From Ruminococcus sp. (GTDB taxonomy: Bacteria; Bacillota_A; Clostridia; Oscillospirales; Ruminococcaceae), in contig NZ_JAEEMU010000037.1 in the NCBI RefSeq assembly GCF_016283395.1, positions 116,105-180,104 on the forward strand: a stretch of 64,000 bases of DNA. The letters are read 5' to 3'. A program made the position numbers and the translations under genes. Numbering within the stretch: position 1 is the first letter of the stretch; every line of letters starts with the position of its first letter. Below, in pieces: positions 1 through 64,000 of the stretch. The notes beneath the pieces are model-generated. The model saw only the letters and a program-made list of their open reading frames with translations. It was not told where the DNA came from and ran no database searches.

Positions 1-226
1 GTATTTCAGAATTCCTCGGGAGCGTATTACAGGTAAGATAGACCTTGACTCCTTTAGAATGAGCAGCCGCTACAGCTTTACATAGCTGCTCAAAATCAAA
101 GTTGAGCGGTGATGCACGCATACCGAACTGTTTTCTTCCGAGGTATACTGCATCTGCACCGTAGTTCAGAGCAGCTGTAAACCTTTCTTCATCACCGGCA
201 GGGGCAAGAACTTCAAGTTCGTTCAT
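1..226 (-). CDS. U32 family peptidase, N-terminal part (cut by window edge)
   Basis: Only the first 75 codons lie in the window. The translation begins MNELEVLAPAGDEERFTAAL and continues with NYGADAVYLG and GVKVYLTCNT, the N-terminal signature of U32 (collagenase-like) peptidases and their tRNA/ubiquinone-hydroxylation relatives. The start ATG shares one base with the mltG stop codon (TGATG overlap), so the two are translationally coupled at the distal end of the thyX operon. In Firmicutes U32 genes commonly follow mltG, which supports the call. Which U32 subgroup (YrrN/YrrO-type or protease) cannot be told from this fragment. Confidence 0.85.
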   Translation of the reverse strand, partial: MNELEVLAPAGDEERFTAALNYGADAVYLGRKQFGMRASPLNFDFEQLCKAVAAAHSKGVKVYLTCNTLPRNSEI

Positions 227-1698
227 CAGTATTCCTCCGATTCAGCTGCAGCAGCGGCTGCGGCAGCCTCTTCTGCCTCACGGCGTTCTTTTTCAGCTTC
301 CTGATCAGCCTGTACTATAGCCTTGTTCTGCTCATGCTCATCATTAGTCTTAGCAAATTTTGTTTCGCCTGTGTAGATATTAGCAATGAAATAGTAATCA
401 TCTGAAGGCATCTTTTCAAGAACTGCATCTATAGCTTCTAAACCTGGGTTACATATAGCTCCGGGAGGGAGTCCCTTGCTTACATATGTGTCATATGCAT
501 TGATTATATCCTTGTTGATTACTTCCATGTGCGAACGTATTATTTCAGAGTAATTCTTTGTCGGGTCAGACTGAAGCATTCCTACTGTTTCTGCGTCAGT
601 GTGTTCAAGTCTGTTCCAGAATACACTTGCAACATGATTCATTTCCTCGCGGTTATTAACTTCCTTTTGAACTATAGATGCAAAAGTGATGAGCTGATCC
701 AGTGAAAGGTTGAGCTTAGCCATTCTTTCCAATCTGTCTTCGGTCATTTTCTGATTGAAGTTGAAATATATCTTCTGGCATACTTCTTCCGGATCCATAT
801 CTTTAGTAAAAGTATAAGTATCGGGGAAGAGATATCCTTCCATACGTGTTTCAGTAAACTTCAGAGTATTTGTATCTTTTGAAAGATACTTTTCAAAATC
901 AAATCCATAATCTGATGCATTGAAATTGAAGAGGAAATCGTCAGCCTTGCAGACACCTTCGTCATCGAGCAGTTCAGCTGCTTCATAAAGGTTTATACCC
1001 TCATAGAAAGTTATTGATACTGCTTCCTTCTGTGACTCTTCCTCAACGCTCGTAAGCTTGTTTATGATCGTTTCATATGCCATGCTCGGACTTACAAAAT
1101 GCTCGCCTGCAAGATATACGTCAGCTGACTTTCTGAATTTTGTAAAGAGCTGGAAGCATTTAGGGGAATTAATGATTCCTTCATCATAAAGAAGCTCGGA
1201 TATCTCCTTTGTAGTGGCATTTTCTGGTACAACTATAAGCTTGGTATTATCGCTCTTGCCAATGCCAAACATATCTCTGCCAAAGGCAATGATAACAAGT
1301 GAAAGGCATATGGAAACAGCAAAAATAAATACCGTAAGAATAAGAACGCCCGGTAAACGGCTTCTTTTCTTCTTCTTTTTCTTATGGTGAGCGTTGTTTC
1401 GCTTTACGGCAGCATTATTTCTCTGAGGAATGTAATCCTGCTGTACAGGTGGAGGAACAGGACGATCATTCTTTGGAAGTTCAGCTTCCTGTCTTCTGAC
1501 ATTGGCAGAATCTCTTACTGCCATTTCAGGCTCTTTTGCATGAGACACAACTTTTTTTACAGGAATTTCAGCTTTTGTCTCAGCGACCTCTTCTTTTATT
1601 TCTTCTTCTTTTTTTAATGCCTCTGCTTCGCTTGATTTTTTAGCTTGATCCAGCTGATTGAGGATATCATTGATAACATCATTATTGTTATCAGCCAT
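226..1698 (-). CDS. mltG: Endolytic murein transglycosylase MltG (YceG-like)
   Basis: A 490-residue membrane protein that cleaves nascent glycan strands and so limits their length. Residues 1-110 form a long, highly charged cytoplasmic region (Lys/Glu-rich, ending in a run of Lys/Arg). One transmembrane segment follows at about 113-140, then the extracellular YceG fold. The catalytic-site neighbourhood ASIVQKEVNN and the C-terminal PPGAICNPGLEAI block are characteristic of the family. The C-terminus is an Ala/Glu-rich tail. It is longer than the roughly 340-residue enterobacterial enzyme because of the N-terminal extension. Its start lies inside the end of the cyclo-ligase gene (8-nt overlap), in the thyX-led operon. 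Confidence 0.93.
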   Translation of the reverse strand: MADNNNDVINDILNQLDQAKKSSEAEALKKEEEIKEEVAETKAEIPVKKVVSHAKEPEMAVRDSANVRRQEAELPKNDRPVPPPVQQDYIPQRNNAAVKRNNAHHKKKKKKRSRLPGVLILTVFIFAVSICLSLVIIAFGRDMFGIGKSDNTKLIVVPENATTKEISELLYDEGIINSPKCFQLFTKFRKSADVYLAGEHFVSPSMAYETIINKLTSVEEESQKEAVSITFYEGINLYEAAELLDDEGVCKADDFLFNFNASDYGFDFEKYLSKDTNTLKFTETRMEGYLFPDTYTFTKDMDPEEVCQKIYFNFNQKMTEDRLERMAKLNLSLDQLITFASIVQKEVNNREEMNHVASVFWNRLEHTDAETVGMLQSDPTKNYSEIIRSHMEVINKDIINAYDTYVSKGLPPGAICNPGLEAIDAVLEKMPSDDYYFIANIYTGETKFAKTNDEHEQNKAIVQADQEAEKERREAEEAAAAAAAAESEEY

Positions 1699-2251
1699 TG
1701 CAGAGCACCGTCCTTTCTTCAGTTACAATAAGATTTACGACAAGATCATGCTGCATGAGAGGAAGCTGCTTAACAATGAGTTCTTCATAAGCGAGAGCAA
1801 TTGTGAAAATATCGGGATTTTCAGAGATGAACTCGTCATAGTATCCTCCGCCGTATCCGAGTCTGCCGCCTTCTTCTGTAAAAGCGAGCCCAGGGATTAT
1901 GCAGACAGTTTTATCGGTTATAACAGGCTTTGGGAGAGCACTGTCAGGTTCGGGAATACGGTACATACCTTCATGAAGATCGGCAACTGATTCAATAAGA
2001 TGAAAAGTCATTGAACGCTCAGAGCCGCATTTAGGAAGTGCCACATTTTTTCCCATTTCTATAAGCTTATCTATGAGCAGATATGTATCTACTTCCGAAC
2101 CAAAAGAGGCGTAAAGCAGTACATTATCGGCTTCTTCTATTTTTTCTTCTTCAAGCAGTCTTTCGGTGATATCAAGATCTTTCGAGACTTTATCACGTAT
2201 TTCCGCTCGAAGATGGGAATATTCTTTTCTAAGTTCTTTTTTATTATCCAT
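1691..2251 (-). CDS. 5-formyltetrahydrofolate cyclo-ligase
   Basis: Converts 5-formyl-THF to 5,10-methenyl-THF with ATP, in the cytoplasm. The GRLGYGGGYYDEF block (phosphate/folate-binding loop) and the N-terminal KKELRKEYSHLRAEI helix are typical. I place the start at MDNKKELRK, one base after the stop of the DJ-1 gene, giving 186 residues, the usual size. A longer in-frame reading would overlap the DJ-1 gene by 60 bases and add residues the family lacks. No good Shine-Dalgarno sequence precedes this ATG, so translational coupling is likely. Sharing an operon with thyX, another folate enzyme, fits its role. Confidence 0.92.
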   Translation of the reverse strand: MDNKKELRKEYSHLRAEIRDKVSKDLDITERLLEEEKIEEADNVLLYASFGSEVDTYLLIDKLIEMGKNVALPKCGSERSMTFHLIESVADLHEGMYRIPEPDSALPKPVITDKTVCIIPGLAFTEEGGRLGYGGGYYDEFISENPDIFTIALAYEELIVKQLPLMQHDLVVNLIVTEERTVLCNG

Positions 2252-2252
2252 A

Positions 2253-2795
2253 TCAGTCACATAAAATAGCATTTCGCTGTCTTTGGCTTTCAGCCTTTGA
2301 ATGACATTTTTCAACAAGTTTTAAACCAAAATCAACGGCAACACCTGCGCCTCTTGCGGTAATAAAGATACCGTCTTCAGCAACTCCGTCGTTTCCGATG
2401 TTTGCGCCGTCGAGCTGAGTTTCAAATCCCTCATAGCATACTGCGGTCTTGCCTTTGAGAAGTCCTTTGTGTCCGAGTATTGAAGGAGCAGCACATATAG
2501 CACCGATGTATTTATTGTTTGAAACACAGTAATCAATGGCAGCCTGAACATATTCAGACTTTTCGAGATTAAGTGTACCCGGCATACCTCCGGGGAGAAC
2601 GATCATTTCAAGTTCATCTGTAAGAGGAGCTTCCTGAGCAATTGTATCGGTAACAACAGGGATACCGTGTGAACCTGTGATTATATTATCGCCTACACCT
2701 ACAGTTATGACATTTTTGCCTGCACGTCTGAGCAGGTCGATAGGTGCAATAGCTTCTGTCTCTTCAAATCCGTTTGCAAGAAAGACGTAGATCAT
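2253..2795 (-). CDS. DJ-1/PfpI family protein (YajL/ThiJ-like)
   Basis: A 180-residue protein of the DJ-1 superfamily (glutamine-amidotransferase-like fold). The nucleophile Cys is at residue 101 in AICAAPSILG, and the partner Glu is in the N-terminal GFEETEAIAP motif. Close relatives are described as protein/nucleotide deglycases, chaperones or oxidative-stress factors, and activity cannot be assigned more closely here. It lies between the DUF2156 gene (13 bases upstream) and the formyl-THF cyclo-ligase, in the same minus-strand operon. Confidence 0.9.
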   Translation of the reverse strand: MIYVFLANGFEETEAIAPIDLLRRAGKNVITVGVGDNIITGSHGIPVVTDTIAQEAPLTDELEMIVLPGGMPGTLNLEKSEYVQAAIDYCVSNNKYIGAICAAPSILGHKGLLKGKTAVCYEGFETQLDGANIGNDGVAEDGIFITARGAGVAVDFGLKLVEKCHSKAESQRQRNAILCD

Positions 2796-2808
2796 TTTCT
2801 TTATCCTT

Positions 2809-3699
2809 TCATTTAAAAGTTACAATACATTTTTTCAGAAGAAAAGCAGGGTGATATGACTGCTTTGCTTTGCGCAGTCCTTCTATCCCAAGATCTTCCT
2901 CACGATTGATATATTTATATTGAGCGGCAGCTTCTTTAGCGAAGCAATTGTTTATGCCTGTATAGATGCCGTCATATTTTGTATCTGCTTTTTCAATATG
3001 AACACAGAATGTTTCATTATTAAGCTGATCTCCGATAGTGAAAGCAGCTACTTCACCACCGATACGTATAACTCCACCTTTAAGTCCAAGTTCATGGAAG
3101 TAGGTGAAATATGTGTTTATAGCGTATTGTTCGGCTATATATGAATGATCGTGTTCTTCATTTCTGTTATTGTACTCAATAGTACTGAAAGTGATGCAGT
3201 CGTTAAAGTCATTTTCTGTCATCATTTTGAACTCAGCATCAAGCTTGCTGAAATGTGCAAGATGATTGCGCTTTCCATGATATTTTCTGCCCGAAAGAGT
3301 TATCAGATCCTGAGTATTATATATGTAATCCCAGTCGCCGTCATCGGTCGATACCGAGAAACTGTCAGGAAAAACTTCATTTAGCATTTGAAGCGTTTTT
3401 TCTGTAATTCCTGCAACTCTTAAAGGCTTCCCGAGCTTTTCGGAATAAGCCTTCATTTCCGAAATAACTTCACAGTAATCACCTTCGCCTGACGGAAAAA
3501 AGAAACGGGGGATACCGTCTTTTGATCTGAACGAACAGCATATATAAAAATCCTTATAAAAAGATATTTGCGAATCGCCAAGTCTTTTCCACGCCATATT
3601 ATTGGCAAAGCTGTATTCGCAGCCCATAAACTGTGATTTGCTCAGTGCAGCGGTGATACGTTCCCTGTCGGTTATGGCAATATCTCTGAATTCAAGCAT
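2809..3699 (-). CDS. DUF2156 domain protein (aminoacyl-phospholipid synthase-like acyltransferase fold)
   Basis: A 296-residue soluble protein. The pattern LLTLSGRKYHGKRNHL followed by a second GNAT-like half (GGVIRIGGEVAAFTIGDQLN) and the C-terminal YINREEDLGIEGLRKAKQSYHP is typical of DUF2156, the domain also found at the C-terminus of MprF lysyl-phosphatidylglycerol synthases. There is no membrane part, so it is a stand-alone version whose acceptor and donor are unknown. It sits 14 bases after thyX in the same operon. An aminoacyl-tRNA-dependent transfer is possible by analogy only. Confidence 0.82.
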   Translation of the reverse strand: MLEFRDIAITDRERITAALSKSQFMGCEYSFANNMAWKRLGDSQISFYKDFYICCSFRSKDGIPRFFFPSGEGDYCEVISEMKAYSEKLGKPLRVAGITEKTLQMLNEVFPDSFSVSTDDGDWDYIYNTQDLITLSGRKYHGKRNHLAHFSKLDAEFKMMTENDFNDCITFSTIEYNNRNEEHDHSYIAEQYAINTYFTYFHELGLKGGVIRIGGEVAAFTIGDQLNNETFCVHIEKADTKYDGIYTGINNCFAKEAAAQYKYINREEDLGIEGLRKAKQSYHPAFLLKKCIVTFK

Positions 3700-3713
3700 T
3701 ATATCACCTGATA

Positions 3714-4484
3714 TTAGTTCTTTTTCAAAGAAGAGAAGTACTCTTTGACTTCGTTTATTCTTCCGCAGGTCATTTTGCCCTCAGGACATTTTCCACTTGA
3801 AACGCATGAAGGACCTGCATGAGAAAAGATATGAGGTGCTACTTCAAGGCATTGTCTTAGCATTTCATTAGCTACGGCTCTTATCTCCCACTGTGCTCGG
3901 TTGCAGCAACGGTGGTGGAAAAAATTAAAAAGAGATCGTACATTCATTGTAACGACAATTTTTGTCTCACAGGCATTGGGGAGTATGAAACGAGCATCCT
4001 CATTTGCAAGCTTTGATGCCTTTGAACGAGCTGTTTTTTCATCAAGCCTCTGTGCGATCAATTCCTTTGTATGCTTTTCGGTAAGGAGTTCGGCGATCTT
4101 TGCGTAGCTGTCAGTTATTTCAGCAATAACTCTGTCGTACTCCGATTTTGCCTCGGGAAGTTCCTCGATAGCAGGAGGTGTTATAAACTCAAATCCATTC
4201 TCGTTTACGTATCTCTGACTCTTCTGTGAATACGAAGCAATACGATGTCTGACAAGCTGATGAGTACAAGCTCTTGATACACCTTCAATTCCAAAAGTAA
4301 ACGAAACGTGTTCCATGACGCTTTCGTGTCCTATGGACGCAAGCATATCAATGAAACTTTCGGTTTTTTCATCTGTGAGTCCGTCTCTGAGTGACTCAAT
4401 ATCGCTGCTTGAGTAACAGAGCTTTGCTGCTGTTGCAACAAGTCTTTCGGGATCAGGAGTATGTGACAGGAGTTTTACCTTCAA
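3714..4484 (-). CDS. thyX: FAD-dependent thymidylate synthase ThyX
   Basis: Makes dTMP from dUMP using methylene-THF and FADH2. The ThyX signature RHR-x7-S is present at residues 79-89 (RHRIASYSQKS). The upstream block HESVMEHVSFTF and the later NACETKIVVTMNVRSLFNFFHHRC are also characteristic. The C-terminal tail has four Cys (SCVSSGKCPEG and MTCGR), seen in many clostridial ThyX proteins. The start is TTG with an AAGGAAGGTG ribosome site upstream. It is the first gene of a six-gene operon under a good sigma-A promoter and brings thymidylate synthesis together with formyl-THF recycling. Confidence 0.96.
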   Translation of the reverse strand: MKVKLLSHTPDPERLVATAAKLCYSSSDIESLRDGLTDEKTESFIDMLASIGHESVMEHVSFTFGIEGVSRACTHQLVRHRIASYSQKSQRYVNENGFEFITPPAIEELPEAKSEYDRVIAEITDSYAKIAELLTEKHTKELIAQRLDEKTARSKASKLANEDARFILPNACETKIVVTMNVRSLFNFFHHRCCNRAQWEIRAVANEMLRQCLEVAPHIFSHAGPSCVSSGKCPEGKMTCGRINEVKEYFSSLKKN

Positions 4485-4525
4485 AACAGGACACCTTCCT
4501 TATTTAAAATAAAGCATATACAATT

Positions 4526-4554
4526 ATTGTATCATTTATTTGTCATTAAGTCAA
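4526..4554 (-). promoter_or_regulatory. Sigma-A-type promoter of the thyX operon
   Basis: On the minus strand TTGACT (4549-4554) and TACAAT (4526-4531) are separated by exactly 17 bases, about 40 bases upstream of the thyX start. No other promoter was seen within the operon down to the window edge. Confidence 0.7.
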
Positions 4555-4635
4555 GGAAATAACATAAAAATATTTAAGATAATTTATTTAATAAGGTGGT
4601 TTGGTGATAAATAGAAAAAATTTTTCATTTTACTA

Positions 4636-4664
4636 TGGACAAAATAAAAAAAATGTAGTATAAT
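4636..4664 (+). promoter_or_regulatory. Sigma-A-type promoter for the Thr-rich lipoprotein
   Basis: TGGACA (4636-4641), a 17-base spacer and TATAAT (4659-4664), about 45 bases before the ATG at 4709. A strong TCGGAGGAA ribosome site follows. Confidence 0.65.
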
Positions 4665-4708
4665 AAAACAGTATCTGGAATCTACAATTATATCGGAGGA
4701 ATTTACAG

Positions 4709-5983
4709 ATGAATAAGTTTAATAAGTTTGCTGCAGCTGCTGCGGCATTCGCACTTGCTGCTGCTTCTGCAAGCTGTAGCGCACCTGAGGCAATTACATT
4801 CGGAAAGAGCTCTCAGACAGCTCTTACTGTTGATGGATATGAAGTACCCGCAGGCGTATTTATTTATAATGAGATATATGCTTATAATACTGCACAGTAT
4901 GAGCTGTACTCACAGAATGGTCAGATGCCTTCCTTAGAGGATGTCAAGAAGGCAACTATCCAGTCGAAAGATGCAGTGGATTGGATACAGGATCAGGCAA
5001 CTGAGGCTTGCAGAGATTTTGTTGCAAGCGAAAAGGAATTTGAAAAGATAGGCGGCGAGCTTACTGCTGATGAACTGCAACAGGTCAAGGAATACCTTGC
5101 TCAAAGCAGTTCTAATTCTACTCTTTCCGCAAACGGCGTTGGTGAAGAATCTCTCAGAAAGATAGTTGAGAATTCATTCAAGACAGAGGCAATTTTCAAG
5201 CATTATTATGGAATTGATGCTGAAAAAGGATGTTCGGAAAGCGAATTGAAGGAATATTATCAGGACAAGACTACGAGAGTAAAGTATTTCACTATAAGCC
5301 TTGTTGATGAAAATGGTGAGCAGTACGGTGCTGATGAGAAGCGTACACTTAACAAAATGGCTGATGAGTACGTTAAGGATATCAATTCTCAGAGTTCGAA
5401 TGATAAGAAACTCAAGAAGATAGATGAGTGTGAGGAAGAATACAACAAGTATGTTGAAGAGCGTGCAGCAAAGGCTGCTGAAGAAGCTGCTAAGGAAGCA
5501 GGGGAGACAGTAACCACAACAACTACAACTACAACGACAACTACTACCGATGCAAGCACAACTACTACGACAACTGATCCTCATGCAAATGAAGTACTTG
5601 TAACAAAGTATACAACTACAGTTGCTGAAGAGAATAATGATGACACAGCTACAACTACTACATTGTCGGCTGAACAGGAAGCTGCTAAGAAATCACAGCA
5701 GGATTACAATGATTATCTGTTCAACAAGCTGGATAATTATAAGGCTGAAAAGTATCAGTATGATGATGATACGATCTATATAGTTATCAAGGCTGATATC
5801 AAGGAAAGAATGACAGAGGATGATCTTTGGAGCAAGGATCAGATAGATTCTCTCCTTAGTGAGCGTTATTATAAGGATTTCCAGGATATGATGAAGGGGA
5901 TTTCCGAGAGTTTATCTGTTAGTAAGAATACTACTGCATATAGCAGATATTCACCGTTCAAGCTTGATCTTGAAACAGAATAA
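4709..5983 (+). CDS. Secreted lipoprotein with poly-Thr linker, possible SurA/PrsA-like chaperone
   Basis: A 424-residue protein with a lipoprotein signal: positive start, Ala-rich hydrophobic core and a lipobox ending in Cys near residue 23 (ASASCSAPE). The next 230 residues are predominantly helical and charged and resemble the N-terminal part of SurA/PrsA-type foldases (VDGYEVPAGVFIYNEIYAYN, then a KVKYF-like strand). They are followed by a Thr-rich stretch with a run of 12 Thr and a second short one, then a helical C-terminal domain. A rotamase motif is not obvious, so the chaperone idea is an inference from general shape. It is a single gene between a sigma-A promoter and an intrinsic terminator. 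Confidence 0.6.
   Translation: MNKFNKFAAAAAAFALAAASASCSAPEAITFGKSSQTALTVDGYEVPAGVFIYNEIYAYNTAQYELYSQNGQMPSLEDVKKATIQSKDAVDWIQDQATEACRDFVASEKEFEKIGGELTADELQQVKEYLAQSSSNSTLSANGVGEESLRKIVENSFKTEAIFKHYYGIDAEKGCSESELKEYYQDKTTRVKYFTISLVDENGEQYGADEKRTLNKMADEYVKDINSQSSNDKKLKKIDECEEEYNKYVEERAAKAAEEAAKEAGETVTTTTTTTTTTTTDASTTTTTTDPHANEVLVTKYTTTVAEENNDDTATTTTLSAEQEAAKKSQQDYNDYLFNKLDNYKAEKYQYDDDTIYIVIKADIKERMTEDDLWSKDQIDSLLSERYYKDFQDMMKGISESLSVSKNTTAYSRYSPFKLDLETE
5515..5579 (+). repeat. Imperfect ACA/ACT/ACG triplet tract coding for Thr
   Basis: Two blocks of consecutive Thr codons interrupted by a few other residues, mixing ACA, ACT, ACG and ACC. The imperfection suggests selection for Thr rather than a pure slippage tract. 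It is probably an extracellular linker. Confidence 0.7.
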
Positions 5984-5989
5984 AAAAAT

Positions 5990-6015
5990 AAGGCTGCCGT
6001 AAAGGCAGCCTTTTT
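5990..6015. terminator. Bidirectional intrinsic terminator between lipoprotein and dnaI-like gene
   Basis: A perfect 9-bp stem, AAGGCTGCC and GGCAGCCTT, with a five-base loop. It is preceded by an A-run and followed by a T-run, so it can serve both convergent genes. The stop of the minus-strand gene is at its edge. Confidence 0.88.
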
Positions 6016-6976
6016 ATATGCTGTTTTTTCTTATCTGTAATCTGACATCTTCGCCCTTGAATTCGAGACATGAATACATAGAAACGATACGTGAAACTAC
6101 TCGTTTGTCGTATCTTCGTGCGATACCTGCAAGGTCCAGGTTAGTGCTTATTATCGAGGGTTTACCGCAGTTAAGACGTGTATTGATGATGTTATAGATA
6201 GTTGCATTGTAAAACTGTGATTCATATTCTGTGCCCATATCATCGAGAATAAGCAGATCGGTATTCATTACAAGATCTATCATTTCAGATGAATGTTCAT
6301 AGCTGAAATGTTCTTTTTCGATGTTCCTTAGAATGTTTATAGCAGAGTCATATATGACACTGTAGCCCTTTTCCAGAACTTTATTGGCTATAGCAAGTGA
6401 AAGATGTGTTTTGCCAAGACCTGTCTGACCAAACATGAGTATACTTTTTGAGTTGGGAGAAAAAGTTGAGGCATACTGCATGGTATATTCCAATATTTTC
6501 TTCATAGCCAGATAGTTTTCGCCGGAATAGTAAGAAAGTGAAAATCCTTCAAAGCTTGAAAGTTTTAGCTGTGAACTTTTATTAAGCTCGTCAGCTGCGA
6601 TCTTTCCACAAAGACTACGTAAGCATTCACAGAATTTATTGCCGTTATATCCTGTATCACAACACTTGGGGCAGGTATAGTGCATATCAAGATAATCTTC
6701 GGGATAACCGTGTTCAGCGAGAATTTTTCGTGACATTGCCTGCGCACCGAGATTATACTGTTTTAACTGTTCAATCTTATCTGTAACATCTTTGCCTTTG
6801 TTGTTAGATATAATAGAAATAAGCTCTTTTCCTGTATTGAAAAGTACTTCATTTATCTCGCGTATCTGAGGTATTTTGCTGTTTACTTCACTTATTCGCT
6901 GCTCGTTTTCGCTGACAGCTTTCATACGTCTGTTTGTTAATATAGACTGAGCTTTATCAAAAATAGAGCTGTCCAT
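6014..6976 (-). CDS. dnaI: Primosomal helicase loader, DnaI/DnaC-type AAA+ ATPase
   Basis: A 320-residue AAA+ protein that would load the replicative helicase. The N-terminal helical part carries four Cys (102, 105, 116, 118; CPKC and CEC), as in the zinc-binding region of DnaI. Walker A is GQTGLGKT (183-190) and Walker B is LLILDDMG. It lies 11 bases downstream of the DnaD-domain gene, the usual primosome pairing in Firmicutes, while the DnaB-type helicase gene is elsewhere in this window (34457-35821). The ribosome site is GAGGT before the ATG. Confidence 0.9.
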   Translation of the reverse strand: MDSSIFDKAQSILTNRRMKAVSENEQRISEVNSKIPQIREINEVLFNTGKELISIISNNKGKDVTDKIEQLKQYNLGAQAMSRKILAEHGYPEDYLDMHYTCPKCCDTGYNGNKFCECLRSLCGKIAADELNKSSQLKLSSFEGFSLSYYSGENYLAMKKILEYTMQYASTFSPNSKSILMFGQTGLGKTHLSLAIANKVLEKGYSVIYDSAINILRNIEKEHFSYEHSSEMIDLVMNTDLLILDDMGTEYESQFYNATIYNIINTRLNCGKPSIISTNLDLAGIARRYDKRVVSRIVSMYSCLEFKGEDVRLQIRKNSI

Positions 6977-6987
6977 TTTCTACCTCC

Positions 6988-7989
6988 TCAGTATAAGAAC
7001 TGATTTATAATTGATTCATATCCTTCCATATCTGTGTCTTTGATGTCTTTTTTGGAAGGATTTCCTTTTTTATTCTTTTTGAAATCACTTTCGGCATTTT
7101 TTACGTCTTGTACTGTCATAAAACCGCTGTCACGCCATGAAAGAAGTATTTTGTTTATATAATCGAAGCTTAATTTGTTTATCTGTTCGATAGTTTTTTC
7201 GTATGCATAGTGTATGAGTTCAAGCTGGAAACCTGCGCTTTTCCACTGTTCTATGAACTCAGCCTGCTTTGCAGTAGGTCGTCTGTTCATTTCAAATTTT
7301 TTCATAATGCTGAGTATGTAGTCTTTTGTGGCGTTACGTTTTTGAATTTCGTCTTGTGCAGCTTCCATAGTGTTGATATCATTTTCAGCCCATGCGGAAG
7401 CGATTTTTTCAACATAAGCTGTGTTTGTTTTTTCAATTGAAGCACAGTAGGTAAGAAGGATAATGATAACTTCCTTTTTTAAACCGAGATGATCATACAT
7501 CCAGATTATCGAATTCATTTGACTGTTTTTCAGTGTGCCTATAATTGACTCAGCAACTTTGAAAAGATCTCTTATATCCTGAGAGTCCTGCATTATCGCT
7601 GCGATCTCGCCTCCGCTGAGATTAATCTTATGGTCAGGGAGTTTAACAGCTGTGGACTGTTGCTGTGAAGCAGACTGAGATGTTGTGTTCAGCGGCTCTG
7701 GCTGCTGAGGCTGTACCATAATCGGATTGGATACTGTTTGAGAAATAGTTCCTTGAGGAGTTATAACATTAGCTTGCTGCCAGAAAAGTACAGCATCTTC
7801 TGCGGCTTGAACAGTAACACCTGTATTCGCTGATATATCCTCACTCGTACAGATTTTACCTGAACATCTCAAAAGATACAGAAGAACTTTGATCTGATCA
7901 CCTGTAGCGAGTTTGAGAAAATTGTCGGCAACAATAACGGGAACGCCGAACATAGCTCCCCATATGCCGCAGTTAACTTTATATTCCAA
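6988..7989 (-). CDS. DnaD-domain replication initiation protein
   Basis: A primosome component that remodels DNA and helps load helicase. I choose the TTG at 7989, which has a strong GGAGGTG site six bases upstream. The longer ATG reading would start inside the predicted promoter. This gives 333 residues: an N-terminal winged-helix-like region (about 1-90), a Gln/Ser/Pro-rich linker (about 90-120), and two DnaD-type helical domains (about 130-200 and 230-310) with the motif IINQ..YKILLSW-like (here YINKILLSWRDSGF). It is co-transcribed with the helicase loader. Confidence 0.85.
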   Translation of the reverse strand: MEYKVNCGIWGAMFGVPVIVADNFLKLATGDQIKVLLYLLRCSGKICTSEDISANTGVTVQAAEDAVLFWQQANVITPQGTISQTVSNPIMVQPQQPEPLNTTSQSASQQQSTAVKLPDHKINLSGGEIAAIMQDSQDIRDLFKVAESIIGTLKNSQMNSIIWMYDHLGLKKEVIIILLTYCASIEKTNTAYVEKIASAWAENDINTMEAAQDEIQKRNATKDYILSIMKKFEMNRRPTAKQAEFIEQWKSAGFQLELIHYAYEKTIEQINKLSFDYINKILLSWRDSGFMTVQDVKNAESDFKKNKKGNPSKKDIKDTDMEGYESIINQFLY

Positions 7990-8020
7990 CGAATACACCT
8001 CCAAAAACACTGTAAAAAAC

Positions 8021-8049
8021 ATTATAACATATTTTTGGAGAGTTGTCAC
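8021..8049 (-). promoter_or_regulatory. Promoter of the dnaD-dnaI pair
   Basis: On the minus strand GTGACA (8044-8049), a 17-base spacer and TATAAT (8021-8026), about 30 bases upstream of the TTG start. The -35 is imperfect at the first base. Confidence 0.55.
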
Positions 8050-8110
8050 TGTACAAATTATACAATCAAACGATAAGCAAATAGTGCACTTTTATTATGA
8101 TCAAGTTTTA

Positions 8111-9010
8111 TCAAGCAAGATTTTTTTCGATATATTCTATAAGAGGCTTTCTTACTATCAATTCGCGGTTGTTAATAAACCATTCATATGATTCTCTGAG
8201 AGAATCGCTTAATGGAGTAAGATCAGGAAGTATGCTGCTCATTCGGTCAACATTTAAAATATACTCATATTTGTAAAAGGGGAAATAGCTTCTCTGCGCT
8301 ATTTCAGCTCCTACATTCTTAAATATCGGCGTTTTGCCAACGATCGAATAACAAAGTGATACCCATTCTTTAATACTTACAGGAACAGGATATCCTGTAT
8401 TGAAAATGTGTTCTTTTACATCTGTAACAAGAATTTTTTCGATTAGTCTGCACATATCACCTATATGTGAGAATTGAAGCTTCATACTGCCGTCTTCAGG
8501 AAGATAGAACGGTCTGTCTTGTTCTGCACATTCAAAAACAAAAGCTTCGCGGTAAAGATTATTCATAGGTCCGCAAAGATAAGGCGGTCTGATAATATAT
8601 ACGTCAGGGCATTTCTGCAATAAGGCGTTTTCGGCTGCGATTTTATCTGTACCGTATTTACCCCATATTGAGTTTGGTCCGACCTCCATTGTTTCATAGA
8701 AAGGCTGCGGTAATGTTTCGGGATATACTGCACTTGAACTTATAAGAATGTATTTATCAAAGCTTTCCAAACCGTTTAGGAGCAATTCGACATCTTCTGA
8801 ATTATAGGCTGTTACATCTATAACTGCATCGAAATGATATAGTTTCAGAATGTTACCAAGATTTTTTCTGTCGCCGATTATAGGAATAACATTTTGGGAC
8901 TGTGGTTTGCTGCCACGGTTTAACACATATACAGTGTTGCCACGTTTAGAAAAATATTCAGCAGTATATCTGCTGGCGAAAACTGTTCCGCCTGTTACAA
9001 GAATATTCAT
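8111..9010 (-). CDS. NAD-dependent epimerase/dehydratase (SDR family)
   Basis: A 299-residue extended short-chain dehydrogenase. The Rossmann start NILVTGGTVFASRYTAEYF has a non-standard TGGTxFxS glycine motif (usual TGGxGFxG), as seen in the atypical SDR group related to chloroplast CSP41/isoflavone-reductase-like proteins. The stretch LISSSAVYPE, followed by a conserved Y and K in WGKYGTDKIAAE, supplies the YxxxK catalytic pair. The substrate is unknown; a nucleotide sugar is plausible. It is transcribed from its own promoter as a single gene. Confidence 0.78.
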   Translation of the reverse strand: MNILVTGGTVFASRYTAEYFSKRGNTVYVLNRGSKPQSQNVIPIIGDRKNLGNILKLYHFDAVIDVTAYNSEDVELLLNGLESFDKYILISSSAVYPETLPQPFYETMEVGPNSIWGKYGTDKIAAENALLQKCPDVYIIRPPYLCGPMNNLYREAFVFECAEQDRPFYLPEDGSMKLQFSHIGDMCRLIEKILVTDVKEHIFNTGYPVPVSIKEWVSLCYSIVGKTPIFKNVGAEIAQRSYFPFYKYEYILNVDRMSSILPDLTPLSDSLRESYEWFINNRELIVRKPLIEYIEKNLA

Positions 9011-9038
9011 GTACTTCCTCCTAAAATAAGTTACTTAA

Positions 9039-9067
9039 ATTATATCATAGATTTTGTGTAAGTACAA
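9039..9067 (-). promoter_or_regulatory. Promoter of the epimerase gene
   Basis: On the minus strand TTGTAC (9062-9067), a 17-base spacer and TATAAT (9039-9044), about 30 bases from the ATG. It lies directly behind the sigK stop. Confidence 0.6.
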
Positions 9068-9084
9068 TATATTATCGTGTTACT

Positions 9085-9768
9085 TTACAGCGTATTACTT
9101 TCAAACATTTTCTTTAATTTGCTGATAGATTTCTTTTCGAGTCTTGAAACGTATGACCTTGATATACCGAGTTTATCGGCAGTTTCGTTTTGCGTATGGG
9201 GCGATGTTCCGTATAGCCCGTATCTATACACAATTATATCGAATTCACGTGGGTCAAGACATTTTTTCAGAAAGCTGTATAGTTGCCGAGAGCGTATCAT
9301 GATATCCACTTGTTCGTGTATATCAGTTCCGTCATCTATCAGATCCATTAGAGTTAGTGAATTTCCGTCTTTATCTGTTTCAATAGGCTCGTTTATATAA
9401 ATATCTCCTGCGGACTTTTTGGCGGCACGGTATTGCATGAGAATTTCATTTTCGATGCATCTACTTGCGTAAGTTGAGAATTTCGCACCTTTTGTATAGT
9501 TAAAAGTTGATACTGCTTTTATTAATCCCACAGTTCCTACGGAAATAAGCTCATCCTGTTCGTCGGAGGTAGAAGCGTATTTCTTTACAATATGTGCCAC
9601 AAGCCTAAGGTTATGTTCAATTAACTTTGAACGTGCAGATGTATCCCCGTTTGACATTTTATAGAAATACTCTTTTTCTTCTTTTGGGGATAAAGGCTTA
9701 GGAAATACAGAAGTATTGTCAATGTGAAGTGCGAAGAATAATAAGCTCCTTAAAAGTTCGGTCAGCAT
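9085..9768 (-). CDS. sigK: Sporulation sigma factor, pro-sigma-K type
   Basis: A late mother-cell sigma factor. I start at MLTELLRSLLFFALHI, which has GGAGGT seven bases upstream; this gives 227 residues. The hydrophobic first 20 residues followed by FPKPLSPKEEKEY match the pro-sequence and mature start of sigma-K. Region 2 (NLRLVAHIVKKY, DELISVGTVGLIKAV, KFSTYASRCIENEI) and region 4 (ETADKLGISRSYVSRLEKKSISKLKKM) are complete. The gene is intact with no skin-type insertion. It lies divergent from rpe. The organism is therefore likely able to sporulate, or descends from a sporulator. Confidence 0.88.
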   Translation of the reverse strand: MLTELLRSLLFFALHIDNTSVFPKPLSPKEEKEYFYKMSNGDTSARSKLIEHNLRLVAHIVKKYASTSDEQDELISVGTVGLIKAVSTFNYTKGAKFSTYASRCIENEILMQYRAAKKSAGDIYINEPIETDKDGNSLTLMDLIDDGTDIHEQVDIMIRSRQLYSFLKKCLDPREFDIIVYRYGLYGTSPHTQNETADKLGISRSYVSRLEKKSISKLKKMFESNTL

Positions 9769-9865
9769 ATGAATTACCTCCAATGTGATATAGAGAATAA
9801 TATGCGTAAAAGCTTGGGAAATATAGTGGGGACAAAAAAATAAAATAAAAAACAATATAAGTATA

Positions 9866-9894
9866 TTGACGTTCTGCGATAAATATTATATAAT
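9866..9894 (+). promoter_or_regulatory. Promoter of the rpe-rnf-like operon
   Basis: TTGACG (9866-9871), a 17-base spacer and TATAAT (9889-9894), followed by about 70 bases of leader before the TTG start of rpe. Confidence 0.7.
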
Positions 9895-9968
9895 AATAGT
9901 GTATGGATTAAGAAAGATTTACTATCGCTTACTGAAACAGGCGGTCAAAATACGGAAGAAGTGATTAT

Positions 9969-10628
9969 TTGAAAAACTATGTTTCAGCATCTGTACTGAG
10001 TGCAGATATGCTCGATTTTAGGAATGAAATAAGAAAACTTGAGAAAAGTGATATTGATATGCTGCATTTTGATGTAATGGACGGCATATTTGTCAATAAT
10101 ATTACATTCGGACTTCCTGTTCTGCAACAGGTAAGAAGTGCGACAGATATGACACTTGATGTTCACCTTATGATCGCAGATCCTTTAAAATATGTAAAAA
10201 GATTTGCTGAATTTGGCGCGGATATTATATCATTTCACATTGAGAGTGAAAGTGATACACTTGAAACAATAAAAGTAATCAAAGAATGTGGTATAAAGGC
10301 GGCGATCGCTATTAAGCCTGCTACCCCGGCGGAAGATGTTTATGAATATCTCCCGTATCTTGATATGGTTCTTGTTATGACTGTTGAGCCAGGATTTGGC
10401 GGTCAGAGTTTTATGCCTGAAACAGTTGATAAGATAAGAAAAATAAGAGAAAGAGTAAGCTCACTTGGAATTGAGGCAGATATTGAGGTCGACGGCGGTA
10501 TAAATGATAAAACTGCATCTATTGTCTTGAATGCAGGGGCAAATGTTCTTGTTTCGGGAAGTTATCTTTTTAAATCAGATGATATGAAGGCAGCAGCAGC
10601 TGTTCTCAGGGAAGGCAAGTCATGCTGA
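9969..10628 (+). CDS. rpe: Ribulose-phosphate 3-epimerase
   Basis: Interconverts ribulose-5-P and xylulose-5-P in the pentose phosphate pathway; cytoplasmic. 219 residues form a TIM barrel with all hallmarks: SVLSADMLDF at the N-terminus, HFDVMDGIFVNNITFG (metal-binding His and Asp), DVHLMI, VLVMTVEPGFGGQSF and EVDGGIN. The start is TTG with a GGAAGAAG site upstream. Its last codons overlap the rnfD-like start by seven bases, so it is the head of an operon with the Rnf-like trio, an unusual partner set. Confidence 0.95.
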   Translation: MKNYVSASVLSADMLDFRNEIRKLEKSDIDMLHFDVMDGIFVNNITFGLPVLQQVRSATDMTLDVHLMIADPLKYVKRFAEFGADIISFHIESESDTLETIKVIKECGIKAAIAIKPATPAEDVYEYLPYLDMVLVMTVEPGFGGQSFMPETVDKIRKIRERVSSLGIEADIEVDGGINDKTASIVLNAGANVLVSGSYLFKSDDMKAAAAVLREGKSC

Positions 10629-11617
10629 AAAAAGCAAGAAAAGAACGCCTTATCTGGCTTGATATCATGATAACTCTTCTCACGCTGGAACTTATGTCTT
10701 ATTTCTATTATGGAATACGTTCTGTAGTGCTTGCAGGAGTTTGTGTTATTACAGCTTTCATTGCTGAAATTGTTTCCCTCAGAATGATGAAGCGACGATT
10801 TACAGCAGATGATCTTACTTGTACATCTGATGCTATGATACTTGCACTGATGTTTCCTGCTGTCATGGATTACAAAATAGCAGTAATAGCAGTTCTTTTT
10901 GCCGTTATTGCTGCAAAGAATGTTTTTGGCGGACGATTGAATATGATCTTTTCGCCTGCGGCTACAGCATATATTTTTGTACTTACTTCATGGGGACATC
11001 AGCTTTTGCAGTACACAGAACCTCATGTAAAGACAGGTATATTTGAGACACCAACAGGTCTTGTTAATTCTGCATCTCATACGTTTAATATGACTGGAAA
11101 TGTTGACCATACTGATTTTGAACTGCTGCTTGGTAATTTCAGCGGACCATGCGGTTCTGTAAGCATACTTCTCCTTGTGGTAGCTGCTGTAGTTCTTATT
11201 TTCAGAAGAAGTATTTCAGCTGGAGCGTTTATCGGAACAATATTCGGCACAGGATTTTTTGCTTGTGTTACTCCTATGATAAGCTCAAGGGCTGATTCTT
11301 TCAAATATTCTCTTGTTATGAATATGGTTCTTTTTTCGGCTATATATATAGTGTCAGATATCAGGATCGCGCCCAAAAGAAACTATTATGCTTTTTTTTA
11401 CGGACTTTTCATAGGTGTCATATCTTATGTACTTGTGCTTACAATGGCAAAAGAAAATGCTATAGTCATTGTTTCCGTCCTCTTTACTCCTATAGCTCTT
11501 GGCTTTAAAAATCTTGAAAAACGGATCGAAAAGGCTGCTTCTGAACATACATCTGAGGAAGATAATGAAGATTCTGAGAATGTAACAGCAGGAAAGGAGA
11601 TGACTGTAAGTGAATAG
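10622..11617 (+). CDS. RnfD/NqrB-like membrane protein, divergent
   Basis: A 331-residue polytopic protein with about 8-10 hydrophobic segments. It aligns by eye with RnfD: AKNVFGGRLNMIFSPAATAY matches the AKQLYGG...NPA block, and GPCGSVSILLLV...IFRRSIS matches the GE-SALAIL...YRR block. In RnfD a Thr in an S-x-A-T-P-L motif carries covalent FMN. The corresponding region near residue 142 reads ETPTGLVN, without that motif. The usual TDPVT block reads SDIRIAP. The C-terminus is a charged tail. It is translationally coupled to rpe and overlaps the next gene by eight bases. I read it as an RnfD relative that may have lost FMN attachment. Confidence 0.75.
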   Translation: MLKKARKERLIWLDIMITLLTLELMSYFYYGIRSVVLAGVCVITAFIAEIVSLRMMKRRFTADDLTCTSDAMILALMFPAVMDYKIAVIAVLFAVIAAKNVFGGRLNMIFSPAATAYIFVLTSWGHQLLQYTEPHVKTGIFETPTGLVNSASHTFNMTGNVDHTDFELLLGNFSGPCGSVSILLLVVAAVVLIFRRSISAGAFIGTIFGTGFFACVTPMISSRADSFKYSLVMNMVLFSAIYIVSDIRIAPKRNYYAFFYGLFIGVISYVLVLTMAKENAIVIVSVLFTPIALGFKNLEKRIEKAASEHTSEEDNEDSENVTAGKEMTVSE

Positions 11618-12245
11618 TCGCAAGAAAAATCTCTTCGGCGGTATTCTTCATGATAATATCGTCCTTTCGGGACTTATGGTCATTTCTCCCGTTATAATAT
11701 GCGGTGATACGCTGAAAAATGCTCTTGCTCTCATATATGCTTTTTCAGCCATAACATTTTTATCGGTTCTTATTTCTTCTTTTGTTCCGAAAAAATTGCC
11801 TTATACTGCAAAAATAATCATTTATGCACTTATCTCTGCGGCAGTTTATATACCTGTAAAACTTGCTGCTGAGGAGTTCTATCCTGATTCTATAGAAAGA
11901 ATTGGCATATATTATCCGCTTCTTGCAGTAAATTCACTTATTGTTTTTCAGACTGAAGCGAAGTTCTTTAAAATGAAAAAGCTTGATATGATGATCTCGC
12001 TAATATTCTGCATTATTGGATTTGATGCGGTTATGCTGTTAACGGGCTTTTTACGTGAGCTTTTTGCATATGGTACTATAAATAGCAAGATCGTTGATGT
12101 GAATACACTTATAAGCGGACTATCACAGCCTTTCGGAGGATTTATATTCCTCGGACTGATGTGTGGTGTATACAGATTTATACGTTCACTTGTATCAAAA
12201 GATCACAGACAGATAAGGAGTGAAGCAAGTGTTTCTGATAAATGA
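11610..12245 (+). CDS. RnfE/NqrD-like membrane protein lacking both cluster Cys
   Basis: 211 residues, about six membrane segments, GTG start. It matches the RnfE pattern: a first helix with MVISPVIICGDTLKNAL in the place of LGLCPLLAVTSTATNAL, and YPLLAVNSLIVFQTEAKFF in the place of IPLIVTNCIVVGRAEAFA. Both Cys that bind the [2Fe-2S] cluster in RnfE/NqrD are thus Ser here (S26 and S109). The FLRELFAYGTI and GGFIFLGLMCG parts are well kept. A Cys at residue 31 is four positions away from the usual ligand. The gene overlaps its neighbours on both sides. Confidence 0.78.
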   Translation: MNSRKKNLFGGILHDNIVLSGLMVISPVIICGDTLKNALALIYAFSAITFLSVLISSFVPKKLPYTAKIIIYALISAAVYIPVKLAAEEFYPDSIERIGIYYPLLAVNSLIVFQTEAKFFKMKKLDMMISLIFCIIGFDAVMLLTGFLRELFAYGTINSKIVDVNTLISGLSQPFGGFIFLGLMCGVYRFIRSLVSKDHRQIRSEASVSDK

Positions 12246-12801
12246 TCTTATTACGCTGCTTGCTGCTAACCTTATATTGTCTCAGGCTTTGGGAACAAGT
12301 ACAATTTTTATTGCAGCAGGAAGCAAAAAAAATCTTGTCGGTACAGCCTGTGTGATAACGCTGTTCACGACTATCGGTTCAGCTGCGGCTTATTTGATAG
12401 ATGCTGAACTTCCGGCATCGTTTTCTGATCTGAGATTATTATTTTATACATTGATAATCGGTATACTCTATATACTTCTCCTTACAGCAGTTTATTATGT
12501 GGGAAGAAGTTACTTTGAGGATTTCCGAAAATATATTCATGTATCTGCCTTTAACTGTGCAGTTATGGGAACGCTTTTTACAATAAGCAAAAGAGCGTCA
12601 ATGGACAGTTCTTTATTTGAACTCGGGGGATATGTTTCTGCCGGATTTGAAGCAGGAATAGGTTTTATTATTGCAGCACTCATTCTTACAGCAGCTTACA
12701 GAAAACTGAATTCTGCAAAAGTTCCTGCTTCTTTCAGAGGATTCCCTGCAATGCTTATATATCTTGGAATTATATCAATGGCAGTATATTCACTTAAATA
12801 A
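12229..12801 (+). CDS. RnfA/NqrE-like membrane protein with one of two cluster Cys
   Basis: I choose the GTG at 12229, eight bases after AAGGAG, rather than the GTG three codons earlier. This gives 190 residues with six membrane segments. The first-helix motif LGLCPF of RnfA is LGTSTI here (Ser at 24 instead of Cys), while the second ligand is kept in FNCAVMG (Cys 110). The C-terminal VPASFRGFPAMLIYLGIISM matches the family closely. It is the last of the trio; rnfB, rnfC and rnfG are not beside it. The reading frame is clean, so it is expressed and conserved rather than decaying. Confidence 0.78.
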   Translation: MFLINDLITLLAANLILSQALGTSTIFIAAGSKKNLVGTACVITLFTTIGSAAAYLIDAELPASFSDLRLLFYTLIIGILYILLLTAVYYVGRSYFEDFRKYIHVSAFNCAVMGTLFTISKRASMDSSLFELGGYVSAGFEAGIGFIIAALILTAAYRKLNSAKVPASFRGFPAMLIYLGIISMAVYSLK

Positions 12802-12832
12802 TTGCAATATACTGATATAGGAGAGTAAATTA

Positions 12833-14035
12833 ATGAAGTTCAAAAATAAAGGTAGGAAGATCTATAAGACCAAAGAAAAGAATTACTATGGTAAAAGTCC
12901 TGTTGGGAAAGCTTTTTCTGTAGGTCTGACAGTTCTGCTTATCGGCGGAATAGGTTTTATCGGATACAGTGTAGCTGAGCCTCTGATAAACTATTCAAAG
13001 AAAAAAGGTGATAATACTTCACCGACATCAACTATCTCAGAGAATGAAACAGCAACCGATGAAAATGGTCAGCCTATTACAGAAGAGCCTACTTTAACTG
13101 TTGCCCCTGTACAAAGTGCAGAACAATATCGTGCATATACGCTTGATCCGCTGGATATTTCAGACATTCAAGCAGTAAAAGCTGCTTTGAAGCGCGTTCC
13201 TGTTGATCAGGATATAAAATATGTAGAAGTTCCTCTGAAAGTTAGCGGAGGAGATATCTATTACGCAACAAATAATTATTATGCAAATTCGTCGGGCATA
13301 GTCCGTTCATCGTGTAAGCTCAGTGATATAGTTTCGACAATATCCTCAGCAGGTTATAAGCCGGTTGCAACTGTAAGTACATTTTATGATAATGTTGTGC
13401 CTAATTATTTCCGTGATATGAGCTATCTTACTGTTGAGGATGGTTCACAGTGGATAGATAATAGCGTAGAAGCAGGCGGAAAGCCATGGATGAATCCCTT
13501 TTCACAGGGAGCTGTAAACTATAATAATGATATCGTTGAAGAGGTCGCTGAAGCAGGTTTTGATAAAGTTGTATGCTATGATTTTATCTTTCCTGATTTC
13601 AGACCAAGCGATGTGGAATACCTTGGCGATAAGGTCGTAAGTGCTGACAGATATATGGCTCTTACGTCGGCAGCCAATACGATGTATGAAACAATAATGA
13701 GCAAGGGCTCTTCTATGATACTTGAGGTAAACGCCTCGGATCTTCTTAAAGGAAAAACAGATATACTTCAGCCAATGCTGCTTAAAGTAAACTCTGTAAT
13801 ACTGAATATTGACCTTGATACTATCAGCTATGGTGTGTATACAGATGAAACGGTATACGAGTTTACAGGCACAACGGCAGATAATGTAAGGAAAATGCTT
13901 GATCTTGTAAGTGAGGATGTTGAAGATTTCAATGTTGCTGTAAGAGTTTCAGGTGAAACTCTAAGTACTCAGGATCTTCTTGACGCAAAGGATGAAATAG
14001 TCGAATACGGGTTCGATTCATATGTACTCGGCTAA
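12833..14035 (+). CDS. Membrane-anchored putative glycoside hydrolase (DUF4015/GHL13-like)
   Basis: 400 residues: a basic N-terminus, one signal anchor (about 28-50), a Ser/Thr/Glu linker (about 58-95), then an extracellular domain. WMNPFSQGAVNYNNDIVEEVAEAGFDKVVCYDFIFPD (read in parts: WMNPFSQGAVNYN, then EAGFDKVVCYDFIFP) resembles the W-x-NP...YN...GFDEIQFDYIRFP signature of DUF4015, a predicted TIM-barrel glycoside hydrolase family. The EIQ acid is replaced (KVV), so the catalytic residues are uncertain. It follows the Rnf-like trio by 31 bases with a good AGGAG site and could be part of that operon. Confidence 0.62.
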   Translation: MKFKNKGRKIYKTKEKNYYGKSPVGKAFSVGLTVLLIGGIGFIGYSVAEPLINYSKKKGDNTSPTSTISENETATDENGQPITEEPTLTVAPVQSAEQYRAYTLDPLDISDIQAVKAALKRVPVDQDIKYVEVPLKVSGGDIYYATNNYYANSSGIVRSSCKLSDIVSTISSAGYKPVATVSTFYDNVVPNYFRDMSYLTVEDGSQWIDNSVEAGGKPWMNPFSQGAVNYNNDIVEEVAEAGFDKVVCYDFIFPDFRPSDVEYLGDKVVSADRYMALTSAANTMYETIMSKGSSMILEVNASDLLKGKTDILQPMLLKVNSVILNIDLDTISYGVYTDETVYEFTGTTADNVRKMLDLVSEDVEDFNVAVRVSGETLSTQDLLDAKDEIVEYGFDSYVLG

Positions 14036-14075
14036 AAAATAACTCCCGATCACAGATCGGAGAATGGAGTTTGTT

Positions 14076-15035
14076 ATGGCAGATAATTTTAAAGTCTCTC
14101 TTCAGAAGTTGATCGAAGAATTCAAGCTTGAATCGATCTTTATTCATAAAGACGCAAATGAGATCATGATCGATGAAAATGATGTTAATCGTCCCGGCTT
14201 GCAGCTTATGGGATTTTATGAGTATTTTAATCCCGAGCGTATCCAGATAATAGGCAAAATGGAGTTTGCCTATCTTTCAACTATTGACGAAAAGACCAGA
14301 CGTGAGCGTTTACAGCTTCTTTTTGCTCAGCGTATCCCTGCTCTTATAATTACAAGAGAACTTCCGTATTTTGCGGAAATGCTTGAGCTTGCAAAGGAGT
14401 ATGAAGTACCGCTTCTCAGAAGCAAGGAAAGCACTTCTAACTTTATAGCAGGTCTTATTGCATTCCTTAATCTCACACTTGCTCCAAGAATAACAAGACA
14501 CGGCGTTCTTATAGAGATATACGGTGAAGGTGTATTTATTACAGGTGAAAGCGGTGTAGGTAAGAGCGAAACAGCTATCGAGCTTGTAAAAAGAGGTCAC
14601 AGACTTGTTGCAGATGACGCTGTTGAGATCAGAAAGGTATCGAATATTAGCCTTGTAGGAAGCTCTCCTGATAATATCAGACACTTCCTTGAACTTCGAG
14701 GTATCGGTATCATAAATGCAAGAAGACTCTTCGGTATCGGTGCTGTTAAGATGACAGAAAAGATCGATCTTGTTGTTGAGCTTGAACAGTGGAATTCCGA
14801 AAAAGTATATGACAGAATGGGCGTTGATACAGAGTTCGTAAGCCTGCTTGGTGTAAAGATACCCTCACTTACTATCCCTGTAAAACCGGGACGTAACCTT
14901 GCTGTTATCCTTGAAGTAGCAGCTATGAATAACAGACAGAAGAAAATGGGCTATAATGCTGCCCGTGAGCTTCTTAACCGTCTTGGAATGGAATCAGATC
15001 CTAAGGAAGTTGTTCGTGATTATGACGCATTCTGA
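14076..15035 (+). CDS. hprK: HPr kinase/phosphorylase
   Basis: Phosphorylates HPr on Ser46 and reverses it, the centre of carbon catabolite control in Firmicutes. I prefer the ATG at 14076 (MADNFKVSL), six bases after GGAG, over the in-frame ATG 12 bases earlier, which abuts its own site. 319 residues: N-terminal domain 1-130, then the kinase domain with catalytic His 142 (TRHGVL), Walker A GESGVGKS (157-164), the DD pair at 180-181 and the signature LELRGIGIINARRLFG. It stands in a run of cell-envelope and regulation genes: murB, rapZ, whiA. Confidence 0.95.
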   Translation: MADNFKVSLQKLIEEFKLESIFIHKDANEIMIDENDVNRPGLQLMGFYEYFNPERIQIIGKMEFAYLSTIDEKTRRERLQLLFAQRIPALIITRELPYFAEMLELAKEYEVPLLRSKESTSNFIAGLIAFLNLTLAPRITRHGVLIEIYGEGVFITGESGVGKSETAIELVKRGHRLVADDAVEIRKVSNISLVGSSPDNIRHFLELRGIGIINARRLFGIGAVKMTEKIDLVVELEQWNSEKVYDRMGVDTEFVSLLGVKIPSLTIPVKPGRNLAVILEVAAMNNRQKKMGYNAARELLNRLGMESDPKEVVRDYDAF

Positions 15036-15075
15036 TAATGAAGAACTACATACTAATATGATCCAGGGGGAAATA

Positions 15076-15981
15076 ATGATAGACATAAATGAATTATCAA
15101 AGCTTTGCGAAAGGCTTGGGTGCAGGATTACACCTGAGTGTTCGCTCAGTGATTATATAACATTTCGTTTCGGCGGACCTTGCAGAGCTCTTATCAGTGT
15201 AAATTCTGCAAAGTCAGCAGCCGAGCTTATCAGATATATGAAAGCAAACGGTATAAAATATGGTATCCTCGGCAGAGGAAGTAATGTGCTTGTTTCTGAT
15301 GATGGATATGACGGTGTTATCTTGCTTTTCGGAAGCGATTTTTCGCATATGGAGATAAATGGTAATACAATAAAGTGTGATGCAGGTGTCCTTCTTGCAT
15401 CAGCTTGTGTTCGTGCTCAGCAGTTAGGGCTTACAGGCATGGAAAATCTTTTCGGTATCCCGGGAACTGTTGGCGGTGCATTGTATATGAATGCAGGAGC
15501 TTACGGCAGTGAAATGAAGGATGTTGTTATTTCTGCTGAGTACATTGATGAAAACTGTGAGATTCGTACCATAAGCAAAGATGATATGCAGCTGTCTTAC
15601 AGACAAAGCTTTTTTTCGGGAACAACAAATGTTATCACATCTGTTACTCTTGAACTGAAATCAGGCAACTTAGATGATATTAAGAAAGCAATGTCTGAAT
15701 GTATGGCTAAAAGAAGCTCTAAACAGCCTCTTGAATATCCAAGTGCAGGAAGTACTTTCAAGCGTCCCGAAGGAAGTTATGCTTCGCTTCTGATAGATCA
15801 GTGCGGACTTAAAGGACTTACCTGCGGTGGTGCTATGGTAAGTGAAAAACACAGTGGTTTTGTTATTAACAAAGGATACGCTACTTGTGCTGATGTACTT
15901 GAGCTTTGTGACAAAGTTAAAACGATAGTAAAGGAGAAAACAGGCTATCAGCTTGAGCTTGAGCCTGTTATCCTTCAGTAA
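15076..15981 (+). CDS. murB: UDP-N-acetylenolpyruvoylglucosamine reductase
   Basis: The second committed step of peptidoglycan precursor synthesis, NADPH- and FAD-dependent; cytoplasmic. I start at the ATG at 15076, preceded by GGGGG; the longer reading overlaps hprK. 301 residues with the FAD-binding motifs TFRFGGPCRALI and LGRGSNVLVSDDGYDG, the block GIPGTVGGALYMNAGAYGSE, and PSAGSTFKRPEGSYASLLID, as in type II MurB of Gram-positives. It lies 40 bases after hprK and 24 before rapZ. Confidence 0.95.
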   Translation: MIDINELSKLCERLGCRITPECSLSDYITFRFGGPCRALISVNSAKSAAELIRYMKANGIKYGILGRGSNVLVSDDGYDGVILLFGSDFSHMEINGNTIKCDAGVLLASACVRAQQLGLTGMENLFGIPGTVGGALYMNAGAYGSEMKDVVISAEYIDENCEIRTISKDDMQLSYRQSFFSGTTNVITSVTLELKSGNLDDIKKAMSECMAKRSSKQPLEYPSAGSTFKRPEGSYASLLIDQCGLKGLTCGGAMVSEKHSGFVINKGYATCADVLELCDKVKTIVKEKTGYQLELEPVILQ

Positions 15982-16005
15982 ACTCTTTTCAAAAAGGAGA
16001 TTATT

Positions 16006-16878
16006 ATGCAGCTTTTGATTGTAACGGGAATGTCGGGATCGGGTAAATCAAGTGTTATGGACGTTATGGAGGATATTGGATTTTATTGTATCGACAATAT
16101 TCCGCCAAAGCTTATAACACAGTTTGTTGATCTGTGCAGGCAGTCCGAATCGGATATAAATAAAATAGCTGTGGCAGTTGATATCAGAACAGGTGATATG
16201 TTTGCAGAGATCTTCCGTTCATGGCAGGAGCTGAAAAATCGAAGCGATGTTGATGTAAAGGTTCTCTTTATCGAGGCTAATCATGATGTTCTGCTGAAGA
16301 GATATAAGGAAACAAGGAGAAGACACCCTCTTTCCGATAAATTCAACGGAAATATACATGATGCTATCAATTATGAGTGGGAACAACTATCACAGCTTAG
16401 AGAGATAGCTGATTATTACATAGAAACATCAAACTTCACTTCTTCCCAGCTTAAAGAACAAGTCAAAGGACTTTTTCTTGAAAAAAGTTCGGATTCTCTT
16501 ATTATAAAAGTTATGTCATTTGGTTTTAAATACGGAGTTTCAACAGAAGCAGATCTTGTTTTTGATGTGAGATGTCTGCCAAATCCGTTTTATATCGAGG
16601 AACTTCGTAATCATACAGGCTGTGACAGCTGTGTCAGGGATTATGTTATGAGCTTTGATCAGTCTAAGGAGCTTTTCGCAAAGCTTACTGATCTTATTGA
16701 TTATCTTATACCTCTTTATGTACTTGAAGGCAAGAGTCAGCTTGTTATCTCTTTTGGCTGTACAGGCGGAAAGCACCGTTCCATAACTTTTGCCGAGTTA
16801 ATGGCGGATCATCTTATCGAAAAAGAATATAAGGTGCAGAAGTATCACAGAGATATAACTAAGGACAGAAAATTCTGA
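16006..16878 (+). CDS. rapZ: RapZ/YvcJ family nucleotide-binding regulator
   Basis: 290 residues. Walker A is VTGMSGSGKSS near the N-terminus (GMSGSGKS, about 7-14), with a Walker-B-like region, and a conserved C-terminal domain with SFGCTGGKHRS and the VKVMSFGFKYG-type block (here KVMSFGFKYGVSTEADLVFDVR). In Enterobacteria RapZ adapts sRNA for RNase E; in Firmicutes (YvcJ) it is a GTPase/ATPase of less clear role. It is followed nine bases later by whiA. The yvcK gene that usually sits between them is absent here. Confidence 0.95.
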   Translation: MQLLIVTGMSGSGKSSVMDVMEDIGFYCIDNIPPKLITQFVDLCRQSESDINKIAVAVDIRTGDMFAEIFRSWQELKNRSDVDVKVLFIEANHDVLLKRYKETRRRHPLSDKFNGNIHDAINYEWEQLSQLREIADYYIETSNFTSSQLKEQVKGLFLEKSSDSLIIKVMSFGFKYGVSTEADLVFDVRCLPNPFYIEELRNHTGCDSCVRDYVMSFDQSKELFAKLTDLIDYLIPLYVLEGKSQLVISFGCTGGKHRSITFAELMADHLIEKEYKVQKYHRDITKDRKF

Positions 16879-16886
16879 GTAAGGAA

Positions 16887-17810
16887 GTGGTCAAAATTTC
16901 GTTCTCAAATGATGTAAGACACGAGATATGCTCCTCTGTAAATGATAAAGACAAGAGATTTGCCTGCCTTTACGGAATGTTGCTGTTTTGTCGTACCCTT
17001 ACCCGTGAAAGAATATGTTTTCAGAGTGAAAGCGGTACTTCTGCGGAACTTTTTAAGTCTCTTTTTAAAGCTGTATTCCATATTGAGCTTTCAGAAAATG
17101 TACACATACGCAAAAACGGTACAGTTCTGCACTCATATGACATTGAAGGCGAAACAGCGTTAGCGGTTTTTGAAAAATATAAAATATCAGGTTATGAAAG
17201 AGTCATAGACTCCGAGATTATTGCTACAAATAGTCTCGGAGTTTTTACAGCAGGTGTTTTTCTTGCCTGTGGAAGTGTAAATGATCCTTCAAAGGAATAT
17301 CATCTTGAATTCGCCTGTCCTGAGGAAGGAATATCCGAACAGCTTCTTATGCTGCTCAATGATATTGGTGTAAACGCTAAGAAAATGCTTCGCAGAGGGC
17401 AGAATATAGTTTATATCAAGGGCAGTGAGTCCATAGAGGATACGCTGACATTTATTGGTGCTACACAGTGTACACTTGAACTTATGAATACGAAAATTTA
17501 TAAGGATATAAGAAATAAAGCTAACAGAATTGCAAACTGCGACGCTGCTAACATTGATAAGGTCGTTAAATCTGCTATGAAGCAGATCGAAGATATCAAG
17601 CTGATAGATCATTCTCTTGGACTTGAAAGCTTGTCTGATGAACTGCGTGAGGTAGCTGAGATGAGACTTGAAAATATTGATATGAGTTTGCAGGAAATAG
17701 GTGAAAATCTTAGTGAGCCAATAAGCAGATCAGGTGTTAATCACAGATTCAAGAAGCTTGCAAAGCTTGCAGACGAGATAAGATGCGGAGGTATCAAACA
17801 TGAGAAATGA
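16887..17810 (+). CDS. whiA: WhiA family regulator (sporulation/cell division transcription factor)
   Basis: 307 residues with the two-part WhiA layout: an N-terminal LAGLIDADG-like homing-endonuclease fold (SLGVFTAGVFLACGSVNDPSKEYHLEF at about 112-138, read in parts) and a C-terminal helix-turn-helix (SLQEIGENL...SRSGVNHRFKKL). Roles known in the family are sporulation control in actinobacteria and chromosome segregation or division in Bacillus. The GTG start is nearly abutted by AAGGA, an unusually short spacing that may favour coupling to rapZ. It overlaps dnaE by 11 bases. Confidence 0.93.
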   Translation: MVKISFSNDVRHEICSSVNDKDKRFACLYGMLLFCRTLTRERICFQSESGTSAELFKSLFKAVFHIELSENVHIRKNGTVLHSYDIEGETALAVFEKYKISGYERVIDSEIIATNSLGVFTAGVFLACGSVNDPSKEYHLEFACPEEGISEQLLMLLNDIGVNAKKMLRRGQNIVYIKGSESIEDTLTFIGATQCTLELMNTKIYKDIRNKANRIANCDAANIDKVVKSAMKQIEDIKLIDHSLGLESLSDELREVAEMRLENIDMSLQEIGENLSEPISRSGVNHRFKKLAKLADEIRCGGIKHEK

Positions 17811-20800
17811 TGAATTTGTTAACCTTCATGTTCATACCGAATACAGCCTTTTAGACGGCGTTTGCCGTATAAAAAAGCTTATTGAAAGAGTTAAGGAGCT
17901 TGGACAAACAGCCGTAGCGATTACAGATCACGGCAATATGTACGGAGCTGTTGAGTTCTGGAATACAGCACGTGAAGCAGGTATAAAGCCGATAATCGGT
18001 TGTGAGGTCTATGTTGCAAGAAGGACAAGACATGATCGTGAACCGAAACTTGATGCATCTCCGTATCACCTTATTCTTTTGTGTGAAAACAATGAGGGGT
18101 ATAAAAACCTTGTTAAGCTTGTATCTCTTGCAAGTATAGAGGGCTTTTACAACAGACCGCGTGTAGATTTTGAGCTTTTGCAGAAATATCACAGCGGTCT
18201 TATTTGTATGTCTGCCTGCCTTGCAGGTGAGATACCGCGTCTCCTTGTAGAAGGTCATTACGATGAAGCTAAGGCAGTCGCACTTAAATACCGCGACCTT
18301 TTTGGCAAAAACAAATTTTTTATTGAAGTTCAAAACCACGGTATAAAGGACGAATTAAGAATACTTCCGCTTTTATATAAGCTTTCAGCAGAGACAAATA
18401 TTCCTCTTGCTGCAACAAATGACAGTCATTACATCAATAAAAATGATTCGGAAACGCAGAGTGTTATTATTTGTATTCAGACAGGTAAAACTCTTGATGA
18501 TCCGAATGCTCTTAAGTTTGAATCGGACGAATTTTATATAAAAACAGCAGATGAAATGGCAGAACTTTTTAAGGGACACGAAGAAGCGGTTTCAAATACA
18601 GTGTCTATTGCTGAAAGATGTAATGTTGATTTTGAATTTGGAAATATTAAACTGCCAAAATTCAATATAGACGGAGTTAATGACAATAAGGAGTATTTCA
18701 GACAGCTCTGCCGTAAAGGTATGTATGAGAAATACGGCACTTCTCCTGATGAAAAAGTCATCGAGCGAATGGAGTATGAGCTTGATGTGATAACAAAAAT
18801 GGGTTATACCGATTATTACCTTATTGTATGGGATTTTATCAGATATGCCCGTGAACATAATGTTCCGGTAGGTCCGGGAAGAGGTTCTGGTGCAGGCAGC
18901 TTATGTGCTTACTGCATCGGTATCACAGGAATTGATCCTATAAAATTCAATCTTCTTTTTGAACGTTTTCTCAATCCCGAACGTGTCAGTATGCCCGACT
19001 TTGATATTGACTTCTGTATCGAAGGACGACAAAGTGTAAAGGACTACGTTGTTCAGAGGTACGGAAAGGAATATGTATCGGAGATAATAGCTTTCGATAC
19101 TTTGAAAGCACGTGCGGCTGTACGAGATGTAGGAAGAGTTCTTGGAATATCCTATCAACTGTGTGACAGAGTGGCAAAAGAGATCGATCCTCGTGCAACG
19201 CTCGATGAGGCACTGAAAGAAAGTGAAGAACTTGACTCACTTTATCATACAAACAGAGATGTGCGCAATATTATTGATCTTGCGAAACAAATAGAAGGTA
19301 TGCCGCGTCATACTTCTACTCATGCAGCTGGAGTTGTTATATCTGCTGTTCCGCTTATTGATCTTGTACCGTTGCAGCGCAATGATGATACAGTTGTCAC
19401 TCAGTATACAATGGGCGTTCTTGAGTCGCTCGGACTACTGAAAATGGACTTTCTTGGCTTGCGAAATCTCACTATAATCAGAGATACAGTTAAAGAAATA
19501 CATCGTTTTGAACCTGATTTTAATATAAGCAATATTCCTACTGATGACAAAAGCGTATATAAGATGATGTCTGAAGGAGATACGCAAGGCGTATTCCAGT
19601 TTGAAAGCGAAGGCATGACAGCTCGTGTTATGGAGCTTGTTCCCGAACGTCTTGAAGATCTTATCGTTATCATTTCGTTATATCGTCCAGGTCCTATGAA
19701 ATCAATACCTGTATATATCGAGAACAAAAATCATCCCGATAAGGTGACATATAAGCATCTTATTTTAAAGGATATCCTTGAAGATACATATGGCTGTATG
19801 GTCTATCAGGAACAGGTAATGGAGATATGCCGAAAGCTTGCCGGCTATTCCTATGGTCATGCAGATATAGTACGCCGTGCAATGGCTAAGAAAAAGCATG
19901 ACGTTATGCTGAAAGAGCGTGAGAGCTTTGTAAAGGGTGCAGCTGCAAACGGAGTTTCGGAGGATATAGCCAATTCGATTTTCGATGAAATGGTTAGCTT
20001 TGCGTCTTATGCTTTCAATAAATCTCACGCAGCAGCCTATGCTTATCTTGCTTATCAGACCGCATATCTAAAGTGCCATTACCGCGGAATATATATGTCG
20101 GCACTTATGTCAAGCGTAATGGGGGCAAGTGCCAAACTTGCAGAGTATCTAAATTCCTGCAAGGAATATGGCATAGAAGTTCTAAAGCCCGATGTCAATA
20201 AAAGCAATAAGAACTTTACTCATGCTAACGGAAAGATATATTTCGGACTTCTTGCAATAAAGAATGTCGGAAGCGGACTTGCAGACAAGATTATAACTGA
20301 ACGAAATGAAAATGGTAATTTTTACGGATTACAGGATTTCTGTGAGCGTGTAGGGGGAAGAGAGCTTAATAAAAAGGCACTTGAAAACCTTATCAAAGCA
20401 GGTGCATTTGACGGACTTGGTTTAAATCGCAGGCAGATGCTGGAAAGCTATGAGTCAATACTGGACATGACAGGTGCAGGCACAAGGGGAATTATTGAGG
20501 GGCAGCTTAATTTCCTTGACGGAGAAGATACGACCGAAATGAATGTACGCGTACCATATAAGCAGGAATACGACGAAAAAACGCTGCTTGCGCTTGAAAA
20601 AGATGCAACAGGTATGTACCTGAGCGGACATCCGCTTGCACCGTATAACTGGCTTTCGGAAATAATGCACGCACAAAAGATCAACGATATCATCACTCAT
20701 ACAGATATGAAAGACGGTATGAGCATAAAGCTGATATGCACTGTAGAAAGTTCAAAGCTTCATATCACGAAAAATGGCGATAAGATGTGTTTTGTGACTT

Positions 20801-21207
20801 TTGCAGATGAAACGGGAGAGATGGAAGGAGTTGTTTTCCCTGATCTTTTCATGATAAACGGTTCAAAGCTGAATACTGACGCAGTTGTTCTTATAAACGG
20901 AAAGCTTTCGGTAAAAGATGACCGTGTAACTGTCATATGCGGAGCAATTATTGCCGAAACCGAGTTTGAACGTCATGTATCAAATATGAAACTATGCATA
21001 AAAGCTGAGTCTGCTGATACAGCGATAAAAAATGAGCTTACGGAGCTTTGTAAGAAATATAAAGGTGATACAGTGGTATGCTGTTATCTTTCTGATATAA
21101 AAAAGACAGTTATCCCTCGTTCAAAATTGAGTCTGAAGATATCAAAAGAATCCTATGAAGAGCTGAAAAATATATATGATACCGCAAAAATAGGACTAAT
21201 TCAGTAA
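17800..21207 (+). CDS. dnaE: DNA polymerase III alpha subunit, DnaE
   Basis: 1135 residues. The N-terminal PHP domain has FVNLHVHTEYSLLDG and ITDHGNMYGA. The polymerase catalytic carboxylates are in PDFDIDF (Asp 400, 402, 404), in a region beginning VGPGRGSGAGSL. The fingers and tau-binding parts are complete (PRHTSTHAAGVVIS, FNKSHAAAYA). A helix-hairpin-helix and a C-terminal OB domain (IKLICTVESSKLHITKNG) follow. There is no 3'-5' exonuclease insert, so this is DnaE and not PolC. It is translationally coupled to whiA. No intrinsic terminator was seen before pfkA. Confidence 0.96.
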   Translation: MRNDEFVNLHVHTEYSLLDGVCRIKKLIERVKELGQTAVAITDHGNMYGAVEFWNTAREAGIKPIIGCEVYVARRTRHDREPKLDASPYHLILLCENNEGYKNLVKLVSLASIEGFYNRPRVDFELLQKYHSGLICMSACLAGEIPRLLVEGHYDEAKAVALKYRDLFGKNKFFIEVQNHGIKDELRILPLLYKLSAETNIPLAATNDSHYINKNDSETQSVIICIQTGKTLDDPNALKFESDEFYIKTADEMAELFKGHEEAVSNTVSIAERCNVDFEFGNIKLPKFNIDGVNDNKEYFRQLCRKGMYEKYGTSPDEKVIERMEYELDVITKMGYTDYYLIVWDFIRYAREHNVPVGPGRGSGAGSLCAYCIGITGIDPIKFNLLFERFLNPERVSMPDFDIDFCIEGRQSVKDYVVQRYGKEYVSEIIAFDTLKARAAVRDVGRVLGISYQLCDRVAKEIDPRATLDEALKESEELDSLYHTNRDVRNIIDLAKQIEGMPRHTSTHAAGVVISAVPLIDLVPLQRNDDTVVTQYTMGVLESLGLLKMDFLGLRNLTIIRDTVKEIHRFEPDFNISNIPTDDKSVYKMMSEGDTQGVFQFESEGMTARVMELVPERLEDLIVIISLYRPGPMKSIPVYIENKNHPDKVTYKHLILKDILEDTYGCMVYQEQVMEICRKLAGYSYGHADIVRRAMAKKKHDVMLKERESFVKGAAANGVSEDIANSIFDEMVSFASYAFNKSHAAAYAYLAYQTAYLKCHYRGIYMSALMSSVMGASAKLAEYLNSCKEYGIEVLKPDVNKSNKNFTHANGKIYFGLLAIKNVGSGLADKIITERNENGNFYGLQDFCERVGGRELNKKALENLIKAGAFDGLGLNRRQMLESYESILDMTGAGTRGIIEGQLNFLDGEDTTEMNVRVPYKQEYDEKTLLALEKDATGMYLSGHPLAPYNWLSEIMHAQKINDIITHTDMKDGMSIKLICTVESSKLHITKNGDKMCFVTFADETGEMEGVVFPDLFMINGSKLNTDAVVLINGKLSVKDDRVTVICGAIIAETEFERHVSNMKLCIKAESADTAIKNELTELCKKYKGDTVVCCYLSDIKKTVIPRSKLSLKISKESYEELKNIYDTAKIGLIQ

Positions 21208-21252
21208 AAAAGATAGAAAAAATAGTTTTATAAGAAAAAATAAGGAATACTC

Positions 21253-21281
21253 TTGACATTTTTTATACAAAGTAGTAAAAT
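21253..21281 (+). promoter_or_regulatory. Sigma-A promoter of pfkA
   Basis: TTGACA (21253-21258), a 17-base spacer and TAAAAT (21276-21281), within the 149-base gap behind dnaE. pfkA can be transcribed on its own. Confidence 0.75.
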
Positions 21282-21356
21282 ATAAGAGTATGGAATTATG
21301 CCGCAGTAAATCTGTGGGTTAAACAATATATGCCAAGTGCAGAATGGAGAATATGT

Positions 21357-22319
21357 ATGATCAAGAAAATCGGTGTTTTAACAAGTGGAGGAGACGCTCC
21401 AGGAATGAATGCCGCTGTAAGAGCAGTTGTCAGATCGGCTCTTAGCAAGGGAATGGAAGTTTACGGAATTCGCAGAGGCTATGTTGGTCTTTTAAATGGT
21501 GACATCGTAAAGATGGACGAGAGAAGCGTTTCTGATATTATCCACAGAGGTGGTACAGTTCTTTATACTGCAAGATGCCCTGAGTTCAGAACACAGGAGG
21601 GTGTTGCAAAGGGTAAGGCTAAGCTTGATGAGCTTGGTATCGAAGGACTTGTTGTAATCGGTGGTGACGGTTCATTCAGAGGTGCAGCTGATCTTTCAGC
21701 AATGGGCGTTCTTTGCATAGGTCTCCCAGGCACTATCGATAATGATATTGCTTGCACAGACTATACTATCGGATTTGATACAGCTATGAATACAGCTATG
21801 GAAATGGCTGATAAGCTTCGTGATACATCTCAGTCACACGACAGAATTTCTGTTGTTGAGGTAATGGGACGCGGTGCAGGTCATATTGCTGTAAATACAG
21901 GTGTTGCTTGTGGTGCTACAGATATCATCACAAAGGAAGTTCCTTATGATATCAATGCGATCGCAAATACAATGCTTGCTAAGAAAGCAAAGGGCAAGCA
22001 GAACTTTGTTGTAATCGTTGCTGAGAGCGTTGGTCACTCTGATGAAATTGCTAAGATGCTTCAGGAAAAAACAGGCATTGATGCAAGATCAACAATTCTC
22101 GGTCATGTACAGAGAGGTGGTTCACCTACTGTAAGAGACAGAGTTGAAGCTACAAGAATGGGTTACTATGCTGTAGAGCTTCTTGAGCAGGGCATTGGAA
22201 ATCGTGTTGTTGGTATCAAGGACAGCAAGATCGTTGATTACGATATTCAGGAAGCACTTTCAATGCATAAGGAATATGATGAAAAGCTTCATCATATCGC
22301 TGAAGAAATCGCATTCTAA
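21357..22319 (+). CDS. pfkA: ATP-dependent 6-phosphofructokinase
   Basis: A key step of glycolysis. The start is ATG at 21357 with GGAG eight bases upstream, giving 320 residues, the standard bacterial PfkA length. Motifs: GVLTSGGDAPGMNAAVRAVV, VIGGDGSFRGA (ATP site, Gly-Asp), PGTIDNDI with catalytic Asp, EVMGRGAGHIA and HVQRGGSPT. The GGDG form indicates ATP rather than pyrophosphate as phosphoryl donor. It is bounded by its own promoter and terminator. Confidence 0.96.
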   Translation: MIKKIGVLTSGGDAPGMNAAVRAVVRSALSKGMEVYGIRRGYVGLLNGDIVKMDERSVSDIIHRGGTVLYTARCPEFRTQEGVAKGKAKLDELGIEGLVVIGGDGSFRGAADLSAMGVLCIGLPGTIDNDIACTDYTIGFDTAMNTAMEMADKLRDTSQSHDRISVVEVMGRGAGHIAVNTGVACGATDIITKEVPYDINAIANTMLAKKAKGKQNFVVIVAESVGHSDEIAKMLQEKTGIDARSTILGHVQRGGSPTVRDRVEATRMGYYAVELLEQGIGNRVVGIKDSKIVDYDIQEALSMHKEYDEKLHHIAEEIAF

Positions 22320-22330
22320 ATATATAATTA

Positions 22331-22357
22331 TGCACCTGTTTTTACAGGTGCATTTTT
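22331..22357 (+). terminator. Intrinsic terminator of pfkA
   Basis: An 8-bp perfect stem, TGCACCTG and CAGGTGCA, with a six-base loop and a TTTTT tail, between the convergent pfkA and S1-protein genes. Confidence 0.88.
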
Positions 22358-22359
22358 AG

Positions 22360-23277
22360 TTAGAAAACACTTATTATATTTTTAGAAGAACTATCAGTTG
22401 AATATGTCCATTGGTTGATGTGATCTGACTGAATGAAGTAATTGATCTCTTTAGGTTCTGTCTTATCGCCGCAAACATCTACAATGATAAGCTTTACTTT
22501 CATCTTATCAGGAAGAATTGCCTTTATGTAGACACTTACGCTTTGACCTATACAAACATCGTCTTTGGGTTCGGCGAGTCCTGCAAGATTAGGGGATAGT
22601 TCGACAAAAATGCCATATTCCTCAATTGAACGTACTACACCGGGAACAGTTTCTCCTGCTTTGAAACAATTTGCATTTTCTTTCCATGTGCCAAGAAGCT
22701 CTTTATGGGTAAGATATATTTTATTATTTTCATTTGCTTTTACAATTACCTTTATCATTTGTCCGACTTTGAAGCGGTCTGACGGGTGTGATATTCGTGA
22801 AACGGACATAGCATCGATTGGAAGCAGCGAGGGGATACCACAACCAATATCTACGAAGCTGCCGAATTTTTCAAAATGAGTTATACGAGCATCAATGATA
22901 TCTCCTGATACTAATTTTGAGATATATTCTCTCATGCACTCTTCCTGAGCTGTTTTTCGTGAAAGAACTGCTGATAATTCACCATTTTCATCAAGTTTAA
23001 GAGATCTCACTTTAAAGCATACGTATTTATTGACACGTGATATCAGGGCGATATCACGTGTCGTTCCTTCTGAGATCCCTAAAGCTCCTTCCTCACGAAT
23101 AATTATACCTTTAGCACAGGGCAGATCTATTATAAGATCATGTGAAATAGTGCATAAAACAGCCTTAGCTTCAAGAATAATGCCTTTTTCCATTGCTTCG
23201 CTGAGGCCTTCTGGTGATGATATATATTTCTGATTGGAAAAGGTGTCAAAGATACAGCCTTCGGGTTTGTAATTCAT
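22360..23277 (-). CDS. S1 RNA-binding domain protein
   Basis: 305 residues. A weak repeat occupies the first 110 residues. It is followed by two clear S1 motifs: about 130-200 (GDIIDARITHFEKFGSFVDIG...GQMIKVIVKANENNKIYLTHKEL) and about 210-270 (GETVPGVVRSIEEYGIFVELSPNLAGLAE). This is shorter than ribosomal protein S1 and differs from the RpsA-IspH fusions of clostridia. The role is probably RNA or ribosome binding. The start follows GGAGGTACAAAC. It stands alone on the minus strand with the 118-residue unknown gene upstream, possibly in one transcript. Confidence 0.82.
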   Translation of the reverse strand: MNYKPEGCIFDTFSNQKYISSPEGLSEAMEKGIILEAKAVLCTISHDLIIDLPCAKGIIIREEGALGISEGTTRDIALISRVNKYVCFKVRSLKLDENGELSAVLSRKTAQEECMREYISKLVSGDIIDARITHFEKFGSFVDIGCGIPSLLPIDAMSVSRISHPSDRFKVGQMIKVIVKANENNKIYLTHKELLGTWKENANCFKAGETVPGVVRSIEEYGIFVELSPNLAGLAEPKDDVCIGQSVSVYIKAILPDKMKVKLIIVDVCGDKTEPKEINYFIQSDHINQWTYSTDSSSKNIISVF

Positions 23278-23362
23278 GTTTGTACCTCCGTAATTTACTG
23301 TTGTTACTGTTCTTTTGAACAGTCCTGACTTTAAATTTTATGCGGAGGCAAATTCGATTATG

Positions 23363-23719
23363 CTATTGAGCAAATCTAATATTGAGTGCTCCCATAGAAT
23401 TTAAAACTGATATTACATTATCGACAGCCGCACTTCCACAAATAATACAGGCAGAAGTCTTTCTGCTCCTTGCTGGTTCGGGGATAATATCACGGGAAGC
23501 AGGGGATTCCATTACAGCTGTGAGGAAATTTGTGTGTGTATTACAGTAAGTCGGAACGATAGAGAAACTTGTGCCTCTGCTTAGTTTTAATGCTCTGTCT
23601 GAGATTTTATTATATATCATTTTGGCTGAATACACATAGTCCACACTTTCCTTTACTCTTTTCATTGCCAGTTCGGCAAGTTCGGGAGACTCAAATTCGG
23701 CAGTAACTCTTGAAATCAT
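23363..23719 (-). CDS. Conserved-looking hypothetical protein, 118 residues
   Basis: Not recognised. It is a compact soluble protein without a signal peptide or membrane segment. The N-terminal 35 residues (ISRVTAEFESPELAELAMKR) read like a beta-alpha unit of a ferredoxin-like or SPOR-like fold. The C-terminal part has ACIICGSAAVDNVISVLNSMGA with two Cys. A good AAAGGAATT-type site precedes the ATG. It lies 85 bases upstream of the S1 protein gene on the same strand; a small hairpin lies between them without a T-run, so co-transcription is possible. Confidence 0.65.
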   Translation of the reverse strand: MISRVTAEFESPELAELAMKRVKESVDYVYSAKMIYNKISDRALKLSRGTSFSIVPTYCNTHTNFLTAVMESPASRDIIPEPARSRKTSACIICGSAAVDNVISVLNSMGALNIRFAQ

Positions 23720-23816
23720 ATTTATAATTCCTTTCCATTTTTGTATGTGTTCAATATGTTTAAAGTGAAGTTTTTATTATTTTTCACCAAAATGAAAAAA
23801 ATATACTTCTAAAATA

Positions 23817-23845
23817 TTGATTTAAGAGCGAATTTGGGGTATAAT
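23817..23845 (+). promoter_or_regulatory. Promoter of the DUF951-prfA operon
   Basis: TTGATT (23817-23822), a 17-base spacer and TATAAT (23840-23845), about 45 bases upstream of the TTG start. Confidence 0.7.
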
Positions 23846-23889
23846 GAAAAATGTACGATTTTTCATTTTTTCGGAAGGAGGATACTGTT

Positions 23890-24078
23890 TTGGATATCAG
23901 ACCTGGAGATACACTTACAATGAAAAAAAATCACCCGTGCGGCGGTAATGAAATGTATGTGATACGCTCAGGAATGGATTTCAGACTTCGCTGTGTGAAA
24001 TGCGCAAGAGAGTTTATGGTCGCAAGAAATAAGATTGAAAAGAGTATCCGAAGCGTTAAACACGCTGATGAGGGTTAG
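23890..24078 (+). CDS. DUF951 family protein (small, four-Cys-type)
   Basis: A 62-residue protein starting at TTG 23890, eight to nine bases after GGAAGGAGG. The translation MDIRPGDTLTMKKNHPCGGNEM then RLRCVKCAREFMV is the DUF951 signature, a small universal Firmicutes protein with a Cys before Gly-Gly and a CxxC pair, often encoded beside ychF, mscS or prfA-type genes. Function unknown; nucleic-acid binding is often supposed. The longer ATG-started reading would begin inside the expected 5' leader. Confidence 0.85.
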   Translation: MDIRPGDTLTMKKNHPCGGNEMYVIRSGMDFRLRCVKCAREFMVARNKIEKSIRSVKHADEG

Positions 24079-24127
24079 CTTTCTCCATTAATTTTTGTAA
24101 TAATTTTAGCATTAAGGAGAATACTGA

Positions 24128-25201
24128 ATGTTTGAAAAACTTGCTTTGATGGAGCAGAAATACGAAGAGATAAGCGATAAATTATCTGACCCTGAAATAA
24201 TAAATGATAATAAGCTGTATGCTCAGCTTATGAAGGAATACAAAAATCTAACACCTATAATTGAAAAGTATCGTGAGTATAAAAAGGCACAGTCTTCCTT
24301 TGATGAAGCTAAAGAGCTGCTTGACAGCGGCGGTCTTGATAAGGACTTCAAGGAAATGGCTCAGGCTGAGTTTGAAGAATCCCGTGAAGATATAGATTCA
24401 ATAACTCAGGAATTAAAGATACTTTTACTTCCGAAAGATCCAAATGATGATAAAAACGTTATTATTGAGATAAGAGGCGGTGCAGGCGGCGAAGAGGCTT
24501 CACTCTTTGCAAATTCACTGTACCGAATGTATACGATGTATGCTGAGACTATGGGGTGGAAGCAGGAAATATTAAATGCAAATCCAACCGAACTTGGTGG
24601 ATTTAAGGAAATAAGTTTTTCGATAGAAGGTGAAGGAGCTTATTCTCGCCTTAAATACGAAAGCGGAGTACATCGTGTACAAAGAGTTCCCGAAACTGAA
24701 TCACAGGGACGAATACACACATCTACAGTAACTGTGGCGGTACTTGTTGAAGCTGATGATGTAGAGCTTGAGATAAATCCCACAGATTTAAAAATTGACT
24801 ATTTCCGCGCAAGCGGTGCAGGCGGACAGCATATAAATAAAACAGAGTCTGCTGTAAGAATAACATATCTCCCCACAAATGTTGTGGTGGAGTGTCAGGA
24901 CGAAAGAAGCCAGCATAAGAACAAAGATAAAGCAATGAAAATTCTGCGCTCAAGAATTTACGAAGCTATGCAGGAGGAGCACAACGCAAAAATCGCATCG
25001 GAGAGAAAAATGCAGGTCGGAACAGGAGACCGCTCCGAGAGAATACGAACTTACAATTATCCGCAGGGACGTCTTACAGATCATCGTATAGGGCTTACTA
25101 TATACAGACTTGAAGATATTCTCAACGGAAATCTTGATGAAGTATTTGATGCGCTTGCTACTGCCGATCAGGCTGCCAAGCTCGCAAATCAGGAAGCGTA
25201 G
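24128..25201 (+). CDS. prfA: Peptide chain release factor 1
   Basis: Recognises UAA and UAG stop codons and triggers hydrolysis. 357 residues, the normal RF1 length. The GGQ motif is at about 233-235 in [15 protein letters not shown], the N-terminal helical domain precedes it, and the C-terminal DHRIGLTIY block is typical. RF2 would carry a programmed frameshift and an SPF motif, which are absent. It follows DUF951 by 49 bases with its own AAGGAGAA site and runs into tsaC after five bases. Confidence 0.96.
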
Positions 25202-25206
25202 TTTTT

Positions 25207-26220
25207 ATGGATACAGTTTTACTTAGTGATAATGAAGCAGACCTTATAAAAGCGGCTGAATTTATTAAAAACGGGAATATCGTCGGTATACCTACTGAGA
25301 CTGTTTATGGTCTCGGAGCTGATGCTTCAAATGAGGAAGCTGTCAGAAAAGTCTTTGAAGCAAAAGGCAGACCAGCCGATAACCCTCTCATAGTTCATCT
25401 TGCTGACTTTTCACAGGCTTCGGAATATACAAGCTTTATACCTGAGCTTGCATTTAAGCTTGCTGATAAATTCTGTCCTGGTCCGCTTACAATTGTGCTT
25501 CCTAAAAATGATAGGATACCTATGATTACCTCAGGCGGACTTGATACAGTTGGTATAAGAGTGCCGTCTCATAAAGTTATGCACAGGATAATAGAATTAT
25601 CAGGACGTCCTATAGCTGCTCCTTCAGCAAATACTTCAGGATATCCTAGTCCGACATCTGCTGCTCATGTTATGAGAGATATGAACGGTAAGATCTCAGC
25701 TGTTGTTGACGGCGGAAGTTCTGAGTTTGGTGTTGAGTCTACAGTTATAGCTATTGAAAGTGAAAATACAGCAAGAATTCTTCGTCCAGGCTGCATTACA
25801 AAGGAAATGCTTGAACAGGTTTGCAGTGAGGTCATAATAGACCATGCGATACTGCATGAGTTGGAAGCAGGTCAGAAAGCTGCTTCTCCTGGTATGAAGT
25901 ATAAGCACTATTCACCCAAGGCTGATATAATCATGGTCGAGAGTGATCTTGAAAAGTTTATATCGTATGTAGGTGAGCATAATGGTGAGGGAGTTTATTC
26001 TCTTATTTTTAACAGTGACAGCGAAGTATTTCCTTACAGAAATATGACATACGGAAAAGACAGTTCCGAACAGGCTCATCTTCTATTTCAGCGTCTTCGT
26101 GAGCTTGATGATGCAGGTGCAAAAAAGGTATATGTCCGTGCTCCTGAAACAAGTGGAGTGGGACTTGCAGTATATAACCGTCTTATAAGGGCGGCAGGAT
26201 TCGAGGTGATAAGGATATGA
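25207..26220 (+). CDS. L-threonylcarbamoyladenylate synthase (Sua5/TsaC type)
   Basis: Makes the TC-AMP intermediate for the t6A modification of ANN-decoding tRNAs. 337 residues: the catalytic YrdC domain (1-200) with GIPTETVYGLGADA and RPADNPLIVHL, plus the C-terminal Sua5 domain (to the end) that caps the active site. It is thus the long Sua5 form. No clear ribosome site precedes the ATG, only five bases after prfA, which suggests translational coupling. It overlaps coaE in an ATGA arrangement. Confidence 0.94.
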   Translation: MDTVLLSDNEADLIKAAEFIKNGNIVGIPTETVYGLGADASNEEAVRKVFEAKGRPADNPLIVHLADFSQASEYTSFIPELAFKLADKFCPGPLTIVLPKNDRIPMITSGGLDTVGIRVPSHKVMHRIIELSGRPIAAPSANTSGYPSPTSAAHVMRDMNGKISAVVDGGSSEFGVESTVIAIESENTARILRPGCITKEMLEQVCSEVIIDHAILHELEAGQKAASPGMKYKHYSPKADIIMVESDLEKFISYVGEHNGEGVYSLIFNSDSEVFPYRNMTYGKDSSEQAHLLFQRLRELDDAGAKKVYVRAPETSGVGLAVYNRLIRAAGFEVIRI

Positions 26221-26864
26221 ATTCTCTGAATGGAGTTATGGTCGTTGGACTTACAGGACAGACAGGTGCGGGTAAGAGTACCGTTTCAAAGGTATTTGCT
26301 TCAAATGGTTTTTCTATAATCGATGCAGACCAGGTCGCACGTAAAGTTGTAGAGAAAGGTACAAAGTGCCTTGATGAGATAGCTGATTTCTTCGGAAGTA
26401 GTGTTATAAGCAGTGACGGCACACTTAACAGAAAAGCTCTTGCAGCTATTGTTTTTTCGGATAAAGCAAAGCTTGAGACTCTGAATACAATTACATATCC
26501 TTATATCACAGGTGAGATACTTCGTCAGATTCGAGTTCACTCAATGAAAGGCGAAAAGCTTATTCTTCTTGATGCTCCGACTCTTTTTGAGAGCCGTGCA
26601 GATGATTTCTGTGAGATAATCATATCTGTGCTTGCTGATGCTGATATAAGAGAAAAGCGCATTATTTCACGCGATGGTTTGACTCAGGATCAGGCAAGAA
26701 GAAGGATGAATTCACAGCTTAATGAAGATTTTTTCAGAAGTCATTCGGATTATATAATTCATAACAATGGCAATATTGATACTGTAAACGGAATAGCGTG
26801 TGAGGTATCAGATAAGATAAGAGAGCTGTATAATAACAAACAGACTCCCGTACAAGTGCAATAA
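26217..26864 (+). CDS. coaE: Dephospho-CoA kinase
   Basis: The last step of coenzyme A synthesis. 215 residues: P-loop GLTGQTGAGKST at about 11-22, the DADQVARKVV block (catalytic Asp), and the LID-like region RIISRDGLTQDQARRRMNSQ. It overlaps the Sua5 gene by four bases (ATGA) and is followed 51 bases later by the M18 peptidase. Confidence 0.94.
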   Translation: MNSLNGVMVVGLTGQTGAGKSTVSKVFASNGFSIIDADQVARKVVEKGTKCLDEIADFFGSSVISSDGTLNRKALAAIVFSDKAKLETLNTITYPYITGEILRQIRVHSMKGEKLILLDAPTLFESRADDFCEIIISVLADADIREKRIISRDGLTQDQARRRMNSQLNEDFFRSHSDYIIHNNGNIDTVNGIACEVSDKIRELYNNKQTPVQVQ

Positions 26865-26915
26865 TACAGCTGTAACAGCTGATTATAGATATTTCTGCGA
26901 AAGGAGAATACATTA

Positions 26916-28319
26916 ATGGCAGAAAAAAAAGATGCAGTAAAAAAGCTTAAAGAAAAGCTTCTTGTGCAGAGAAAAAACGCTTATCATCTTATTTCAGAGA
27001 AAGAACTTAAAGCCTGCGATAAATTTTGTGAAGGCTATAAGGATTTCATGGATAAGTCCAAGATTGAGCGTGAGGTAGTTATATATTCTATAGACCTTCT
27101 GAAGAAGAAGGGCTTTGTTGAGTTTAAAGAAGGTATGAAGCTCAAAGCAGGGGATAAGATATATCGCTGCAACCGCGGTAAAGCTGTACTTGCGGCAGTT
27201 ATCGGTACGGCTCCTATCACAGAAGGTGTAAGACTTTGTGCAGCTCATATTGATTCACCAAGACTTGACATGAAGCAAAATCCGCTTTACGAGGATACAG
27301 AAATGGCTCTGTTTAAGACTCATTATTATGGCGGTATCAAGAAGTATCAGTGGACAACGATACCACTTGCGCTTCACGGTGTTGTAATAAAGGCTGACGG
27401 AACTACAGTTCCTGTAAATATAGGTGAAGATGATAAAGATCCTGTTTTTTGTGTTACCGATCTTCTTCCTCATCTTGCATCTGCTCAGATGCAGAAGCCA
27501 ATGGCTAAGGGAATAGCTGGTGAGCAGCTCAATATAGTTATTGGTTCACGTCCTTTCAAAGATGATGAGGAAAGTGGTTCTGTAAAGCTTAATATTATGA
27601 ATATACTCTTTGAAAAGTACGGAATTACAGAGTCTGACTTTATTTCATCAGAGCTTGAGGCAGTTCCTGCTTTTAAAGCAAAGGATATCGGCTTTGACAG
27701 AAGCATGGTAGGTGCATACGGACATGATGATAAGGTTTGTGCGTATCCTGCATTAATTGCTACAGTTGATTGCAAAAAGCCGAAGCATACGGTAGTTACA
27801 GTTCTTACAGATAAGGAAGAAACTGGAAGCGATGGCAATACAGGTCTGAGATCAGCATATCTTGAGTACTTTATAGCTGATATAGCTGAAAATTTAGGCT
27901 CTGATGCAAGAACGGTGCTTTCTGCTTCTGAGTGCCTTTCAGCAGATGTTAATGCTGCATTTGATCCTACTTTCCCTGAGGTAAATGAAAGAAATAACTG
28001 TGCATACATAAATCACGGTGTTGTTATTACAAAATATACAGGCGCAAGAGGAAAAGCAGGTACATCTGATGCTTCTGCTGAATTCACAGGACGTATAAGA
28101 CGTCTTATGGATAAAGAGAATGTTATTTGGCAGACAGGTGAGCTTGGCAAGGTAGATGAAGGTGGCGGCGGTACAGTTGCAGCTTATATCGCTAACCTTA
28201 ATGTTGATACGATAGACCTTGGAGTACCTGTACTTTCAATGCACGCACCATATGAAATAGTATCCAAAATCGATACATATATGGCTTACAAAGCTTTTGC
28301 AGTATTTATGGCTGACTAA
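26916..28319 (+). CDS. M18 family aminopeptidase
   Basis: 467 residues, a dinuclear-zinc aminopeptidase of the DAP/aspartyl type. Visible ligands and motifs: LCAAHIDSPRLDMK (first His and Asp), DKEETGSDGNTGLRS (Glu-Glu pair), SADVNAAFDP and the C-terminal VPVLSMHAPYEIVSKID (last His). It has a good AAAGGAG site 11 bases before the ATG and is the end of the DUF951-prfA-tsaC-coaE run. Released amino acids would serve peptide turnover; substrate preference is not evident. Confidence 0.94.
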   Translation: MAEKKDAVKKLKEKLLVQRKNAYHLISEKELKACDKFCEGYKDFMDKSKIEREVVIYSIDLLKKKGFVEFKEGMKLKAGDKIYRCNRGKAVLAAVIGTAPITEGVRLCAAHIDSPRLDMKQNPLYEDTEMALFKTHYYGGIKKYQWTTIPLALHGVVIKADGTTVPVNIGEDDKDPVFCVTDLLPHLASAQMQKPMAKGIAGEQLNIVIGSRPFKDDEESGSVKLNIMNILFEKYGITESDFISSELEAVPAFKAKDIGFDRSMVGAYGHDDKVCAYPALIATVDCKKPKHTVVTVLTDKEETGSDGNTGLRSAYLEYFIADIAENLGSDARTVLSASECLSADVNAAFDPTFPEVNERNNCAYINHGVVITKYTGARGKAGTSDASAEFTGRIRRLMDKENVIWQTGELGKVDEGGGGTVAAYIANLNVDTIDLGVPVLSMHAPYEIVSKIDTYMAYKAFAVFMAD

Positions 28320-28329
28320 TATAGTAAAA

Positions 28330-28357
28330 ACTCCTCTGACTAACCGAGGAGTTTTTT
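28330..28357 (+). terminator. Intrinsic terminator of the prfA-M18 operon
   Basis: A 7-bp stem ACTCCTC and GAGGAGT with a nine-base loop and a TTTTTT run. Confidence 0.85.
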
Positions 28358-28370
28358 ATAATCGAGTATG

Positions 28371-28402
28371 AAAAAAATCCGTGTACATTTGTACACGGAT
28401 TT
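28371..28402 (-). terminator. Intrinsic terminator of pnp
   Basis: A 12-bp perfect stem, AAATCCGTGTAC and GTACACGGATTT, with a four-base loop. On the minus strand it is followed by a run of seven T. Confidence 0.88.
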
Positions 28403-28410
28403 CGTTATAT

Positions 28411-30525
28411 TTAGTTATTCTTCTTTGCTTCAATATCTGCAAGAGCATCCTTACGTGAGAGGTTTATTCTACCCTGACGATCGATCTCTGTAACCTTTAC
28501 AACGATCTCGTCACCGATAGAAACTACGTCCTCAACCTTTTCAACTCTCTGCTTATCAAGCTTTGAGATGTGAACAAGTCCGTCCTTGCCCGGAGCGATC
28601 TCAACAAATGCACCAAAGTCCATAATTCTTACTACCTTACCCTTGTAGATAGCACCTACTTCAGGATCGTTAGCAATTGTATGGATTATCTGGAGTGCCT
28701 TGTTAGCGTTATCTCCGTCAACACCGCTGATAAATACATTACCGTCATCGCTGATGTCGATCTTAACATCACAGTCAGCAGATATCTTCTGGATAACCTT
28801 ACCGCCCTGACCGATAACTTCGCGAATCTTGTCAACAGGTATCTTAGTCTGGAGCATCTTAGGTGCATACTTATTGACAGTTGGTCTGCTCTCAGGGATA
28901 GCCTTGAGCATGATCTCGTCAAGAATATAAATACGAGCTTTTCTTGTCTTTTCAAAAGCTTCCTTAATGATAGCAGGTGTAAGACCGTCAACCTTGATAT
29001 CAACCTGGATAGCTGTAATACCCTTGTGTGTACCGCCAACCTTGAAGTCCATATCGCCGAAGAAGTCCTCAAGACCCTGGATATCAACCATTGTCATGAA
29101 TTCATCGCTGTCAGGCTTAGTGATAAGTCCACAGGAAATACCTGCAACAGGAGCCTTGATCGGTACGCCTGCGTCCATAAGAGCAAGTGTAGAACCGCAG
29201 ATAGAACCCTGTGATGTAGAACCGTTAGATGAAAGTACTTCTGAAACGAGTCTGAGAGCATATGGGAATTCTTCAACAGGTGGGATAACAGGTGCAAGAG
29301 CTCTCTCAGCAAGAGCACCGTGACCGATCTCACGACGTCCGGGACCTCTGCTTGGCTTTGTTTCACCAACAGAATAGCTCGGGAAATTGTACTGGTGCAT
29401 ATATCTCTTTGAATCTTCTTCGTCAAGACCGTCTATCTTCTGAGCATCGCTTACAGGACCGAGTGTAGCGATTGTAAGAACCTGTGTCTGACCTCTTGTA
29501 AAGAGACCTGAACCGTGAACACGGGGGAGTACTCCAACTTCAGCAGCAAGAGGACGTATCTCATCAATACCACGTCCGTCAACACGCTTGCCTTCATACA
29601 GCCAGTTACGAACGATCTTCTTCTGGAGCTTATAGATACACTCATCGATCATAGCGATCTGCTCAGGGTACTTTTCGTCGAAGTTAGCGTGGATATCGTC
29701 AACGATAGGAGCAAGTCTCTCGTCACGGATATTCTTGTCGTTTGTATCAAGAGCAAATTTTACACGGTCAGCAGCAAATGCTTCGATAGCATCAAACATA
29801 TCATGGTCAACTTCCATTGACTCGAATTCAAACTTTGGTTTACCTATCTGAGCGCGGATATCATTGATAAATGCTACCATTTTCTTGATCTCTTCGTGAC
29901 CTGTAAGAATAGCATTGAGCATTGTATCCTCAGGAACTTCGTTTGCGCCTGCCTCGATCATTACGATCTTTTCAGCAGTACCTGCAACTGTAAGGACAAG
30001 ATCTGTCTTAGCTCTCTGTTCAAGAGTAGGATTAAGAACGATCTCACCGTCAACAAGACCTACATTGATACCTGCAATAGGACCCTTCCACGGAATATCG
30101 GAAATAGAAATTGCAATAGAAGTTGCGATCATACCGGCAATCTCAGGAGAGTTATCAGGCTCAACTGCGAGAACTGTCATTACAACTGAAACATCATTTC
30201 TCATATCCTTAGGGAAGAGTGGACGAATAGGTCTGTCAACGCATCTTGAAGTAAGGATCGACTTCTCTGAAGGCTTACCCTCACGCTTTGTGAATGAGCC
30301 CGGGATTCTGCCTACAGAATAAAGTCTTTCTTCATAGTCAACTGAAAGAGGGAAGAAATCAACGCCCTCTCTTGGCTTTGCACTTGCTGTAACGTTAGCC
30401 ATTACAACAGTTTCACCGTATCTTACCCAGCATGAACCATTGGAAAGACCGCAAGTCTTACCTGTTTCAACGATAAGTGGTCTGCCGGCATAGGTAGTTT
30501 CAAAAGTTCTGTAATTTTCAAACAT
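28411..30525 (-). CDS. pnp: Polyribonucleotide nucleotidyltransferase (PNPase)
   Basis: A 3'-to-5' phosphorolytic exoribonuclease. 704 residues: two RNase PH domains (1-215 and 310-540) joined by a helical domain, then KH (PVDKIREVIGQGGKVIQKI) and S1 (GAIYKGKVVRIMDFGAFVEIAPGKDGLVHISKL). The catalytic block in the second PH domain reads TLALMDAGVPIKAPVAG. The GGAGG site precedes the ATG. Its 5' leader contains a long imperfect hairpin downstream of rpsO, resembling the rpsO-pnp arrangement known in E. coli. Confidence 0.96.
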   Translation of the reverse strand: MFENYRTFETTYAGRPLIVETGKTCGLSNGSCWVRYGETVVMANVTASAKPREGVDFFPLSVDYEERLYSVGRIPGSFTKREGKPSEKSILTSRCVDRPIRPLFPKDMRNDVSVVMTVLAVEPDNSPEIAGMIATSIAISISDIPWKGPIAGINVGLVDGEIVLNPTLEQRAKTDLVLTVAGTAEKIVMIEAGANEVPEDTMLNAILTGHEEIKKMVAFINDIRAQIGKPKFEFESMEVDHDMFDAIEAFAADRVKFALDTNDKNIRDERLAPIVDDIHANFDEKYPEQIAMIDECIYKLQKKIVRNWLYEGKRVDGRGIDEIRPLAAEVGVLPRVHGSGLFTRGQTQVLTIATLGPVSDAQKIDGLDEEDSKRYMHQYNFPSYSVGETKPSRGPGRREIGHGALAERALAPVIPPVEEFPYALRLVSEVLSSNGSTSQGSICGSTLALMDAGVPIKAPVAGISCGLITKPDSDEFMTMVDIQGLEDFFGDMDFKVGGTHKGITAIQVDIKVDGLTPAIIKEAFEKTRKARIYILDEIMLKAIPESRPTVNKYAPKMLQTKIPVDKIREVIGQGGKVIQKISADCDVKIDISDDGNVFISGVDGDNANKALQIIHTIANDPEVGAIYKGKVVRIMDFGAFVEIAPGKDGLVHISKLDKQRVEKVEDVVSIGDEIVVKVTEIDRQGRINLSRKDALADIEAKKNN

Positions 30526-30550
30526 CTGTTTTCCTCCATTTATTTATATT

Positions 30551-30636
30551 TATCAGAGGAGAGCTTTTAGAAGTTAGAGGTAAAAGTAAGATATATCACA
30601 ACTCTTACCTCTGACTTCTAATCCCTTACTCTGATA
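30551..30636 (-). promoter_or_regulatory. Long imperfect hairpin in the rpsO-pnp intergenic leader
   Basis: Inner arms 30568-30583 and 30605-30620 are complementary over 16 positions with one mismatch. Outer arms TATCAGAG (30551-30558) and CTCTGATA (30629-30636) are perfectly complementary over eight, with an asymmetric internal loop between. The total is about 24 pairs in an 86-base element immediately upstream of the pnp ribosome site. By analogy with E. coli it is a candidate RNase III site or PNPase autoregulation target; function is inferred. Confidence 0.6.
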
Positions 30637-30642
30637 GACGTA

Positions 30643-30674
30643 AAGGCAGAAGGATATAAATACCCCGCTGCCTT
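30643..30674 (-). terminator. Weak stem-loop just after rpsO
   Basis: Arms AAGGCAG (30643-30649) and CTGCCTT (30668-30674) pair over seven bases with an 18-base loop. On the minus strand only three T follow, so it is at most a partial terminator that may allow read-through into pnp. Confidence 0.4.
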
Positions 30675-30688
30675 CATTCACACTGTAA

Positions 30689-30955
30689 TTACTTACGGAG
30701 ACCGAGCTTCTCAACGATAGCACGATATCTCTCGATATCCTTCTTCTTGAGGTAACCGAGGAGATTACGTCTGTGACCAACCATTTTAAGAAGACCTCTT
30801 CTTGAGTGGTGATCGTTCTTGTGGCTCTTGAGGTGGTTTGTAAGATCATTGATTCTTCTTGTGAGAATAGCGATCTGAACCTCAGGAGAACCTGTGTCGT
30901 TTTCGTGTGTTCTGTTAGCCTCAATAACGGCTGTCTTTTCATCCTTCAATAACAT
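30689..30955 (-). CDS. rpsO: 30S ribosomal protein S15
   Basis: Binds 16S rRNA helices 20-22. Start at the ATG at 30955, eight bases after AAGAGG; 88 residues, the standard length. The whole family signature is seen: [34 protein letters not shown] and [19 protein letters not shown]. Upstream is a strong promoter and a leader of about 80 bases with a CACCTC element complementary to the ribosome site. It is followed by pnp. Confidence 0.96.
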
Positions 30956-31035
30956 TTGAAGCACCTCTTAATAAATATTCCGTTAACTCAGAATGAGGTG
31001 AAAATCGAGGACAAGCCTCAAACCAAGTACACGGT
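30956..31035 (-). promoter_or_regulatory. rpsO leader with potential SD-sequestering pairing
   Basis: On the minus strand CACCTC (31000-30995) is complementary to the GAGGTG of the rpsO ribosome site (30967-30962). A competing hairpin GAGG-CTTGT-CCTC lies just 5' of it. S15 leaders in several bacteria bind S15 and shut off translation; that this leader does so is an inference from these pairings. Confidence 0.45.
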
Positions 31036-31041
31036 GATAAT

Positions 31042-31070
31042 ATTATACCATAAAATTTATCTTTTGTAAA
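31042..31070 (-). promoter_or_regulatory. Promoter of rpsO(-pnp)
   Basis: On the minus strand TTTACA (31065-31070), a 17-base spacer and TATAAT (31042-31047); predicted start near 31035. Confidence 0.75.
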
Positions 31071-31110
31071 GTACTTTTTGAGAAAAATATGATTTTTTGA
31101 TTTCTACTGC

Positions 31111-31164
31111 CCATAAAAGAAAGTCCCCTTTAGATATATGCAGATTTCATATACTAAAGGGGAC
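31111..31164 (-). terminator. Terminator of the rnj-ftsH operon
   Basis: Arms GTCCCCTTTAG (31123-31133) and CTAAAGGGGAC (31154-31164) pair perfectly, extended by TATATG and CATATA. On the minus strand a TTTCTTTT run follows. Confidence 0.8.
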
Positions 31165-31191
31165 GGTATAAGTCTTTTTATATAATTATGC

Positions 31192-33102
31192 TCAGATCTC
31201 AGTGTTATTTTCACTTACTTCAGATGTAGTATCTGTTGTATTATCGTTATCATAAAGAACGGATTCAGATATTTCACCGCGCATAAGCTTTTCAAAGTCA
31301 TCACCGTCGATCTTCTCATATTTGAGAAGGTACTTTGCAAGTAAATGCATTTTATCAGCATTTGCCTTGATAAGCTCAGTACAGTCGTTGTAAGCTTTTT
31401 CAATAATAGAACGTACTTCTTCGTCTATCTGAGCAGCAACAGCTTCACTGTAGTTTCTTGTATGACCGTAATCCTTACCAAGGAAAACCTCATCGTTATC
31501 AGAGCCGTATACAACAGTTCCTATTTTCTTGGAGAATCCATATCTTGTAACCATGTTTCGAGCTGTTGCAGTTGCACGTTCAATATCATTTGAAGCACCT
31601 GTACAGATATCATCAATGAAAAGTTCCTCTGCAACACGACCGCCGAGAAGCATTACAATGCTTTCGCGCATCTGATTTCTTGAAACGTGGCGGTCATCGT
31701 TATCAGGTCTTGTGACTGTAAGTCCCGCAGCCATACCACGCTGGATAATTGTTACCTGATGAACTTTATCCTGAGTTTTGAGGTTATAAGCTGCAACTGC
31801 ATGACCTGCTTCGTGATAAGCTGTTACGAGCTTGTCGTGCTCTGTAACTATTCGTGACTTCTTTTCAGGACCAGCAATTACCTTCATAGTTGCTTCTTCA
31901 ATATCAGCCTCTGTGATAGCAAGACGGTTGTTTCTTGCTGCAAGAAGAGCAGCTTCATTAAGCACATTTTCAAGATCAGCACCTGTAAAGCCCTGAGTTG
32001 TACGTGCGATAGTCTTGATATTTACATCAGGACCAAGAGGCTTGTTCTTAGCGTGTACCTGGAGAATCTCTTCTCTGCCCTTAACGTCAGGATAACCTAC
32101 TACTATCTGTCTATCAAATCTACCCGGTCTGAGAAGAGCGGGATCAAGTATATCACGTCTGTTAGTAGCAGCAATAACGATTACGCTTTCATTGCCTGTA
32201 AAACCGTCCATTTCAACGAGAAGCTGGTTAAGTGTCTGCTCACGTTCATCGTGGCCACCACCGAGACCTGCGCCTCTGTGACGACCTACAGCATCAATTT
32301 CATCAATAAATATGATAGCTGGAGCGTGTTTTTTAGCCTGTTCAAAAAGGTCTCTTACTCTTGAAGCACCGACACCAACGAACATTTCAACAAAGTCGGA
32401 ACCAGAAATAGGGAAGAACGGACAGCCTGCTTCACCTGCAACTGCTCTTGCGAGGAGAGTTTTACCAGTACCTGGAGGGCCTAAAAGAAGAACACCCTTT
32501 GGTACTTTAGCACCGAGATCAGTGTATTTCTTAGGATTTTTAAGGTAGTCAACTATCTCAACAAGCTCCTGTTTTTCTTCATCAGCACCTGCAACGTCCT
32601 TGAATGTAGCTTTTCTTGCACTTGCACTGCTTTTCAGATTAGCCTTTCCGAAGCTTGTGTATTTACCGCCGCCGCCGCTTTGCTTCATCATAAAATAGAG
32701 AATAGCAACGCCGAGAAGTATTGTTAGAATAACAGGGATCAAAGAGTACAGCCATGTTCTGTCGGTTATTTTGATATAATCCTGTTCTAACTGTTGATCC
32801 TTCTCTTTGTCTTTATTATATTCCTGACGATAGTCCTTGGTATCTTCAAGGAATATATTTACATTAGGAACAGTATAATGTCTTTCCTTTTCTTCGTTAC
32901 CAACCCTGTAGGTGAGATCACCTGTTCCGAGATCAAGTTCATAATATGATACCTGATAATTATCAAAAAGACTTATGATCTCAGAGTATTCTGTTTTATT
33001 GTTTGTTGAGTTTAGCCTTGAGCTTACATAAATAAGCAGGAAAACGGCTGCAATAATCAGCATGAGATAGGTAAAGATACCCTTGCTTTTCTTTGGTGTC
33101 AA
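31192..33102 (-). CDS. ftsH: ATP-dependent zinc metalloprotease FtsH
   Basis: A membrane-bound AAA+ protease for quality control. 636 residues: two membrane segments (about 9-27 and 117-138) enclosing an extracellular domain; Walker A GPPGTGKT (208-215); Walker B IIFIDEID; second region of homology with [21 protein letters not shown] (read in parts); zinc site HEAGH (430-434) with a distal Asp. The start is TTG with GGAGAGG upstream. It is the last gene of the long minus-strand operon starting at rnj and lies behind tilS, a common FtsH neighbour. Confidence 0.96.
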
Positions 33103-33119
33103 ATTATCCTCTCCATTTC

Positions 33120-34460
33120 TTACGATCGTATAAACGAAATTTTTAAAAACCTGGCTGTATTTGTATCGGGTGAAATACGGTCGGCAATACCGATCTTTTC
33201 AGCAAGAATGGTCCCACATTCATCTTCAATAAACAGAAGATCCGCACGTTCATCAGCAGGTATTTTTTCATTGATCAGCTTTTTTACGGAAGAAGTAAAG
33301 TCTCTTCCTTTGAGTTGGATCTTATCACCGAACTTTCTTGTTCTGACAATAAGCTTACCTCTTATTTTATCATAATCAGCAACATAAAATGTGGATTTTT
33401 TGTTAACGGCTTCAAATTTCTTCAAATTATCACATTCAATAACATCACATTTTACAATACAGCTGCCTATTATCATATCTTCACCAATAGTAATATCTGT
33501 CGATATAATGTCTTCTAAAGGCTTTTTTATTTCTTTAAGTTCAAGTACATCATTTTGGCATAGAAGAAAAAATGAACCGGAAATATTTATTTTTCCACCA
33601 TTTATCAGAATATCATCAGCTTCTTCAAGTCTTTTGAATGAGTAGGGAAGGTGATTATCCGCAAGCAAACGAGAAATACAGCGTTTTCTGATTACAGCAT
33701 CATACGAACTCAGACCAGTGATTTTGTTGACATTTCTGCATTTTTCTTCTGCTTCGTTAACGATTTTTTCTATAAACTCATTTTCTTCTCTTATATTGCT
33801 TATAGTATTTACAGATGTTTCATTTACTGATGAATTGATCTCAGCAAGCAGGGGAACAACCTTATGTCTGATTTTATTTCTTGTATAGTCATCAGACAGA
33901 TTTGTACTGTCTGTAACATATGACTGTTCTCGCATGGAAAGATATTCTTCGATCTCCTGACGTGTAACAGTCAAAAGCGGTCGTATTATATTGCCTCGTA
34001 TCACGGGAATACCTGATAGTCCCTTTACACCTGTTCCTCTTGAGAGATTGAGTATCACTGTTTCAAGATTATCATTGGCATTGTGTGCTGTAGCAAGTTT
34101 TTTGCCTTGAGAGTTTTCTTCAAAGATCTTATATCTAAGTTTTCTTGCGGCTTCTTCTACGGATATTCCTTCGGAAGCTGAAAGTGATTTAACATCACAT
34201 GATAGAGCCTTAAACGTTATACTGAACCTTTGGCACAATTCACGGCAGAAGTTCTCATCTCTGTCGCTTTCAGTTCCACGTAAGCAGTGATTTACATGGA
34301 CGGCTTGCACATCAATATTCAGCTTTTCTTTTAATTCATTCATAACTAAAAGAAGTGCAACACTGTCTGCGCCGCCAGATAGTCCGCATACAACGGTATC
34401 ACCGTCGGTAAGCAGTTCATTTTTTATAATAAAGTTGTAAACCTTGGTTAACATATTCAT
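33120..34460 (-). CDS. tilS: tRNA(Ile)-lysidine synthase
   Basis: Modifies C34 of the CAU-anticodon tRNA-Ile to lysidine so that it reads AUA. 446 residues. PP-loop SGGADS at 28-33; the typical HVNHCLRG and [21 protein letters not shown] blocks; the C-terminal TilS domain has [25 protein letters not shown] (read in parts). The start overlaps the dnaB stop in an ATGA arrangement. The tilS-ftsH order is classical in Firmicutes; the hpt gene commonly between them is missing here. Confidence 0.95.
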
Positions 34461-35821
34461 ACATTTTCGGGGACTTCATTATAATCCGGATTTGAGAATC
34501 GTGTATACTGACCGTCCCATATCAGCTCGACTGTACCTGTTTCACCATGACGGTTTTTAGCTACAATACATTCCGATATATTCTGACGCTGACTTTCTTT
34601 GTTGTAATATGCTTCACGATAAAGGAACAGAACGATATCTGCATCCTGCTCAATAGAACCAGATTCACGAAGGTCAGACAGCATAGGTCTTTTATCAGTA
34701 CGGCTCTCCACCGCACGAGAAAGCTGTGAAAGAAGTATTACAGGTACATTTAGCTCTTTTGCCATTACCTTTAATTGACGGGTTATTTCACTGATAACAG
34801 TAACTCTGTTATCGGAATGTGAAGTTGATTCCATAAGCTGTAGGTAGTCTATAATTACTAAGCCGAGATTTTTAGTTCTTCTCAGCTTTGCTTTCATCTG
34901 TTGAACGGTCATACTTGCAGTATCGTCGATGTAAAGGGGGATAGTGCTGAGATATCCTGCGCTTGTTGCGAGTTTTACCCAGTCTTCACCTGTTATTCGA
35001 CCGTTTCTGAGCGTATTTGACTCAACAAGAGCTTCTGTTGAAAGAATTCTTGTTGCAAGTTGTTCCTTTGACATTTCGAGATTGAATGTAACAACTTCTT
35101 TCTCAGAACGTCGCGCTACATTTGTAGCAATATTCATTGCAAAAGAGGTCTTACCCATACCTGGTCTTGCAGCAATAATGATAAGGTCGGACTTATTTAG
35201 TCCTGAAGTTATGCTGTCAAGAAGTGTGAAGCCTGTTCTTGCACCAACATATTTTTCTTTATCGGGACCCGATATTTTGCCAAGTCTGTCATATGCTTCT
35301 GCAATTGCATCAGAAAGCGGAACAAGTCCTTTGACATCTCTGCCCTGTCTTATATCATATATTTTCTGCTCGGCAGCATCAAGAAGAAGCTGTGCATCTT
35401 GTTCACCTGACTGTACATCATCAAGTATAGCTCTTGCAACATAGCTGAGACTTCTGAGAAAGTATTTATCTGCAACTATCTTACAATAACTTTGTATGTT
35501 AGAAGTAGAGGGGAGCAAATTGCCTATTTCAGCAAGGTATCGTCTGCCCTCGGCAGGACTTTCAAAAATATGCTGTTTTTCAGCTTCGTTGAGCACTGTA
35601 ACTATATCAACAGGAAGACTCATAGAGTTCATTTGCAGCATTATAGAGTACAGTGCTTTATGCTGCTCATTGTAAAAGTATTCAGGCTTTATCAGTTCAA
35701 TTACATCTGAAAGAACTGACGGCTGAGAGATTATAGCACCAAGAACGGACTGTTCAGCCTCAATACTGTGAGGGAGCTCCCGTGTCGAGAGCAGGATCTC
35801 ATTTTCATCCATATTATCCAC
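34457..35821 (-). CDS. dnaB: Replicative DNA helicase DnaB
   Basis: A 454-residue hexameric 5'-3' helicase (DnaC in Bacillus naming). The N-terminal domain LPHSIEAEQSVLGAII, Walker A AARPGMGKTSFA, the LGLVIIDYLQLM Walker B and the arginine-finger region SRAVESRTDKRPMLSDLRESG-type block are all present. No intein. Three bases separate it from rplI; the gdpP-rplI-dnaB order is typical of Firmicutes. Confidence 0.96.
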   Translation of the reverse strand: MDNMDENEILLSTRELPHSIEAEQSVLGAIISQPSVLSDVIELIKPEYFYNEQHKALYSIMLQMNSMSLPVDIVTVLNEAEKQHIFESPAEGRRYLAEIGNLLPSTSNIQSYCKIVADKYFLRSLSYVARAILDDVQSGEQDAQLLLDAAEQKIYDIRQGRDVKGLVPLSDAIAEAYDRLGKISGPDKEKYVGARTGFTLLDSITSGLNKSDLIIIAARPGMGKTSFAMNIATNVARRSEKEVVTFNLEMSKEQLATRILSTEALVESNTLRNGRITGEDWVKLATSAGYLSTIPLYIDDTASMTVQQMKAKLRRTKNLGLVIIDYLQLMESTSHSDNRVTVISEITRQLKVMAKELNVPVILLSQLSRAVESRTDKRPMLSDLRESGSIEQDADIVLFLYREAYYNKESQRQNISECIVAKNRHGETGTVELIWDGQYTRFSNPDYNEVPENV

Positions 35822-35824
35822 CGA

Positions 35825-36271
35825 TCAGCCTTCGCTGACTTCTACATAAATAGTATCGGATATTCCATTATAAAGCTTTATAGTAGCTGTATAAGAGCCG
35901 AAATTCTTTATATCTGTACTGAGTGTGATCTTCTTTTTGTCTAACTGTACACCGAATTGCTTTGAAATAGCCTCAGCAACGTGTGCAGCTGTTACTGACC
36001 CGAAAAGCTTGCCGTTAGAACCTGCTTTTGCAATGACATTAACTTTCTTACCTTTAAGTTTTGCGGCAGCTTCTTTTGCAGCCTGAATGTCCATATCGAT
36101 CTTATGCTGAGCAGAAGCCTGAGCTCCTTCGAGTTTGTTCATATTTTCAGCAGTTGCCTCTACCGCATAACCCTTTGGGATAAGCATATTACGAGCGTAG
36201 CCGTCTGCAACATTCTTCAATTCGCCTTTTTTTCCTGATCCTTTTACGTCCTGTAAAAAAATAACTTTCAT
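35825..36271 (-). CDS. rplI: 50S ribosomal protein L9
   Basis: 148 residues, normal length. The N-terminal rRNA-binding domain [21 protein letters not shown]... with [16 protein letters not shown] is followed by the long connecting helix and a C-terminal domain ([16 protein letters not shown]). It lies between gdpP and dnaB in the operon. Confidence 0.96.
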
Positions 36272-36291
36272 ATCTATACCGACCTTTCTTT

Positions 36292-38265
36292 TTATGATTC
36301 CGAACTGTTTTTACGACAGTCGTCAATAGCATAAATAAGTGCTTTAACTGCATCTGCGATCTCAACATTTTCAAGCTGAGTAGCTGCCATTGTCTGATGA
36401 CCGCCTCCGCCGAGCTGTTCCATTATTATCTGGACGTTGAGGGCTCCAAGTGAGCGCGCAGAAATATTAATAGTGTTTGCTGTTCTGTAGATCACAAACG
36501 ATGCGTCAACATCGGTTATGCTAAGTAACTCATCTGCTGCCTGAGGTGCAACTAATCTGATATCGTCTGACTCAAAATCAGCTGCTGCAATTGCACAGTG
36601 ATTATGTATCTTTGCAGATGCTACTATCTGAGTTTTTCTTCTGTAAGAATCAATTGAATTTGAGAAGAGGAGCTTTACAGCTACGGTATCTGCACCAAGT
36701 TTTTTCAGAAAAGCTGCCGCTTCAAATGTTCTGACTCCTGTTCGCATTACAAAATTCTTGGTGTCAAGCATTATTCCTGCAAGAAGAGCATCTGCGTGGC
36801 AGCTTGCGATCTTTTCATCAGAATTGTAATTAAAATACTGGATTATCTCTGTTACCATTTCAGAAGCTGATGAAGCGTATGGCTCATGGTGGAAGATAAC
36901 AGCGTCATCAATGAAATTTACTGTTTTTCTGTGATGATCCACTACAACAACAGAATGAGCTTTTTCGTAAAGTAAACGGCTTTCAACATAATCCTTATTA
37001 TGAGTATCTACAATTATGAGGATATCATTGACACCTATCATGTTTTCAGCTTCAGCTGGAGTTATGAACAGACCGCAGTCAGTTTCTGCGTCAATTGTAT
37101 CAATGAGATTGGAAGCGAGATTTTTAGTGCGGTCAACTGCTATATAAGCTTCTTTGCCAAATATTGATACAGCTCCTGCAAGTCCGCAGGCAGCTCCTAC
37201 AGAATCAAGGTCACCAAAGCGGTGTCCCATAATAAACACTCTTTCCGAACTCATTATCAGATCCTGAAGAGCGTTTGCAATGATCCTTGTCTTTGAACGG
37301 GAACGCTTTTCAACGCCCTTTGAAACTCCGCCAAAAAACCTGTATCCGCTCTCTGTTTTCACGACAGCCTGATCTCCGCCTCTGCCGAGTGCCATATCAA
37401 GACACTGACGCGCGATCTTTTCACTTTCGGAAAGGGAAGAAGCTCCCTGACCTACGCCTATAGAGAAGGTGAGAGGGTATTTTCCAGCGATCTTGATGTT
37501 TCTTGCAGCATCAAGAAGCTTGAATTTACCGTCAATAACTTCTTTAAGGTGACGATTTTCCAGAACAGCAAAGAAAGTATTTGCAGAAGTCTTTTTTATA
37601 AAGCCGTTCGTTGTGCTCATAAAGTTTTCAATGAGCTTTTCTGTCTCTACCGAAGTCTGAGCCTTTTCGCTTTCTTTAGCGTTCTGCATTATATCGTCAT
37701 AATTGTCGATTGTAATGACTACAACATTAGGATGAGATTCATCCATATTTTTCTTTATACTATAATAACTCGTATCATCGTGGAAATAGAGGACAAGAAA
37801 AGACATATCTTTTTTTGTGAACTTTTCAGTCGTAACATTATAGATACAGCCATTCAAAGGACAGAGTGCAGAGCCGTTTGCTATAAGCGACTCAAGGTCT
37901 ATCTTTACAAATCCTTCAAAGTCATGTCCGTATACATCTTGTCCAAGACCGATCTTTTCAGCAAAGATCTGATTGTACCATACAAATTTTTTATTATCAT
38001 CTATAACGGCAACAGGTGCAGGAAGTGAATTCATGAATTCGGCAGCTGAGCTTTCCAGATGCTGATTCATTTTTGATATTCGACGCATTGCGTTTCTTGA
38101 GTAGATGATAGTATAGACAATACAAGCAAAGATAAATGCCACAGCTGAAATAAGAACTATGTTAATGACTTTATCATTGTGGTCTATCAGCAGAAATGTG
38201 CTCGTCAAAGCTCCGAGTGCAAGCAAATGAAGAATCAGCAAAACTGCCGGAAATTTATTTTTCAA
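36292..38265 (-). CDS. gdpP: Cyclic-di-AMP phosphodiesterase GdpP (YybT)
   Basis: 657 residues: two membrane helices at the N-terminus (about 6-27 and 33-53), a PAS-like sensor domain (about 70-150), a degenerate GGDEF-type domain (about 170-310), and a DHH/DHHA1 phosphodiesterase domain with [32 protein letters not shown] and the C-terminal GGGGHQ. It degrades c-di-AMP, linking turgor, cell wall and stress. The start is TTG with AAGGAG upstream. Confidence 0.95.
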
Positions 38266-38286
38266 CTTAAATCTCCTTTCGGAAAA

Positions 38287-40119
38287 TCATGTCTCCATAA
38301 TTATAGGAAGTATCATAGGGCTGCGCTTTGTTTTCTGATAAATGTAATCAGAAAGTGCGTCACGAAGCTTGCCCTTGAGGGAATTCCACTCTCTTAATTC
38401 GCTTGCAGAGCAGTTAGCAAGGGTATCGGTGAGAAGTCCCTTTGCTTCTTCCATAAGTTCTTCTGACTCACGGACATATACAAATCCTCTTGATATGATA
38501 TCAGGACCTGCAACAATCTCGTTTGTGCTTCTTTCAATTCCTATAACGATTATGATAAGACCGTCCTGTGCAAGATGTTTTCTATCCCTGAGAACAATAG
38601 AGCCAACATCGCCGACGCCAAGTCCGTCAACAAGAACTCGTCCTGCGGGCACCTGAGATACGATCTTCATTGTATTGCCGTCAGTTTCTATTACATTGCC
38701 TATCTCAGCTATTATGACATTTTCATTTGGGAGTCCCATTTGTTTAGCGAGATCTGCGTGCTTTTTCAGATGCTTGTATTCACCATGAACAGGGATAAAG
38801 AATTTGGGCTTTGTCAGAGCCTGCATGAGTTTAAGTTCTTCCTGACAGGCGTGACCTGAAACGTGAACTTCATACATAGCCTCATAAACTACCTCAGCAC
38901 CGGATTTCATCAGCTCGTTAACGACTCTTGTAACAAACTTTTCGTTACCTGGAATAGGAGTTGCAGATATGATAATGAAATCCATAGGGGTAATGTTAAC
39001 CTTTTTATGGTCGTTCATTGCCATTCTGGTGAGAGCGGACATTGGTTCGCCCTGACTTCCTGTAGTTATAAGGACTATCTTTTCACTCTCATAGCGGTTC
39101 ATCATTTCAATGTCAATGAATATACCGTCGGGAACGTCAAGATATCCCAGCTCAATAGCAGTATTTATAACATTTACCATGCTTCTGCCGAATACAGCGA
39201 CTTTTCTGCCGTATCTTTCAGCGCAGTTGACGATCTGCTGAACACGGTGGATATTTGAAGAGAATGTTGCAATAATGATACGCTTTCCTTCACCTTTCTG
39301 GAAAAGCTTATCGAATGATTCACCGACTGTACGTTCGGAATGTGTATAGCCCGGACGCTCGGCATTTGTCGAATCAGCCATAAGTGCAAGGACTCCGCGG
39401 CTTCCAAGCTCACCAAATCTTGCAAGATCAATTATTTTACCGTCAATAGGGGAATAATCTACCTTGAAATCGCCTGTATGAACGATAACACCGGCAGGAG
39501 TGTGGATAGCCATACCTACAGAGTCAGGGATAGAATGGTTGACTTTTATGAATTCAACAGCCATACAACCCATTTTTACTGTTTTCTTTGGCTCTACGAT
39601 GTTAAGGTTGACCTTTCCGTAAAGTCCCTGTTCCTTGAGTTTACCCTCAATAAGCCCGATAGTAAGACGTGTAGCGTATACAGGAACGTTGATTTTTTTA
39701 AGAAGGTAGGCAAGTCCGCCAATATGATCCTCATGACCGTGAGTTATAACGATACCTCTGATCTTTTCCTTGTTGCGCTCAACATACGTGAAATCGGGTA
39801 TTACAATGTCAACACCCGGCATATCAGCATCAGGAAAGGCGAGTCCGCAGTCAAGAATGAAAATATCGTTTGAACACTCAAATACGGTCATATTCTTACC
39901 GATCTCGTTTAGACCTCCGAGAGGTATTATTTTTACAGGAGTCTTTTTGACTTCCTTTGGCTTTCTGCCTGCTTTTGGTTTGGCAGCAGCAGTTGGTTCA
40001 GCCTTTACCTTTTTTTCGGTTACTGTTTTCTCTTTCGCAGATGTTCTTTTTCTGTAGGTTCTCTTAGGCGCAGCTGCTGAATTCTGCTTCGCCTTTGTAT
40101 TTTTTTCCTTTTCGTTCAC
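38287..40119 (-). CDS. rnj: Ribonuclease J
   Basis: A 5'-3' exo- and endoribonuclease of the metallo-beta-lactamase/beta-CASP family. 610 residues. The first 60 are a Lys/Ala/Pro-rich, basic, probably disordered extension, making it longer than the usual 555. Then come the metal site HGHEDH (127-132), the beta-CASP part (LMADSTNAERPGYTHSE), VSGHACQEEL and the C-terminal domain. GTG start seven bases after GAGG. It heads the gdpP-rplI-dnaB-tilS-ftsH operon and is preceded by an unusually long leader of about 375 nt. Confidence 0.94.
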   Translation of the reverse strand: MNEKEKNTKAKQNSAAAPKRTYRKRTSAKEKTVTEKKVKAEPTAAAKPKAGRKPKEVKKTPVKIIPLGGLNEIGKNMTVFECSNDIFILDCGLAFPDADMPGVDIVIPDFTYVERNKEKIRGIVITHGHEDHIGGLAYLLKKINVPVYATRLTIGLIEGKLKEQGLYGKVNLNIVEPKKTVKMGCMAVEFIKVNHSIPDSVGMAIHTPAGVIVHTGDFKVDYSPIDGKIIDLARFGELGSRGVLALMADSTNAERPGYTHSERTVGESFDKLFQKGEGKRIIIATFSSNIHRVQQIVNCAERYGRKVAVFGRSMVNVINTAIELGYLDVPDGIFIDIEMMNRYESEKIVLITTGSQGEPMSALTRMAMNDHKKVNITPMDFIIISATPIPGNEKFVTRVVNELMKSGAEVVYEAMYEVHVSGHACQEELKLMQALTKPKFFIPVHGEYKHLKKHADLAKQMGLPNENVIIAEIGNVIETDGNTMKIVSQVPAGRVLVDGLGVGDVGSIVLRDRKHLAQDGLIIIVIGIERSTNEIVAGPDIISRGFVYVRESEELMEEAKGLLTDTLANCSASELREWNSLKGKLRDALSDYIYQKTKRSPMILPIIMET

Positions 40120-40493
40120 TATATGACCTCGCTTTCAAAAATAGGGAAAACTTCCGCATGAACGCTGCGAAAGCCAAAAATATGTAGAAAGCCCCGGAAC
40201 GGATTAAACAAAACTAACCATTATTTACCATTCTGTTTCAGAATCGGGATACAAAAATGGCTAAAATCGGCGATAAAAAGACTGACCACATACAAACAGG
40301 CGAACGTACAAACTCGTTGGTATCTGAGCCAAACCTGATGAAAATATGTGACCAATTTAATATTTGATTTCCGAAGCAAAAAAATACCGCGAATCGCCCT
40401 GCGGTTTTATATCTTAATGACGTTTTTCGCCATAAAAGCCTTTATAAATATACATAAACGTACTGCTTAAAAATGAGCAGACAGAATTATTCA
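40120..40493 (-). promoter_or_regulatory. Long 5' leader of rnj with terminator-like hairpin
   Basis: The predicted start near 40493 leaves about 375 nt before the GTG. No open reading frame of note was seen. A hairpin CTGCT and AGCAG (about 40463-40480) comes first. Then ACCGC and GCGGT (40386-40405 region) with a ten-base loop are followed on the minus strand by a run of seven T (40378-40384), resembling an attenuator about 90 nt into the transcript. The rest shows only scattered short complementarities. It matches no riboswitch that I recognise. Confidence 0.5.
40378..40405 (-). terminator. Candidate attenuator inside the rnj leader
   Basis: A 5-bp GC-rich stem (ACCGC/GCGGT) with a ten-base loop and one unpaired base before seven T on the minus strand. 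The stem is short, so strength is uncertain. Confidence 0.4.
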
Positions 40494-40500
40494 CACTATA

Positions 40501-40529
40501 ATTATACAAAAACAAAATGCTTATGTCAA
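40501..40529 (-). promoter_or_regulatory. Consensus promoter of the rnj-ftsH operon
   Basis: On the minus strand TTGACA (40524-40529), a 17-base spacer and TATAAT (40501-40506): a perfect sigma-A consensus. Between it and the AGCS gene (40530-40668) is AT-rich sequence with nothing else recognisable. Confidence 0.85.
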
Positions 40530-40668
40530 TAGCAAAAAGCCTTTGAAACCAACATTTGGCAAAATATATAAATTTTTATATTCGGTTGAATTTATTGTGG
40601 TATTAGATAATTATTATATGCTGTATAATCTCCTTATATTAAAACAAACACTAATATCAGTTATTGAC

Positions 40669-41931
40669 CTAATCAGATTGTTTTATTCTTTCCACCTTAT
40701 TTATTAGCAGGATAAGTCCTACAATGTTAATAAAAGCCATTAATCCGTTAAAAATATCGGATATAGTCCATGCTTTATCTGCTTTAATAATTATACCGAC
40801 AGCGGTAACAAGCGAAAAAACGAAGGAAAATGTATTCTTGGATAATTTATTGCTTAGAAATAAAAATGCTGTTTCTCCGCAATAATACCAGCCGATGATC
40901 GTACAAAAAGCGAATGTTGTCATTAATACAGCAATAACGAAGCATGAATTATCACCTAAAAAGTTAAGGAAAGCTTCTTCAATTGTATTGTTTTGGGACG
41001 CAGAAAGAACCGTGAGTGCGGTAAGAGTACAACAAATCATCGTATCTATAAATACTTCAAGCATACTGCACATTCCTTGTAGTTCGGCGTTTTTACAGTT
41101 ATAGGACGAGCTGTGAAGAATAGGAGAACTTCCGAGTCCTGCTTCATTTGAGAATACACCGCGTCTTATGCCTGCTGAAATAGCCTTAGATATACCATAT
41201 CCAGTTATTCCGCCTATACATTTGCTGATACCAAATGCTTCTCTGAATATACTTAGAAAAACGCTTGAAAGCTCAGAACGTGTTTTGTACAGAACAACAA
41301 TACATATTGCAGCATATAGAGTGGTGGCGAACGGAAGAAAAATCTGCGCGGCTTTTTCAATCCTTTTAGATCCTCCTCGAACTACAGGAAAAACAATAGT
41401 AAATGCAATTATTGATAAATGAAACTTGCTGATCCCTGTACAGTTTATTATACTTTCGGACATAGCATTAGCCTGTACCATTCCACCCATTCCGAATGAT
41501 GCCAGCAGACAGCAGAAGGCAAATAGTTTTGCAAGTTTTCGGCTTCCGATGCCTTTAGTCAGATATGCCATGGGTCCTTTTAACGTTTTATCACTGTATT
41601 TTGCGGAAAGCCAATTCTCAGCATATACAGTAGCCATACCGAGAAAGGCTGAGAACCACATCCAGAATACAGCCCCTGCTCCGCCAATCGCAATGGCTGA
41701 TGCAACTCCTGTAATATTGCCTGTTCCCATTGCTGTGCCAAGAGACATACAAAGTGTTTTGAACTGAGTTTTTCTTATTTCCTTGTTGCGTGAACTTCTT
41801 ATAATGTATGGGATCAATCTGAACTGGACAGCTTTCAGTTTTACAGTGTATACCATGCCGATAATTACTAGCAAAAAAATAAGACCTTTGCCCCATATCA
41901 TACCATTTATTCTTTCGAGCATATGTATCAT
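40669..41931 (-). CDS. AGCS-family sodium:alanine/glycine symporter
   Basis: A 420-residue transporter with about ten or eleven membrane helices. Family signatures: LCMSLGTAMGTGNITGVASAI (read as CMSLGTAMGTGNITG), WMWFSAFLGMATVYAENWLS, GGITGYGISKAISAGIRRGVFSNEAGLGSSP-type block (FSNEAGLGSSP) and SMLEVFIDTMICCTLTAL. Imports Ala or Gly with sodium. It lies divergent from the PH-domain pair. Its ATG follows AGGAG closely. Confidence 0.93.
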   Translation of the reverse strand: MIHMLERINGMIWGKGLIFLLVIIGMVYTVKLKAVQFRLIPYIIRSSRNKEIRKTQFKTLCMSLGTAMGTGNITGVASAIAIGGAGAVFWMWFSAFLGMATVYAENWLSAKYSDKTLKGPMAYLTKGIGSRKLAKLFAFCCLLASFGMGGMVQANAMSESIINCTGISKFHLSIIAFTIVFPVVRGGSKRIEKAAQIFLPFATTLYAAICIVVLYKTRSELSSVFLSIFREAFGISKCIGGITGYGISKAISAGIRRGVFSNEAGLGSSPILHSSSYNCKNAELQGMCSMLEVFIDTMICCTLTALTVLSASQNNTIEEAFLNFLGDNSCFVIAVLMTTFAFCTIIGWYYCGETAFLFLSNKLSKNTFSFVFSLVTAVGIIIKADKAWTISDIFNGLMAFINIVGLILLINKVERIKQSD

Positions 41932-41980
41932 TTTCTCCTGTTTTATGCGTTAAAGTTTACAATTTATCTTTAATTTTCCT

Positions 41981-42009
41981 TTTACATTAAATAATATTTG
42001 TGATATAAT
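41981..42009 (+). promoter_or_regulatory. Promoter of the PH-domain pair
   Basis: TTTACA (41981-41986), a 17-base spacer and TATAAT (42004-42009), about 30 bases before the ATG. Confidence 0.7.
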
Positions 42010-42037
42010 AAAAATATACTATGAAAGGGGGAGGAGA

Positions 42038-42490
42038 ATGAAACAATATGTACCTGACAGGCGCTGTCTCAGCACATTGCGTCTTATTATTACTGCGATA
42101 GCTGTAATTATTATTGCAGCAGCAAGATATTTTTTGCCGATGGATAACGTAGTATTTTATATAAATCTTGGTACGATAGCAGTCGCTTGCTTTGAGATGT
42201 TTGTTCATTTGCCCCTTTATTTTTCGTCAATAAGCTATATTGCAACAAAAAGCGAAGTAATAAAAAGTAGCGGCGTTTTTATAAAAGTACATCAATCAGT
42301 AAGATATTCCTCGGTTCAGTATACAACTGTTATAAGCAGTCCCTTTTCTCAGTATACGGGATTTAATTTTATAATATTCTTTGTTTACGGAGGACAGCTA
42401 AGACTGCTTTTTCTGAAACAGGCTGATGCCAAAGAAATAATCAGGCTGTCAGGAACTATTAACATAAGGGGTGACAGGCATGTACCATGA
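42038..42490 (+). CDS. Bacterial PH-domain (YdbS-like) membrane protein
   Basis: 150 residues: two N-terminal membrane helices (about 14-32 and 38-60), then one bPH2 (DUF304) module: YIATKSEVIKSSGVFIKVHQSVRYSSVQYTTV (read in parts), matching the pattern in which a helix pair is followed by a strand-rich domain with an early SSV-Y motif. It overlaps the next gene by 11 bases. Its partner is a larger protein with the same modules, the YdbS/YdbT arrangement. Function in the membrane is unknown. Confidence 0.75.
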   Translation: MKQYVPDRRCLSTLRLIITAIAVIIIAAARYFLPMDNVVFYINLGTIAVACFEMFVHLPLYFSSISYIATKSEVIKSSGVFIKVHQSVRYSSVQYTTVISSPFSQYTGFNFIIFFVYGGQLRLLFLKQADAKEIIRLSGTINIRGDRHVP

Positions 42491-43943
42491 ACACCCTATA
42501 AAGATGCTGAAATACTCCTTCAAGAACATCTGGCTTCTTGTATTTCCACTTATGCGCGGTATATACACATACCATTTTGATAAAGACTGGTTCTACAGCT
42601 GGGTGAAAGGTGCATGGTTCGATATTGCCGTACTCGGAGCTATTCTTGTTTTTGGCTTTGTCAGGTGGTTCTTTTCACGGATAGACTTCACAAGTGATGA
42701 GATAGTTCATCGTGACGGAGTTTTTGTCAGAGTCAATACGTACATTCCATATAAAAATATCAGTTCTACAACGGCAGAGCAGCCTTTTTATCTTGCTCCG
42801 TTCAAAGCGATAAGATTTCGCTGTGATACCCGTGCAGGAATATTCAAGACAGTTGACATGAAGCTTATTGTCGGGAAGAAAGCGTTTGATGCAATAATGC
42901 TTCATATGCCTGATATCAATGAAAAGAAAAAAATAGAAGGACTGCCGCAGATAAATATGCTGTCAGTACTTCTTTTTTCGATATTTTTCTCCAGTGGCTT
43001 CTCGGGCACTATTTATGTTGCTACATTTTTCTTCAAAGGTGGAGATATTGCATATAATATCATAAGTCGTTCTCTTAATATTCTTACAGCAGGTACAGCA
43101 AAAATTACAGAAAAAATGCTTCTGAAAATACCGACAGCAGCTCTTTTTATTGGTATTTTCTTCATCGTTTCATGGTTTTTGTCGTTTCTGGTGAATATTT
43201 TCAGATATGGCAGATTTGTTATAGAATGTGATAAGAAATACATGAAGATCGGCTACGGTATCCTTAACAGGAAGGAATATCGCATAAAAACTTCTCATAT
43301 CAATTATACCGATCTTAGACAAAATCTTATTATGAAAATGTTTGGTGCGGTTGCGGTAAATATTAATTGTCCGGGATATGGAGCATCAAAAAACAGACTT
43401 CCTGTGCTTTTGCCGGTGAAATTTGAAAAAAATCTCAGTAAGGAACTTAACGCGATAGGAATATACAGCGGAATAAAAAATGATTACAGTGCTCAGCCTG
43501 CGGGAATAGGCTCATATCTGCTTATACCGCTGTTGGTCACAGCTCTTATAATACCGTCACATGATTGGATAGCAGAGATGTTCCCTCGTTTTGCCGAGCT
43601 TTCTTTTTTTATTGCAGTAATGCTTGAAATTCCTTCCGTATGGTTCATAATAGTGAAGTTTACTGCTTTAATGACCAGCGGAGTTGCTTTACATGATGAT
43701 AAAATAATGATCCGCTGTTCAGTATGGACGAGATTTCACACTGTTGTTTCTGAAAAAGACAAAATAATCAAAATCGAGCTTGAGCAGAATTTATTACAGG
43801 CAATGAGCGGACGATGTGCAATGAGCATATGGTTTGAGGGAGAGGAGCACAGGAGATTTAAGATAAAAGCTATGAAAGCTGATGAAGTTCGTAAAATCGC
43901 CAAAAAGCTTGGGTATGAACTTGGAAATAAAGTTAGTGCTTGA
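42480..43943 (+). CDS. Bacterial PH-domain (YdbT-like) membrane protein
   Basis: I start at ATG 42480, eight bases after AAGGGG, giving 487 residues. It has paired membrane helices repeated three times (near 15-60, 165-240 and 345-395), each followed by a bPH2 module; the first reads FTSDEIVHRDGVFVRVNTYIPYKNISSTT (cite as DEIVHRDGVFVRVNTYIPY). This is the YdbT layout. The stop codon TGA lies within the -35 box of rnpB. B. subtilis ydbS/ydbT have been linked to resistance against an amylocyclicin-type bacteriocin; a similar envelope role here is speculative. Confidence 0.78.
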   Translation: MYHEHPIKMLKYSFKNIWLLVFPLMRGIYTYHFDKDWFYSWVKGAWFDIAVLGAILVFGFVRWFFSRIDFTSDEIVHRDGVFVRVNTYIPYKNISSTTAEQPFYLAPFKAIRFRCDTRAGIFKTVDMKLIVGKKAFDAIMLHMPDINEKKKIEGLPQINMLSVLLFSIFFSSGFSGTIYVATFFFKGGDIAYNIISRSLNILTAGTAKITEKMLLKIPTAALFIGIFFIVSWFLSFLVNIFRYGRFVIECDKKYMKIGYGILNRKEYRIKTSHINYTDLRQNLIMKMFGAVAVNINCPGYGASKNRLPVLLPVKFEKNLSKELNAIGIYSGIKNDYSAQPAGIGSYLLIPLLVTALIIPSHDWIAEMFPRFAELSFFIAVMLEIPSVWFIIVKFTALMTSGVALHDDKIMIRCSVWTRFHTVVSEKDKIIKIELEQNLLQAMSGRCAMSIWFEGEEHRRFKIKAMKADEVRKIAKKLGYELGNKVSA

Positions 43944-43968
43944 CTTTTGATGCAAAAAATGATATCAT
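43940..43968 (+). promoter_or_regulatory. Promoter of rnpB
   Basis: TTGACT (43940-43945), a 17-base spacer and TATCAT (43963-43968); start predicted at about 43975, which coincides with the first base of the RNase P RNA helix P1. Confidence 0.8.
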
Positions 43969-43974
43969 TATCAA

Positions 43975-44320
43975 GTGAGTAGACTATGCGGTAGCGGAAA
44001 CGTTTTAGTTTATGAGGAAAGTCCGGGCATCACAGAGCAGGATAGCTGCTAACGGCAGCCGAGGGCGACCTTAGGGCAAGTGCAACAGAGATATACTGCC
44101 GTCAGTATTGGCGGTGATGGTGGAAAGGCGAGGTAAGAGCTCACCAGAGTGCTGGAGACAGTACTGCTATGTAAACCCTATTCGATGCAACGTCTATTGG
44201 TGCTTGTTATCTTAACGTCTGCTCGGCGGATAATAAGTAATGACGGCTTCAGCTTGTCGGCGACGATAAGCGTAGATAAATTACCGCACACGACAGAACC
44301 CGGCTTATCGGTCTGGTCAC
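43975..44320 (+). ncRNA. rnpB: RNase P RNA (class A)
   Basis: The catalytic RNA that matures tRNA 5' ends. Recognised from GAGGAAAGTCCGGGC (near 44009-44023, P4 5' side), GAGGGCGACC, AGGTAAGAGCTCACCAG and the 3' ACAGAACCCGGCTTATCGG (P4 3' side). GTGAGTAGAC at the 5' end can pair with GTCTGGTCAC at the 3' end, with one mismatch, to form P1, which sets the limits. About 346 nt, within the class A range. It has its own promoter and terminator. Confidence 0.96.
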
Positions 44321-44326
44321 AAAAAA

Positions 44327-44350
44327 AGAGAGCATATGCTCTCTTTTTTA
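44327..44350. terminator. Intrinsic terminator of rnpB, shared with the AraC-type gene
   Basis: A 9-bp perfect stem AGAGAGCAT and ATGCTCTCT with essentially no fixed loop. An A-run is on the left and a T-run on the right, so it can act in both directions between convergent genes. Confidence 0.85.
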
Positions 44351-44358
44351 TTTATGTT

Positions 44359-45222
44359 TTAATCTCTCCACATTTTTCTGTATGAAAAGCAGGTGAGGTT
44401 TTCAGCCTTTTTAAATTGTCTTGCGAAGTAGCTTTGATCGTTAAATCCGCATAGATGAGCTATTTCTTCCACTGATTTATCAGAAAAACGAAGCAGTTTT
44501 TTTCCGTAATTTATACGTGCGTTGATGATATGCTGGAATATAGTTTTACCGTATATCCTTTTATATTCTCTTGTAAGATAGTATTTGCTTATGTAGAACT
44601 GCGATGAAAGCTTCTCCAAAGAAAGATCTTCTGTAAAATGATCGTCAATATAGTTATTGACTGCTGCAAGCTTCTGTTTAAGGGCGGAATCATATTGTTG
44701 ATCTGTTATATTTACAGAAAGTGCAAGTGTAAGTATATCAACGATATATTTGGATGTAACGATCTCTGCATCAGGTTCTTTTTTCTCATTAACTTCCAGA
44801 ATATCAGTTATTGCAGAAACGACTTTGTCAAAAAAAGCAGGTCTGAAAACATTTTTTGACTGGGAAATAAAGTAATCATAGTACTGCTGAGAAGTACCGC
44901 CGTTGAAGTGTATCCAAAGAAGCTCCCACGGATCCCTTTCCGAGCTTTTATAGAAAAAAGGAGATCTACAGTCTATAAAGAAGCAATCGCCTTTAACGAG
45001 CTGAAAGTTTTCACCGCCTATAGAGAGTTCACCTTTACCGCTTATAACTGCAACAATAAGAAATGATTCCAGAGCTTGTCTTTGTATCGCAGCAGCATCT
45101 TCGGTTTTAGCAAAGCCAACTTCCTGTACATAAAAGAAAGTATTCTTTGCAGACGGACTTGGCGTACAAATTATTCTTTTGGAAAGCTTGCTGCTGAATA
45201 TTTTATTCTCAACTTTTTCCAC
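44359..45222 (-). CDS. AraC family transcriptional regulator
   Basis: 287 residues: an N-terminal cupin-like sensor domain (about 15-170, with GKGELSIGGENFQLVKGDCFFID) and a C-terminal double helix-turn-helix (about 185-285: DLSLEKLSSQFYISKYYLTREYK and SVEEIAHLCGFNDQSYFARQFKKA; cited in parts). These regulators in Clostridia usually sense a sugar or related signal and control a neighbouring gene set. Here the neighbours give no obvious target. GTG start with AAAGGAT upstream. Confidence 0.9.
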   Translation of the reverse strand: MEKVENKIFSSKLSKRIICTPSPSAKNTFFYVQEVGFAKTEDAAAIQRQALESFLIVAVISGKGELSIGGENFQLVKGDCFFIDCRSPFFYKSSERDPWELLWIHFNGGTSQQYYDYFISQSKNVFRPAFFDKVVSAITDILEVNEKKEPDAEIVTSKYIVDILTLALSVNITDQQYDSALKQKLAAVNNYIDDHFTEDLSLEKLSSQFYISKYYLTREYKRIYGKTIFQHIINARINYGKKLLRFSDKSVEEIAHLCGFNDQSYFARQFKKAENLTCFSYRKMWRD

Positions 45223-45263
45223 GTAAGCACATCCTTTTCATAACAGAGCAATATTGTACTAAT

Positions 45264-45292
45264 ATTATATCACGAAGTAACATATAAATCAA
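45264..45292 (-). promoter_or_regulatory. Promoter of the AraC-type regulator
   Basis: On the minus strand TTGATT (45287-45292), a 17-base spacer and TATAAT (45264-45269). Confidence 0.65.
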
Positions 45293-45315
45293 TATCTGCT
45301 TGGGAATATCTGTTA

Positions 45316-45567
45316 TTATTTCAAAAAAAGCAAAGTGATAATAATTATGATCATTCCTATGAACACTAGCTTTTTTCTGTATTTTGACAAATGCTTTTTT
45401 TCTTGTTTGTCAGGAATAAGAGCGGATAAAATACGCTGAGCTTCCTTCTGGGATATTGCTTCGGGCAATATCGTTACATTTGGTCTTACATAGAGAACTG
45501 CTTTCTCAAAATAGAGACTGTCAGGATTATTGATCTCTATTATTTTCTTATTTACGCCTTTTATCAT
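45316..45567 (-). CDS. Small tail-anchored membrane protein, unknown
   Basis: 83 residues. A soluble N-terminal part of about 60 residues (IKGVNKKIIEINNPDSLYFEKA, cited in part) with a basic stretch KKHLSKYRKK is followed by one C-terminal membrane helix (about 67-82, FIGMIIIIITLLFL). No family recognised. GGAGG precedes the ATG. It lies 50 bases downstream of the OGG1-type glycosylase gene on the same strand, and may be co-transcribed with it. Confidence 0.65.
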   Translation of the reverse strand: MIKGVNKKIIEINNPDSLYFEKAVLYVRPNVTILPEAISQKEAQRILSALIPDKQEKKHLSKYRKKLVFIGMIIIIITLLFLK

Positions 45568-45617
45568 AGTACCTCCGATGAAAATATTTACCGAAAGTAT
45601 TGGCTAAAAATAAATGT

Positions 45618-46439
45618 TTATTCACTTTGCTTGGAAATACTGCGGATATAATGGAACAGATACTGCTGGGCTATACCTGCATCTTTTTTTGCAAATTCAG
45701 GAAATCCGTTTGGGTAATACTCTGCAAGGACTCTTTTTATCCATACATCTATTGGGAATGCTTCCGTTCTGTACATACCAAACAGAAGAACACATTCAGC
45801 AACCTTTGGCCCTACGCCTTTTATTTGCTTTAAAGCACTTCTTGCTTCATCTATTGGCATTTTTGATATAGCTGAAAGTTCAATAGTACCGTTTGCTACC
45901 TTTGATGCAGCATCTGCAATATATTTGGCTCTGAAACCGCTGCGAAGATACGATAGAGAGTCGGGAGTTTCAGCTGAAAGCTTTTCATAGTCAGGAAATC
46001 TGCCGTGATAATTCTCGCAAAGCCTGTCTATTATACCTTTTATTCTCGGGATATTGTTGTTTTGGGAAATAATGAAGGAAATAAGACACTCCCAGCTATC
46101 CTGCCTTAGCAGACGAATACCGCCTGCAAATTTACAAGCTTTTGAAAGAGTCTCATCTTCCGAAAAAGTCTTTTTTAACTCGGAATAATCTGTCTCAAAG
46201 TCGAAGTAGTTTATCCATTTTGAAACAAAATCATTTTCATCGGTATTATGAAAAATAAAACTTCCTTTGTCAGTCTGTGAAATAGTGAGCTTATTATTAA
46301 CAAAAGCTCCCTCATATGTACATATGTGATCAGACGGTATCTTCTTCCAGCGGAAAGCCTGTCCGCAGTCAAGAGTCTCATCAAGATCAAGATCGGGTTC
46401 GTAAACGATAATATCATTTCCCTGTATCCTGTAATCCAT
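45618..46439 (-). CDS. 8-oxoguanine DNA glycosylase/AP lyase, OGG1 type
   Basis: 273 residues of the HhH-GPD superfamily. The N-terminal OGG domain contains LDCGQAFRWKKI. The helix-hairpin-helix KGVGPKVAECVLLF carries the catalytic Lys 212, and the conserved Asp is at 231 in FPIDVWIKRVL. It would remove 8-oxoG opposite C and cut the strand, a defence that fits the oxygen-stress genes in this window. AAAGGAG precedes the ATG. Confidence 0.93.
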   Translation of the reverse strand: MDYRIQGNDIIVYEPDLDLDETLDCGQAFRWKKIPSDHICTYEGAFVNNKLTISQTDKGSFIFHNTDENDFVSKWINYFDFETDYSELKKTFSEDETLSKACKFAGGIRLLRQDSWECLISFIISQNNNIPRIKGIIDRLCENYHGRFPDYEKLSAETPDSLSYLRSGFRAKYIADAASKVANGTIELSAISKMPIDEARSALKQIKGVGPKVAECVLLFGMYRTEAFPIDVWIKRVLAEYYPNGFPEFAKKDAGIAQQYLFHYIRSISKQSE

Positions 46440-46488
46440 ATTTTTCTCCTTTAAATATAGTTATATATCTAAACAAAAAATCTTATAC

Positions 46489-46517
46489 TTGATTTTTCAT
46501 TTAAATTATACTAAAAT
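46489..46517 (+). promoter_or_regulatory. Promoter of the TPM lipoprotein
   Basis: TTGATT (46489-46494), a 17-base spacer and TAAAAT (46512-46517). Confidence 0.6.
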
Positions 46518-46551
46518 ATAATAGAGAATACAATAGCAAGGAATGATTTTT

Positions 46552-47406
46552 TTGAAAAAATTTTTATCTTCCATAATTTTTGCAGCTGCTATAGGTATGA
46601 TTTTTAGTGGTTGTTCATCAAAAAGTGACACCAAAGAAAGCCGTGTAGAAGCAACAAGCCAGCCTTTTACCGAACGTGAAGTGGAGTCAGCTGACGGTAC
46701 ATATATTTTTGATAAAGCTAATATCCTCGACACCGAAACTCTAAAAGCCTGTAATGACTATGCAGGCTGGCTCTATAAAGAGAAGCTTATAAATACAGCC
46801 GTTATAACAGTAAATGATCTTGATGGAAAGTTCCCTTATGATTATGCTGCCGAAGAATTCAATAAGCTTTACGAAGGAAAGGGAAGCGGTCTTGTTATTC
46901 TTATAAATAACGATACAAAATATGATTCTGTGTTCAGATCAGGTGCCTGTCTGTACGGCATATCCGATAAAGCAGAGAATAATGCTGTATACTGGGAAAC
47001 TAAAGAGGTATTCAAGGGCGATTACCGTTCTGCTATATTGCGACTTTTGCAGCTTGGCGAGCTTTGTCCTACACACGTTATCGACAATGCACAGGTATTT
47101 GACTCGAATCAGCTGAACAAGATCGAAAAAACGCTTAGTTCATGCAAAGAAGATGTAACAATAATTGCTTCACATAATGGTTCGGAAACGTCTAATGAAC
47201 AGATACTTCAGCAGTATTATGACCGAAAATATAATAACGATAAAGGCATAATGTTTATGCTTGATACGATATCAGGAAAGGTGATCGTCCATTCGTCTGA
47301 AAAGATTTCTTCTGATATTGAAAAAGCACTTAAAGATGCAAATGCATTGTCTTCAAAGGGTGATAACTACGGAGCTGTCAACAAAATTCTTGAAGCTCTG
47401 AAATAA
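46552..47406 (+). CDS. TPM-domain lipoprotein
   Basis: TTG start at 46552 with AAGGA nine bases upstream (the ATG three codons earlier abuts that site), giving 284 residues. Lipoprotein signal: KK, hydrophobic core, SGC lipobox near residue 21. The TPM (TLP18.3/Psb32/MOLO-1) domain covers about 40-165: VESADGTYIFDKANILDTETLK (cited as TYIFDKANILDTETL), INTAVITVNDLDGKFPYDYAAEEFNKLY-type block, GSGLVILINND. A second weaker TPM-like part follows. Related proteins have been tied to membrane protein repair or phosphatase activity; role here unknown. Confidence 0.78.
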   Translation: MKKFLSSIIFAAAIGMIFSGCSSKSDTKESRVEATSQPFTEREVESADGTYIFDKANILDTETLKACNDYAGWLYKEKLINTAVITVNDLDGKFPYDYAAEEFNKLYEGKGSGLVILINNDTKYDSVFRSGACLYGISDKAENNAVYWETKEVFKGDYRSAILRLLQLGELCPTHVIDNAQVFDSNQLNKIEKTLSSCKEDVTIIASHNGSETSNEQILQQYYDRKYNNDKGIMFMLDTISGKVIVHSSEKISSDIEKALKDANALSSKGDNYGAVNKILEALK

Positions 47407-47475
47407 GCCTTAATACTAAATGAATAAATAATAATTACATGATCATATACCATTTTTATAAGGAGTTGGTACAAT

Positions 47476-49332
47476 ATGCCGCCTGTTGGAGGTCCCAGAG
47501 GAATGGGATATCTTACCGATGAAGAAAAGAAGAACAGACCTAAAGTCACAAAACAGCTGCTGAAAAGAATATTTTCCTATTTAAAGCCTTATTGGAAACA
47601 AATGGTGATAGTACTCATTGCCATTGTCATTTCTTCGATCCTTACTCTTTTGCCTTCAGTCCTCACCGGTAAGATAATTGATGAAGGACTTATAGGCAGA
47701 AGTCTTAAAAAGCTTATATTCTTTATTGTTTTATCTCTTGTTGTAACTCTCGGTGCAAATCTTATAGGTGTACTTGAAAGCTATATGAATACATGGATAG
47801 CTCAGCATATAACTTATGATATGCGCAATAAAATGTATCTGCATCTGCAAAAAATGTCACAGAGATTTTTTACTTCCAATAATCAGGGTGATATAATAAC
47901 ACGTATGACCAGCGACATTTCGGGAGTTCAGCAGATAATAACAAATACACTTACAAGTATACTTTCAAATTCTATCACGCTTATTGTTGCGATGATAGTA
48001 ATGTTCAGACAAAACTGGGTACTTGCAATAGTCGGAATACTTGTTGTACCGTTGTTTGCTATCCCGACAAGAAGCGCAGGAAAGACAAGGTGGTCTATAA
48101 CTAAAGAATCACAGGCTTGCAGTGATGAAATAAACGGTATCCTGAACGAGACTATGTCAGTAAGCGGTCAGCTTCTTGTAAAGCTTTTCGGCATGGAAAA
48201 GACAGAATACGAAAAGTATGAAAATGTAAACCGCCGAATGATTAAGCTTAATATACGCGAAGGTATGGCAGGACGCTGGTTCAGAGTAGCTCTTACAACT
48301 TTTTCAAGTATCGGTCCAATGCTTATATATCTTGCAGGCGGAATACTTATGATGAAGTTTGATTCAGATCTTACTGTAGGTGATATTACTGTACTTGTTG
48401 CACTTCTCGGCAAAATGTACGGACCTGTAAATCAGCTTCTCAATATACAAGTCGATTGGATACGTTCAATGGCTATGTTCACACGAATTTTTGAATATTA
48501 CGATATGCCTGTTGAGATAGAGAATGCTCCCGATGCTATAACTCCTAAAGAAGCACCCGAGGGAAAAGTCGAGTTTAAAAACGTTGGATTCTATTACGAT
48601 AAAGAACGTCAGATACTCAGTGATATAAACTTTTCTCTTGACAGTGGAAAATGTATTGCAGTTGTAGGTCCGTCAGGTTCGGGCAAAAGTACACTTGTAA
48701 ATCTTATACCGCGTCTTTATGATGTTACGGCAGGCAGTGTACTGTTTGACGGTACAGACGTGAGAATGCTTGATCTTGCATATTTGCGCAGCCATATAGG
48801 TATAGTAAGTCAGGAAACCTATCTTTTTAACGGAACAATTCGTGAAAATCTTCTGTATGCAAAGCCTGATGCAACAGAAGAAGAGCTTATAAATGCTTGT
48901 AAGCAGGCTAATATATACGAATTTGTACAGAAACAGGAAAACGGGCTTGATACTGTTGTCGGCAACCGTGGTTTAAAGCTTTCAGGCGGCGAAAAACAGC
49001 GTATTTCCATTGCGCGAGTTCTGCTGAAAGATCCTGCACTTATGATATTTGATGAGGCTACTTCGGCTCTTGATTCTATATCAGAGCAAAAAATACAGGA
49101 TGCTATCGAGCCTCTTATCTCGTCACGTACAAGTATTCTTATTGCGCACAGACTGTCAACTATACTTGCAGCAGATGAGATACTCGTAATAAAGGACGGT
49201 ATTATCACAGAAAGAGGTACACACAGTGAGCTTGTAAACCGCGGTGGAGTCTATACAGAGCTCTATAAAACACAGTTCAGTAAAGCTGAAACAGGTGCAG
49301 AACGTTTTGAATATACGGAAGGTGAAGATTAA
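47476..49332 (+). CDS. ABC exporter half-transporter (permease-ATPase)
   Basis: 618 residues: six membrane helices in the first 340 residues, then an ATPase domain with Walker A VGPSGSGKST, Q-loop, signature LSGGEKQRISIA, Walker B LMIFDEATSALD and the switch His (IAHRLST). Being a half-transporter it must dimerise; no second half gene is adjacent, so a homodimer is likely. It resembles the MsbA/BmrA-type multidrug or lipid exporters. AAGGAG site present. Confidence 0.93.
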   Translation: MPPVGGPRGMGYLTDEEKKNRPKVTKQLLKRIFSYLKPYWKQMVIVLIAIVISSILTLLPSVLTGKIIDEGLIGRSLKKLIFFIVLSLVVTLGANLIGVLESYMNTWIAQHITYDMRNKMYLHLQKMSQRFFTSNNQGDIITRMTSDISGVQQIITNTLTSILSNSITLIVAMIVMFRQNWVLAIVGILVVPLFAIPTRSAGKTRWSITKESQACSDEINGILNETMSVSGQLLVKLFGMEKTEYEKYENVNRRMIKLNIREGMAGRWFRVALTTFSSIGPMLIYLAGGILMMKFDSDLTVGDITVLVALLGKMYGPVNQLLNIQVDWIRSMAMFTRIFEYYDMPVEIENAPDAITPKEAPEGKVEFKNVGFYYDKERQILSDINFSLDSGKCIAVVGPSGSGKSTLVNLIPRLYDVTAGSVLFDGTDVRMLDLAYLRSHIGIVSQETYLFNGTIRENLLYAKPDATEEELINACKQANIYEFVQKQENGLDTVVGNRGLKLSGGEKQRISIARVLLKDPALMIFDEATSALDSISEQKIQDAIEPLISSRTSILIAHRLSTILAADEILVIKDGIITERGTHSELVNRGGVYTELYKTQFSKAETGAERFEYTEGED

Positions 49333-49361
49333 CATTGCTTTCATGAAGGGAAGGATATGCT

Positions 49362-50054
49362 ATGAGTGAAAAGGATTTTTACATAGAAGCATTTGATAAT
49401 TTGCCTGCACTTGCTGATAACAGCGAGTCAGTTAAGGAAAAATTCGCTCACGTTTTCTATGATTTTTTACAATTGTCACATCTTTATGATTCAGCTATAG
49501 AAGTAGTAAAAACATATCTTGGCATACTTGATAATGAATTCAGCGTAAAATTTCAAAGGAACCCGATACATAATATTGAGAGTCGTTTGAAATCTCCTCA
49601 GTCAATAATAGGAAAGCTTCAAAAAAAGAATCTACCCTTATCTACAGAGGCTGCACGGAAAAATCTTCTTGATCTTGCAGGTATAAGAGTTACCTGCTAT
49701 TATATAACTGATATATATGCTATCGTTGAGATGCTTTCAAGACGTGATGATTTTACAGTGATAAAGCGAAAGGACTATATAAAAAATCCAAAACCAAGCG
49801 GATACAGGAGCTATCACATGATACTAAATGTACCTGTATATTTATCTACTCACAAGGAATATGCTCCTGTAGAGATACAGATACGTACTATGGCTATGGA
49901 TTTCTGGGCGAGTCTTGAGCACCAGTTGAAATATAAGACTTCCTCAGATATTCCACACGAGATATCAGAGGAACTGAAAGAATGTGCAGAAAGAATTGCA
50001 CAGACGGATCTGCAGATGCAGAATATATATATGCAGATCAAAGATATGGAATAG
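49362..50054 (+). CDS. Small alarmone synthetase, RelQ/YjbM type
   Basis: A 230-residue stand-alone RelA/SpoT synthetase domain, without a hydrolase or TGS/ACT parts. Key motifs: DLAGIRVTCYY (about 104-114), KNPKPSGYRSYH (141-152) and VEIQIRTMAMDFWASLEH (170-187). It would make (p)ppGpp or pGpp independently of the ribosome. It follows the exporter by 29 bases and ends at a strong terminator, so both may be one transcript. Confidence 0.93.
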   Translation: MSEKDFYIEAFDNLPALADNSESVKEKFAHVFYDFLQLSHLYDSAIEVVKTYLGILDNEFSVKFQRNPIHNIESRLKSPQSIIGKLQKKNLPLSTEAARKNLLDLAGIRVTCYYITDIYAIVEMLSRRDDFTVIKRKDYIKNPKPSGYRSYHMILNVPVYLSTHKEYAPVEIQIRTMAMDFWASLEHQLKYKTSSDIPHEISEELKECAERIAQTDLQMQNIYMQIKDME

Positions 50055-50060
50055 AATTAT

Positions 50061-50090
50061 AAAAGCTCATCGAAAACGATGAGCTTTTTC
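50061..50090 (+). terminator. Intrinsic terminator after the alarmone synthetase
   Basis: A 12-bp stem AAAAGCTCATCG and CGATGAGCTTTT with a four-base loop and a T-run. Confidence 0.9.
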
Positions 50091-50135
50091 GGCATAAAAG
50101 TATTTTAAATAATCCGATTTACAAAAAAATCCCCG

Positions 50136-50164
50136 TTCACAAACACTCTGACTAATGTTATAAT
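50136..50164 (+). promoter_or_regulatory. Promoter of the DUF6514-like gene
   Basis: TTCACA (50136-50141), a 17-base spacer and TATAAT (50159-50164). Confidence 0.6.
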
Positions 50165-50201
50165 ATTAAAGTCATCAGTCATAAAAGAAAGGAGCATAAA
50201 A

Positions 50202-50504
50202 ATGTTCGGGGTAGTTAAAAAAATAAAGCGTGAGGTCATAGATAAAACGATCTATATGGAAATATTTGGCGATAACAAAGTTGCATACAGAGTTTTAAGC
50301 GGAAGAATGAGGATATTTGATGATGAAGTTATTACATACGGCATAGAAGTTATCGACCACAGAAATGGTCATAAAGAGATAATATCTGATTTTTCACGAA
50401 ATATAGAAGATGCAGTAGCTTTTGCGGAAATGCTCATAAGTCTGAAAGTAAGACCTTGCCAGCTTTACAGCAAAGCACTTGATTATTTACGCGTATCCAT
50501 ATAA
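50202..50504 (+). CDS. Small DUF6514-like protein
   Basis: 100 residues, soluble. The pattern YGIEVIDHRNG...ISDFSRNIEDAVAFAEMLISLKVRPCQLYS looks like the clostridial DUF6514 family (small proteins with VTYGIEV and a C-terminal helix followed by a P-x-x-L). Function unknown. It has a good AAAGGAG site and its own promoter, with a separate promoter for the next gene. Confidence 0.65.
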   Translation: MFGVVKKIKREVIDKTIYMEIFGDNKVAYRVLSGRMRIFDDEVITYGIEVIDHRNGHKEIISDFSRNIEDAVAFAEMLISLKVRPCQLYSKALDYLRVSI

Positions 50505-50521
50505 AATTTACTTTTTGGGTA

Positions 50522-50550
50522 TGGACAAATTGATTTTTTTATGATATAAT
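50522..50550 (+). promoter_or_regulatory. Promoter of the YdbC-like gene
   Basis: TGGACA (50522-50527), a 17-base spacer and TATAAT (50545-50550). Confidence 0.7.
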
Positions 50551-50596
50551 ATCAAATTGAATGGTAAATAGCCATATCTGGAAAGGAGAGATCGCA

Positions 50597-50830
50597 TTGG
50601 CTGAACTTAAATACGAGATCACAGAGAAATTGGGTGTTCTTTCTGAGAACGCTAAAGGCTGGACAAAAGAGCTTAACATGGTAAGCTGGAACGAGCACGA
50701 ACCTAAGTACGACATTAGAGAATGGTCTCCTGATCATTCAAGAATGGGCAAGGGCGTAACTCTTACAGCAGACGAGCTTGCAGAGCTTAAAGAGCTTCTT
50801 GCAGGAATTGACCTTGATTCTTTTGAATAA
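50597..50830 (+). CDS. YdbC/PC4-like small ssDNA-binding protein
   Basis: 77 residues from a TTG start, eight bases after AAAGGAG. The translation LKYEITEKLGVLSENAKGW then TKELNMVSWNEHEPKYDIREWSPDH (cited in parts) and MGKGVTLTADELAELKELL is the YdbC family, a PC4-like fold shown for Lactococcus YdbC to bind single-stranded nucleic acid. The longer ATG reading would start before the ribosome site. It is a monocistronic gene between promoter and terminator, with a codon profile suggesting good expression. Confidence 0.88.
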   Translation: MAELKYEITEKLGVLSENAKGWTKELNMVSWNEHEPKYDIREWSPDHSRMGKGVTLTADELAELKELLAGIDLDSFE

Positions 50831-50834
50831 GCAT

Positions 50835-50863
50835 AAAAAAGCAGCTCATTGAGCTGCTTTTTT
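50835..50863. terminator. Bidirectional terminator between the ydbC-like gene and uppP
   Basis: A 7-bp stem GCAGCTC and GAGCTGC with a three-base loop, flanked by six A on the left and seven T on the right. It serves both convergent genes. Confidence 0.9.
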
Positions 50864-50864
50864 C

Positions 50865-51728
50865 TTATTTCAATATTGCTTTTCCGCCAAAATATGCAAG
50901 TACAAGTACTCCGAGTACTATTCTATACCAGCCAAATACCTTGAAATCGTGTTTTTTGATATAGTCCATGAGGAACTTGATAACAAAAACAGATACTAAA
51001 AATGCAACTATCATACCGACCAGAAGTACTGCAAGTTCGCTTCCTGTAAAGTCAAAACCGAACTTTACAAGCTTCAGCAGACTTGCTCCAAACATTACAG
51101 GAACAGCAAGATAAAATGTGAATTCAGCAGCAACTGTACGCGAAACACCAATAAGGAGAGCACCGACTATAGTTGCGCCTGAACGTGATGTACCCGGGAA
51201 TATTGCAGCTATAAGTTGAAAAATACCGATGATAAATGCTGCTTTGTATGTAAGCTCAGCAATTGTATTTATCTTCGCTTTTTTGCCTTTGTTCCAGTTT
51301 TCAACGATAATGAATGCGATACCGAATACGATAAGTGCTATCGCAACAGTCCAGGGATTGTAGAAATGCTTATCTACCCAGTCCTCGGTTAAGTAACCTA
51401 TTACAGCAGCAGGTACACAAGCAACAAGGACCTTGAACCACATCTGGAATATATCTGTTTTTACCATTTGGCCGAAAGGTGATTTATTCAGCGGATGCTG
51501 ATTATCTTTTTTACCGAACGGCCAGAGCTTTTTCCAGAATATAACGACAACAGCCATGATTGCCCCCAGCTGTATAACAACGTCGAACATTTCCTTGAAT
51601 TCATCGGATTTATCGAGTTTCAGAAATTCTCCCACGAGGATAAGATGACCTGTACTGCTTATCGGAAGCCATTCTGTAATGCCTTCTACAATACCAAGTA
51701 TGATTGTTTTGATTATCTCCCAAAACAT
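50865..51728 (-). CDS. uppP: Undecaprenyl-diphosphatase UppP (BacA)
   Basis: Recycles the lipid carrier for peptidoglycan; associated with bacitracin tolerance. 287 residues, eight membrane helices. Signatures: GIVEGITEWLPISSTGHLIL near the N-terminus (Glu and Ser in EGxTEFxPVSSTGH type) and PGTSRSGATIVGALLIGVSR. It is a single gene with a consensus promoter. Confidence 0.95.
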   Translation of the reverse strand: MFWEIIKTIILGIVEGITEWLPISSTGHLILVGEFLKLDKSDEFKEMFDVVIQLGAIMAVVVIFWKKLWPFGKKDNQHPLNKSPFGQMVKTDIFQMWFKVLVACVPAAVIGYLTEDWVDKHFYNPWTVAIALIVFGIAFIIVENWNKGKKAKINTIAELTYKAAFIIGIFQLIAAIFPGTSRSGATIVGALLIGVSRTVAAEFTFYLAVPVMFGASLLKLVKFGFDFTGSELAVLLVGMIVAFLVSVFVIKFLMDYIKKHDFKVFGWYRIVLGVLVLAYFGGKAILK

Positions 51729-51763
51729 TATGTAAGTTTCCTTTCATATAAAATACAGATGAT

Positions 51764-51792
51764 ATTATAACATATTTAAATCTGCGTGTCAA
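51764..51792 (-). promoter_or_regulatory. Consensus promoter of uppP
   Basis: On the minus strand TTGACA (51787-51792), a 17-base spacer and TATAAT (51764-51769). The -35 overlaps the stop of the Crp/Fnr gene. Confidence 0.8.
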
Positions 51793-52457
51793 TTGTCTGA
51801 ATCAAGGTTTCTTATTAATTTAAATTTTCTTTTTGATATTGTTAGCACACCTGTTCGTTTTAACCTTGTAATTTCACGTTGGAGCGCACTTCGATTTACA
51901 CAAAGATAATCGGATAAAGCGGTTGTAGAGAATGGGATCTGAGGAATTTTTCCTTTTGGAGTTTTTTCTTCTATTATACTGAGACAGCTTATAAGTTTAT
52001 CTTCTATAGTTCGTTGACTGAGGACTTCTATTCTTTCGTTGAGCGAGATAGCCTTTTCTGACATAAGCTCCAAAAGATTTTCAACTACCCTTGAATGACA
52101 TTGGCAGGCATTTTCACATCTTTTTGTAATTTCCGATCTTCTTACAAACATTACTTCACATTCTGTTTCTGCAATTATTTCAACGCTGCTTCGCTGAGAG
52201 GCTGTAAAAGTAAAGTATACTCCAAAGATATTTTGTTCTTCGAGAGATTCCATTATTGATCTTACGCCGTTTATATCATATCTGACCATAACTGCTGTAC
52301 CGTTAAGCACTATACCTAGTTTATCTGGATTATCCGAATAATCCATGATTCTTCCGCCGGGTTTGAATTTTTTAATCTCGGCGTTGAAGCAGTCTATCAT
52401 ACGGCGACAGTCTTCGCGTTCTATGCCTTTAAACAATATGTTATTTTCGGGTAACAT
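51789..52457 (-). CDS. Crp/Fnr family transcriptional regulator
   Basis: 222 residues: a cyclic-nucleotide-binding-like sensor domain (about 20-115), a dimer helix (about 120-150) and a C-terminal helix-turn-helix (about 176-200, STTALSDYLCVNRSALQREI). The group C114, C118, C120, H121 (RCENACQCH) sits at the start of the dimer helix, and two further Cys are at 17 and 23, so a metal or redox sensor is possible. It is divergent from an NrdD-tail-like gene and reverse rubrerythrin, with an 18-bp palindrome between. Confidence 0.9.
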   Translation of the reverse strand: MLPENNILFKGIEREDCRRMIDCFNAEIKKFKPGGRIMDYSDNPDKLGIVLNGTAVMVRYDINGVRSIMESLEEQNIFGVYFTFTASQRSSVEIIAETECEVMFVRRSEITKRCENACQCHSRVVENLLELMSEKAISLNERIEVLSQRTIEDKLISCLSIIEEKTPKGKIPQIPFSTTALSDYLCVNRSALQREITRLKRTGVLTISKRKFKLIRNLDSDN

Positions 52458-52470
52458 AAAAAACTCCTTT

Positions 52471-52488
52471 CTGTTGCATTTGCAACAG
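52471..52488. promoter_or_regulatory. 18-bp perfect palindrome, likely Crp/Fnr operator
   Basis: CTGTTGCA, two bases (TT), TGCAACAG. It is a perfect inverted repeat of 8-bp arms. It lies 14 bases from the regulator start and its centre (52479.5) is about 41.5 bases before the predicted start of the rightward transcript. The position and symmetry are those of a Crp/Fnr-type site; the binding protein is inferred. Confidence 0.7.
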
Positions 52489-52504
52489 ATTTTTCTTTTA
52501 CTTT

Positions 52505-52533
52505 ATGATACAATATATTCAGACAAAAGTCAA
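52505..52533 (-). promoter_or_regulatory. Promoter of the Crp/Fnr regulator gene
   Basis: On the minus strand TTGACT (52528-52533), a 17-base spacer and TATCAT (52505-52510). Its start would be near 52497, so the palindrome lies at about +10 to +27, a position for repression. Confidence 0.7.
52509..52514 (+). promoter_or_regulatory. -10 element for the rightward rubrerythrin transcript
   Basis: TACAAT (52509-52514) with no good -35, as expected of an activated promoter. It overlaps the -10 of the leftward promoter, so the two are likely to exclude each other. Confidence 0.5.
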
Positions 52534-52558
52534 CACTATTCTAATGGAGGTCATTACA

Positions 52559-52825
52559 ATGAAGGTAAATGTTATAGGTGAACAGCTTTCACAGGACGAG
52601 ATCAACGCATATATTGATTATGGCAAAAAGAAGTACAGTGACAGAGAAATTCTTGGAATGACTGTAAAGACAGACGGTGAATACGTAGATCTCCAGTATG
52701 ATTTTGCAAAGGATATCCCTTTTGACAGAATAAGAAGGATAACAGGATATCTTGTAGGTACTCTTGATCGTTTCAATGACGGAAAACGTGCTGAGGAGCA
52801 TGACAGAGTAAAGCATTCTGTATAA
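52559..52825 (+). CDS. Small NrdD-C-terminal-like protein (NRDD family)
   Basis: 88 residues from ATG 52559, eight bases after GGAGG. The C-terminal half reads FDRIRRITGYLVGTLDRFND then GKRAEEHDRVKHSV, close to the end of anaerobic ribonucleotide reductase NrdD (RRVxGYLG...FNxGKxxExxxRVKH), but without the Cys ligands and the radical Gly. It is a free-standing version of that tail. Its catalytic activity is unlikely; a regulatory or assembly role is possible. It lies upstream of reverse rubrerythrin and is probably co-transcribed. Confidence 0.7.
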   Translation: MKVNVIGEQLSQDEINAYIDYGKKKYSDREILGMTVKTDGEYVDLQYDFAKDIPFDRIRRITGYLVGTLDRFNDGKRAEEHDRVKHSV

Positions 52826-52888
52826 ATATCTGTTGATTCGGTACAAAACCGTTCACAGAATTATAATAAAAACACGGAGGTAATAATC

Positions 52889-53440
52889 ATGAAAAAATAC
52901 GTATGTCCAATTTGCGGTTACGTTCACGAAGGAGATGCACCACCTGAAAAATGTCCTCAGTGCGGCGTTCCAGGTTCAAAATTCATTGAAAAGGAAGCAG
53001 GAGAAAAGCTTGTTTTTGCTTGCGAGCATGAACTTGGAGTTGCAAAGGCTGTAACTGATACTGAAATAATCGAAGGACTCCGTTCCAACTTCAACGGCGA
53101 ATGTACAGAAGTTGGTATGTATCTTGCAATGGCAAGAGTAGCATATAGAGAAGGCTATGCAGAGATAGGTGCATATTGGGAAAAGGCTGCTTACGAAGAG
53201 GCAGAGCACGCTGCAAAGTTTGCTGAGCTTCTTGGCGAGGTTCTCTCTTCTTCAACAAAAGAAAACCTTGAAAAGAGAGTTGCTGCCGAGCATGGAGCTA
53301 CAGAAGGTAAGCTCAAGCTTGCTAAGAGAGCAAAAGAGCTTAATCTCGATGCTATACATGATACAGTACATGAAATGGCAAAAGACGAAGCTCGCCACGG
53401 CAAGGCTTTTGAAGGACTTCTCAAGAGATATTTTGGCTAA
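52889..53440 (+). CDS. Reverse rubrerythrin
   Basis: 183 residues: an N-terminal rubredoxin domain (CPICG at 6-10, CPQCG at 22-26) followed by a ferritin-like di-iron domain with the E-x6-Y and EEAEHAAKF ligand helices and DEARHGKAF. The rubredoxin-first order is that of the revRbr proteins of Clostridium, which reduce peroxide and oxygen with NADH via a partner reductase. GGAGG precedes the ATG. A short spacer of 63 bases follows the NrdD-tail-like gene. Confidence 0.95.
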
Positions 53441-53468
53441 TATTTATATTTTAGTTAATATTTAAAGA

Positions 53469-53499
53469 AAGACGTAGCATATGCTGCGTCTTTTTTTCG
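53469..53499. terminator. Terminator after reverse rubrerythrin
   Basis: AAGACGTAGCAT (53469-53480) and ATGCTGCGTCTT (53481-53492) pair with one G-T wobble, followed by seven T. A-rich sequence on the left suggests it also ends the convergent lipoprotein gene. Confidence 0.85.
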
Positions 53500-53526
53500 T
53501 AATAGACAACTATGTTTTTGATTATA

Positions 53527-53919
53527 TTATTCGATCGGGATAATTGGCAGATCTATCGGCTCATCATTATATGTACGAGTGGTAGCAGACTCAGTAGGGG
53601 AATCAGTTGACTGGGTTAAAGCTGATTCAACATTTGAATTGTCGTTATCAACAGTTGTGCTTTCAGTCAAACTATCAGTTATCTTTGCTGTAGTGACTAA
53701 TGCACTGTCTGTTGTTTTTTCTGTTATTGTGGTTTCGGTCTTAATTTCGATATTTGTAGTAGTTAGTGTTGCAGCAATATTGTTTTCGATTGCAGCAGTT
53801 GTTACAGTTGATGTATGTGTGGTGGTATCAGCTACATAGTCTGATGTTGAACCACCGCTGTCTTTACAGCTTGTCAGCAGAAGTGCTAACATTATTATTG
53901 CAAATATTGATTTTTTCAT
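53527..53919 (-). CDS. Small Thr/Ser-rich lipoprotein
   Basis: 130 residues. Signal peptide with lipobox LLTSC at about 15-19. The mature part is low-complexity, about a third Thr, with Ser, Asp, Glu and Val, and ends in a Pro/Ile-rich tail. No domain recognised. Such a chain is probably an extended, possibly glycosylated surface spacer, though it carries no partner domain here. Single gene with its own promoter (TTGCAT/17/TATAAT). Confidence 0.7.
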   Translation of the reverse strand: MKKSIFAIIMLALLLTSCKDSGGSTSDYVADTTTHTSTVTTAAIENNIAATLTTTNIEIKTETTITEKTTDSALVTTAKITDSLTESTTVDNDNSNVESALTQSTDSPTESATTRTYNDEPIDLPIIPIE

Positions 53920-53948
53920 ATTTATTCTCCGATCTTCATGATGAAATT

Positions 53949-53977
53949 ATTATATCACTTCATTGCGGATAATGCAA
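53949..53977 (-). promoter_or_regulatory. Promoter of the Thr/Ser-rich lipoprotein
   Basis: On the minus strand TTGCAT (53972-53977), a 17-base spacer and TATAAT (53949-53954). Confidence 0.6.
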
Positions 53978-54092
53978 GTGAGAGTAAACGAAAATCACTT
54001 TTTTTAAAATTGTAAAATTTATGCAAAAAATATTTCTTTTAAGTGTAATTGATTTTATTTTCGAATAAATTGAAAAAAAGTCAATTTTTGTA

Positions 54093-54121
54093 TTGACAAT
54101 TATAATTGACTGTGATATAAT
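54093..54121 (+). promoter_or_regulatory. Consensus promoter of the secreted protein and its small downstream gene
   Basis: TTGACA (54093-54098), a 17-base spacer and TATAAT (54116-54121). The predicted start near 54128 leaves a leader of about 250 nt. The leader has small hairpins (GGTAAA/TTTACC at 54267-54287; AGCAG/CTGCT at 54326-54339) but no recognised riboswitch. 53978-54092 is AT-rich with no other feature seen. Confidence 0.75.
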
Positions 54122-54379
54122 GTGGATTACTGAAAGTTGTTATTCACTAATAATACACTTCCTGTATATTGTTAAAGGTCCGAAAATTTATTAAAAAACG
54201 TAATATAATAACAAAACATATAACGCATCCTCGTCCCTTTTTCATTTAGACTTTTAATGCAAGTGTGGTAAATGATCGCTTTTTACCGCAATAATTGTGT
54301 TATTTGTATTGTTATTACGTTTATTAGCAGCAAACTGCTTTTAATAAGACATTTTTTATAAAATCGGGAGGACCTAATA

Positions 54380-55699
54380 ATGAGAAAACACTGTGGTTGG
54401 AAAAAAACAGCAGCATTCTTGATGTCTGCGGCTCTTGTAACAGGTGCAATGCCTGTAAATGCTGGAGGTTTGTTTAACGGAAACAGCGCGATCGTTGCTA
54501 ATGCAGCATCAGAATCAAAGAAACCTGAAGTTGGCACACTTTTTAAGGTTGGCGATACCATTGCGATAACAGGGGAGACCTGGTTCGTAGTTGATGATGA
54601 CTTGAATTCAGGCGATTCAAGAGCAAAAGTTGAAAGTGATATTGCAATAACAGGATATGAAAGTTCTGATACGGACAATCAGTATATCTGGAAAACAGGC
54701 GATGTTGAGTTATATACACTTCACAAAGGATTTTATGTAACTCGTGAGGATTCTTATGTTGATCCTGAGGGCTTTTATATAACAAGCGGTAGCGGTACTT
54801 ATGAGGATCCTTTTATTATAGGACTTAAAGCACCTAAATTCAGCGGAAAGAATATTACTCTTGATTCTGATATCGGTATGAATTTCATTGTAAATCCTGT
54901 CAGCGATGCAAATATTGATGATCTTAAAGTTAAGTTTTCTGGCGATTGCGATGAGACAGGACTTCAGCAGCTTGAACTCAAGACCATAAACGGAATAGAA
55001 GTTTACTGCGCAACCGCAAATGTTGCCACAAATAAAATGGACAGAGTAATTACTGCTGATCTTTATTATGGTGACAGTGAAACACCGATCGATACTCTTT
55101 CTTTTTCTGTAAATGAGTATCTTGATACTGTTGATACATCATCAAGTCCGAAGCTTAAAGCACTTGTTGAGGCAACAAGACAGTACGGAAAAGTTTCCAC
55201 AGCTTATTTTGGAAACGGCGAGTTGCCTAAGGTAAACGACCACAAGAATGATATTGTTAATGCAGCTTATAAATTTGGTGACTATACTATATACAAGTTC
55301 AAGCCGGGATTTGAGTCAAGTGACGCTATAATCTCACTTGTTCTGAATTCAAAGATCTCTGTTCGTCTGTATACAGCTAAATATGAGCAGTCAGGTCACG
55401 ATGTTGCTGCATACGATATATGGACATTCGATGAAAACAATAAGCTTCAAATTTCACCATTTGAAGAGATCTATGCATTTGACGGTGCAAACGGTAAGAA
55501 ATGCTTTGAAGTTCCAAATATTAAACCTACACAGCTTGGCACTACATTCAATGTAAATTATCAGGGTACTGATTACTTATTCACACCTTTGGCATGGGCA
55601 TATCGTGTTTTGAGCCATGAAGCTGCTCCTGAAAAGGACGTTGCACTGGCAAATGCACTTTATGAGTATTATATTGCCGCAACTGACTATGTTGGCTAA
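54380..55699 (+). CDS. Secreted protein of unknown function, 439 residues
   Basis: Signal peptide (RKHCGWKKTAAFLMSAALVTG, with a likely cut after an A-x-A near residue 28 or later at ANAASES). The mature protein is strand-rich, acidic and has no Thr linker or anchor. A block near residue 160 (KNITLDSDIGMNFIVNP) and VSTAYFGNG resembles repeats in secreted Ruminococcus proteins of unknown role. The C-terminal domain has AAYKFGDYTIYKFKPG. No catalytic motif identified. The 35-residue gene follows it by 15 bases. Confidence 0.65.
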   Translation: MRKHCGWKKTAAFLMSAALVTGAMPVNAGGLFNGNSAIVANAASESKKPEVGTLFKVGDTIAITGETWFVVDDDLNSGDSRAKVESDIAITGYESSDTDNQYIWKTGDVELYTLHKGFYVTREDSYVDPEGFYITSGSGTYEDPFIIGLKAPKFSGKNITLDSDIGMNFIVNPVSDANIDDLKVKFSGDCDETGLQQLELKTINGIEVYCATANVATNKMDRVITADLYYGDSETPIDTLSFSVNEYLDTVDTSSSPKLKALVEATRQYGKVSTAYFGNGELPKVNDHKNDIVNAAYKFGDYTIYKFKPGFESSDAIISLVLNSKISVRLYTAKYEQSGHDVAAYDIWTFDENNKLQISPFEEIYAFDGANGKKCFEVPNIKPTQLGTTFNVNYQGTDYLFTPLAWAYRVLSHEAAPEKDVALANALYEYYIAATDYVG

Positions 55700-55714
55700 G
55701 GAAAGGAGAATAAT

Positions 55715-55822
55715 ATGAACATGAATGTTAAAGAAGAATACATCTCACCTGAGATAGAAGTCGTAGAATTTGATAACGAGGACGTTATCACTACAAGCAA
55801 TCGTGAAACAGTTGGATATTGA
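55715..55822 (+). CDS. 35-residue acidic peptide (short ORF)
   Basis: ATG follows GGAAAGGAG by six to seven bases, and the frame runs to TGA at 55820-55822. Translation: MNMNVKEEYISPEIEVVEFD then NEDVITTSNRETVGY. Small peptides of this make-up (a P-E-I/L-E-V-x-x-F core, then E-D-V-I-T-T-S) are often met beside secreted or RiPP-like genes in Clostridia; their roles are mostly unknown. No modification enzyme is adjacent. The strong ribosome site and a clean terminator support a real gene. Confidence 0.65.
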   Translation: MNMNVKEEYISPEIEVVEFDNEDVITTSNRETVGY

Positions 55823-55857
55823 TAATGATTTCTGACGGTTGAGTCATTTTAAAGCAA

Positions 55858-55886
55858 CAGGCAGTCCATTGGACTGCCTGTTTTCA
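55858..55886 (+). terminator. Terminator of the secreted protein and small peptide operon
   Basis: A 12-bp stem ACAGGCAGTCCA and TGGACTGCCTGT with a TTTT tail. Confidence 0.85.
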
Positions 55887-55892
55887 TATGTT

Positions 55893-55928
55893 AACAAAGG
55901 CGAACGCTTTGAAACGTCCGCCTTTGTT
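55893..55928. terminator. Second stem-loop, probable terminator of the anti-sigma-type gene
   Basis: Arms at 55893-55906 (AACAAAGGCGAACG) and 55915-55928 (CGTCCGCCTTTGTT) pair over 14 with one mismatch and an eight-base loop; T-rich on either side. Confidence 0.6.
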
Positions 55929-55932
55929 TCTA

Positions 55933-57984
55933 TTAACTTTCTTTTTGTTCATCAGGTAATTTGGAAGAATTTAATGTTTCTTTCAGGAGCTCTTCAAACT
56001 TTGCATAGTCGAAAGAGAAATTCTCGGCACCACAGGGCTCCCAGTCACCATTAAAGTATATATAAGAACAAAGTGAAACAGCATCATTATCACCTATAAA
56101 ATAACCGTCACGTATCATATATTTGGCAGGTATTCCCGTATAATTTTTTTCTGTTTCATATATCCTGTATATCGTATAGCCGTTTTTGGCGTATCTGTCG
56201 GGCCCCCAATTGTAATCCTTGAGTTCAAGCATCGGTTCAAATACATTTGCTACGAAGTCATCAAGTGCATTATTGTCATGAGTGATACATGAAGCAACAG
56301 AGGAGTATGTATAATCTGGCAGCTCGTAATCAATAATTACGTGTGGTGTAGGTGCGAGCCAATCATCATAATATTTATGAGGATCACCAAGATTTTGTTC
56401 ATTCGGGTTAGTTGGTTCTGTCAGTTCAGCTTTGGTGGTCGTTTCAACTTCTTGTTTTTCATTGCTGGTAGGTTTGACCTGCTGTTGTTTATCGTTATTG
56501 TCAGGTTTATCCTCTTTTTGAGTAGTTGGCTGTACGCTTTCGGAATTGTTCTTATCCTTTTTGTCGGTGTCCTTCTTATTTTCTGGCGTTTTTTCGCTCT
56601 GTTTGTTATTGATTAGTTCGTCAAGCTTATGTTCAAATTCCGAGAGATCAAGTGTATAATACATACAGCCTGCAGGTGACCAGCCATATACAGAATCAAG
56701 CACATAATCAAGCCTTTCAACATCTCCAAGGCTGCTTATGCTGAAGCTGACGCTTCTGAGTTTGGTATCTCCTGATTTGTAGGATACATCAATATGGTAT
56801 TTCTTTGTAGAGTTGGTGTTTTCGGAAGGATCATTATCATATGATATGGTCATTGACGGGAGATCGTTATATATGAAATTTGCAAGCAGTGCATCGTTCT
56901 TGTCATCGGTAGAAATTATAGCTTCTTTTTTAGCGTCATATATGCTGATATTTAGTTTAACATCGGGATAATCATATTTACTCATGATGCATCGGATATT
57001 ACTCGAGAAGCCGGGACTATCGCAGAGATAGGTCGTACCGTTCTTAATATAGTAAGTATTTTCATCAATTATCCCAATAGTTCCAACGCCTTCATTTACA
57101 AATGAGAGATCATAGAAACGGTCAGCTTCTGCTTTTTCCACAAGCCAGCCGTAACTCTTCATGCAGAGCCTGAGAAGCGTTTGCTGTATAGGTGTCAGCT
57201 CAACTGGAGCACTTGTACCTTCAACTACCTTGTAACCGGATACATCATCATCGAAATCAACACTATAATCTATAAGCTCATTTTCTGTGATCTCGCTTTC
57301 TATGATCTCGGCAATGCCGTTTATAAGTGTAAAACTATCACATTCATAAAATGTCTTTTCCCATTTGCTATTGTCATTACAAACAGAATACTCGATTATA
57401 TTATCATCGCATATCTGGAGATAGTAAATATCATATGCCAATACCAATCTTTGTGTGAGCGGCGAATATGCGCCTCCATTTTCCTCATGAAGAAATCTGC
57501 TGTAATTATCAGCGACTTTCCAGCCTTTCTGAGAATTAAGAAACTCAGTTATCTTCTCACGCATTGATTCAGTGATTTCAAGAGATGGTAAAAGCATATT
57601 ATATGGACTGTTCAGTATTCCTTCAAATGGAGAGTCACATATTATTTTATCTGATAGAGTACTCGTTTCGTACTCGTTAAGATCATTCTCTTCGTTTGTT
57701 ACAGTAGGCTTCAAGGAATTGTTTTTGTGCAGAAGTACACTTGTAGCACCTATACCGGTTACCAGCACAGCACTTGCAGCAATAGTACTTATTATACGTA
57801 ACGTGCGGTGTGAAGTTTCAATTCGCTCTGTACCGTTAACAACTTCTGTATATTCTTCTTCATTATTTTTTTGTTTTGTAGCAGAAAAGATGTTTTTGAA
57901 TTTGGATTGCTGTAATTTCTTTTCTTCTTCATATTGAGCTATACGGCGGTGTACGTTCTCAATCATTTCTTCATGCTTCAACAT
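55933..57984 (-). CDS. Anti-sigma-factor-like membrane protein with large extracellular part
   Basis: I start at ATG 57984 (MLKHEEMIENVHRR), eight bases after GGAGGG, giving 683 residues. It overlaps the sigma gene end by 14 bases. The layout is a short cytoplasmic part (1-60, helical, charged), a membrane helix (about 62-85), then about 600 extracellular residues: a strand-rich region, a Lys/Glu/Asn/Thr-rich linker (about 490-560) and a C-terminal domain with YDYAKFEELLKETL-like end. This is the layout of ECF anti-sigma factors that sense an external signal. No named sensor domain was recognised. Confidence 0.7.
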   Translation of the reverse strand: MLKHEEMIENVHRRIAQYEEEKKLQQSKFKNIFSATKQKNNEEEYTEVVNGTERIETSHRTLRIISTIAASAVLVTGIGATSVLLHKNNSLKPTVTNEENDLNEYETSTLSDKIICDSPFEGILNSPYNMLLPSLEITESMREKITEFLNSQKGWKVADNYSRFLHEENGGAYSPLTQRLVLAYDIYYLQICDDNIIEYSVCNDNSKWEKTFYECDSFTLINGIAEIIESEITENELIDYSVDFDDDVSGYKVVEGTSAPVELTPIQQTLLRLCMKSYGWLVEKAEADRFYDLSFVNEGVGTIGIIDENTYYIKNGTTYLCDSPGFSSNIRCIMSKYDYPDVKLNISIYDAKKEAIISTDDKNDALLANFIYNDLPSMTISYDNDPSENTNSTKKYHIDVSYKSGDTKLRSVSFSISSLGDVERLDYVLDSVYGWSPAGCMYYTLDLSEFEHKLDELINNKQSEKTPENKKDTDKKDKNNSESVQPTTQKEDKPDNNDKQQQVKPTSNEKQEVETTTKAELTEPTNPNEQNLGDPHKYYDDWLAPTPHVIIDYELPDYTYSSVASCITHDNNALDDFVANVFEPMLELKDYNWGPDRYAKNGYTIYRIYETEKNYTGIPAKYMIRDGYFIGDNDAVSLCSYIYFNGDWEPCGAENFSFDYAKFEELLKETLNSSKLPDEQKES

Positions 57985-58531
57985 AATCAAAACCCTCCGT
58001 TTCAAGTTGTGATTTAAGTGATTTACGAGCACGATATAAGGTGGATTCCAGACTGCGAAGACTTTTTTTCATTATCTTTGCAGCTTCTTTATTGCTGAAC
58101 CCCTCAAAATAAATGAGCCATAACACCTGTTGATATTTCGGGTGTAGTTTTCGCATTGCCTTATGTATCGCTATCTGCTGTTCTTTTCTGAGATAAGCTT
58201 CTTCAACAGAAGCCTCATCATCTGTCATTTCAAGTGTATCATCAATAGAAATACAGGTCTTTTTTGCGTATTTGCGAATATGGTCTATCGCCATATTCCT
58301 GCCAATTGCATAGAGCCATGTTTTGAAGGAGCTTTTTTCTTTGTACTTAGGCTTCTTTGTGCCGAGCAGTACAAAAGTGTCCTCAGTAAGCTCTTCGGCT
58401 GTCTGAACGTTTCCGACTATGCTTGTCAGGTACAGTATCAGGCCGTCGCTGTATTCTATTATGATCTCATCTAATCCGTGTAAATCACCTTCGTCAAGAA
58501 AACGGCGGTAGCTACTTGCACCGTTATCCAT
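57971..58531 (-). CDS. ECF-type RNA polymerase sigma factor
   Basis: 186 residues from ATG 58531, seven bases after AGGAG. Region 2: EIIIEYSDGLILYLTSIVGN and AEELTEDTFVLL, then WLYAIGRNMAIDHIRK. Region 4: KLHPKYQQVLWLIYFEGFSNKEAAKIMKKSLRSLESTLYRARKSLK (in parts). It is coupled to the large anti-sigma-like gene, implying a sensory switch. It has its own sigma-A-type promoter; whether it also drives itself is unknown. Confidence 0.88.
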   Translation of the reverse strand: MDNGASSYRRFLDEGDLHGLDEIIIEYSDGLILYLTSIVGNVQTAEELTEDTFVLLGTKKPKYKEKSSFKTWLYAIGRNMAIDHIRKYAKKTCISIDDTLEMTDDEASVEEAYLRKEQQIAIHKAMRKLHPKYQQVLWLIYFEGFSNKEAAKIMKKSLRSLESTLYRARKSLKSQLETEGFDYVEA

Positions 58532-58667
58532 AGACCTGCTCCTTTCTGAAAGATCTTTTTCCTGAACCTTCACTTATTAGACGATAAGAGAAGAAAAAAC
58601 TACGCGCTTTTTTAAGATTATTTTTATTGCATTTGTTTTAGAGGTATATATCTTCATGTGTTTTCAC

Positions 58668-58696
58668 ATTATATCATTTTGAAATGTACATGTCAA
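58668..58696 (-). promoter_or_regulatory. Promoter of the sigma/anti-sigma operon
   Basis: On the minus strand TTGACA (58691-58696), a 17-base spacer and TATAAT (58668-58673), followed by about 130 nt of leader. Full sigma-A consensus. Confidence 0.75.
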
Positions 58697-58782
58697 GCGT
58701 TTAAACGGGGGAGTGTTATATTTCTTTGACTTTTCAAAAAAATAAAGGAACTGTTATGAAAACAGTTCCTTTAAAAGGCATT

Positions 58783-60902
58783 TTATACTATTTTATCGTC
58801 TTTATTCTTGTTCTTGCGAGATATAAAAATCAAAAATCCGCCTGCAATTACCATTACAAAAGCAGAAGCAGCAGCGGCTGCTGTGCCAACAGAATTATTA
58901 CCTGTATTAGGAAGATCTCCGTTATTCTGTGAATTTGCTGTTGTGGTATTTGATGTTGTAGAAGAAGATGATGTTGTTGTTGTCGAAGTTGATGTAGATG
59001 AAGAGCTTGTTGTTGAAGTCGCAGTTGTAGTAGTTGTGGTTGCAGATGTGGTAGTTAAAGTAGTAGATGTAGTTGTTGTTACTGAAGGTTCAGTCTCGCT
59101 CTTCTTGCCGTAGAATTCGTTAAAGAGGGAGCTGAGCTTGCTGAAGTTGTATACCTCGGAATAATCCTTTGTACCGTCATCGTTTACTTTTACGATGTCA
59201 TAATCAGGCTTGATACCGTTATCAATAGAATTACCGTCCTTGTCAACAAATTTCTGACCTATTGAAAGAGCATATAATAATCCGTCAGGTGTAACGAAAC
59301 AATTTGTTGCACAAGTTCCACCTCCGCTTGTTTCGCCCACAAGCATAATTCCGTTTTCTTTTGCAAGTGAAGGCATAAGATTAGCGCATGAGAATGAGAA
59401 ATTAGATGTTATTATACCGAAATTAAGGTCAAACTTTACAGCCTTATCTTTTTCGTCATATACTTTATCCAGATTTTTATCAACTGAATATTTAATATTC
59501 CCAGTCACATTCCCAGAACCAGAAGATATATTATAATTATCAAGATCGCATATAAGTCCCATCATATAATCCAATATATCTGAAGAATCGCCGCGATTTG
59601 CGCCGAGATCAATAACGAAGTTCTTTATTGCAGGATCTTCATTTGCCTTAGTAACACAGTTATAGAATTGAGATACGAGATCCTGCGGCATTTCATCATT
59701 TTTAAAATAATATGATTTCCACTTATCTGAATCAACGTAAAAGTCTAAGAATGAGAAAAAAGCAGTATCTCCTTTTACGGCATAAGCTGCGTAGCGACCT
59801 AAATCTTCATAAGTATCAGCTGTTTCTAGCATTTCATTTCTTGCAGCAAATGCAGATTGACCGCTGTAAAGTTTGTACGCCTCTATTGCTTTATAATAAT
59901 TAGCATCTTCTGGTGAGCCTATTAACGATAGTTTTTCATTAACTTTGTCAGCAAAATCCGATTCAGTAGCTATCATTGTATCATAAAAAACAGTATGTCC
60001 GCCGTCCCAGAAGTAGTCATTAAGAAGATCATAACCTGCACAGTATTCATATACATCTTCGGAAAGGAGCATTTCTTTTATCTTTTTGGTACCTTCACTT
60101 GCAGTTGAGAGCATTGTGTCAAAATTTGTCTCAGCAAGAAGATCGTTGTATACAAATCTTCCGGGAAAACCATAGTTTTGATCAAAATTAAAGCATATCT
60201 CGTTGTAGTTGAACTCCACCAGATCTTTTGGTCGTCCGTTTTTGTATTTTTCAGTGAATGAATCTATATGTTCCTGATTTGAAATCATATTTGTTCTTGA
60301 GTAGGGGGAAAGAATTCCGTAAAAGAAATACAGGTTATCATCAATTAAATCACCCTGCATAACAGTAATATCGTAGAGATCACATAACGTTGCAGCAGGA
60401 TACCATACCTCATTCTCATCTCCGCGTATATCTATGTTATATTCAGATAAATCGCAAGTGTAACTTACTGGTTCTGATGTCTGAGAAGTGCCTTTGACAA
60501 ATGTATAGATATCTGAAGTATCGTTTTCAATGAATTCTTTAGGGTAATAAAATTGTAAAACATCATCTGTTGAAATGGTATCCTTATTAATGTCTATTGT
60601 TCCCGTTGTGCCAATAGGAACTTTGACTTCGTATGTACTATCGTTATTGTTTGTTATTTTTAGATCCTGACCTAACCAGCAGTTATAATAATCAGAGAGC
60701 TTGATGTAAGTAATATTTGGCATATCGTTATAATAACGACACTCAATGTCTTTTAAATTCTCATCTTAATACATATGCACTGTGATCTTTCCTGTTTTGT
60801 AATCTGTGGAATCTGCTGCAAATGCGTTCATAGCTGTAAATGCACCGGAACTCATCAGTGTAGAGAGAGCGAATATTCCTGCGATTGTTTTTTACTGTTC
60901 AT
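58783..60902 (-). pseudogene. LPXTG-anchored S41 family peptidase, broken near the N-terminus
   Basis: The main open frame (58783-60723, 646 residues) has an S41 (tail-specific protease type) domain: FVIDLGANRGDSSDILDYM, then NFSFSCANLMPSLA with the catalytic Ser, and MLVGETSGGGTC. A Ser/Thr-rich linker follows, then LPNTG, a membrane helix and a basic tail for sortase anchoring. Upstream the frame continues to ATG 60902 with GAGGAGAAT before it. That part codes a signal peptide only if one A is added to a run of six at the sixth codon, and a TAA (60766-60768) then separates ITVHMY from DENLKDIECRYYNDMP. Two lesions remove export. A sequencing error could explain the homopolymer but not easily both. 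Confidence 0.75.
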
Positions 60903-61075
60903 GACAATTCTCCTCGATAATTTTTTAACAGGCTCATGCCAAAAACAAAGCTTACATAAAATGCTCTAATGTCTATTTGCTTTATATCTCGCATTATTAT
61001 AACATATTTTATAGTAGAAAGTCGATAGTTTAACATATTCTACTTAAAATTTCAACAAAAAGGGGGATAGTTCAG

Positions 61076-61135
61076 AAAAAAGCCGCCTGTTTTACAAAAC
61101 GATCCGAAAAACGTAATGTACGCAAAACAGGCAGC
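61076..61135 (-). terminator. Terminator of the GGDEF-EAL gene
   Basis: Arms GCCTGTTTT (61085-61093) and AAAACAGGC (61124-61132) pair perfectly, extended by GC and GC, with a roughly 30-base loop. Six T follow on the minus strand. Confidence 0.7.
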
Positions 61136-61143
61136 TATATTAT

Positions 61144-62880
61144 TTATTGGGTGACAGAATCAATAACAAGTTTTTCAGCTGCATCAGGCATCAATGGTCT
61201 GCCCCATACAAATCCCTGAATGAAGTCACAGCCGATTTCTTTAAGAGTATCGACTTGTTCAGCTTCTTCTACACCTTCTGCTATAACATCAAAGCCCATG
61301 ATGTGACCAATAGATATGATAGCAGAAACATACTGTCTTGAAGATTCACTTGTATTCATTTTGTCAATGAAAGATTTGTCAACTTTCAGAAGATGTGCGG
61401 GGAAGCGGTTAAGGTAACTGAGTGAGGAGTAACCTGTACCAAAATCATCAATTGCTATCTGGACCCCCATAGCTTTAAGTTCATCAATGTATTGCAGTGC
61501 CTTATCAACAGAGTCAATCATAATTGACTCTGTTATTTCTATTTCAAGATTTTTAGCGGGAACACCGCTGCTTTGCAGTACATTCCGTATCTCATCAAGG
61601 AAGTCGTTTTTCATCAGATGACGTACAGATACATTGACGCTCAGTATTATATCTGCTCCCGTCTTTCTAAGCAGTTCACCGAAGAACATAGCTGCTTTAC
61701 GAAATACCATTCCATCGACTTTATCGACAAGTCCGACTTTTTCTGATACAGGTATGAATTCTCCAGGGCTGATATTAGTTCCGTCAGCGTCCTTCATTCT
61801 GGCAAGTGCTTCAAAACCGCGGAGCTTATGATCCATATCAAACTGTGGCTGAAGATTGAAGTATATCGTTTCTTTTTCAAGGGCAGCTCTTATCTTGCCT
61901 TCAACTTCTATTGTATGCTCTATTTTCAGAAGATCAGGTGTAAAACGCAGGATATGATTGCTGCTGTTGGTACGCTTTACTTCATGCATTGCTGCATCTG
62001 CATAGGAGAATACACTGTCTCTGGTTTCGGCATCAACAGGGAATTCGGCATATCCAAAGCTTGCAGTGATATACAAGTCACAGTTATCAACTGTCAGACG
62101 GTTTTGCAGCACAGCTTCATATTGTTTGATCGTATTGATAATATCCTTATCTGTCTGATAATCACGGATTATCAAACCAAATTCATCACCACTTAAACGT
62201 GTTATAAAATCTTGTGTACCTGTGATACCTGTGTCGGCAATAGTTTTCCAGCGTGATGCGATCTCACAAAGTACAGCATTGCCTGTTTCAAATCCCATTG
62301 TATTATTGATACCTTTGAAGCCATTGATATCTATTGAAACGAGAGTAAACTTATCGCCGCGTTCTACCAGAGCTGACAATAGTCTCGAGCAGGCAAATCT
62401 GTTCGGAAGCTTTGTAAGCTGATCAGTTACAGCCTGATCACTTAGCTCCTTTTGGTATGCATCAACTTGTTTGTTGTTGAAATAGATGATAGTTATTGCT
62501 ATAATAGCCAGAAGATTACTGAATACACCCGGAAGACTTGCGATGTTGTGATGAAAAATGATACCTGAAAGAACCAGTGGAAGCTGAATTATAAGTAATC
62601 CTAAGGCTGTATAATAGCCTTTCTTTTGAAAGTAAAATGTCATGAATATAACACATATCTCGGAAAGTGCGGAAAAAATGCCTGCGAAAGAGTAGAATGG
62701 TATCGATGCACCGAAGATATTGACAACAGAATTTGAAGTCGCCATAGCACGTATAATGAATGCGGCAATTATATATAATAATAAAAGTATAATATAAACA
62801 CTGATCGGAGCGTTTTTTCGTGATGAAAGCCTGCTTAGTGTTTTTTCTATATTTTTTTGGCTCTCCTGATTTCTTTTCAT
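61144..62880 (-). CDS. Membrane GGDEF-EAL protein (cyclic-di-GMP turnover)
   Basis: I start at ATG 62880, nine bases after AAAGGA, giving 578 residues. Five or six membrane helices lie at about 25-145. The GGDEF domain (about 150-310) has RLSGDEFGLI, in which the first Gly of the motif is Ser. The EAL domain (about 325-575) has GFEALARM, EITESIM, IDDFGTGYSSLSYL and KVDKSFI, all complete, and the C-terminal QGFVWGRPL. The EAL half looks active; the GGDEF half may be active or only bind GTP. Likely a phosphodiesterase or a dual enzyme. Confidence 0.92.
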   Translation of the reverse strand: MKRNQESQKNIEKTLSRLSSRKNAPISVYIILLLLYIIAAFIIRAMATSNSVVNIFGASIPFYSFAGIFSALSEICVIFMTFYFQKKGYYTALGLLIIQLPLVLSGIIFHHNIASLPGVFSNLLAIIAITIIYFNNKQVDAYQKELSDQAVTDQLTKLPNRFACSRLLSALVERGDKFTLVSIDINGFKGINNTMGFETGNAVLCEIASRWKTIADTGITGTQDFITRLSGDEFGLIIRDYQTDKDIINTIKQYEAVLQNRLTVDNCDLYITASFGYAEFPVDAETRDSVFSYADAAMHEVKRTNSSNHILRFTPDLLKIEHTIEVEGKIRAALEKETIYFNLQPQFDMDHKLRGFEALARMKDADGTNISPGEFIPVSEKVGLVDKVDGMVFRKAAMFFGELLRKTGADIILSVNVSVRHLMKNDFLDEIRNVLQSSGVPAKNLEIEITESIMIDSVDKALQYIDELKAMGVQIAIDDFGTGYSSLSYLNRFPAHLLKVDKSFIDKMNTSESSRQYVSAIISIGHIMGFDVIAEGVEEAEQVDTLKEIGCDFIQGFVWGRPLMPDAAEKLVIDSVTQ

Positions 62881-62945
62881 ACCTTCCAATCCTTTCAAAA
62901 AACAATATATTCTTTTCTATTTCTTTTTATCTTGAATTAAAGTCA

Positions 62946-62974
62946 TATAAAATCAAAGTGCATGAATGAGTCAA
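62946..62974 (-). promoter_or_regulatory. Possible promoter of the GGDEF-EAL gene
   Basis: On the minus strand TTGACT (62969-62974), a 17-base spacer and TTTATA (62946-62951). The -10 is poor. Confidence 0.35.
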
Positions 62975-63549
62975 AGCAGTTGTCGCCGATATAGCTATTT
63001 AAGATGAAATATTATTATAATATCTTCTAATTAAAGAGACTATTTGATCTATATACAAATTGTAACATTTTTGTAAGAATACTTCAATAATTATTTGTTA
63101 ACAGGTTACTTTTTACGCAAAATTCGGTGCGTTGAACAATTAGCAGAGGAAATAGTTGTGCAAAATGCAGCATAAATTCTGGATACATATTGTGGTAATT
63201 GATATTGAGTATACGATCTGTAATTCTGCAAAAGAAAAACTGTTATAAATAACAAGTCGAACTGTTCAGCATTGAATTTTGGAAAAGATTTTCAAGAGTA
63301 TCTTCTGCTGTATTATGTTTTTACAAAGTGCTTTCTGTAACTGAAAAAATATGCTGAAATAGTAAAATTATATCTTTCCGAATTCTTTTAGAATATTTTT
63401 AAACTTGCGGTATAAATAAGATTGAATCTGCAAAAAATCCACTAAATATTTATAATATCCACCGCACGAATAAAGTCACATGGTATGACCAATCGGATTG
63501 TTTAATTAATATCACAAAAAATGATAACTTAAATTAATTACAGCAAATA
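62975..63549. other. Long AT-rich intergenic region
   Basis: 575 bases without a supported gene, ribosome site or recognised riboswitch on either strand. It contains TTTTAGAATATT (63386-63397), which is the reverse complement of AATATTCTAAAA at 63576-63587 in the promoter of the next gene. Otherwise nothing that I could define; it may hold regulatory sites for the Gly-rich secreted protein. Confidence 0.5.
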
Positions 63550-63578
63550 TTGACTTGTATTTAATTACTAAATAGAAT
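63550..63578 (+). promoter_or_regulatory. Promoter of the Gly-rich secreted protein, overlapping a 12-bp palindrome
   Basis: TTGACT (63550-63555), a 17-base spacer and TAGAAT (63573-63578). The -10 is part of the palindrome TAGAATATTCTA (63573-63584), a possible operator. The leader is about 90 nt. Confidence 0.6.
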
Positions 63579-63675
63579 ATTCTAAAAGTGAAATATATAG
63601 AGCATTTGCTTATAAGGGGTTTATTTAGTCGCTAATAGGTTTATAAAACAGTGTTTAACCAAAGGAGTGATTGGA

Positions 63676-64000
63676 TTGAAAACGAAAACATTCAAAAAGA
63701 TCATCAGCGGAACCGTATCCGCGATGATGATCGCAACAAGTATACCATTTTCTTCAACTGCCGCAAATGGGAATATTGACTTAGGCAGTGTCACAAACAA
63801 CAATGTTGGCGGTGGCTTCGGAGACTGGGGCGGTTTCGGCGGCAACGGCGGTGGAATGAACTGGGGAGGCTTCGGCGGCGACAATGGAGGCGGCATGGAC
63901 TGGAGCGGATTTGCAGGCGGCTTCAACGGCGGCGGTGCTCAGATCGGCGGTGATGCAGGCAACGGCGGAAACGCTAAGTCAGGTCTCAATGCTGAGATCA
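63676..64000 (+). CDS. Secreted Gly-rich protein, N-terminal part (cut by window edge)
   Basis: Starts at TTG 63676, eight bases after AAAGGAG. 108 codons are in the window. The signal peptide is KTKTFKKIISGTVSAMMIA with a probable cut near SSTAA at about 27-30. Then follows a Gly-rich region with a loose repeat of WGGFGGNGGGMN type, occurring three times, ending NAKSGLNAEI where a folded domain may start. The local GC is much higher than around it because of GGC/GGA codons. Such a region in Ruminococcus-like secreted proteins can precede an enzyme or binding domain; the rest is outside the window. Confidence 0.75.
   Translation, partial: MKTKTFKKIISGTVSAMMIATSIPFSSTAANGNIDLGSVTNNNVGGGFGDWGGFGGNGGGMNWGGFGGDNGGGMDWSGFAGGFNGGGAQIGGDAGNGGNAKSGLNAEI

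Follow-up and report, generated by a model that had tools for sequence, protein, structure and literature searches.

The window analysed here is a stretch of 64,000 nucleotides from Ruminococcus sp. (contig NZ_JAEEMU010000037.1). It holds, at 10622–12801, three overlapping genes that are genuine relatives of rnfD, rnfE and rnfA (D, E and A below; Table 1). The three frames have no internal stop, and the overlaps measure 7 nt (rpe/D), 8 nt (D/E) and 26 nt (E/A, with the GTG start of A assumed). All the Pfam scores exceed the gathering scores; those to all of the listed NCBIfam rnf models lie far under the cut-offs (87 of 207 bits for rnfD, 58 of 213 for rnfE and 49 of 229 for rnfA). Among PDB sequences, D matches RnfD and A matches RnfA, while E matches best NqrD (7xk3_D, 2.2e-8) and then RnfE; at a loose threshold, the rows obtained for A are mostly antibody heavy chains, taken as chance. 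By fold, RnfD is the first match of D, and Amt/Rh ammonium channels and urea transporters come next, far behind. The Pfam and PDB matches and the open frames thus bear out the original prediction of a D-E-A trio with clean frames.

Around the trio, none of the open frames is recognised as NqrA, NqrC or NqrF, and a search of the locus found no match to rnfB, rnfC or rnfG, as had been predicted. An Rfam scan of the window at gathering thresholds returns RNase P only, with no FMN riboswitch and no RNA upstream of the trio. A gap of 31 nt separates A from the gene for a DUF4015 protein.

Table 1. Genes and cofactor-related residues at the locus
Feature	Positions	Strand	Remarks
rpe (ribulose-phosphate 3-epimerase)	9969..10628	+	PF00834 1e-72; first gene of apparent operon
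D, RnfD-like membrane protein, 331 aa	10622..11617	+	PF03116 3.4e-37; 7zc6_D 2.1e-17
Ser111 of D, at riboflavin-contact Asn (A. woodii N123)	10952..10954	+	alignment
Ser150 of D, at covalent-FMN threonine (C. tetanomorphum T153)	11069..11071	+	alignment
Asp246 of D, at riboflavin-site Asp (A. woodii D249, C. tetanomorphum D248)	11357..11359	+	retained
E, RnfE-like membrane protein, 211 aa	11610..12245	+	PF02508 5.2e-24; 7zc6_E 5.7e-7
Ser26 of E, first cluster-ligand position	11685..11687	+	S in 79/79 scorable named loci
Ser109 of E, second cluster-ligand position	11934..11936	+	S in 80/80 named loci
A, RnfA-like membrane protein, 193 aa from GTG	12220..12801	+	PF02508 9.3e-18; 8ahx_A 2.2e-9
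Ser27 of A, third cluster-ligand position	12298..12300	+	S in 80/80 named loci
Cys113 of A, sole ligand cysteine kept	12556..12558	+	8ahx_A alignment; C in 80/80 named loci
DUF4015 protein: basic N-terminal tail, one hydrophobic segment, glycoside-hydrolase-like barrel	12833..14035	+	conserved neighbour, not obligate partner

Cofactor positions and their conservation in Ruminococcus

In C. tetanomorphum, the [2Fe-2S] cluster is held by C25 and C113 of RnfA and by C26 and C109 of RnfE (PMC9588780). Alignment to these ligands places Ser26 and Ser109 of E and Ser27 and Cys113 of A at the four positions, so that a Cys occurs at Cys113 of A only, and the Ser/Ser and Ser/Cys assignments made earlier hold. 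The earlier residue numbers are right for E; for A, Ser 24 and Cys 110 run three below the GTG-based numbering. In D, the S-x-A-T motif for FMN is absent, as expected from the prediction, and Ser150 occupies the position of the FMN threonine. That column is T in 8/8 CDGEAB loci, S in 27/27 genus loci and S in 78/78 scorable named loci; it sits in a poorly aligning linker, where T is found in 5/69 stripped loci (D-E-A sets like the present one, from the whole order). A TP in the window D, paired with the FMN threonine by HMMER alone, was rejected as its equivalent: TP is not conserved in the genus relatives. The riboflavin-contact Asn is likewise N in 8/8 CDGEAB loci versus S in 27/27 genus loci. 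The riboflavin-site Asp is D in 79/79 named loci and acidic in 67/69 stripped loci.

Because the cluster-ligand pattern is invariant in 80 loci taken from named records (Table 1), it exceeds chance. The altered residues are not local decay, and the trio is under purifying selection: among six relatives, with saturated pairs excluded, dN/dS is 0.03–0.11 for D, E and A, compared with 0.05–0.13 for rpe and 0.04–0.09 for whiA. Ser/Ser/Ser/Cys is the Ruminococcus pattern. Over the order, the position of Cys113 is Cys in 48/69 stripped loci, and in other genera and sister groups Ala, Pro, Gly, Asn, Phe, Arg and others are found among the ligand positions. (E lacks its N-terminus in L033 and L158, and the first ligand is there unscored; L060 and L061, on two contigs, come from a single genome.)

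Both a canonical and a divergent copy occur in 22 of the 36 genus genomes sampled, and only the canonical one in 4. In the nearest genome compared, that of R. flavefaciens YAD2003, a full canonical rnfCDGEAB is encoded at another locus (L066), which was beyond the reach of the earlier sequence-only reading. On the other side, a 99% complete genome (G003) contains the divergent pair as its sole PF02508 proteins and a single PF03116 protein, with no RnfC_N, no rnfB over the cut-off and no canonical Rnf copy. The divergent pair alone is present in three less complete genomes (G005, G017 and G023). G027 and G028 lack all three genes at the locus, and no PF02508 or PF03116 was found in either genome; the trio is dispensable in these species, and the joint absence of its genes supports its being one module. 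Three other genomes (G022, G018 and G007) were left out as losses, their contigs ending in or beside DUF4015.

Stripped D-E-A sets across the order

Stripped sets are spread over six or more families of the order. No four-cysteine set is found in the 70 stripped loci examined, and none of them gives a match to RnfB or RnfG with one query each, a search that recovers G and B in 8/8 CDGEAB loci. RnfC is encoded at 12 of the 70; in 57 C-less loci there is no match to rnfB, rnfC or rnfG. The order D-E-A is kept across families, with rpe as the next same-strand gene upstream in 64/69 loci. Four genomes (G042, G065, G079 and G118) have only the stripped pair and one PF03116 protein, with no FMN_bind, no ApbE and no rnfB over the cut-off; G197 has the stripped pair only.

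The RnfC proteins of the stripped loci keep all eight Fe-S cysteines (12/12) and none has the glycine-rich flavin/NADH motif of GGxGFPT type (0/12), present in 8/8 CDGEAB RnfC with at most one position changed; in L203, two positions are changed. The C-bearing forms may preserve a short flavin-to-Fe-S path, given these Fe-S motifs, a riboflavin-site Asn in 10/12 loci and, in the f7 group, a D that still scores 350 bits to PF03116 (122–131 in Ruminococcus).

Within one genus, the same neighbours flank an rnf operon that is complete, with four cysteines, and another that is stripped, which makes repeated stripping probable. A stepwise series of losses passing through f7 was considered and dropped once G093 showed a complete four-cysteine rnfCDGEAB beside DUF4015, with same-genus relatives lacking G and B. 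Beyond the order, a search of 393 genomes of the class gave 15 matches at E 1e-38. Nine of them belong to the order; the other 6 are all canonical CDGEAB with ligand cysteines.

What the trio may do

Redox loss in the Ruminococcus trio is strongly supported. With the ligands and the FMN threonine lost under purifying selection, with no RnfB or RnfG in 70 loci and with genomes devoid of canonical Rnf, we infer that the trio no longer carries electrons over the membrane, and very probably it does something other than move electrons. The original prediction of a re-purposed Rnf core stands as to the absence of electron transport; its "carrier or channel" would fit the fold and some of the ion-path residues, which are retained. 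The reading we prefer, with about an even chance of being correct, sees in the trio a redox-dead paralogue of the Rnf membrane core that selection has retained as a transporter, or gate, for ions or small solutes, working independently of redox chemistry.

The A/E pair is the proposed Na+ path in the Rnf of A. woodii. In such a transporter, the inverted A/E pair would still open or alternate, with a Ser/Ser/Ser/Cys ring replacing the cluster, and D would add a channel-like fold and a conserved Asp; together they would form a gradient-driven transporter or gate. This transport role, which we hold less surely than the redox loss, is suggested by the fold and by residues with ion-path roles in the A. 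woodii work (PMC11889175). Beside the acidic residue at D249 of D, the 69 stripped loci keep a basic residue at R67 of E in 68, N112 of A in 67 and an acidic residue at E115 of E (E116 in the trio) in 56, all in A. woodii numbering; this conservation may be structural only. Other observations speak against the transporter. In the genus, E88 of A. woodii RnfA (ion-pair network) is replaced by Leu (27/27 loci) and the T111 position by Phe or Tyr; the ligand residues vary by genus, hence no single conserved chemistry. One ligand Cys, invariant in the genus, is left unexplained by a purely redox-free role. The redox parts that persist in the C-bearing forms, and the dispensability of the trio in G027 and G028, also count against it.

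A broader version is more tentative and falls somewhat short of even chances: more than once, a redox-driven ion pump would have lost its cofactors and electron-carrying subunits and become a cofactor-free alternating-access transporter or a gradient-driven gate, the Ser/Ser/Ser/Cys ring taking the cluster's place in Ruminococcus. In some lineages, it might drive a partner on the wall side. It would be, as far as we know, the first machine of the Rnf/NQR family without redox chemistry.

Coupling to the hydrolase-like neighbour is possible. The trio would then be the energiser or regulator of DUF4015, the redox-free core passing gradient-driven movement to a membrane-anchored, wall-side domain, perhaps in place of RnfG; we regard this as rather doubtful. 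DUF4015 is next after A in 63/69 loci from several families, and in G093 it follows the complete four-cysteine rnfCDGEAB, its same-genus relatives without G and B still having DUF4015. Its predicted architecture, a single hydrophobic stretch near the N-terminus plus an outer domain, resembles that of RnfG (with low model confidence there). Within Ruminococcus, conservation is highest in the tail and the hydrophobic segment (pairwise identities of 93% and 87% versus 57–59% in 27 proteins; 84 and 77% versus 46–47% in 27 loci). The nearest folds by Z are Cwp19, termed a lytic transglycosylase in a paper title, and PgaB. Among candidate catalytic acids, D186, D209 and E237 are acidic in at least 62/63, and window D250 in <85%. 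However, trio and DUF4015 are each found without the other (G027/G028, G197/G208).

It is unlikely that D binds riboflavin non-covalently and that the trio moves or senses flavin. The RnfD fold and the retained riboflavin-site Asp would agree with it; the second contact, N123, is Ser throughout the genus, the window has no FMN riboswitch, and both N123A and D249A are inactive in A. woodii (PMC11889175). Quite improbable is a persisting metal site, in which Cys113, invariant in the genus and Cys in 48/69 stripped loci, would bind with Ser or water ligands another metal or a differently ligated cluster: Ala, Pro, Gly, Phe or Arg in the sister groups cannot ligate, and the locus has no electron donor or acceptor subunits.

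The coexistence of both copies in 22 genomes, and the complete operon of R. flavefaciens, could point to an alternative membrane module for canonical Rnf, using RnfB, RnfC and RnfG encoded elsewhere. The trio of G003, with no canonical copy, largely refutes this. The three less complete genomes with the divergent pair only, the 4/36 with the canonical copy only and the loss of the cluster ligands also count against it; cluster-Cys mutants of A. woodii are inactive (PMC11889175), and we consider the idea very improbable. That the trio is left over from a duplicated rnf operon and has no function, to which the subunit and ligand losses and the clean absence in G027 and G028 might point, is hardly credible with the dN/dS values above, the invariance in 80 loci and the constant D-E-A order.

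Known systems and meaning

The trio shares with the Rnf complex (RnfCDGEAB; 7zc6, 8ahx, 9eri) the homology and the order of D, E and A, but its locus lacks G and B and, in Ruminococcus, C, the four-Cys site and the FMN threonine are gone, and the scores are under the NCBIfam rnf cut-offs. Na+-NQR has the same core fold (NqrB, NqrD, NqrE), and NqrD is the best PDB sequence match of E; NQR, however, retains the cofactors and includes NqrA and NqrF, and the position of the NqrB FMN threonine is Ser150 in D. NQR is described as a duplicated rnf operon minus rnfB (PMC4014512), and the trio would be another fate of duplicated rnf. The NQR/RNF-like two-subunit complexes described in PMC8238504 and PMC10979944 send electrons outward by means of an RnfD fused to an NAD domain and an FMN_bind protein of RnfG type. 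Like the trio, they are reduced and contain an RnfD whose flavinylation Thr is unconserved; the trio, in contrast, has neither FMN_bind nor NAD domain (D is PF03116 only) and retains RnfA/E.

None of the titles or abstract openings retrieved from the open-licence PMC literature reports a stripped D-E-A set. In some source records, the label "electron transport complex" (RnfE or RnfA) is attached to proteins of this kind, and gene-presence surveys of rumen or gut bacteria could count stripped sets as Rnf. The ion-carrying subunit of Rnf/NQR is disputed: it is RnfD according to PMC9588780, whereas in PMC11889175 the path runs through RnfA/E, gated by the cluster, with RnfD argued to be uninvolved. 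With a naturally occurring D-E-A trio that is devoid of the cluster ligands, the flavin threonine and G, B and C, and that selection maintains, one could ask what function the membrane core has when it passes no electrons, and the ion-handling part of the pump could become testable alone.

The trio in Ruminococcus

Ruminococcus flavefaciens is close to the window, of whose 31-letter words 37% are common to genome G001; in locus L108 (YAD2003) the A protein is 97% identical. A full canonical rnfCDGEAB lies at a separate site in G001 (L066). A scan of named genomes gave 200 stretches with 189 relatives, and the best 80 of the 189 were retained (73 with Ruminococcus in the title); these loci and those of the G genomes are not independent, because many assemblies are common to both. 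At the four [2Fe-2S] ligand positions (E1 and E2 in RnfE, A1 and A2 in RnfA), the best 80 relatives show Ser at E1 in 79/79 (one E is truncated), Ser at E2 in 80/80, and in RnfA Ser then Cys in 80/80. The RnfD Asp is present in 79/79 and the FMN-Thr position is Ser in 78/78. The order rpe-D-E-A-DUF4015-hprK-murB-rapZ-whiA is entire in 66 of the 80, and the other 14 loci miss genes at one or both ends, contig ends not being told apart. Between the window and six relatives (pairs with unsaturated dS only), dN/dS is 0.055–0.082 for D, 0.030–0.062 for E and 0.088–0.114 for A, with 0.051–0.131 for the neighboring rpe and 0.044–0.090 for whiA.

Among 36 genomes of the genus, several of them incomplete, the divergent RnfE/RnfA pair occurs in 26, with a canonical pair in 22 and without one in four (G003, G005, G017, G023); four have canonical pairs only, one (G007) a partial match, and five none. 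In G003 (99% complete), the single PF03116 (RnfD) and the two PF02508 (RnfA/RnfE) matches all belong to the trio, the genome search gave no RnfC_N, and lone FMN_bind and ApbE matches adjoin each other away from the trio. In G027 (98% complete; L198) and G028 (90%; L199), the order is rpe-DUF4015-hprK with D-E-A cleanly missing (rpe to DUF4015 spacing of 71 and 11 bases, respectively), and neither genome has a PF02508 or PF03116 match anywhere. The tree of four linked proteins is G027,(G003,G028), with supports of 1.000 and 0.989, and the trio is present in G003; the gaps represent either two losses of the block or a loss then a regain. D-E-A thus behaves as a single module, and DUF4015, kept by G027 and G028 in the absence of the trio, is independent of it.

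Stripped sets across the order

A profile of the divergent RnfA was run against 297 genomes of the order (completeness of at least 90 requested); it responds widely, because canonical RnfA matches too. Of 40 additional loci taken from its highest-ranking matches, 36 are stripped and four canonical. With six loci already in hand, at least 42/297 genomes (families f1, f7, f15, f23, and f24) carry a stripped set, a lower bound because weaker matches are mostly uninspected; G040 (f5), outside that sample, is also stripped. The total is 70 stripped loci, genus loci and window included, 69 with a D gene and none of these 69 with an RnfG or RnfB match. D-E-A occurs without C in 57/69, in each case flanked on its own strand by rpe as the nearest upstream gene and DUF4015 as the nearest downstream one. 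The remaining 12 are C-D-E-A sets, with rpe next upstream in seven and, downstream, DUF4015 (six), no DUF4015 (four), or a contig end (two). PF13200 (DUF4015) is absent from G197 and G208, although both carry C-D-E-A; G059 and G117 have a weak match on another contig.

The 12 RnfC-bearing loci have F, Y, A, T, C, or P at E1, S, G, A, or T at E2, S, R, G, or D at A1, and C, V, T, or S at A2. Of the 30 loci that lack C and fall outside the main genus set, 27 have A at E1; at E2 they have S, P, A, or L, at A1 S in 25 and N in four, and at A2 C in 16. Only the RnfC-bearing L087 (G314; C, A, S, C), the sole stripped locus with Cys at E1, has two ligand cysteines at once among the 70. Seven of the eight CDGEAB loci used as a yardstick have four cysteines, the exception being L062. 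RnfC retains all eight Fe-S cysteines in the C-D-E-A loci and lacks the glycine-rich GGxGFPT-type motif in 12/12; the motif is retained by 8/8 yardstick RnfC, with one changed position in L062 and L107.

INDEPENDENCE from Rnf is seen in the f7 species G042, G065, G079, and G118, where PF02508 gives the stripped pair only, PF03116 one match and RnfC_N the linked copy only, and where genome searches found no FMN_bind, ApbE, or rnfB above cut-off. G197 has the stripped pair only, G208 stripped and canonical. Some redox chemistry may persist in the f7 forms, because their D protein is near canonical (350 bits to PF03116) and the RnfC clusters are retained.

Coordinates of features in the window and in fetched loci
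Location	Feature	Remarks
window:12833-12982	DUF4015 N-terminal tail and hydrophobic segment	best-conserved parts of the Ruminococcus protein
window:43976-44323	Bacterial RNase P class A RNA	nothing else in an Rfam scan of the window at gathering thresholds
L203:2091-8713	entire four-cysteine C-D-G-E-A-B (G093, f7)	DUF4015 gene directly after
L062:7587-13050	full rnfCDGEAB, second copy in G054	ligand positions C, G, G, C; RnfC of 623 aa with long membrane-like N-terminal extension
L059:8157-9671	RnfE-like open frame, 505 aa from putative start	N-terminal extension rich in Ala, Pro, and Glu, just under 300 residues long; frame and extension also in f7 relatives
L046:8413-10512	additional trio, again with rpe and DUF4015, more divergent than the normal one (G021)	ligand positions A, L, S, C; normal trio also in G021

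Number of origins

In a FastTree tree of concatenated D+E+A (68 taxa, 715 columns), stripped and canonical loci are split with a support of 0.999, L062 adjoins the stripped side (0.979), and the f7 C-D-E-A group branches first among stripped loci; several deep nodes are weak (support as low as 0.35) and branches are long. The reading of this tree is changed by L203, where DUF4015 stands beside a complete Rnf. Its genome is of the same genus as the four f7 species, and the other fetched members of that genus have stripped C-D-E-A-DUF4015, making what we call a before-and-after pair. By eye, the upstream neighbors of L203 and L059 are alike; their D proteins are 63% identical and their DUF4015 proteins 53%. 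RnfC of L203 clusters with f7 RnfC (0.996); D+E+A nonetheless places L203 among canonical copies. We read this as stripping that would have occurred in place within one genus, independently of the sets linked to rpe, so that stripping probably has more than one origin; the position of L203 in the concatenated tree would then be an artifact of the fast change in E and A.

DUF4015 and possible function

The structure model of DUF4015 is confident from about residue 100 onward. The nearest solved folds to the predicted structure are, by Z, Cwp19 (21.9, 266 residues), then PgaB (about 19) and many glycosidases (16–18); Foldseek ranks Cthe_0052 (4s1a) at the top for the same model. In Ruminococcus, the tail and hydrophobic segment are conserved at 93/87% vs. 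57–59% for the outer domain, which is unusual for a membrane anchor. Both are far less conserved in other genera, and both are intact in trio-less species. A coupling of the trio to DUF4015 is rather unlikely.

In A. woodii, one study proposes a Na+ path in the RnfA/E pair, opening on cluster reduction, and lists cluster-Cys, RnfD N123A, and RnfD D249A mutants as inactive (PMC11889175). In stripped sets, the ion-path residues (A. woodii numbering) are kept for E R67 (R/K, 68/69) and A N112 (67/69), an acid is present at D D249 (67/69), and E E115 is mostly kept (56/69). Ruminococcus no longer has A E88, A T111, or D N123, and three of its cluster ligands are gone. Transmembrane electron transfer has very probably been lost in the Ruminococcus trio and, with less assurance, in the C-bearing forms. 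Known reduced RnfD systems differ in keeping FMN_bind and in being described with two subunits and no RnfA/E (PMC8238504, PMC10979944); among the titles and abstract openings listed by searches of the open-licence PMC literature on Rnf, none describes an RnfA/E set that lacks the cluster. The stripped trio would be a redox-independent transporter or gate, and there is about an even chance that it transports an ion or small solute.
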